Virus record (IMG/VR): IMGVR_UViG_3300008267_000608
Coordinates: 1-24,963 of that record
Source: a virus
Length of the DNA stretch: 24,963 bases
Direction: 5' to 3' (one strand)
Made by a program: the position numbers and the translations under genes. Positions 1-24,963 of this stretch are shown here, in pieces (the first letter of the stretch is position 1; each line of letters starts with the position of its first letter). The notes beneath the pieces were generated by a model. It was not told the origin of the DNA. It worked only from the letters and a program-made list of their open reading frames with translations, and made no database searches.

Positions 1-28
1 ATTAAATGAGAATCTTACAGACGATAAG

Positions 29-1177
29 ATGTTCAGAAACTCAACAAGAATTAAAAAAAATGATTTTAAATTATTGTTAGATTTAACAGAAAACGGATTT
101 GAAAGAGGGGAGAAAAGAATAAGATACTGGGGTGTAAAGTATGCAAGGTGTACAGAACAAATTTTGGAAATCATTTATGAGAAAATAAAAGATAAATTTA
201 ATTCCGACTACACTAAAAATAAAATTTTAAAGGGTGACTATCAGGTTAATTTCTTATATGATATGTTAGTTGATTTTCACTTAAACCTTAAAGGAATTAA
301 AGGACATAACAATGTATATTTTGATATACAAAATGACTATCCAAAAAAGAAATGGTTACAGAAGAACGATAATAAATTTCTACCATCGGTTTTAGATTCA
401 TACGGAATCAAATCGAAATATCTAATAAGTTGTCTTAATAAAACTTTAGAAAGACCAACACATTTAAGTTCATTAAATTATTTGTGTAAACTGTTCGGTG
501 AAAATCACGTAGAATATCTTAAAAAAATACCTTGGGAACTTCATTGTTATGACATTCCACCAAACAATAAAATACATGAATTAAAAAACGATTCTGAAAA
601 AAATTGCATGGTGAAAATTATAAACAATTGGGAAACCGAATCAATTAAAACCGACTCACTGGTGTATTCACTTAATAAACTTTTTGTAATTCGTGATTTA
701 TTAGAATCAAGAGGTGTTGTTTTAAAGTTTAAAGCAAAGAATGACAATGAATTTGAAAACCATATGGAGTCTTGGTCGGGTATAAAATTTCATTTTGCTC
801 GTGGATATAAAGTAAGATACGATTTACCAATAGAATTTATAAATGACATAGAACAGGAGATTAAGATTGGTAATAATATTTTTAAACCAAAGGTTTTAAT
901 GAATGAAGATGAATTTAGATTAGAGGGATATAATATGAAAAACTGTATGTCTAAACAATTTCAACATGGATCCTTGTATATTTTTGTGGCGCTACAACAT
1001 AAAAGAAAAAGAATCAATTTACAATACAGAAAAGGTAAGTTAGTACAATCTTACGGTAAAGCCAATACTCCGGTTTTACCTATTTTCAACGATGCCACGG
1101 ATATTTTAAACGATAGATTCGGTAAGTACATGAATTTGGAGTGGAAAAAGGAAAAATACGACTTCATAACTAATTGA
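29..1177 (+). CDS. PcfJ-like protein (possibly 5'-partial)
   Basis: The product is 382 aa from the first ATG. The frame stays open to the window edge (base 2), so the true start may lie upstream. The C-terminal part resembles the PcfJ-like domain found on conjugative plasmids and phages: a glycine-containing stretch leads to NCMSK (residues 305-309), then alternating strands, then QSYGKAN (340-346), matching the family pattern of a cysteine followed by a Q..GK.N motif. The N-terminal 280 residues are charged and not recognised. PcfJ was named from an enterococcal conjugative plasmid and its biochemistry is unsettled, so no reaction is claimed. A 94-base gap with a promoter separates it from the methyltransferase downstream. 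Confidence 0.7.
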   Translation: MFRNSTRIKKNDFKLLLDLTENGFERGEKRIRYWGVKYARCTEQILEIIYEKIKDKFNSDYTKNKILKGDYQVNFLYDMLVDFHLNLKGIKGHNNVYFDIQNDYPKKKWLQKNDNKFLPSVLDSYGIKSKYLISCLNKTLERPTHLSSLNYLCKLFGENHVEYLKKIPWELHCYDIPPNNKIHELKNDSEKNCMVKIINNWETESIKTDSLVYSLNKLFVIRDLLESRGVVLKFKAKNDNEFENHMESWSGIKFHFARGYKVRYDLPIEFINDIEQEIKIGNNIFKPKVLMNEDEFRLEGYNMKNCMSKQFQHGSLYIFVALQHKRKRINLQYRKGKLVQSYGKANTPVLPIFNDATDILNDRFGKYMNLEWKKEKYDFITN

Positions 1178-1207
1178 TAATCAATTAAAAAAAATATTTT
1201 AATTTTT

Positions 1208-1239
1208 TTTGAGATTTCAAGAAATACTTCTTAAATTTG
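1208..1239 (+). promoter_or_regulatory. Bacteroidota housekeeping-type promoter for the C5 methyltransferase
   Basis: TTTG (1208-1211), a 20-base spacer and TAAATTTG (1232-1239) match the Bacteroidota sigma-A consensus TTTG-N19-21-TANNTTTG. The box ends 32 bases before the ATG at 1272, in one of the few non-coding gaps. An AT-only inverted repeat around 1184-1210 just before it might help end upstream transcription but is too weak to call. Confidence 0.75.
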
Positions 1240-1271
1240 TCTTGTTCTTAAACAACTAAACTAAATAACAA

Positions 1272-2246
1272 ATGAAGTATTTCTCAGTATGTAGTGGGAT
1301 TGAAGCTGCCACAGTAGCTTGGTCACCACTAGGTTGGGAGTGTGAAGGTTTATGTGACTTCGCCTCTTTCCCTCAAAAAGTATTATCACATCACTACCCG
1401 AACGTTCCCTTATTTTCAGATTTAACTAAACTAAACGATTATGAAACCTACAAAAAAATCAACTTCGACGTATTGGTCGGAGGAACGCCTTGTCAATCTT
1501 TTTCCGATGCAGGACTCAACAAAGGAATGGATGATATCCGTGGTCAACTCTCCCTTAAGTATGGAGAAATTCTTGAAGACAAACGACCAAGATGGTTCGT
1601 TTGGGAAAATGTCGAAGGCGTTTTTAAGAGAAAACACAGAAGAGCGTTGTGTGAAATCATCTCCTCTTTCACTGGTACTAACTTCCAAGTCCAAGACCTT
1701 GACAAACAAGGAATCGTCCAAGGAGAAGAATACTCAATCGCTTATCGGGTTTTCGACAGCCAATACTTCGGAGTTCCCCAACGACGCAAAAGAATCATCA
1801 TTGTCGGATATCGTGGAAAAAATTGGAAAGTCCCATTCTCAGTATTATTTGAAGAAGGATGTTTTGAAAGCGTTGAAGAGAAGAATCGAATCAAGAGGGA
1901 TGAGTACACCCAAAATATTCTCGGACACATTAAACTCGCAGGTACAGTAACTAAATCATATGCCCAAACATTAGTTGATGGGTTTGGTAAAGTATCAACA
2001 TCAAACTATTGGATTGACAATAAATCAATTCGTGTGTTTACCGAAAGAGAACTTGAAAGACTTCAAGGATTTCCTGATGGTTATTTAGACTTTGAAGTTG
2101 ATGGCAAGAAACCATCATATTCAAGTGTTAAGGGAGCGATTGGTAATTCAATGACGGTCAACGTAATGTATTGGATTGGTCAAAGAATCAACTTCATTGA
2201 CAATTATATTGAATCACAAAAAGTTTTGAAATCCAAAAAAAAATAA
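1272..2246 (+). CDS. DNA (cytosine-5) methyltransferase
   Basis: This 324-aa protein should transfer a methyl group from S-adenosylmethionine to cytosine C5 in DNA. Motifs appear in order: motif I as SVCSGIEA (residues 5-12), motif IV GGTPCQSF with catalytic Cys74, motif VI ENV (112-114), motif VIII QRRKR (170-174), motif IX RVFTERELERLQGFPDG (254-270) and motif X GN (291-292). The short segment between VIII and IX would be the target-recognition region, so specificity cannot be read. No restriction enzyme is adjacent, suggesting an orphan enzyme that protects phage DNA or alters host methylation. The middle of the gene is richer in G+C than its surroundings. It has its own host-type promoter. 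Confidence 0.93.
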   Translation: MKYFSVCSGIEAATVAWSPLGWECEGLCDFASFPQKVLSHHYPNVPLFSDLTKLNDYETYKKINFDVLVGGTPCQSFSDAGLNKGMDDIRGQLSLKYGEILEDKRPRWFVWENVEGVFKRKHRRALCEIISSFTGTNFQVQDLDKQGIVQGEEYSIAYRVFDSQYFGVPQRRKRIIIVGYRGKNWKVPFSVLFEEGCFESVEEKNRIKRDEYTQNILGHIKLAGTVTKSYAQTLVDGFGKVSTSNYWIDNKSIRVFTERELERLQGFPDGYLDFEVDGKKPSYSSVKGAIGNSMTVNVMYWIGQRINFIDNYIESQKVLKSKKK

Positions 2247-2258
2247 GTATATTAGATT

Positions 2259-2423
2259 ATGGAACCGAAAGAATCAAAATCAAATAGTCATTTTTGGATA
2301 AGTATTGTAAAATCAGGCATCAGATTTGGTGCCTGTTTTTCCCTCTTCCAAGGACGTTTAGAAATCGCCGCAATTTTATTAGGACTCGCAGAAGTCTTAG
2401 GTATTGCTGAAGAAATATTTTAA
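2259..2423 (+). CDS. small conserved-looking hypothetical protein, 54 aa
   Basis: The ATG at 2259 (context gattATGgaa) opens a 54-aa frame ending at TAA 2421-2423, one base before the next ATG. A charged N-terminus is followed by a moderately hydrophobic stretch beginning FWISIVKSGIRFGACFSLF and a second one ending LAEVLGIAEEIF, suggesting two short helices at or in a membrane. It fills a gap of more than 150 bases between solid genes and resembles small proteins seen in other phages, but I do not know its role. Like the preceding methyltransferase gene it has a somewhat higher G+C content than most of the window, so the two may have arrived together. Confidence 0.65.
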   Translation: MEPKESKSNSHFWISIVKSGIRFGACFSLFQGRLEIAAILLGLAEVLGIAEEIF

Positions 2424-2424
2424 T

Positions 2425-2724
2425 ATGAAAACAACAGAAAGACCAACGAACAACTTCGACACAACAGTGTTTCAAGAACTGAAATTCCAAACCCATCCAA
2501 TGGGAATTGGGGAACAGTGCATAGTCCAATTTCCAAATGGATACGGGGCAAGCATCGTTAAGGGACCACACACATACGGTGGACCTCAAGGTTTATATGA
2601 ATTGGCTGTCTTTGGTAAAGACGGTGGGATAACATATGACACACCAATTACAGATGACGTACTTGGTTATCTTTCGGAAGAAGAAATTGAAAAAACATTA
2701 ACCGATATTAAAAACTTAGATTAA
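2425..2724 (+). CDS. hypothetical protein, 99 aa
   Basis: A longer frame could begin at TTG 2404, but that lies inside the preceding small gene. The ATG at 2425, directly after that gene's stop, is the natural start and gives 99 aa. The protein is soluble with no signal or membrane segment. Its centre has many Gly and Pro residues (HPMGIGEQC, GPHTYGGPQGLYE) and the C-terminus is an acidic helix (LSEEEIEKTLTDIKNL). I do not recognise the family. Its stop shares one base with the next start (TAATG), implying translational coupling in a run of small genes. Confidence 0.8.
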   Translation: MKTTERPTNNFDTTVFQELKFQTHPMGIGEQCIVQFPNGYGASIVKGPHTYGGPQGLYELAVFGKDGGITYDTPITDDVLGYLSEEEIEKTLTDIKNLD

Positions 2725-3026
2725 TGACAACCGAAACTAAATTTAGGGGTGGTATTGCAATGTCTCTTTTGGGGTTAATCATGATGATATTTTTATATTT
2801 CCAACAACAAGATGAGTTACAAAGATGTAAAGAAGAGTATGAATTTCTTCAAGGTGGGGATATTGAAAAGAATCAATTAACCAATCGAGCAGATAGTTTA
2901 TATGATGAATTGTTTATTGAGAAAGTTGATGCTGGTAGACATGAATTAACAAGAGATGAAATATTAAACAAATATCCTAAAGTAAAAAAAGAATACGAAG
3001 ACTATTATAGTCATCAAACTGAGTAA
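2724..3026 (+). CDS. single-pass membrane protein, 100 aa
   Basis: A hydrophobic segment at about residues 10-27 (IAMSLLGLIMMIFLYF) follows a short N-terminus with two basic residues. It is followed by a charged, probably helical tail with many Glu, Lys and Tyr. There is no lipobox and no clear signal cleavage site, so an inner-membrane anchor with a soluble domain is the simplest reading. It overlaps the previous gene by one base and is one base from the next gene, so it belongs to the same transcription unit. Function unknown. Confidence 0.8.
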   Translation: MTTETKFRGGIAMSLLGLIMMIFLYFQQQDELQRCKEEYEFLQGGDIEKNQLTNRADSLYDELFIEKVDAGRHELTRDEILNKYPKVKKEYEDYYSHQTE

Positions 3027-3027
3027 C

Positions 3028-3342
3028 ATGAGTGAAACAAATACAGATTTTCACATTGGTGATGGTTCATACATCAATGTACAAACAAGTTCAATTGTTA
3101 AATTAAACGAACAATTTATAGTTCATACAGAAGAAGGACCAATTGCATTAACTGTCGATATAATCGCTGATTTTGCAAAGATTGATAAGAAGTATCATGA
3201 GATATTTTTTAATGTACTATCGTCAAAATATCTAAACAGAGCATCATTCGGAGACAATCCTTTTTCGGAATGTAGACCAATTATTAAGCGTAAGTGGTGG
3301 CAGTTTTGGAAATCAAAATATGTGGAACAAATTAAAAATTAA
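3028..3342 (+). CDS. hypothetical protein, 104 aa
   Basis: This is a soluble 104-aa protein. Its N-terminal half looks like alternating beta strands (DGSYINVQTSSIVKLNEQFIVHTEEG) and its C-terminus is tryptophan-rich and basic (KRKWWQFWKSKY, about residues 87-98), a possible membrane-surface or nucleic-acid contact. I recognise no family. It starts one base after the preceding stop and is followed after five bases by another small gene. Confidence 0.75.
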   Translation: MSETNTDFHIGDGSYINVQTSSIVKLNEQFIVHTEEGPIALTVDIIADFAKIDKKYHEIFFNVLSSKYLNRASFGDNPFSECRPIIKRKWWQFWKSKYVEQIKN

Positions 3343-3347
3343 ACGTT

Positions 3348-3488
3348 ATGATAAAATTAGGAATACTTTTAATCGTAATTGGATTATGGTTTGCTTTTGA
3401 AATTTATAGGGCGCCGATGATGGACGAAGGCGGTAGAATAACTAAACCAGGTAGAAAACTAAGTGACTTATGGCGAAAGCGAAAATAG
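3348..3488 (+). CDS. tiny single-pass membrane protein, 46 aa
   Basis: The ATG at 3348 opens a 46-aa frame that accounts for an otherwise empty 127-base gap. Residues 3-17 (KLGILLIVIGLWFAF) form one membrane helix, followed by a Gly- and Arg-rich tail ending in WRKRK. Positive charges after the helix suggest an N-out, C-in topology. It overlaps the next gene by 19 bases in another frame. Coding is supported by the helix and by the tight fit between neighbours. Function unknown. Confidence 0.6.
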   Translation: MIKLGILLIVIGLWFAFEIYRAPMMDEGGRITKPGRKLSDLWRKRK

Positions 3489-3715
3489 AATATGATTTGA
3501 ATGACCGAGATGATTTGTTTGCACATAAAAGAGCGGTGAAGTCTCTTGACATGGCCTTAGTATTATGGGATATTACACATAACACAAAGAAAGGTTTAGA
3601 GTGGTCGATGGAAGGAAAAGAAATGGACAAATACGACGCACTTGAAATGGTTTACGAAAAGATATATGAGATAATGTCAGAACATAATGTCGATTTAGAA
3701 GATTTGATAGAGTAG
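3470..3715 (+). CDS. conserved phage-type hypothetical protein, 81 aa
   Basis: This small, acidic, probably all-helical protein has the core HKRAVKSLDMALVLWDITHNTKK (first twenty residues at about 19-38). It resembles short proteins widespread in phages in which a K/R-A-x-K-x-x-D-M/A core precedes a W/L-D/E-I segment. No catalytic motif is visible and the family role is unknown to me. The start codon lies inside the end of the preceding tiny gene. The stop is followed by the TATTTAT motif that precedes the Fe-S carrier gene. Confidence 0.75.
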   Translation: MAKAKIEYDLNDRDDLFAHKRAVKSLDMALVLWDITHNTKKGLEWSMEGKEMDKYDALEMVYEKIYEIMSEHNVDLEDLIE

Positions 3716-3722
3716 TATTTAT
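3716..3722 (+). promoter_or_regulatory. putative phage late-type motif TATTTAT upstream of the iscA-like gene
   Basis: The sequence GTATTTATTATTATG places TATTTAT four bases before the ATG at 3727. Equivalent motifs precede starts at 8236, 9852, 15242, 15368 and 19229. In an AT-rich genome a single copy proves nothing; position and recurrence are the argument. Confidence 0.4.
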
Positions 3723-3726
3723 TATT

Positions 3727-4056
3727 ATGATTACAATTGGAGATAAGGCTCTTGAACATGTTATTAAATTAATGGCGAGTGAAGGTTTAACACCCGACAC
3801 TCATTTTTTACGCGTAGGGGTTAAAGGTGGTGGATGTAGTGGTTTATCATATGCCATGGATTTCGATGATGTAATAACCGATATGGATGAGGTCATCGAT
3901 TTAAATGTGATGAAGGTTGTGGTTGACAAAAAATCAGTATTGTATCTTTATGGTACACAATTAGAATATTCCGACGGTCTGAACGGAAAGGGGTTTCATT
4001 GGGTGAATCCTAACGCAAGTCGAACTTGTGGATGTGGAGAAAGTTTTTCTCTGTAA
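3727..4056 (+). CDS. A-type iron-sulfur cluster carrier (IscA/HesB/ErpA family)
   Basis: The full family length (109 aa) and all three cluster-binding cysteines are present: Cys37 in GGGCSGLSY, and Cys101 and Cys103 in RTCGCGESF at the C-terminus, matching Cys35, Cys99 and Cys101 of IscA. A-type carriers pass 2Fe-2S or 4Fe-4S clusters to apoproteins in the cytoplasm. HesB-like genes are known in other phages, for example cyanophages, where they are taken to support Fe-S enzymes during infection. No other isc or suf gene is nearby, so the host machinery must load it. A candidate client, a ferredoxin, is encoded at 15670. It is preceded by a TATTTAT motif. Confidence 0.93.
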   Translation: MITIGDKALEHVIKLMASEGLTPDTHFLRVGVKGGGCSGLSYAMDFDDVITDMDEVIDLNVMKVVVDKKSVLYLYGTQLEYSDGLNGKGFHWVNPNASRTCGCGESFSL

Positions 4057-4093
4057 TTTTTTATTCTCAATTTTATTTTGTATATTTTTATTA
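4054..4093 (+). promoter_or_regulatory. AT-rich bipartite motif, putative promoter
   Basis: TAATTTTTTATT (4054-4065) and TATATTTTTATTA (4081-4093) begin exactly 27 bases apart, as do their counterparts at 13235 and 13262. The motif fills the 56-base gap before the gene at 4113, with its second box ending 19 bases before the ATG. It does not fit the TANNTTTG consensus. Confidence 0.35.
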
Positions 4094-4112
4094 AACAATA
4101 AAACAAAATATT

Positions 4113-4394
4113 ATGCCAGAATTTACAGCAGAAGTAGACATCGACCCAAGTGAGTTCGTTGAATCTTGTAACAACAGAGAATTAAAAAGGTTAGTTGAAA
4201 TCTTAGAAGAAGATGGATATATCCAACCTTCGGAAGAAACAACTAGTAAAAACAATGGTGTTCGTCAACCAAACATCAATGACCAAATATTTTGGGGAAG
4301 TCTCGATAAATTAGCAAAGTGTAGAGACTTATTAACATTAGAAGAAGAAAATTTCATTAACAATCTTGCAAACAAATTTAAACACTTACGTTAA
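4113..4394 (+). CDS. conserved phage-type hypothetical protein, 93 aa
   Basis: This acidic helical protein opens with a beta strand (FTAEVDIDPSEFVESC), then ELKRLVEILEEDGYI (about residues 27-41), then a C-terminal helix. The pattern D-P-x-E/D-F-x-x-x-C-N/S-x-R-E-x-x-x-L-v-x-x-L-x-x-D-G-x-I is one I associate with small proteins common in phage genomes. Function is unknown. Its stop overlaps the start of the minimal methyltransferase by one base, suggesting coupled expression. Confidence 0.78.
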   Translation: MPEFTAEVDIDPSEFVESCNNRELKRLVEILEEDGYIQPSEETTSKNNGVRQPNINDQIFWGSLDKLAKCRDLLTLEEENFINNLANKFKHLR

Positions 4395-5008
4395 TGAAAG
4401 TGTTAGAATTATTTGCTGGTAGTCGTTCTGTTGGGAAGATTGCTGAGGAATTAGGAATGGAAGTCTTTTCGTCAGATTTAATTGAATTTGAAGGTATTCA
4501 TTACCCAATTAGTATTTTAGATTTTGATGTTACCAAAGTCCCCTTTCAACCGGATATCATTTGGGCATCACCTCCATGTACTGGATTTAGTGTTGCAGCA
4601 ATTGGTCATCATTGGGCGGGAGGTAAAGGTGCTTACATACCTAAAACAGAAACGGCGAAGTTGGGTATCGAATTAGTTAAGAAGACTTTGGAGATTATCG
4701 AACACTTTCAACCAACTTATTGGTTCATGGAAAACCCACGTGGAGTTCTTCGTAAATTAGACGTCGTTAAGGGATTAAAAAAGAATTCGGTTACATATTG
4801 TCAATATGGTGATGAACGAATGAAACCAACCGACATATGGACTAACAGTGAAGTGTGGACACCAAAACCAATGTGTAAGAATGGTGACCCATGTCACGTT
4901 GCAGCACCTAGAGGTTCAAGAACAGGAACACAGGGTAGAGCAAACGCATACGAAAGAAGTAAAATACCTGAAGAACTTTGTAGGGAGATTTTAAAAAGTT
5001 GTTTATAA
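4394..5008 (+). CDS. minimal cytosine-5 DNA methyltransferase-like protein
   Basis: At 204 aa this is about 60% of the usual C5-methyltransferase length. Visible are motif I LELFAGSRSVG (4-14), the acidic end of strand 2 (SSDL, 26-29), motif IV SPPCTGFS (59-66) with catalytic Cys62, and motif VI MENPRG (112-117), with ENP replacing ENV. A conserved-looking segment YGDERMKPTDIWTN (138-151) replaces the usual motif VIII region. There is no clear target-recognition domain or motif IX/X tail. Phages often carry this short form. It probably methylates cytosine in DNA, but a non-methylating role or need for a partner cannot be excluded. It overlaps the preceding gene by one base. Confidence 0.8.
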   Translation: MKVLELFAGSRSVGKIAEELGMEVFSSDLIEFEGIHYPISILDFDVTKVPFQPDIIWASPPCTGFSVAAIGHHWAGGKGAYIPKTETAKLGIELVKKTLEIIEHFQPTYWFMENPRGVLRKLDVVKGLKKNSVTYCQYGDERMKPTDIWTNSEVWTPKPMCKNGDPCHVAAPRGSRTGTQGRANAYERSKIPEELCREILKSCL

Positions 5009-5018
5009 AAATAAAAAA

Positions 5019-5798
5019 ATGATAAAAAAAATATTCGTAAGTGGTGGTAGCCAATGTATTGCTGGTGGTTTTATACACAATGAGGTAAAAAAAGCATATA
5101 AAGAAAAATTTAACATTGAAGTGAAAGATCATTTAGATTTTGCTTATCCAAATATTCTAGCAAAAAAACTCGGTGTTGATATTGTTAACGAAGGTGCGTC
5201 AGGTGGATCTATAACTAGAATGATTAGAAAAACATACGAGTATATTATTAAAAATAAAAAAGATATAAATGAAACCTTATTTATTTTTGAAGTACCACCA
5301 GGTTGGAGAGACGAATATTATTCAAACGAATTAAAAAGACATGTTAACATGACAATTGGGAATATATGTTCACCGGATGATGAAACAGATGCCGCCAATG
5401 GACATAATCCTAAGGATATTTATAAAATTCATAAAGACATAAGTAACTTTTTTTATAATTTCATAGATGATGAAGTACATAAAACAAAAATGATGACTGG
5501 TTTATTGGGATTTATGTCATTTATAAAGTTGAATAATTTAAATTATATATTAAATGATACGGGGGATTTTGATACTTTTTTATCAAGAAATAATTTAGAA
5601 AGAGATTATAATTTTGTATGGTTTAGTGACAAATTTGAATACCCAATGTGGCAGTGGGCGGGAGAACAAAAGTTATTAATTAAACATGAAACAAATGGTG
5701 CATCAAAGGATGAACATATGGGAATTAAAGGAAATGAATTGATGGCAACAAAATTATATAATATCTTGAATAACATAAATGATAAAAAATTAGTATAA
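5019..5798 (+). CDS. SGNH/GDSL-like hydrolase-fold protein
   Basis: This 259-aa protein has the scattered blocks of an SGNH fold: a first strand followed by GGSQ with Ser11, NEGASGG (57-63) as the glycine block, and a C-terminal D-x-H dyad (Asp231, His233 in KDEHMGIKGNE). Such enzymes are serine esterases acting on lipids, acetyl groups or sugars, but the substrate is not predictable. Block I differs from the classic GDS and no signal peptide is present, so it acts in the cytoplasm or in the virion. A second SGNH-like protein is encoded at 23528 with the same GASG block. The two resemble uncharacterised proteins common in environmental phages. Confidence 0.65.
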   Translation: MIKKIFVSGGSQCIAGGFIHNEVKKAYKEKFNIEVKDHLDFAYPNILAKKLGVDIVNEGASGGSITRMIRKTYEYIIKNKKDINETLFIFEVPPGWRDEYYSNELKRHVNMTIGNICSPDDETDAANGHNPKDIYKIHKDISNFFYNFIDDEVHKTKMMTGLLGFMSFIKLNNLNYILNDTGDFDTFLSRNNLERDYNFVWFSDKFEYPMWQWAGEQKLLIKHETNGASKDEHMGIKGNELMATKLYNILNNINDKKLV

Positions 5799-5808
5799 AA
5801 CCATTATT

Positions 5809-5916
5809 ATGAAAATATTAATCATTTTAGGATTTGTTTTTTTTGCGGTGTTCTCTGTGTTTGGAACAATAAACATGCTCAGACAAATTAATAAAATACC
5901 AAATGAAAAAGATTAA
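5809..5916 (+). CDS. tiny membrane protein, 35 aa
   Basis: The ATG at 5809 (context attattATG) starts a 35-aa frame that is one hydrophobic helix (residues 3-20, ILIILGFVFFAVFSVFGT) followed by a short polar tail ending in NEKD. It overlaps the next gene by 14 bases in another frame and explains the 104-base gap. The N-terminal Lys and hydrophobic run could be a signal anchor. Very short frames carry risk, but the same type of gene recurs at 3348, 6532, 8050 and 17646. Function unknown. Confidence 0.5.
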   Translation: MKILIILGFVFFAVFSVFGTINMLRQINKIPNEKD

Positions 5917-6172
5917 ACATCCTTTAGTTAAAGGTGTAGTTAAAGAAGTTGCCCCACGTATATATTGTGTGTTAGTTGATGATGATTATGATAGAGCAAT
6001 GTTGTTCTGTCGATATCAAGAGTTCTACGAATCACCGTATAAGAAGTTTAGAGGTAAACCATTTACTTGGATGGAGTATATGAGATTTTATAAGACGGCT
6101 TGGAAGAAAAGAACATTCACATACCCCGATGATTGGGCAGGATATAATATCCCAAGTAATGTTCATGAATGA
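5903..6172 (+). CDS. N-terminal half of a phage protein family, apparently split from the next frame
   Basis: The 89-aa product carries DYDRAMLFCRYQEFYESPYKKFRGKPFTW (first twenty residues from about 28) and FTYPDDWAGYNIP (about 72-84). From memory this matches the N-terminal half of a longer phage protein of roughly 200 aa whose second half holds an HE-x-x-H-type segment. Here the frame stops at 6172 and the second half continues in the +1 frame, overlapping by only a few bases. This could be two real subunits, programmed frameshifting or a recent frameshift or assembly error. The activity of the family is not established as far as I know. Confidence 0.7.
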   Translation: MKKIKHPLVKGVVKEVAPRIYCVLVDDDYDRAMLFCRYQEFYESPYKKFRGKPFTWMEYMRFYKTAWKKRTFTYPDDWAGYNIPSNVHE

Positions 6173-6542
6173 CATTTATTTTTATTGTGCAATCGATTCA
6201 CAAAATAAAAATGAAGGAACAAGATGTGATTGGTATTTGATTGGTGCAAGCTCTAAGGATTTAAGAACTATGGACCATGAGATTGCTCACGGATTATATT
6301 ACACTAATAGGGGTTATAAAAAAGAGGTTACCAAATTAATTAGTAATATCAAACCAGTTCATTACGAAAAGTTAAAAAAGAAATTAGTTAAAATGGGTTA
6401 TGTTGACGATAAGAAAATCCTTGACGATGAAATCAATGCATTTATGTCAACTGGTTTGTACAATGGGATGGACACCAAGGAATTAAAAGTATACGAAAAA
6501 CAATTCAAAAAAACATTTAAAACATATAAAAATGAAAAATAA
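6165..6542 (+). CDS. HExxH-motif protein, second half of the split family
   Basis: Starting at ATG 6165 (alternative ATG 6159; a frame open from 6129 overlaps the upstream gene too far) gives 125 aa. The notable feature is DHEIAHGLYYTN, containing HEIAH, which fits the zincin metallopeptidase signature HExxH. A downstream acidic residue in LDDEINAFMSTGL could serve as third metal ligand, as in gluzincins, but this is inference. The rest is lysine-rich and helical. It reads as the C-terminal half of the protein begun at 5903 in the other frame. It overlaps that gene by 8 bases and the next small gene by 11. Confidence 0.68.
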   Translation: MNDIYFYCAIDSQNKNEGTRCDWYLIGASSKDLRTMDHEIAHGLYYTNRGYKKEVTKLISNIKPVHYEKLKKKLVKMGYVDDKKILDDEINAFMSTGLYNGMDTKELKVYEKQFKKTFKTYKNEK

Positions 6543-6669
6543 GATAGTTAAAGTATTAGAAAATTTTGGATATTTGGTCGCCATTTGTATTGGTGCAATG
6601 TTGGTATATTGGGTGGTTAAATTCTCCTTTTATATCATATCATCAGTGTACAATGTGATGATAAAATAA
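6532..6669 (+). CDS. small membrane protein, 45 aa
   Basis: The ATG at 6532 lies inside the end of the preceding gene and opens a 45-aa frame occupying most of the gap before the SAM decarboxylase gene. A basic N-terminus (MKNKIVK) is followed by a hydrophobic region at about residues 13-40, with a break near VVKF that could give one long or two short membrane helices. No known family. Overlapping start, helix and absence of any alternative gene support coding. Confidence 0.55.
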   Translation: MKNKIVKVLENFGYLVAICIGAMLVYWVVKFSFYIISSVYNVMIK

Positions 6670-6731
6670 TTTTATACAATTCTTCAAAAAATACAATTTT
6701 GACATATATATGTAATAGTAAAAACATATTA

Positions 6732-7157
6732 ATGCAGGAAGAATTTGTACCTTATCACCAACATCTTCTAATGAAGATTTGGATCACAAATCCACCAAAA
6801 GAGGTGGATGTTCTCAACAAATGGTTTGTTGATTTAGTTCATAAAGTCAAGATGGAAGTAGTTGGTGGACCCACGAGTGTTTACGTAGATTATCCGGGTA
6901 ATGAAGGATTAACAGGAACAGTAACACTTGCAACGTCTCACTCGTCTATACATATTTGGGACCAACATAAACCAGCAATGGCTCAGTTTGACATCTACAG
7001 TTGTAAATGTTTCACATTAGAGGACGTATTAGAACAATTTGAACCTTGGGGTATTGTTAATGTTGAATGGGTTATGATTGATAGAAATGACAAACCAACG
7101 TTTATATCTGAGGGGGTTTGGTCACCACAACTTCAGTATGTCAATGAAAATACTTAA
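6732..7157 (+). CDS. speD: S-adenosylmethionine decarboxylase proenzyme (SpeD/SpeH-like)
   Basis: This enzyme decarboxylates S-adenosylmethionine to supply the aminopropyl donor for spermidine. The 141-aa product from ATG 6732 has the prokaryotic class 1 core: TSHSSIHIW with Ser69 (precursor of the pyruvoyl group) and His74, and FDIYSC with Cys91, aligning with Ser63, His68 and Cys83 of the Thermotoga enzyme. The residue before the processing serine is Thr68 instead of the usual Glu. The frame extends up to TTG 6699, but ATG 6732 is preferred because the upstream residues look non-coding. No spermidine synthase gene is in the window, so host SpeE or another phage gene would be needed. It overlaps the membrane-protein gene that follows. 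Confidence 0.88.
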   Translation: MQEEFVPYHQHLLMKIWITNPPKEVDVLNKWFVDLVHKVKMEVVGGPTSVYVDYPGNEGLTGTVTLATSHSSIHIWDQHKPAMAQFDIYSCKCFTLEDVLEQFEPWGIVNVEWVMIDRNDKPTFISEGVWSPQLQYVNENT

Positions 7158-7476
7158 AGAAAGTTGGAATATACAAGAATTTCACGTAATTTCGTGGTTG
7201 TTAAAAGATATATTTTGGTGTCTGAAGTTTACGTGGATGGCAACATTCATGGTAATCCCAACTTCAATCTTAACATTGTACCTTCTTTTAACCGAAAAGA
7301 ACAATAGAGATAGTAACATAACATTGACCTCATGGGTTTTCATGAATGTTTTTTGGATGTTACATGAATTACAAAATTTACCGTTTTGGCCGGTTCAAAT
7401 CTTTATGTTTTTGGGTATTTTTAATACATTAAGGTTAATAATAAAAAGAAGAAAAAATGAAAGTAATATTTCTTGA
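7138..7476 (+). CDS. conserved multi-pass membrane protein, 112 aa
   Basis: The frame is open from 7078, but ATG 7138 (or 7144) is preferred because it limits overlap with the SAM decarboxylase gene to 20 bases. The protein has about three hydrophobic segments: WLLKDIFWCLKFTWMATFMV running on through IPTSILTLYLLL, then LTSWVFMNVFWMLHEL, and FWPVQIFMFLGIFNTL, followed by a basic tail. It reminds me of small Bacteroidota membrane proteins with a conserved W-L-x-K-D-x-x-W start, but no function is known to me. Close overlap with speD upstream and the HAD gene downstream suggests co-expression. A link to polyamine or SAM handling is only contextual. Confidence 0.78.
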   Translation: MSMKILKESWNIQEFHVISWLLKDIFWCLKFTWMATFMVIPTSILTLYLLLTEKNNRDSNITLTSWVFMNVFWMLHELQNLPFWPVQIFMFLGIFNTLRLIIKRRKNESNIS

Positions 7477-8050
7477 CCACGATGGGGTTATATGTTTGTC
7501 CACCGAATGGGGTGGTAGGTTTAAGAAACAAAAAGAGGTGGGTAGAAAACTATCACAATCGGTTGCATCATTACCGGTTATGTCCCGTTTTGATAATTTT
7601 AATAAAAAGGCTATCAAAGTTTTAAATGAAATATTGGAAGAAACTGGTGCTGAAATTGTTGTCTCATCTGATTGGAAAAGATGGGCCACTGTTGAGGAGA
7701 TGGGTGAATATTATGAGTCACAAGGAATCAAAAAGAAACCGATAGACTTCACCCCAAACTTAGGTCAATGTACTTGGTACATCAAAGCATATCCTGCTGG
7801 ATTTATATGGTCACGTGCTTGGGAATTAGAACAAACCAGAACTATTGAGATTAAACAATATCTTGTTGACCATCCTGAAATAACCCATTGGGTATCTATC
7901 GATGATTTAAGAATGGGCAAGACGGGTTTGGATTATAGTGTACCCTACGAAAATGAGTGGGGGTTGGATAATTTTGTTGAGACTCCGTCAGGTTCGGAGG
8001 GAATTAAACAGACCGGCATCAAAGAGAAAATTTTAAAATATTTATTATAA
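7457..8050 (+). CDS. HAD-superfamily phosphatase, Swiss-Army-Knife RNA-repair-type
   Basis: The HAD signature FLDHDGVI places the nucleophile at Asp7 and the general acid at Asp9. Motif II is VVSSDW (70-74) and the distal acidic motif is SIDD (148-151). The S-S-D-W arrangement after motif II and the overall layout fit the HAD domain found alone or in RNA-repair fusion proteins (HAD_SAK type), which removes phosphate from nucleic-acid ends or small phosphoesters. Substrate cannot be read from sequence. It overlaps the membrane-protein gene by 20 bases and the following tiny gene by one (TAATG). Confidence 0.85.
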   Translation: MKVIFLDHDGVICLSTEWGGRFKKQKEVGRKLSQSVASLPVMSRFDNFNKKAIKVLNEILEETGAEIVVSSDWKRWATVEEMGEYYESQGIKKKPIDFTPNLGQCTWYIKAYPAGFIWSRAWELEQTRTIEIKQYLVDHPEITHWVSIDDLRMGKTGLDYSVPYENEWGLDNFVETPSGSEGIKQTGIKEKILKYLL

Positions 8051-8214
8051 TGGAATACATATATTTGTTTGGGTTAATGTTTATAGTAATTGGATTCATA
8101 TCTTGGAGATGGGTTGTTGGTATTGAGTACATGAAAAAGAACCATCCTGATTATAAAGGGGACGATTTCCTTAATTGGGGAAAAGATGATGATGATAAAA
8201 ATCAGATTATGTAA
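8050..8214 (+). CDS. small single-pass membrane protein, 54 aa
   Basis: The ATG at 8050 overlaps the HAD stop by one base. Residues 3-23 (YIYLFGLMFIVIGFISWRWVV) form one helix, followed by a soluble acidic tail containing DDDDK and ending at TAA 8212-8214. It fills the gap before the lysin gene. Its start is also preceded five bases upstream by TATTTAT (8038-8044), though that copy lies within the coding sequence of the previous gene. Function unknown. Confidence 0.65.
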   Translation: MEYIYLFGLMFIVIGFISWRWVVGIEYMKKNHPDYKGDDFLNWGKDDDDKNQIM

Positions 8215-8222
8215 TTTCTCGA

Positions 8223-8230
8223 TATTTATA
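8223..8230 (+). promoter_or_regulatory. putative late-type motif TATTTATA upstream of the virion lysin gene
   Basis: GATATTTATATTAATATG places TATTTATA five bases before ATG 8236, in the 21-base gap after the preceding stop. If it acts as a promoter box, the transcript would have almost no 5' leader. Confidence 0.45.
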
Positions 8231-8235
8231 TTAAT

Positions 8236-9804
8236 ATGAAAAAGTCACTTATAGAAGAGTTAGAAAGAATACATACTCTAACATATGGTAAAAAGATAAT
8301 TAGTGAGGAGGGATTTTTAGATACTCTTACTAAAAGATTGAAATCGTTTTCCGATTCGAATAAAGTTGACGACCCAAAGAAGGCGGATTTTGTAGATAAT
8401 GACGTCACAAAATTCTTTGCCGACCTTAAATCTATCACCGAACCCGTGAGTCAACAGAGGTTAGGTTCAATGGAATACCAAAAAAACGTAGAATTAATTC
8501 AAATTGGGTTAATTTTATTGGGGTATGATTTACCAAAACATGGTGTTGACGGTCTATTTGGTCCTGAGACCGCAATTGCAGTTAGAAATTTTAAAAGGGA
8601 TAACAATATATTGTCTGAGGGGTCATCACCATATACGGGTGGTGGGAACATAAAAGTGGGTAGTAAGGTTAATAATGATATCGATACTACATTACAAAAT
8701 AAAATAGACACAATCGCATCTGAATATGGTAAACCTTTTGAGATAACCTCAGGTTACCGAGATCCTGAATATAATGAAAGAGTACATGGTGCGAAACAAT
8801 CACAACATTTACTACATAAAGCAGTTGACATAGTATTATCTAACAAGACTAAGGAAGATACATTACGTTTTGTTGAAATTGCATCTAAAAACGGTATTGG
8901 TGGTATTGGGGTATATTCTCCCGGTGTTATTCATATCGATGTTAGACCTAATAAAGTAGCGTGGGGTTCTGACCATAGTAGTGGTTCAATTCCTGGATGG
9001 GCAAGACAAACACTTAATGCCCACATGGCAAGTAAAATAGATAGTGGGTATGTTTCAGATTACGACCCAAGTATGGATAGTTCTTCATCAACTGGCGGAA
9101 CAAATGAAACATTTACACCTGAAATGGTTGTAACAATGGTAAATCAATTAGAATCAAAAGGAGTTACCAGTGAAGATTTAAAAACATTAATAGACCTTAA
9201 AAAGAAAGTGGGTACACTTGCTGGTGTTGCGGCAACTGATTTTGCTAAGATGAACAATATAATCATCGATAAGTTAGAGGGTGGATATTACCATCCTAAA
9301 ATGTTAAAGGACGGTAGAGTGAAGGATGGTAGATATGGTGGGTCTGGTGAGACTATGTTTGGTATGGATAGAAAAACAGGAGAATGGGAGTCAAGAAGTG
9401 AAGAAGGTAGACAATTCTTTAAAATATTAGATGACGCAGATGCTTCAAGTAAATGGCCATGGGGTTATATGGGTGGAGAATACGAAACCAAATTAAGGGA
9501 ATTATCTGCGGAAATGACAAAGAGAGAATATTTGACAAACACTAAAAATTATTTAAATCCCGATACTCAACAAATCGTTAACTCAAGTGCTAAATTAACA
9601 TTCAATTTTATATACGCAACATACAATGGACCAGGATGGTTTCAAAGGTTTGCTAAAGTAATTAATGGAGCTGTTAGTGAAGGTGTAACTGACCCTGAAG
9701 AATTAAACAGAATGTTCCTCGAAAGAAGAAAGGGAAGTCCGAACTCGTTAATTGCACAAGGGGGAAGAAAAATGGATAGTTTCATGGACACATCTATTGC
9801 TTAA
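8236..9804 (+). CDS. multidomain virion lysin: leader, PG-binding, M15 peptidase, lysozyme-like domain
   Basis: This 522-aa protein cuts peptidoglycan. Residues 1-25 form a short amphipathic leader (LIEELERIHTLTYG then IISEE) like those cleaved from phage virion proteins. Residues about 80-125 fit a PG_binding_1 repeat (IQIGLILLGY, DGLFGPET, AVRNFKRDN). Residues about 150-240 fit an M15 zinc peptidase: TSGYR (171-175), His191 and Asp198 six residues apart in QHLLHKAVDI, and His233 in IHIDVR as metal ligands. Residues about 335-510 look like a GH108-type muramidase with catalytic Glu348 in KLEGGYY and a G-G-x-G-E-T-x-F-G-M turn. No signal peptide is present. The leader suggests it is packaged and acts at entry; a lysis role remains possible. 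Confidence 0.85.
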   Translation: MKKSLIEELERIHTLTYGKKIISEEGFLDTLTKRLKSFSDSNKVDDPKKADFVDNDVTKFFADLKSITEPVSQQRLGSMEYQKNVELIQIGLILLGYDLPKHGVDGLFGPETAIAVRNFKRDNNILSEGSSPYTGGGNIKVGSKVNNDIDTTLQNKIDTIASEYGKPFEITSGYRDPEYNERVHGAKQSQHLLHKAVDIVLSNKTKEDTLRFVEIASKNGIGGIGVYSPGVIHIDVRPNKVAWGSDHSSGSIPGWARQTLNAHMASKIDSGYVSDYDPSMDSSSSTGGTNETFTPEMVVTMVNQLESKGVTSEDLKTLIDLKKKVGTLAGVAATDFAKMNNIIIDKLEGGYYHPKMLKDGRVKDGRYGGSGETMFGMDRKTGEWESRSEEGRQFFKILDDADASSKWPWGYMGGEYETKLRELSAEMTKREYLTNTKNYLNPDTQQIVNSSAKLTFNFIYATYNGPGWFQRFAKVINGAVSEGVTDPEELNRMFLERRKGSPNSLIAQGGRKMDSFMDTSIA

Positions 9805-9822
9805 TTAATCTGTTTTTAGGAG

Positions 9823-9830
9823 TATTTATA
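9823..9830 (+). promoter_or_regulatory. putative late-type motif TATTTATA upstream of the 381-aa protein gene
   Basis: GAGTATTTATATTATTATAAG lies in the 47-base gap after the lysin stop, with TATTTATA 21 bases before ATG 9852. The same GAGTATTTATAT string, at a different distance, precedes the gene at 15368. Confidence 0.45.
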
Positions 9831-9851
9831 TTATTATAAGAATATCCACAA

Positions 9852-10997
9852 ATGAAAGAAATATTAAAGAAAGATTTACTTAATCTCATCATCGAATCCC
9901 ACGCGGAGATGGGTGAGATGGCATATAAACCGAAAGGGACTCAGGACGACGGAGGTAGAATACGTAAACATAAACCAATCTTTAAAGATGGGTCTAACGG
10001 TGGTACTGACCAAGATCCCGATGGTTGGATTTTAAATCCAAATCGAATCGAGGGTGAAGAGAAGGCATATTTCTTTTTAGCGGGACAAGATTTAGAATCG
10101 TTCATTGAAGAAAATAGAGAATTTTTAGATGGTATTGCAAATAAATTAGGTCAGGATAGAGTATGTATCGTAGACGGTAATAGAACTAAATGTCAACCAA
10201 GAAGTTTAAAAGTAGGAACACAATACGTTCCATCTGGTAACAAAATGTCTGCCGAAACTAAAATCAAAAGATCATTAAATTCATTGGTTGAACAATATAT
10301 GGCTTCTCCTGAGATTTCGGAAAAATTATCGAGATTAAGTATTCCTGAAGTAAGAGCGAGAGATAGAAAACATATTGATAGATACAGTAAAATAAGTAAT
10401 AATAGAATTGAGTATGCAACCCATACTTTTAATTCATATGAGTCAGCTCAACAGTTCTTAAAATTTGTTACTTCGAGAATTACCGGAAAAGAAACACCGG
10501 AAGAATATAAATCATATCACTTAGCACGTCAGTTCAACAGAAACTACCAACGTTGGGAAGAAACAAGAAAAAACACAAAACAATATTACGGTAAGACTCC
10601 GGCATATATGTTAGACCAATATGGTTTCGATGAAGATAATTTAGATGTGACAGTTAGAATGGATTTCAAAATTAGTGGAGTTTTAACAAACGAAGAATAT
10701 CTTTGGACCGTTAAATTTATGACTAAGTTCGGTAGAAAATTAAAAGAAGATAGATACCTAAACGGAGGTCTAGATTTAGATAAGGAAATCACAATTAGTA
10801 AAAGAATACCTTTAGAGGGTGGCGAAGACTTCAACGAAGAACGTACAGTAATGGACAGTTTACCAATCAAATCTGGTTTGATTGAGGCGTTGGATGAATT
10901 GAAAGATAGAATAATGGCAATGAAACCAATTGAAACTTTAAAACTGGCAAACGTTCAGAAATTTGATGTTACAAAGAAAATCGGTTCTGACCTTTAA
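9852..10997 (+). CDS. putative virion protein with leader peptide, 381 aa
   Basis: The N-terminus, ILKKDLLNLIIESHAEMGEM, is a short amphipathic helix with IIE and HAE sites resembling prohead-protease targets of the (L/I)xE type. The rest is soluble and lysine/arginine-rich, with no signal peptide or membrane segment. A region at 45-150 contains RVCIVDGNRTKC, and the remainder is mixed alpha/beta without a motif I recognise. Position after the lysin, a late-type motif upstream and a strong terminator downstream suggest it ends a late operon and is packaged or structural. The specific role is unknown. Confidence 0.8.
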   Translation: MKEILKKDLLNLIIESHAEMGEMAYKPKGTQDDGGRIRKHKPIFKDGSNGGTDQDPDGWILNPNRIEGEEKAYFFLAGQDLESFIEENREFLDGIANKLGQDRVCIVDGNRTKCQPRSLKVGTQYVPSGNKMSAETKIKRSLNSLVEQYMASPEISEKLSRLSIPEVRARDRKHIDRYSKISNNRIEYATHTFNSYESAQQFLKFVTSRITGKETPEEYKSYHLARQFNRNYQRWEETRKNTKQYYGKTPAYMLDQYGFDEDNLDVTVRMDFKISGVLTNEEYLWTVKFMTKFGRKLKEDRYLNGGLDLDKEITISKRIPLEGGEDFNEERTVMDSLPIKSGLIEALDELKDRIMAMKPIETLKLANVQKFDVTKKIGSDL

Positions 10998-11016
10998 TTA
11001 AAATATTAAAACCCCT

Positions 11017-11051
11017 CCGTGGATAGTATCTACGGATTGACACACTAGTGT
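11017..11051 (+). other. structured intergenic RNA/DNA element: hairpin plus palindrome
   Basis: After the stop at 10997, CCGTGGAT (11017-11024) and ATCTACGG (11028-11035) pair over 8 bp (one G-T) around a 3-base loop. The perfect palindrome ACACTAGTGT follows at 11042-11051. The preceding AAAACCCCT (11008-11016) repeats the left arm of the terminator just downstream, so the two could compete for the same right arm. Confidence 0.45.
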
Positions 11052-11059
11052 TTCGTTAC

Positions 11060-11088
11060 AAACCCCTAAAGAAATTTAGGGGTTTTTT
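11060..11088 (+). terminator. strong Rho-independent terminator
   Basis: AAACCCCTAAA (11060-11070), a GAAA tetraloop (11071-11074) and TTTAGGGGTTT (11075-11085) form an 11-bp stem running into six T residues (11083-11088). It closes the lysin and virion-protein unit and lies 10 bases before the next promoter. Confidence 0.9.
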
Positions 11089-11097
11089 GTTGTTATA

Positions 11098-11129
11098 TTT
11101 CGGAATATCAAAAATAATATCTATATTTG
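11098..11129 (+). promoter_or_regulatory. Bacteroidota-type promoter (weak -33) for the MGTNFYR protein
   Basis: TATATTTG (11122-11129) is a perfect -7 box; 20 bases upstream TTTC (11098-11101) replaces TTTG. GGAATAT follows immediately, as it nearly does at the promoters at 19468 and 22101. It starts right after a terminator, giving a clean unit boundary. Confidence 0.6.
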
Positions 11130-11149
11130 GTTTAATAAACTTATACACA

Positions 11150-11653
11150 TTGGGAACTAATTTTTATCGAGTACCGACACACGAGGAAATGGAGGCTCGT
11201 AAACAAACTCTAATTGGTTTTGTAACCAATCTTGATTTATTGCCAGAAAATATTGAAGGTGGATTTAGAACCATCAGTCCAAGAAAAGATTGGGAATGGT
11301 TTTCACCTTGGGATATGTTTTTAGAAGACACATCCATACATCTTGGAAAGAGAAGTGCTGGTTGGAAATTCTGTTGGAACTTTCATAAGGACAAATATTA
11401 TCACAATAAAGAATCGTTGTTAGAATTTATTCGTTCGGGCCGTGTGGTCGATGAATATGGGGAAGAACAAAATGTTGAGGAGTTCATTACAATGGCACTT
11501 GAGTGGGGACAACCTGATGGTCAAGTTGTTAATGAAATTTATCGTTTAAAAGAAAGGGCCAAAGGTCACGGTTCTTATTGGACAGATAATGAAAAATATG
11601 ATGACTTAATAATCGATGGACTAAGAGTTTCATCATCAACAGATTTTTGTTAA
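11150..11653 (+). CDS. MGTNFYR-type conserved phage protein, 167 aa, TTG start
   Basis: The frame is open from GTG 11048, but that region contains a terminator and a promoter, so translation must begin later. TTG at 11150 gives an N-terminus MGTNFYRVP, matching phage proteins I recall that begin MGTN(Y/F)Y and carry a I/V-H-I/L-G-K-x-S-x-G-W-x-F core; here HLGKRSAGWKFCWNF (about 64-78). ATG 11189 is the next alternative but would lose the GTNFYR motif. The protein is soluble and its function is unknown. It is followed one base later by a membrane-protein gene. Confidence 0.72.
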   Translation: MGTNFYRVPTHEEMEARKQTLIGFVTNLDLLPENIEGGFRTISPRKDWEWFSPWDMFLEDTSIHLGKRSAGWKFCWNFHKDKYYHNKESLLEFIRSGRVVDEYGEEQNVEEFITMALEWGQPDGQVVNEIYRLKERAKGHGSYWTDNEKYDDLIIDGLRVSSSTDFC

Positions 11654-11654
11654 T

Positions 11655-12011
11655 ATGAGTAACGAGTTAATTTTTGTTTTGGTATTCTTTTGGATGGTGT
11701 CCGCCACATATGTTATGGTCTATCATAGTAAACGTTGGACATTAGGTTTGGATATCATAATAGGTGCGATAATATTGGGACCAATATTAGCATTGTTAAT
11801 TGGGGATGATGAGGAAAGAATCATAAAACAAAAACGTAAGAAAGAGAAAGAAAGAAATGATAGACACATAGGATGGTTTCGGACAATGGGGGAAATCAAT
11901 AAACAAAGAACCCCTACTTGGTTTAGAACCATTCCACCCCCACCACCGATATCACCACCACCAAATAGAAGACCAGATATAAAAAAAGATTTTAAATTTT
12001 TTAGAGGATGA
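11655..12011 (+). CDS. membrane protein with proline-rich tail, 118 aa
   Basis: There are two hydrophobic segments (about 4-22, ELIFVLVFFWMVSATYVMV; and 30-49, LGLDIIIGAIILGPILALLI), then a highly basic stretch (IIKQKRKKEKERNDRH), then a proline-rich region (PPPPPISPPPNRRP, about 93-106). Topology with the basic tail inside the cytoplasm is likely. The polyproline stretch would need EF-P for smooth translation. No family recognised. It overlaps the phosphoesterase gene by 4 bases (ATGA). Confidence 0.78.
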   Translation: MSNELIFVLVFFWMVSATYVMVYHSKRWTLGLDIIIGAIILGPILALLIGDDEERIIKQKRKKEKERNDRHIGWFRTMGEINKQRTPTWFRTIPPPPPISPPPNRRPDIKKDFKFFRG

Positions 12012-12661
12012 TAAAAATAGATAACAATATAAAAGTTTGGATAACATCCGACACACATTATTCACATAAGAATATTTGTAGAGGTGTAACCAATTGGCGT
12101 ATGCCCGATGGGTCAGTTCCCGAGGCACAAACAAGACCATTTGAAACCATTGAAAAAATGAACGCCACCATCGTAAACAACATTAATGAATGTGTTGGTC
12201 AAGATGATGTACTAATTCATTTAGGTGACTGGTCATTCAGTGGATTCGAAACCATTGAAGAATTTCACAATAGATTGATTTGTAAAAATATTCATTTGAT
12301 ATTAGGAAATCATGACCATCACATTGATAGAAATCGTGGTAATGTTAGAGAACTATTCAAGAGTGTGAGTTGGTTTGAACAATTTGAATATCAAGGTGAG
12401 ACAATTGAAACTTGTCACTACCCCATTTCAAGTTGGAATGGTCTTCGTAAGGGACGTATTCACTTACATGGACACTGTCACCTACCTTACAATAAAAAGG
12501 TCAGTAATGGTCGTAGAATGGACGTAGGAATGGATGGTAGTGTTGGGTTCATGCCATATGATTTGAAAGAATTATTGAAAGAGCTTAAAAAGCATAAAAT
12601 AGGGTCCGAATTGGGGTCCTTAGATCATCACTTAGACGAAATGTTAGGTGTTGAAGGATAA
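12008..12661 (+). CDS. calcineurin-like metallophosphoesterase
   Basis: The complete metallophosphoesterase signature is present: DTH (Asp15, His17), GD (Gly73, Asp74), GNHD (100-103), a lone His137 in CHYP, and HGHCH (154-158). These residues bind two metal ions and hydrolyse phosphoesters. The 217-aa length and the compact order resemble phage and bacterial single-domain enzymes of the YfcE/MJ0936 kind, acting on cyclic nucleotides, nucleotides or nucleic-acid ends. The exact substrate cannot be inferred. Translation appears coupled to the upstream membrane protein (ATGA). Confidence 0.9.
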   Translation: MIKIDNNIKVWITSDTHYSHKNICRGVTNWRMPDGSVPEAQTRPFETIEKMNATIVNNINECVGQDDVLIHLGDWSFSGFETIEEFHNRLICKNIHLILGNHDHHIDRNRGNVRELFKSVSWFEQFEYQGETIETCHYPISSWNGLRKGRIHLHGHCHLPYNKKVSNGRRMDVGMDGSVGFMPYDLKELLKELKKHKIGSELGSLDHHLDEMLGVEG

Positions 12662-12670
12662 AAAAATTTA

Positions 12671-13237
12671 ATGGATAATAAAAAACTAACTTTAGATGAA
12701 TTAATTGAGGAATTTAAATTACTGACTTTACAAGAAAAAATTAAAGTTTTAGATAAAACAGACACTCTACAATTAACTTACAATTATAAGTGGAGAGAAG
12801 AAATACAAAGAGAAATTTTAAATCTACCACCAAAAAACAACAATAGTATACACGGACCTGACGGTAAAGAATCGTTAAAGAGTAAACAACTATCAAGTGA
12901 AATAAAAGACAACACATACCCAATAATATTTTCACAACCATTTGGTGTTTTTGGTAGAATAAATGCATATAAAAACGAAGAAAACTCTAATGATTGTAAA
13001 GACACATATGCAACAGTTTTTTATGGTGGTATCCCAATTGTTACTATTTTCATAAAGAAGGATGAAAATATGGTTAGAATGTTTGAAGACCATAAGATAT
13101 TGAAAGAACAAGAATTAATTAAAAACCCAAATGCAAGAGACGGTATTAACATAACATTTGAACTAATAAAAAAATATAACTTAGATTATAAAATTGTACA
13201 GATGGTTGATAATTGTATTTTTAAATTTGATTTGTAA
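12671..13237 (+). CDS. hypothetical protein, 188 aa
   Basis: The N-terminal 55 residues look helical and coiled (LTLDELIEEFKLLTLQEKIK). The middle contains HGPDGKES followed by SSEIKDN (about 62-81), then strands IIFSQPFGVFGRI and YATVFYGGIPIVTIFI. The D-x-x-x-x-x spacing to E-x-K faintly recalls PD-(D/E)xK nucleases, but the fit is poor and I do not call it one. No signal or membrane segment. It is followed by an AT-rich 35-base gap containing a repeated regulatory-looking motif. Confidence 0.75.
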   Translation: MDNKKLTLDELIEEFKLLTLQEKIKVLDKTDTLQLTYNYKWREEIQREILNLPPKNNNSIHGPDGKESLKSKQLSSEIKDNTYPIIFSQPFGVFGRINAYKNEENSNDCKDTYATVFYGGIPIVTIFIKKDENMVRMFEDHKILKEQELIKNPNARDGINITFELIKKYNLDYKIVQMVDNCIFKFDL

Positions 13238-13273
13238 TTTTTTATTTTAAAATATTTTATCTATATTTTATTA
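13235..13273 (+). promoter_or_regulatory. AT-rich bipartite motif, second copy
   Basis: TAATTTTTTATT (13235-13246) and TATATTTTATTA (13262-13273) repeat the arrangement at 4054 and 4081 with the same 27-base offset. Here the second box runs into the ATG at 13273, so if it is a promoter the transcript would be leaderless or the start would be later. Confidence 0.3.
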
Positions 13274-13515
13274 TGACATTATTAGAAATACTTGAGGTGT
13301 ATCAAGACGAAGAATTATTAATGGTCGATGGTTTCGATGAAGCGGTAATAGGAGTGGAGGCTCTTAAGATGAGACTGGTTTATGACATCAATAAAATGAG
13401 AGCGATTTTGGTGGAGAGAGATAAAATGACATTCGAAGATGCGATGGATTTTTTAGACCATAATGTACTTGGGTCATATGTGGGTGAACAAACACCAATT
13501 TATGTTGAAATTTAA
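13273..13515 (+). CDS. conserved phage-type hypothetical protein, 80 aa
   Basis: The sequence GFDEAVIGVE (about 19-28), then a helix, MTFEDAMDFLDHNVLGSYVGEQTP (first twenty residues from about 52), is a pattern I associate with a small acidic protein common in phages, in which a D-E-A-x-I-G-x-E block is followed by D-F/H-N-V-x-G-x-Y-V-G-E. The role is unknown. ATG 13321 is an alternative start if the upstream motif is a promoter box, but the longer form fits the family as I recall it. Confidence 0.8.
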   Translation: MTLLEILEVYQDEELLMVDGFDEAVIGVEALKMRLVYDINKMRAILVERDKMTFEDAMDFLDHNVLGSYVGEQTPIYVEI

Positions 13516-13525
13516 AAACAAAAAT

Positions 13526-13954
13526 ATGAAAGAACTATTAAAGAAAACATTTGACACTAATGTATTGGCAGTTGTGGGAGTTGTGTTAGGACTCATCTTA
13601 ACTTTTGAATTTATTGTATTTCCAGGTTTAACGACATCTGACACAATCTTAAACATCCTTTCATTATTGATTGGTATCTTCTCACTTTTATTTGTATTCC
13701 ATTTTATACAATGGAAAAAGTTATTTGGTTTTTTATCTCAAGAAGAAATAACACCGGGTGAAACGGAGTACGACTATATTCCAAAGAAAGAGATTATTAA
13801 AAAGAAAAGAAATACCAAACAATTCCCTGAAGTTAAAAGTGATGAACCATTTGTAAAGACTAGAACAAAACCAAAAACCGAAAAGGTATTGGGTGAGTTT
13901 CAAATTAACAATAAAGAGAAAGTTAGAAAATCAGTAACTAAAAATAAAAAGTAA
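13526..13954 (+). CDS. two-pass membrane protein with basic tail, 142 aa
   Basis: The open frame begins at 13463 inside the preceding gene. ATG 13526, 10 bases after that gene's stop in an A-rich context, is preferred and gives MKELLKK followed by two membrane helices: NVLAVVGVVLGLILTFEFIV (about 11-30) and ILNILSLLIGIFSLLFVFHF (about 41-60). The remaining 80 residues are hydrophilic and lysine-rich, ending SVTKNKK, and probably lie in the cytoplasm. Function unknown. One base separates it from the next gene. Confidence 0.75.
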   Translation: MKELLKKTFDTNVLAVVGVVLGLILTFEFIVFPGLTTSDTILNILSLLIGIFSLLFVFHFIQWKKLFGFLSQEEITPGETEYDYIPKKEIIKKKRNTKQFPEVKSDEPFVKTRTKPKTEKVLGEFQINNKEKVRKSVTKNKK

Positions 13955-13955
13955 T

Positions 13956-14222
13956 ATGGCAAGATTTAGAAAGAAACCCGTAGTAATAGATGCGGTACAG
14001 TACGATGGTAATTTTAGATGTTTAGATTGCTTCTCAATTAATGAAGTGTCACATTTTATTGTTTCAAAAGATTCGGAAGGTAATCAATGTATTAAGATAC
14101 CAACCTTAGAAGGTGAGATGATTGCATCAATTGGTGATTACATCATTAGAGGAGTACAAGGTGAGTACTATCCATGTAAACCAGATATTTTTGAAATGAC
14201 ATATGAAATAGTAGAAAATTAA
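13956..14222 (+). CDS. conserved phage protein with RFRKKPVVIDAVQ start, 88 aa
   Basis: The N-terminal RFRKKPVVIDAVQYDG and the C-terminal IPTLEGEMIAS, GDYIIRGVQGEYYPCKPDIF and EMTYE blocks match a small protein found in very many phages of unrelated hosts. Its length is the usual one. It has no membrane segment or catalytic motif and its role is unknown. Presence of this family supports phage origin of the window. It sits between a membrane protein and the SPFH protein with gaps of 1 and 7 bases. Confidence 0.9.
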   Translation: MARFRKKPVVIDAVQYDGNFRCLDCFSINEVSHFIVSKDSEGNQCIKIPTLEGEMIASIGDYIIRGVQGEYYPCKPDIFEMTYEIVEN

Positions 14223-14229
14223 AAACAAT

Positions 14230-15174
14230 ATGGAAAAATTTAATAGATACAATCTACGATGGGATGACCATGGTAATAAAAGGTCTGAAGAAGAGTTAGA
14301 CCAAATGGAATTAGAATTTAATAATAAACAAAAAGAAAGACAAACAAAAATTATGAAAAGTATTTTAATCGGAGTGGCAGGATTTTTTACATTAACATTT
14401 TTATTCTTCTCTTGCGAGAGAATTGATGCAGGACATGTAGGTGTTAAAGTTAATCAGTATGGTGATAACAAAGGTGTGGATGATGTGGTTGCGGTTACGG
14501 GTATGGTATTCTATAACCCACTTACAACCGCCGTTTATGAGTTCCCAACGTTCATTCAACATAAAGAATATAAAGGTGAGAATTCATTCGTAGTAAACAG
14601 TAAAGATGGATCTGAATTTAGTGTGTCACCTATCATGAACTACTCAGTTCAAAGAGATAAAGTACCTGCTATTTTTAGTAAGTATCGTAGACCATTGGAA
14701 GATATCGAGGAAGGGTTCTTAAAGACTGCAGTGTACGATGCGTTCAGATTGGCAACTAACAAATACACCGCAGACGAGTTGATTTCAAATAGAGCAGTGT
14801 TTGAGGTGGAGGTTCGTAGATTGTTAGATGGACAACTATTAAAAGAGGGGTTCATTATTAATCAGTTCACATCTAATTTGATTTATCCTGAAACATTCAA
14901 GAAATCAATCGAGGCTAAGAACAATGCGGTTCAAGCGGCGTTGAGAGCTGAGAATGAGGTTAAGACCGCCGAGGCACAGGCCAAAATTAAAGTTGCAACA
15001 GCGGAAGGTAACGCCCAAGCTATGTTAACATCAGCAAAGGCTGAGGCCGAATCAAATAGAATGAAACAAGTAACATTGACCCCATTATTATTACAATTGG
15101 AATACATCAATAAATGGGATGGTAAGTTACCTGTTTATGGTGAGGTACCTAAGTTATTCAAAGGAATTAACTAG
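14230..15174 (+). CDS. SPFH/band-7 (prohibitin-like) membrane protein
   Basis: SPFH proteins form large ring assemblies on membranes and often regulate proteases or organise membrane domains. Here a hydrophobic segment (about 43-60) ends in FFSCE, followed by RIDAGHVGVKVNQYG, the usual start of the band-7 domain, then a coiled, alanine/glutamate-rich region (about 230-275, KTAEAQAKIKVATAEGNAQA) and LTPLLLQLEYINKWDGKLP near the end. ATG 14353 would make a lipoprotein-like precursor with Cys21 after the signal; ATG 14230 adds a 41-residue charged N-terminus. The family occurs in Bacteroidota and their phages. A terminator follows directly. Confidence 0.88.
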   Translation: MEKFNRYNLRWDDHGNKRSEEELDQMELEFNNKQKERQTKIMKSILIGVAGFFTLTFLFFSCERIDAGHVGVKVNQYGDNKGVDDVVAVTGMVFYNPLTTAVYEFPTFIQHKEYKGENSFVVNSKDGSEFSVSPIMNYSVQRDKVPAIFSKYRRPLEDIEEGFLKTAVYDAFRLATNKYTADELISNRAVFEVEVRRLLDGQLLKEGFIINQFTSNLIYPETFKKSIEAKNNAVQAALRAENEVKTAEAQAKIKVATAEGNAQAMLTSAKAEAESNRMKQVTLTPLLLQLEYINKWDGKLPVYGEVPKLFKGIN

Positions 15175-15182
15175 TAGTTTAT

Positions 15183-15217
15183 AAACCCCGATATTGTTAT
15201 CTTTATCGGGGTTTTTT
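15183..15217 (+). terminator. Rho-independent terminator after the SPFH gene
   Basis: AAACCCCGATA (15183-15193) pairs with TATCGGGGTTT (15204-15214) over 11 bp around a 10-base loop, running into six T residues (15212-15217). The stem starts eight bases after the SPFH stop codon. Confidence 0.9.
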
Positions 15218-15230
15218 GTGCCCTTTGTTA

Positions 15231-15237
15231 TATTTAT
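15231..15237 (+). promoter_or_regulatory. putative late-type motif TATTTAT upstream of the basic 32-aa gene
   Basis: GTTATATTTATTCATATG places TATTTAT four bases before ATG 15242. It lies just downstream of a terminator, where a new promoter would be expected. Confidence 0.42.
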
Positions 15238-15241
15238 TCAT

Positions 15242-15340
15242 ATGACAAAAACAGAACAAAAAAAGAAAAATAGAATCAAAATGGGTAAAGCCACCCGTAA
15301 GATGAACCAAAAGAAGGGTATTCACAAGAAAAAATCCTAA
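15242..15340 (+). CDS. tiny highly basic protein, 32 aa
   Basis: Of 32 residues, 12 are Lys and 2 are Arg, against one Glu (MTKTEQKKKNRIKMG, then KATRKMNQKKGIHKKKS). It has an isolated setting: a terminator 25 bases upstream, a TATTTAT motif just before the start, and a second such motif just after the stop. A role binding DNA or RNA, for instance as a packaged condensing peptide, is inference from charge and context only. The frame is short enough that chance cannot be ruled out. Confidence 0.55.
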   Translation: MTKTEQKKKNRIKMGKATRKMNQKKGIHKKKS

Positions 15341-15347
15341 TAACGAG

Positions 15348-15355
15348 TATTTATA
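15348..15355 (+). promoter_or_regulatory. putative late-type motif TATTTATA upstream of the 68-aa gene
   Basis: CGAGTATTTATATATAAAGG precedes ATG 15368, with 12 bases between motif and start. This start also has a Shine-Dalgarno-like AAAGGAAA (15359-15366), unusual in this window. Confidence 0.45.
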
Positions 15356-15367
15356 TATAAAGGAAAC

Positions 15368-15574
15368 ATGTCAAAAATAGTTAAATTAAAACAGTCAGAT
15401 ATAGAAAAAATCGTTACAAATATTGTTAACGAACAAATGAATGAGGATTCAATTGACACCGAAACCACCGAAGGTGTTGAGGGAGATGGTGTTGTTTTAG
15501 GTGTTGCCAAAGGGGAAGATGGTAGATTTTACGTGATGAACGCAAAAACCGGTGAAATATTAGGTGTAAAATAA
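15368..15574 (+). CDS. small putative virion protein with leader peptide, 68 aa
   Basis: The first 23 residues include KIVKLKQSDIEKIVTNIVNE, an amphipathic helix of the type K-L-x-x-S-D-L/I-x-x-I-V-x-x-V/I-I/V-x-E that recurs at the start of many proteins in environmental phages and is probably removed by the prohead protease. The following part is acidic (NEDSIDTETTEG), and the last 30 residues may form a small beta domain (GVVLGVAKGEDGRFYVMNA). It is bracketed by a late-type motif and a terminator, forming a single-gene unit. The specific function is unknown. Confidence 0.75.
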   Translation: MSKIVKLKQSDIEKIVTNIVNEQMNEDSIDTETTEGVEGDGVVLGVAKGEDGRFYVMNAKTGEILGVK

Positions 15575-15598
15575 TAAGATTAAATATATTTGTAATTG

Positions 15599-15622
15599 AC
15601 CCCACAAATTGTGGGGTTTTTT
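15599..15622 (+). terminator. Rho-independent terminator after the 68-aa gene
   Basis: ACCCCAC (15599-15605) pairs with GTGGGGT (15611-15617) around a 5-base AAATT loop, running into six T residues (15617-15622). Confidence 0.88.
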
Positions 15623-15633
15623 ATTTGTATTTT

Positions 15634-15665
15634 TTTGGATATTTGAATTAATTTGTTTATCTTTG
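15634..15665 (+). promoter_or_regulatory. Bacteroidota housekeeping-type promoter for the ferredoxin gene
   Basis: TTTG (15634-15637), a 20-base spacer and TATCTTTG (15658-15665) match the consensus exactly. The box ends four bases before ATG 15670, so the start of transcription should fall at or next to the start codon. The promoter follows a terminator by 11 bases. Confidence 0.85.
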
Positions 15666-15669
15666 ATAT

Positions 15670-15984
15670 ATGAGTTATATTATAGGTTCCAAATGTATAT
15701 CTACCTGTGACACCGCCTGTGTTAAGGTATGTCCAGTCGATTGTATCAATGGACCAATCAGTCGTGAAGGTATGGGTAGAGAGGTTGATTCACTAAGTAA
15801 GGATGAACTGATTGGTAAACAACTTTATATAAACCCTGACATCTGTATTGATTGTGGTGCTTGTGTTCCCGAATGTCCCGTTGATGCCATATTCAAGGAT
15901 GAAGAGGAGGCAATTCATTTTGGTGAATTGGAATCGGTTAAAAAGAATTACGAATTTTACGGATTAACATACAAACAACGATGA
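15670..15984 (+). CDS. ferredoxin with two Fe-S cluster motifs (7Fe/8Fe type)
   Basis: The 104-aa protein has nine cysteines. The second motif is canonical: Cys59, Cys62, Cys65 and Cys69 followed by Pro (CxxCxxCxxxCP). The first region holds Cys9, Cys13, Cys17, Cys21-Pro and Cys25, the arrangement of bacterial FdxA-type ferredoxins with one 3Fe-4S or 4Fe-4S cluster. It would carry low-potential electrons in the cytoplasm. The start is fixed because the next Met would remove the first cluster. A phage ferredoxin could feed reductases or host electron-transfer enzymes, but no partner is evident nearby. The IscA-like protein at 3727 could help load it. It overlaps the next gene by 4 bases. Confidence 0.92.
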   Translation: MSYIIGSKCISTCDTACVKVCPVDCINGPISREGMGREVDSLSKDELIGKQLYINPDICIDCGACVPECPVDAIFKDEEEAIHFGELESVKKNYEFYGLTYKQR

Positions 15985-16448
15985 GTGAATATAAATTATA
16001 TTGCGACATGGACGGGGTCCTAGTTGATTTCGATAAAGGTTACAAAAAACTAACAGGTGATGATCTTGATGGTGAACACAGGACAGACACCAATTTTTGG
16101 GACCCAATTAATAAAGCGGGTTACGACTTTTGGATAAATCTTGAGTGGATGAACGATGGAAAAAGATTATGGAAATATATTGAAAAACATAAACCCGAAT
16201 TGTTGTCAGCACCTTCTAGAGAAGAGGTATCAAGAGTTGCTAAACATGATTGGGTTTACAAAGAACTACCGGGAGTTCATTTGATACTAAGAAGTGCAAA
16301 ACATAAGAAAGATTTTGCGGGACCTAAGAATATTTTGATTGACGATAGATTGGATAATATTCAAGGTTGGAGAGATGCTGGAGGTATCGGTATTCATCAC
16401 ATTAGTGCAAAACATACCATTGACCAATTAAAAGTTTTAGGATTATAA
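15981..16448 (+). CDS. HAD-family 5'(3')-deoxyribonucleotidase-like protein (NT5C type)
   Basis: The 155-aa product begins with CDMDGVLVDFDKGY, giving nucleophile Asp9 and acid Asp11, and later LLSAPSR (74-80, motif II Ser) and ILIDDRLDNIQGW (118-130, the distal acidic pair). The D-M-D-G-V-L-V/A-D-F motif and the I-D-D-R/x-x-x-N-i-x-x-W block fit the NT5C family, which dephosphorylates deoxynucleoside monophosphates. In a phage it may adjust nucleotide pools. It is coupled by a 4-base overlap to the ferredoxin gene and shares its promoter. Confidence 0.88.
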   Translation: MSEYKLYCDMDGVLVDFDKGYKKLTGDDLDGEHRTDTNFWDPINKAGYDFWINLEWMNDGKRLWKYIEKHKPELLSAPSREEVSRVAKHDWVYKELPGVHLILRSAKHKKDFAGPKNILIDDRLDNIQGWRDAGGIGIHHISAKHTIDQLKVLGL

Positions 16449-16458
16449 AACATATAAT

Positions 16459-16701
16459 ATGTTATTCAAATATACAGTTAATTTAGAGGTGGAGGTTGAA
16501 TTTGAGGCACCGTTGTTAGGTGCGGACAATACTAAACACAAAAGAAAATATGTGGGTTCAATTGCAAAGAAGACACTTCAAGAAATGGTAAGTCTTAACA
16601 GCACCTCGTTGATTGTGGATAGAAAAATTGAAGAGGATAATTTCAACGGAACCATTAAAGGTCGAGTACACTTAGGTAAATCAGATAAAAACAAATACTA
16701 A
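16459..16701 (+). CDS. hypothetical protein, 80 aa
   Basis: This small soluble protein probably consists of beta strands (LFKYTVNLEVEVEFEAPLLG at 2-21 and TIKGRVHLGKSDK near the end) with a helix between (GSIAKKTLQEMVSLN). I do not recognise a family. It lies 10 bases after the nucleotidase gene and shares one base with the next start (TAATG), so it belongs to the ferredoxin-promoter operon. Confidence 0.75.
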   Translation: MLFKYTVNLEVEVEFEAPLLGADNTKHKRKYVGSIAKKTLQEMVSLNSTSLIVDRKIEEDNFNGTIKGRVHLGKSDKNKY

Positions 16702-16991
16702 TGACTTCACAAGAGTTTAACGAGAAATATAAACCATACATACCCGAAGGTTGGTATGGTTTAGGTTTTAATATTCCCGAAGTAACCGATTACTTGGATA
16801 AAGAAATGGAAGATTTAATTTTAATACCGGGTTTTGAGTTACACCAAGTTAAATTGAAATTTAACATGGCAAGATTTTATTTTGAAACCAATTGGAAAGA
16901 TAAAGGTTTAGAAGCGGTGATAGGGAATAGAATTGAAAGTAAAATAAATGAATTAGTTAAAGAACACGACGAAAAAAAGAGCTCAATATGA
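16701..16991 (+). CDS. conserved phage-type hypothetical protein, 96 aa
   Basis: It contains GWYGLGFNIPEVTDYLDKEM (17-36) followed by IPGFELHQVKLKFNMARFYF (42-61). This G-W-x-G-L, then P-x-x-x-x-Y/F-L-D, then I-P-G-F-x-x-x-Q-x-K-x-K-F-x-x-x-R-F-Y arrangement is one I associate with small proteins in many phages. No enzyme motif. It overlaps the exonuclease gene by 4 bases. Confidence 0.8.
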   Translation: MTSQEFNEKYKPYIPEGWYGLGFNIPEVTDYLDKEMEDLILIPGFELHQVKLKFNMARFYFETNWKDKGLEAVIGNRIESKINELVKEHDEKKSSI

Positions 16992-17644
16992 AGTACGTAT
17001 CAATAGACATCGAGACATCAGGTCTTGACCACGAGAAACACAAAGTATTATCTATCGGAGCCATCATTGAGGATACCGAAAAGAAATTACCATACGAAGA
17101 ATGTCCTAAGTTTAATGCCGTTATTCTTCAAAATGAAATCACAGGTTCACCAAGAGCACTTACAATGAACAAAGGTTTAATTGCAATGATTGGTGAATAT
17201 TTGGAGGGTGGTGATGAGGTTAGATTTAATATGGATACCATTCTTAATTATAGTTTCTATAAAGAAGAAGAAGTAATCAAAGAGTTTTATAAATTTCTTT
17301 GGTGTAACGGTTTCTCAGACTTAGATTCGCCATCTACTCACGTGAACGGAAAATTAATACCCATCATCGACGGGAAAACTAAACCAATTACATTGAATGT
17401 TGCTGGTAAAAACTTTGGGACTTTCGATAAATTATTCTTACAAGAACTTCCTTGGTGGCAAAAGTTAATTCGTACTCGACAGAGAGTATTGGACCCAGCC
17501 ATCTTATTGGTTGATTGGATAGGTGACAAATCATTACCAAACCTAACACAGTGTAAAGAACGTGCAGGTATTCGTGGTATTGTTACACATGATGCACTTG
17601 AAGATGCTTGGGATGTCATTGAGGTGATGAGAAAATTTTATTAA
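16988..17644 (+). CDS. DEDDh 3'-5' exonuclease (DnaQ/RNase T superfamily)
   Basis: This 218-aa protein carries the DEDDh catalytic set: SIDIETSGLD (Asp7, Glu9), GKNFGTFDKLFL (Asp147 after NVAGKNFG), and HDALEDAW (His201, Asp206). These residues bind two metals and remove nucleotides from 3' ends. A large insertion (about 45-130) separates motifs I and II, longer than in oligoribonuclease. It could trim DNA or RNA, proofread, or recycle host nucleic acid; the position near the nucleotidase gene fits nucleotide salvage. Start ATG 16988 overlaps the preceding gene (ATGA). Confidence 0.9.
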   Translation: MKYVSIDIETSGLDHEKHKVLSIGAIIEDTEKKLPYEECPKFNAVILQNEITGSPRALTMNKGLIAMIGEYLEGGDEVRFNMDTILNYSFYKEEEVIKEFYKFLWCNGFSDLDSPSTHVNGKLIPIIDGKTKPITLNVAGKNFGTFDKLFLQELPWWQKLIRTRQRVLDPAILLVDWIGDKSLPNLTQCKERAGIRGIVTHDALEDAWDVIEVMRKFY

Positions 17645-17645
17645 T

Positions 17646-17822
17646 ATGGAAGAAAGAATATTCCCTAAATGGATGTCAAAAATATTGGCATTAATGTCAG
17701 CATTTATGTTGGGGGCATATGTAACACAGGAGTTTAAATTTGAACAACCCGTTGAGATGTATAGATATATCTTAACATTTTTATTCGGGTTGATGTTTTA
17801 TTTAGACGGCGAAAGAAAGTAA
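17646..17822 (+). CDS. small two-pass membrane protein, 58 aa
   Basis: ATG 17646 directly follows the exonuclease stop and opens a 58-aa frame explaining the gap to 17824. Two hydrophobic segments (about 11-25, MSKILALMSAFMLGAYV, and 40-53, YRYILTFLFGLMFYL) flank a charged loop, and the C-terminus is DGERK. Topology is probably a hairpin with both ends in the cytoplasm. A phage holin would have this size and shape, but the setting gives no support, so only a membrane protein is claimed. Confidence 0.65.
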   Translation: MEERIFPKWMSKILALMSAFMLGAYVTQEFKFEQPVEMYRYILTFLFGLMFYLDGERK

Positions 17823-17823
17823 T

Positions 17824-18108
17824 ATGAAAAAGTTAATTATATTTTTAATGTTATTGGGAGTGATAACATTAGAGGCAAAACCAAAGTATCGTATTGAAAC
17901 TTGGGTTTTGAATGGACAAACACAATATTTGGCACAAAGAAAAGTTTGGGCCATGACAAATTATTTCCCGTTACCTTTTAAGGTTTGGGTATCCGGTTCA
18001 TATCCATTTCAATATAAATCACAAGCGGAAGATGTTATTAGAAATTGGGAACAGAACGAAATTGATAGAAAAGAATATAAAAAATCTAAATTTATCTACA
18101 TAAATTAA
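17824..18108 (+). CDS. exported hypothetical protein with signal peptide, 94 aa
   Basis: The N-terminus, MKKLIIFLMLLGVITLEA, is a classic signal peptide with a likely cut after Ala18. The mature part (about 76 aa) is rich in Trp, Tyr and Phe (WVLNGQTQYLAQRKVWAMTN and PLPFKVWVSGSYPFQYKS) and would be periplasmic. Family not recognised. Exported small proteins of phages sometimes act on the cell envelope or exclude other phages, which is speculation here. It starts one base after the preceding stop. Confidence 0.8.
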   Translation: MKKLIIFLMLLGVITLEAKPKYRIETWVLNGQTQYLAQRKVWAMTNYFPLPFKVWVSGSYPFQYKSQAEDVIRNWEQNEIDRKEYKKSKFIYIN

Positions 18109-18119
18109 AAACTAAAAAC

Positions 18120-19202
18120 ATGTCTAAAATTAAAGACCTGAAACTAAACCCAGACAACAACCTAAATATTATCTCAATTTTAGAATTGTTTAGTCCCGAA
18201 GGAAAATCTAAGTATACCGATACCTTACTTAGACTGATGAAGAGCACACCTAACATTAAGGATCACGTCAAAGAAATTAAACAGTACATAACAAGTAACT
18301 TTAATTTCATTAGTGAAGATTCATTGTCTCAATTTTCGGACATCCAATTACTTTTGGTGTATCGTTTTTTAGACTCTTTCTTTAATGTTCAGGATTTACA
18401 AACATTTAGAAAATTCTGTGAATATAACGAAAGAGGTTTAGTGTCTCAGAATGATTTGACAAAATATAAATCATTTGAGGAAATCATGTCATCCGTTAGT
18501 CTTGCCGATATGAAAGTCGACATGAAAGAAATGGAAAGTCAGATTATTAAAATACATGAGGATGATGAGTGGTTATTGATTAGACCATTAACTTATGTGT
18601 CATCAAAGAAATATGGTTCTAATACTAAATGGTGTACAACTCAAGAAACTAATCCTGAATATTTTACTAAGTACTCATCTAAAGGTGTTTTGATTTATTG
18701 TATTAATAAAGTAACCGGATATAAAGTTGCTTCGTTTTATTCATTAGATAAAAATGACCCTGAATTTTCATATTGGAATCAAAAAGATACCCGTATCGAC
18801 TCAACAGATTCTGAATTAACATTGGAATTAATTGGACTGATTCGCGATTATGTTAAGGACCCTAAAGTTAAAACAAATCGTTATATGTTGGATGACGATA
18901 TGAGAACTAAAGAGGACATGTTACTAAAATCTAACACATACAGAAGTAGTTCGTTATCAATGGAACAACCTGATGAACCAACACCAGTTGAACGACCATT
19001 AAGTATGAGAATCACAGATGCAATCCGTAGGGAGAACTATGAGCCGGAAGTTGAAAGTGAAAGTGAAGAACCACAAGTTGAGATGGAGGTTTCAGAAATG
19101 ACAGAAATCCCCGAGTCTATTATTGATAGAATGATGTTGGTTAATAATAACCCGGAAGAGAGAACAATTAATATACCAAGACGAGGTACCCAAAGAAGAT
19201 AA
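18120..19202 (+). CDS. TKWCT-motif phage protein, 360 aa
   Basis: The central part has WLLIRPLTYVSSKKYGSNTK (151-170), WCT (171-173), then TKYSSKGVLIYCINKVTGYK. This order (W-x-x-x-x-P-x-x, K-Y-G-x-x-T-K/R-W-C-T, F-x-x-Y, L-Y-x-I-x-N-K) is a pattern shared by many phage proteins of unknown function. The N-terminal 130 residues are helical. The C-terminal 90 are acidic and low-complexity (EPEVESESEEPQVEMEVSEM), ending in a basic RRGTQRR. The Cys-centred beta region loosely resembles the PcfJ-like end of the protein at 29-1177. Structural or regulatory role unknown. Confidence 0.8.
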   Translation: MSKIKDLKLNPDNNLNIISILELFSPEGKSKYTDTLLRLMKSTPNIKDHVKEIKQYITSNFNFISEDSLSQFSDIQLLLVYRFLDSFFNVQDLQTFRKFCEYNERGLVSQNDLTKYKSFEEIMSSVSLADMKVDMKEMESQIIKIHEDDEWLLIRPLTYVSSKKYGSNTKWCTTQETNPEYFTKYSSKGVLIYCINKVTGYKVASFYSLDKNDPEFSYWNQKDTRIDSTDSELTLELIGLIRDYVKDPKVKTNRYMLDDDMRTKEDMLLKSNTYRSSSLSMEQPDEPTPVERPLSMRITDAIRRENYEPEVESESEEPQVEMEVSEMTEIPESIIDRMMLVNNNPEERTINIPRRGTQRR

Positions 19203-19217
19203 AACAATTTGATTAGA

Positions 19218-19224
19218 TATTTAT
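19218..19224 (+). promoter_or_regulatory. putative late-type motif TATTTAT upstream of the 77-aa gene
   Basis: GATATTTATTAATATG places TATTTAT four bases before ATG 19229, in the 26-base gap after the TKWCT-protein stop. Layout matches the copy at 8223 closely. Confidence 0.45.
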
Positions 19225-19228
19225 TAAT

Positions 19229-19462
19229 ATGAAAGTAATAGTATCAGAATCACAACTTAACAGAATCCTATTGGAATACTACGATGCAGATAAACTGTAC
19301 GATAGAGATTCGGTCGTTAATAGACTTAAGAAAGGACCAAAATACATGAGAGAATATATTAAAAATTTACCTCATATTAAATGTGCCGATTCTGAAGGTA
19401 ACGAAAGAATTTGTACAAAAGTACCTGAAGTTGTGTACCAATTTTTATTTGGAAATTTCTAA
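19229..19462 (+). CDS. small putative virion protein with leader peptide, 77 aa
   Basis: The start, MKVIVSESQLNRILLEYYDA, has the S-E-S-Q-L-x-R-I/L-L-x-E form of phage leader peptides, with LLE as a candidate prohead-protease site. The remainder is charged and includes CADSEGNERIC (about 51-61), two cysteines that could bind metal or form a disulfide, and it ends in an aromatic VYQFLFGNF. No family known. Position after a TATTTAT motif supports late expression. Confidence 0.75.
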   Translation: MKVIVSESQLNRILLEYYDADKLYDRDSVVNRLKKGPKYMREYIKNLPHIKCADSEGNERICTKVPEVVYQFLFGNF

Positions 19463-19465
19463 ATA

Positions 19466-19485
19466 TTTTTGGAATATTCCAAAAA
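19466..19485. promoter_or_regulatory. perfect 20-bp palindrome, putative operator
   Basis: Five T, GGAATATTCC and five A form a 20-base sequence identical to its reverse complement. It covers the -33 element of the promoter at 19468-19499, the place where a dimeric repressor would block RNA polymerase. Confidence 0.65.
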
Positions 19486-19499
19486 CATCCCTATATTTG
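19468..19499 (+). promoter_or_regulatory. Bacteroidota housekeeping-type promoter for the DnaA-like gene
   Basis: TTTG (19468-19471), a 20-base spacer and TATATTTG (19492-19499) match the consensus exactly. The box ends 17 bases before ATG 19517. The -33 element lies inside a perfect palindrome. Confidence 0.85.
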
Positions 19500-19516
19500 T
19501 ACTCTAAAACAATTAC

Positions 19517-19915
19517 ATGTTAAAAAAAGTAACAATTAGTCCTTACTCATTTCCTGGGTTAAAACTTACAATGGGAGACAAGAGAAAGATTTTAGAGGAG
19601 ACAAGAACAAGTCGTGTTAAACTATCAAAAGAAGACATATTAGACATTATCTCTAAAGAGTCGGGGGTTAGTGTCCACCATATTGTTTCGAGGTCAAGAA
19701 AGAAAGAAATTGTAAATGCTCGTTTTATCTTTTGTTCAATCATGAAAGACCATTATGATTATTCATTGGTACATATTGGTGAATTAGTTGGTGGTAGAGA
19801 CCACACAAGTGTTATTCACGCAATTGCACAACACAGAAGTAGAGTTAAAAATGAGGATGCTTATCGAGATTTGACATCTAACATTTACGAAAAAATCAGT
19901 TCAAAAATTAAATAA
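19517..19915 (+). CDS. stand-alone DnaA domain IV-like DNA-binding protein
   Basis: This 132-aa protein carries the C-terminal DNA-binding domain of replication initiator DnaA: ILDIISKESGVSVHHIVSRS (41-60), RKKEIVNARFIF (61-72), and the DnaA signature GGRDHTSVIHA (92-102). The AAA+ ATPase and helicase-loading domains are absent; the first 35 residues are unrelated. It may bind DnaA-box-like sites in host or phage DNA, compete with host DnaA, mark a phage origin, or act as a repressor. I saw no cluster of DnaA boxes in the window. A host-type promoter with a palindromic operator-like site lies immediately upstream, compatible with autoregulation. Confidence 0.88.
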   Translation: MLKKVTISPYSFPGLKLTMGDKRKILEETRTSRVKLSKEDILDIISKESGVSVHHIVSRSRKKEIVNARFIFCSIMKDHYDYSLVHIGELVGGRDHTSVIHAIAQHRSRVKNEDAYRDLTSNIYEKISSKIK

Positions 19916-19916
19916 A

Positions 19917-20462
19917 ATGAAAACATTAATAATACATCCAGAAGATAGTAGTACTTCATTCTTGGATATTGTTTATGCACCAATCCAAAACAAAACTGTA
20001 ATAACTGGTGGTGTAAGTAAAACAGAACTAATCGAGTTAATATTAGAACACGATAGAATCATGATGATGGGTCATGGCAGTCCAGGTGGATTATTCTCAG
20101 TTGGGAAATTCAAAAACGCCGGTGCATACATCATTGACCAATCGGTTGTTCCATATTTGAAAAGTAAAACCAACAATGTTTATATTTGGTGTAACGCCGA
20201 TAAATTTGTAGACATGTTTAAACTTAGAGGATTCTATTCTGGAATGTTCATCAGCGAAGTTGGTGAGGCATACTATTGTGGTTTACCTGGAACTGAACAG
20301 GAACAGGTGGACGAATCCAATTATGGTTTTTGTAATATAATTGCAAAATACATCAACGAACCAAAAGATTCAATTCATAAGAACGTTACTAGAGAGTATG
20401 GTTTGATTGCCGAAGGGAATCCTGTGGCATTATACAACAACAATAGATTATACAAATCATGA
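19917..20462 (+). CDS. putative caspase-like (clan CD) protein, conserved in phages
   Basis: The 181-aa product has a hydrophobic strand leading to MGHGSPGG (His53 in 51-58) and a second strand leading to YIWCNADKF (Cys92 in 89-97). A strand-H-G pair followed by a strand-Cys pair is the dyad layout of clan CD peptidases (caspases, gingipains, CHAT and C80 domains). The rest, including GMFISEVGEAYYC and VDESNYGFCNIIAKYINEP (about 135-153), matches my memory of an uncharacterised phage family. Protease activity is inference from the motifs only. It is coupled to the DnaA-like gene (1-base gap) and to the next gene (ATGA), so they share a promoter. Confidence 0.75.
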   Translation: MKTLIIHPEDSSTSFLDIVYAPIQNKTVITGGVSKTELIELILEHDRIMMMGHGSPGGLFSVGKFKNAGAYIIDQSVVPYLKSKTNNVYIWCNADKFVDMFKLRGFYSGMFISEVGEAYYCGLPGTEQEQVDESNYGFCNIIAKYINEPKDSIHKNVTREYGLIAEGNPVALYNNNRLYKS

Positions 20463-20971
20463 TATTAGAAAAACAATATAGAGTACAGTTGTTAGATGGT
20501 AGAGAAATAACAACACTTTACGAAACAAGACAAGAGGCTCTTAGAGCACACCGTGGTAACATCGCAAAACTAATTGAGGTGTTACCTAAAGTAACTAAAT
20601 CAAAGGTCATTCCATCTAGTGATGAATTGGCAATTGTTATTAGTGCAAGAAGTAATGATGATCTTGAAATATCAAAGGACTGTGGTTATGCGGTAATGTA
20701 TAATTGTCCTAAGAGAGATAAGATATATGAGGGTATGAGATATCTTGAAGTTTCAGATGAATTTGTTTTAGAGGCAACAATCACTAAATTAGAAAAGTAT
20801 GAAAAAGGTGCTCACCACCATTGGAAGGGTCCTGGATATAAACCAGACAAAACATGGAAATGGGCGTTATTTCATAAGGGTGGTAAAATTATTCCAAGGA
20901 AATTAGCGGAGCAGAGATTTAGTAATCCACTAAAAGGAACTCAAGGAGGAATTAGTTATATTAAAATCTAA
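20459..20971 (+). CDS. hypothetical protein, 170 aa
   Basis: This soluble protein starts with short strands (QYRVQLLDGREITTLYETRQ) and a helix. Residues about 55-110 contain ELAIVISARSNDDLEISKDC, and the C-terminal third is rich in His, Trp and Gly (GAHHHWKGPGYKPDKTWKWA, about 117-136). The H-H-H-W stretch could bind a metal. No family recognised. It starts within the stop of the caspase-like gene and is followed immediately by the 375-aa gene, suggesting a single transcript from the promoter at 19468. Confidence 0.75.
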   Translation: MILEKQYRVQLLDGREITTLYETRQEALRAHRGNIAKLIEVLPKVTKSKVIPSSDELAIVISARSNDDLEISKDCGYAVMYNCPKRDKIYEGMRYLEVSDEFVLEATITKLEKYEKGAHHHWKGPGYKPDKTWKWALFHKGGKIIPRKLAEQRFSNPLKGTQGGISYIKI

Positions 20972-22099
20972 ATGAATTTATTTGACAAATACAAAGACAA
21001 ACAAAACATTTTAACTATTGACCAAATTGTAGATAGTAAAGTTGTTTTGTGTGTGAGTACCGATATAGTTTTATATTGGGTTTATTATTTGTCACCAAGT
21101 TCTGAGATTGTTTCTGTTAGTAACAACTACATTGTCTTCCGTATTAACGACGGAGAATATATCGTACAAATAACTAATAGTAATGAAAATACTGTGATGA
21201 ACATAGTGAATCTTTTAACCGAGAAGAACTATGTTCATTTTGTTTTATGTGACTTTGATAAGGTTAATCACTACATTACTAAATTTGAAACTGAAGAGAT
21301 TAAAAACTTCAATTATTCATTGGTTAACTACATGTCAGAAACGGTTTACGATAACGAACCAAGACCACTAAACAAACTGACTAAGATAAAATACTATTTC
21401 ACATCAACCAATGTGTTGTCGAGGAATGGAAATAAAAATATAGTGTCTGATTTCCAAACAAACATGGGGAATAGATTCATATTAGACTTTAGATATTCAC
21501 TCACATACTTCTACACTAAATTAGGGTTCAATTATTTCCAAAAGGGAAATCATTTATATACCAACTCAAATAGATTGGATAAGGTGTTTCTTTATTCAAA
21601 ATCAATTAGTTCGATTAGGGACAAAACAATTAACGATGCCTTGTTGACCGGAAAAATATATGAGAAGAAGTACACTGAAGAAGATTGGTTTTGGTATTTT
21701 AATAACTACAATCAATACCACACCCCCTTTGTTATCGACTACAACTCCTGTAAGTTTAATCTCGTAACAGAAACCCAACCACAAGAAACACACGGAGTGT
21801 TAACTGGTTTATTTTTTAGTGAGAAGACACTGAAAACATTCTTAGTCCCGACACCTTCTTACGTTCTATTACAAGAAGAAGTGTATAATCAATTGATTAT
21901 CAATGGTTTTTATTTTTTGAATGTTGAATTTAATAACAATTACGAAGAGTTTTGTAAATTTTTAAAGGACTGCACCGACAAAGATATGGACATCTTGTTC
22001 CATAACACCTATCATAAAAGTGAATCTAATAAACTTAAATTGGAGGAGTACATTTATAGTAAAAAACAAAAAGAAATAGATTTATTATTTTCTAAATAA
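20972..22099 (+). CDS. hypothetical protein, 375 aa
   Basis: This large soluble protein is rich in Tyr, Asn and Phe and low in Ala, without signal peptide, membrane segment or motif that I recognise. The N-terminal 110 residues look alpha/beta (VVLCVSTDIVLYWVYYL, YIVFRINDGEYIVQI, YVHFVLCDFDKV). The C-terminal part includes HGVLTGLFFSEKTLKTFLVP (about 269-288) and a lysine-rich end. The gene follows directly on the preceding one, and a new host-type promoter begins right after its stop codon. Confidence 0.72.
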   Translation: MNLFDKYKDKQNILTIDQIVDSKVVLCVSTDIVLYWVYYLSPSSEIVSVSNNYIVFRINDGEYIVQITNSNENTVMNIVNLLTEKNYVHFVLCDFDKVNHYITKFETEEIKNFNYSLVNYMSETVYDNEPRPLNKLTKIKYYFTSTNVLSRNGNKNIVSDFQTNMGNRFILDFRYSLTYFYTKLGFNYFQKGNHLYTNSNRLDKVFLYSKSISSIRDKTINDALLTGKIYEKKYTEEDWFWYFNNYNQYHTPFVIDYNSCKFNLVTETQPQETHGVLTGLFFSEKTLKTFLVPTPSYVLLQEEVYNQLIINGFYFLNVEFNNNYEEFCKFLKDCTDKDMDILFHNTYHKSESNKLKLEEYIYSKKQKEIDLLFSK

Positions 22100-22100
22100 A

Positions 22101-22132
22101 TTTGGAATATACTAGAAAAGTAGATATCTTTG
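22101..22132 (+). promoter_or_regulatory. Bacteroidota housekeeping-type promoter for the repeat lipoprotein
   Basis: TTTG (22101-22104), a 20-base spacer and TATCTTTG (22125-22132) match the consensus exactly, starting two bases after the previous stop. The box ends 14 bases before ATG 22147, which fixes that ATG as the start. Confidence 0.85.
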
Positions 22133-22146
22133 TTAAAATTTATAAC

Positions 22147-23526
22147 ATGAGGTATCTACTTTTTTTATTGTCGGTCATTCTTATTTCTTGTGAAAAAGAA
22201 ATTGTTGTACCCATTGTACCACCCGTAATCAAACCGACCCTATATGAAGGTTACAAAGTTAACCCAAACGCAAAACAATTAGGTAAAGAATATTGGTTAA
22301 GAGGAACTGGGACACCTAATGATTTAATTATACAAACATTTCAAAACCCATTGGTTAGTGAAAATTCATTTGCCTATAAACATAATTTTATTAATGGTGG
22401 TTGGGGTGGATCTGTTGCCGGCGACTTTAATTTAGATGGTTGGGTGGATGTTTTCACACCTGGTGCCGACCCATATATTGGTCTGTCTTTTTTATTGTTT
22501 GACCCCAAGACAGGTAATTACAAGGACACCACATTGTTAAACGATAAGTCAATCATTACATTACCCAAAGCAATTAAAGTGGTCCCATATTACATGAATA
22601 ACGACAACTATGTTGACTTAATCATATTTGCGGGTGACAGTGATAATCTACCGGTTAGAATGTTAATTAGTGATGGTTCAGGTGGTTACAATTATAAGAC
22701 AGTTAATATAAAATATAGTGTACCGTCAAGTTGTTGTGGATTGGCAAATGTTTTTGTATTAAATGGTGATGCTGGCGATTTAAACAACGATGGTAATGTA
22801 GATTTAGTAATCGCCGCAGACAATTTTGTTTTCATATATTGGGGGGTACCTGGACCGACATACTTCAATGAGAACAACTATACTTTATTTGCGTCAGATA
22901 CTAAGAATTTTCCAAACGTAGTAAACATAGGAACTGAATGTTCCACATGTAGTGGTAAGATAAACGACATAACAATTCAGGATGTTAATGGAGATAAGAA
23001 CTTAGACCTTATCACATCTTCGGCTGAAGAAAATAATTTAAAGCAAAGATTAATAATTAATAAAGGTAATGGTAGATTTAGTAATTCAGATGTTGAATCG
23101 TTCCCACTATATGGTAAACAAAATGCTAACACATCTTACATTGTCGAGGAGGGAACGGGAAACATCATTACAACTAATGGGTTCGGTATCAACGGTAAAT
23201 CGTCCTATTGGAATATTTTTATATACACCAAAGTTAACGGTGAATATGTCATTGATAAAACCAAGATTGAATTTAATCCCAACAGAAACACTAAATCTTT
23301 AGATGGGGCTAAGAGTATATTACTCTATTATGATTACAATAAAGATGGAATCAAAGATATCGGATATGTTGATGCCAGTTGGGGGGATGAGTTGGGTGAT
23401 AAAAATATTATGAAATATAAAACAGTTTTCATTAAAACAGGTGACAAGTATGTCGAACAAGATTTTTATCAATACGATTTGATTTCTAAAAATTATTTAG
23501 TTATATTAAACAAAAGATTTAAATAA
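22147..23526 (+). CDS. lipoprotein with FG-GAP/VCBS-type calcium-binding repeats, 459 aa
   Basis: An open frame reaches back to TTG 22102, but that region is a promoter, so ATG 22147 is used. The product starts MRYLLFLLSVILISCEKE, a lipoprotein signal with Cys15. The mature chain has at least five D-x-(D/N)-x-D-G-x-x-D-like loops: GDFNLDGWVDV, MNNDNYVDLI, GDLNNDGNVDLV, QDVNGDKNLDLI and YDYNKDGIKDIG, as in beta-propeller FG-GAP/VCBS repeats that bind calcium. Such propellers mediate adhesion or carbohydrate binding on Bacteroidota surfaces. In a phage it could modify the host surface or block superinfection, or be a captured host gene. Its own host-type promoter suggests expression outside the late programme. 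Confidence 0.85.
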   Translation: MRYLLFLLSVILISCEKEIVVPIVPPVIKPTLYEGYKVNPNAKQLGKEYWLRGTGTPNDLIIQTFQNPLVSENSFAYKHNFINGGWGGSVAGDFNLDGWVDVFTPGADPYIGLSFLLFDPKTGNYKDTTLLNDKSIITLPKAIKVVPYYMNNDNYVDLIIFAGDSDNLPVRMLISDGSGGYNYKTVNIKYSVPSSCCGLANVFVLNGDAGDLNNDGNVDLVIAADNFVFIYWGVPGPTYFNENNYTLFASDTKNFPNVVNIGTECSTCSGKINDITIQDVNGDKNLDLITSSAEENNLKQRLIINKGNGRFSNSDVESFPLYGKQNANTSYIVEEGTGNIITTNGFGINGKSSYWNIFIYTKVNGEYVIDKTKIEFNPNRNTKSLDGAKSILLYYDYNKDGIKDIGYVDASWGDELGDKNIMKYKTVFIKTGDKYVEQDFYQYDLISKNYLVILNKRFK

Positions 23527-23527
23527 C

Positions 23528-24229
23528 ATGAATACACTATTCACATTTGGTTGTAGTTTCACTGAAGACTATAATACATGTAGTGTGGATACCTATGTTG
23601 AGTATAAAGAACATGTGGGTGGAGAATATCCTAAGTCATGGCCAATTGTGTTATCCGAAAATTTAAATTATCAGTTAAAGAATTACGGAGAAGGGGCTTC
23701 AGGTAACCAACAAATATTTCAAGAAGTTTGTAAGAGATGTAGTGAGTTTAACATAAACGATATTGTTATTATCGAATGGACTTTTTTAGAAAGGTATCGA
23801 CTAGCATTGAACAACAATACATGGTTAAAGTTAGGGCCAGGCAAAATTAATAACCTCGACTCACCAATCAGTGAAGAGTGTCATGAATCAATTGTTCTAA
23901 ACAGAACACTTAAACCTTATGTTGATGAGTTATATGACTATGAAAACATGGTTAACCAACTATCTAAATCGGTAGGATTTAATGTCTTCTATTGGTCAAT
24001 AGATAATGGTGTGTTATATAATGCCGATAATCTTTTAGAAAAAAATCAATATCTATTAAATGATATGATAAAGGACAGACACGATAACGCTTTTACAATT
24101 ACAAATAAAAACGGTGGTTATAAAATAGTGGAGGAAACCGATGGAAAAATTAAAGATTTTCATTTAGGTGGTACTGGTCATAAAGTAATGGGAGATTTAT
24201 TCTACCAACACATAATTAAACATATATGA
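23528..24229 (+). CDS. SGNH/GDSL-like protein, second copy
   Basis: This 233-aa protein has FTFGCSFTEDY (Ser10 in the block I position), NYGEGASGNQQIF (52-64), hydrophobic strand IVIIEWTFLERY, and a D-x-H dyad (Asp210, His212 in DFHLGGTGHKVMG). The GCSFT start and G-x-S-G-N block occur in many environmental phage proteins labelled SGNH hydrolases. It shares the GASG block and C-terminal D-x-H with the protein at 5019 but the two are clearly diverged. The substrate is unknown; glycan or acetyl-ester chemistry is plausible beside a glycosyltransferase. It overlaps the next gene by 4 bases. Confidence 0.7.
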   Translation: MNTLFTFGCSFTEDYNTCSVDTYVEYKEHVGGEYPKSWPIVLSENLNYQLKNYGEGASGNQQIFQEVCKRCSEFNINDIVIIEWTFLERYRLALNNNTWLKLGPGKINNLDSPISEECHESIVLNRTLKPYVDELYDYENMVNQLSKSVGFNVFYWSIDNGVLYNADNLLEKNQYLLNDMIKDRHDNAFTITNKNGGYKIVEETDGKIKDFHLGGTGHKVMGDLFYQHIIKHI

Positions 24230-24936
24230 AATTAGATTTAAAAAGAATTACGGCGGTGGGGTTTCAAGGTAAACCATTTGAGGAACACAATCCAAGTCAT
24301 AGAAAAATGTTAAATAGAATTAAAAAATCTTTAACATACATGGTAACATTTTTTGACTTTCACGAAATTATATTCATATCACCAGTGAACCCTGAGGTTG
24401 GTGGTGTCACTCACATACAAATTAGTGGATCAACATATGAGGATTATAATAAATGGTGTTTACATAATTTATCCGATTATGTTACAACAGATTTTGGTTT
24501 GTCATTTCAAGATGATGGTTATCCCTTAAATCCTGAAATGTGGAGTGATGAATATTATGATTATGATTACGTCGGTGCACCATTACCGTTAGATACTAAT
24601 ATAAGTTTCAATCCAATCGAAAGAATAGGTGGAGGTGGATTTACTTTGAGGTCTAAAAAATTAATGGAGTTTACAAAAACAATACCATATCCGGACAAAT
24701 ATGGAAAATGTAATAACGAGGACACCATTATTGTTATGGAATATCGAAAGGAATTAATAGAACTTGGTATGAAGATATGTCCACATACAATTGCAAGAAA
24801 TTTCGTTATTCAAAATCCAATAGATGACAATCATACTTTATTAAACACATTCGGTTATCACGGTAGGGATGAAAAATTAGATGTTGTCGATAAAATAATG
24901 GATGAGAGATTATTAAACTTAAATAATGAAGTATAA
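24226..24936 (+). CDS. DUF5672-type glycosyltransferase
   Basis: The 236-aa product contains VTTDFGLSFQDDGYPLNPEM (first block, from about residue 86), the acidic DYDYVGAPLP (113-122), a glycine-rich RIGGGGFTLRSKKLMEF, and NNEDTIIV. These match the DUF5672 layout: a strand ending in Q-x-D-G, W-x-D-E-x-x-x-Y-D-Y-x-G-A-P, then G-G-G/N-G-F-x-L-R-S. The family is assigned to glycosyltransferases, so a sugar may be added to phage DNA, virion protein or host envelope. The acceptor and donor are not visible. It follows an SGNH-like gene with a 4-base overlap. Confidence 0.82.
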   Translation: MKLDLKRITAVGFQGKPFEEHNPSHRKMLNRIKKSLTYMVTFFDFHEIIFISPVNPEVGGVTHIQISGSTYEDYNKWCLHNLSDYVTTDFGLSFQDDGYPLNPEMWSDEYYDYDYVGAPLPLDTNISFNPIERIGGGGFTLRSKKLMEFTKTIPYPDKYGKCNNEDTIIVMEYRKELIELGMKICPHTIARNFVIQNPIDDNHTLLNTFGYHGRDEKLDVVDKIMDERLLNLNNEV

Positions 24937-24963
24937 GTTAGAGGACTTCAATCCAAATAATAA
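24926..24963 (+). CDS. start of a further gene, cut by the window end
   Basis: ATG 24926 lies within the end of the glycosyltransferase gene in another frame and remains open to the last base, giving MKYKLEDFNPNN. Overlap of this size is typical for this window. Only 12 codons are visible, so the call is tentative and no function can be given. Confidence 0.4.
   Translation, partial: MKYKLEDFNPNN

Follow-up and report, generated by a model that had tools for sequence, protein, structure and literature searches.

A predicted caspase-fold cysteine peptidase family in uncultivated large phages of Bacteroidota

A viral contig of 24,963 bases from IMG/VR (hereafter the window, i.e. the whole stretch of DNA that was analysed) carries a gene whose family probably has, judging from the modelled structure, the caspase fold and the chemistry of clan CD peptidases. 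As the model agrees with both the fold comparison and the conservation data, the caspase-like fold and the layout of the His/Cys dyad can be regarded as well supported at the level of a prediction. The best explanation of the data taken as a whole, held with a confidence that goes somewhat beyond an even chance, is that the gene encodes a host-derived cysteine peptidase that would be made early and would cut one or more host proteins. Bacterial defence and cell death employ caspase-fold proteases as executioners. If the explanation is true, a conserved and unannotated family, widespread in uncultivated Bacteroidota jumbo phages and apparently derived from their hosts, would show this chemistry at work on the side of the phage. 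The prediction is precise, as it concerns two residues of a 181 aa protein and does not require any obvious partner.

Table 1. Features of the window that are discussed in the text (positions are those of the window).
Feature	Position	Strand	Basis or remark
'KWCT' family protein, 360 aa	18120..19202	+	Often located near the caspase-fold gene, upstream or downstream of it
Candidate Bacteroidota-type promoter TTTGGAATATTCCAAAAACATCCCTATATTTG, of the form TTTG-N20-TATATTTG	19468..19499	+	Pattern search; precedes the DnaA-like gene
Protein with a DnaA C-terminal (helix-turn-helix) domain, 132 aa	19517..19915	+	Pfam PF08299 (Bac_DnaA_C), 4.3e-19
Caspase-fold (clan CD-like) protein, 181 aa	19917..20462	+	Open reading frame and translation, AlphaFold2, fold matches, conservation
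His53 codon	20073..20075	+	Within the caspase-fold gene
Cys92 codon	20190..20192	+	Within the caspase-fold gene
170 aa protein, function unassigned	20459..20971	+	Open reading frame list; start overlaps the caspase-fold stop codon (ATGA)

The open reading frame is a gene rather than a chance frame, because it has nearly full-length relatives in other viral contigs (50–81% identity) and because the comparison of the window copy with its nearest relatives gives dN/dS ratios of 0.05–0.14, i.e. purifying selection, although several of the dS values are near saturation. Its translation confirmed the frame and the two motifs reported by a first-pass annotation of the sequence, which had located His53 in MGHG and Cys92 in IWCNAD. 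A single base separates the stop codon of the upstream DnaA-like gene from the ATG of the caspase-fold gene. On the other side, the ATGA overlap suggests translational coupling of the 170 aa protein gene to the caspase-fold gene.

The AlphaFold2 model, computed from an input that included 37 relatives, has a pLDDT of 96.8. Its elements follow each other in the order strand (residues 3–6), helix, strand (26–29), helix, strand (47–52, ending at His53), hairpin, helix, strand (87–91, ending at Cys92), helix, strand (105–108), helices and a last strand (178–180), a succession that matches the caspase fold. In this predicted structure, strands 3 and 4 lead directly to His53 and Cys92, respectively, which is where the dyad is placed in clan CD; the model thus bears out the earlier proposal that each of the two residues lies at the end of a hydrophobic strand. 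When the matches in PDB were realigned, clan CD chains made up most of the top 40. The leading ones were a SAVED-CHAT protein (Z 11.4 on 156 residues, rmsd 3.1), the gingipain RgpB (Z 9.9), caspase-6 (Z 9.0) and separase (Z 9.0), compared with Z 8.3 or below for the best chains from outside the clan, which are flavodoxin-like. The C11 peptidase of Bacteroides gave a Z of 7.9. It takes this second aligner to separate the clan CD matches from the rest: plain Foldseek yielded no match below 1e-3, and its top ranks were occupied by flavodoxin-like and other folds with poor superpositions (rmsd 4.5–20), a ranking that was resolved by the realignment. A search of viral predicted structures with the model did not give any match below 1e-3 either.

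The dyad is conserved almost perfectly. In a non-redundant set of 71 homologues, both viral and cellular, Cys92 is present in all and His53 in 70. Given these fold and conservation results, neither a wrong fold nor a loss of the dyad speaks against the caspase-like interpretation. The sole exception for His53 is a cellular homologue (L149, 8068–8613) in which the catalytic histidine is replaced by an arginine (GRG instead of GHG); from its sequence, this protein is possibly a pseudo-enzyme. Besides Cys92, eight positions are invariant in the 71 sequences (His7, Asp10, Thr13, Tyr20, Gly52, Gly54, Gly58 and Ala94). Three of them belong to an invariant HPxDxxT motif located directly after strand 1 that probably helps to shape the substrate pocket. 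In caspases, the region following strand 1 contributes to the lining of the S1 pocket; by analogy, the invariant Asp10 might select a basic residue in the substrate.

The protein belongs to an unannotated family, since it is claimed by none of Pfam, NCBIfam, PHROGs and PADLOC, and PDB sequence searches did not retrieve any family for it. It is a member of neither C14, CHAT, C25 nor C11: the Pfam profiles of Peptidase_C14 (PF00656), CHAT (PF12770), gingipain C25 and clostripain C11 matched neither the window protein nor any of 12 relatives. The Pfam profile of the S77 prohead protease did not match the window protein, nor did the PADLOC anti-phage defence models up to an E-value of 5; a weak Gelsolin match (E 0.008, below the cut-off) was taken as chance. 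A profile-profile comparison with the Bacteroidota Peptidase_C14 sequences gave a weak alignment (score 27.8, E 0.0029, compared with 23.9 for the reversed control and 20.4 for the best of 100 column shuffles), which pairs His53 with the histidine of the SGHG motif and Cys92 with the catalytic cysteine. The same comparison with 27 Bacteroidota CHAT sequences produced no meaningful alignment. The first-pass annotation regarded the family as familiar from other phages, which is contradicted by the absence of any significant PHROGs match and by the finding of a single match among 50,697 deposited phage records. This match is carried by a 6-kb faecal scaffold that encodes a PP2C protein and other bacterial-looking proteins. 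Literature searches did not retrieve any described phage member of the family; in a survey, metacaspase operons of Clostridium appeared to be phage-related (PMC3501461).

The closest predicted folds are those of the CHAT peptidases (the SAVED-CHAT filament 8tl0 and the TPR-CHAT of Craspase), which are bacterial, are linked to conflict systems and show the same placement of the histidine and cysteine. In Bacteroidota, CHAT domains are mostly found within frames of ~850–1400 aa, whereas the phage protein stands alone with its 181 aa. Caspases, metacaspases and orthocaspases (MEROPS C14) share the fold and, by the weak profile alignment, both catalytic residues, but the phage protein is devoid of fused domains and carries IWCxA in place of the typical DACxSG motif. 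Gingipain R (C25) and the clostripain-like C11 peptidases, also present in Bacteroidota, are alike in fold as well; they are secreted enzymes that mature from larger precursors, unlike the phage protein, which is short and devoid of any strongly hydrophobic stretch.

Relatives in viral contigs amounted to 12 loci by a single-sequence scan and to 163 by a profile scan, of which 80 sequences were retrieved. Genome contigs provided 29 further relatives, nearly all from Bacteroidota, so that the family is known essentially from uncultivated phages and from genomes of this phylum. It is rare in one order-level sample of cellular genomes: a match was detected in 8 of 295, and the gene is split by a stop codon in one of the eight. 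Two relatives were binned as archaeal; one of them is carried by a T4-like phage contig (L115), and the sequence of the other (L116) falls within a gut Bacteroidales clade. In L115, the caspase-fold domain follows an N-terminal extension of ~215 aa, the frame being cut by the contig end (5350–6288); a fusion to a KWCT-type N-terminal domain was considered, but BLASTP (E 0.85) lent it no support. Two copies of the gene are present in one jumbo phage. In a maximum-likelihood tree, the 41 viral sequences form one clade (support 96/91) nested among 30 cellular sequences, a topology that suggests a single capture of the gene from Bacteroidota by their large phages. The nesting is no proof of capture, because the tree has no placed root and includes long cellular branches, and because prophages may have escaped detection in some of the bins.

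The expression signals are of host type, as first proposed. The known form of Bacteroidota promoters is TTTG-N17-22-TANNTTTG; the window contains seven such sites for 1.94 expected, a number reached in none of 100 shuffles. Related phages (for example L001, L004, L005, L007 and L029) have a site in the equivalent position before their DnaA-like gene. More generally, 12 of the 41 non-redundant viral loci have such a promoter ending no more than 80 bases before the start of the caspase-fold gene, where the local density of sites predicts about one. Several of these promoters stop just 5 bases short of the ATG, which hints at messages with little or no leader. In two jumbo phage records of ~287 kb (L226 and L227), the promoters are concentrated in one block of ~20–30 kb made of small genes, many of which have their own Bacteroidota-type promoter 5–35 bases before the start codon, and each block contains a caspase-fold gene. 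Promoter-dense blocks of small genes usually carry early, host-directed genes. In at least two phages, the gene thus looks, from its sequence context, as if it lay in an early, host-takeover region.

Combined with the data on origin, the following model can be drawn for the host-derived peptidase. The gene would have been captured once from Bacteroidota by their large phages. The RNA polymerase of the host would read it from a promoter of Bacteroidota type, probably at an early stage of infection, and the product would be a compact cysteine peptidase made of a single caspase-fold domain, with Cys92 acting as the nucleophile and His53 as the general base. The enzyme would then cut a single host protein or a small number of them, the likeliest effect being to block a defence or to redirect the host. 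A counter-defence role is possible and fits both the promoter-dense location and the bacterial origin. The analysis turned up neither a substrate nor a defence partner.

A narrower form of this explanation, which we hold only tentatively, is that the peptidase was captured from a bacterial conflict locus and is made early as a counter-defence protease cutting a component of host immunity. It is suggested by the surroundings of the cellular relatives, which lie near genes encoding ADP-ribosylglycohydrolases, vWA proteins and AAA ATPases and near known defence genes. AAA ATPases, vWA proteins, a small metalloprotease-like protein and the ADP-ribosylglycohydrolase are recurrent neighbours in the cellular genomes. 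Of 20 genomes tested, eight (L103, L107, L108, L113, L116, L117, L120 and L149) encode an ADP-ribosylglycohydrolase no more than 15 kb away from the caspase-fold gene, for 0–2 copies per genome and a chance of ~1% per genome, a proportion somewhat inflated, as some of the genomes were picked after the linkage had been noticed. This linkage may mark an undescribed conflict locus related to ADP-ribose. A NADAR gene is also present nearby in L108. The metalloprotease-like neighbour is a recurrent protein of ~178–230 aa (L099, L101, L104, L110 and L153) with a putative zinc-protease motif and a weak match to DUF2268, and its gene directly adjoins the caspase-fold gene in four of these five loci. 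Several cellular neighbours show raw matches to PADLOC models (such as AbiE, a GajB-like helicase and restriction enzymes). Several cellular relatives, by their vWA, AAA ATPase or other conflict-type neighbours, recall the MoxR-vWA and caspase conflict systems of bacteria (PMC7159879); by contrast, the phage gene stands alone.

The phage neighbours raise an alternative, judged rather doubtful: the protease could be regulated and act on a phage partner, for example the DnaA-like protein or, above all, the 360 aa KWCT protein, the genes forming a self-contained regulatory module. In 23 of the 41 non-redundant loci, a KWCT gene lies upstream or downstream of the caspase-fold gene at a distance of no more than 4 kb, even though each large phage genome has only 1–4 copies, and in most of these genomes the best copy adjoins the caspase-fold gene. 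The KWCT model (pLDDT 70) has a confident helical N-terminal part and a C-terminal quarter of very low confidence, and protease substrates are often disordered. Its fold matches are weak and GNAT-like (Z 6.2 at best); the family has an invariant TKWCT motif and matches phrog_17056 (5.4e-12). A model for such a module is provided by the orthocaspase MaOC1, which cleaves an antitoxin (PMC7935541). But neither neighbour is universal. No KWCT gene is found within 4 kb in 18 of 41 loci, the best copy of the L053 phage lies ~40 kb away, and common descent of the phage genomes accounts for part of the linkage. The DnaA-like gene is found at most 80 bases upstream in 11 loci and downstream in four; as it is near in only 15 of 41 loci, it would not be part of the function of the family. 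Its co-transcription with the caspase-fold gene, assumed in the first-pass annotation, is therefore likely in the subclade of the window but is not general. The earlier interpretation thus holds for the clan CD fold, the dyad layout and the host-type expression, but not for a general DnaA-like partner. The gene of the 170 aa protein is directly downstream in 4 of the 41 loci.

A role as a maturation protease trimming capsid or internal-head proteins during virion assembly is unlikely, because 8 of 14 related large phage records (including six of the seven that exceed 240 kb) already encode a separate T4-type prohead protease S77, detected with Pfam, and partial records may hide more. This enzyme, although also phage-encoded and present in many of the same phages, differs in fold class and catalytic type and is specified by a separate gene far from the caspase-fold gene. 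The host-type promoters and the occurrence of the caspase-fold gene in a block of small promoter-bearing genes also argue against such a role. It is nevertheless suggested by four window proteins that start with leaders resembling the T4 capsid-targeting sequences (8236–8290, 9852–9900, 15368–15440 and 19229–19280), and in 13 of 41 loci the caspase-fold gene has a leader-bearing neighbour no more than 4 kb away. Short examples of such leaders are MSKIVKLKQSDIEKIVTNIVNEQ and MKVIVSESQLNRILLE, and others occur in L115 (1992–3900), one of them being MKFKQFLNE.

The protein might also be catalytically idle, serving as a decoy or inhibitor that binds regulators or substrates of the caspase-like or CHAT effectors of the host. 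Inactive homologues of host effectors can serve phages as decoys, and the members of the family (170–240 aa) have no fused sensor domain. This is very improbable, as the dyad, needless for a decoy, is kept almost perfectly over very diverged sequences. That the protein is a different alpha/beta enzyme (flavodoxin-like or nucleotide-binding), its histidine and cysteine having a non-peptidase role, is scarcely credible: flavodoxin-like chains do appear among the top rows of plain Foldseek, but CHAT and gingipain score clearly above them with matches that span 151–156 residues over the full length, and the two residues occupy precisely the places of the clan CD dyad.

By inspection, the window also appears to encode an IscA-like iron-sulphur carrier (3727–4056) and an SPFH/prohibitin-like membrane protein (14230–15174), both of them thus phage-encoded.
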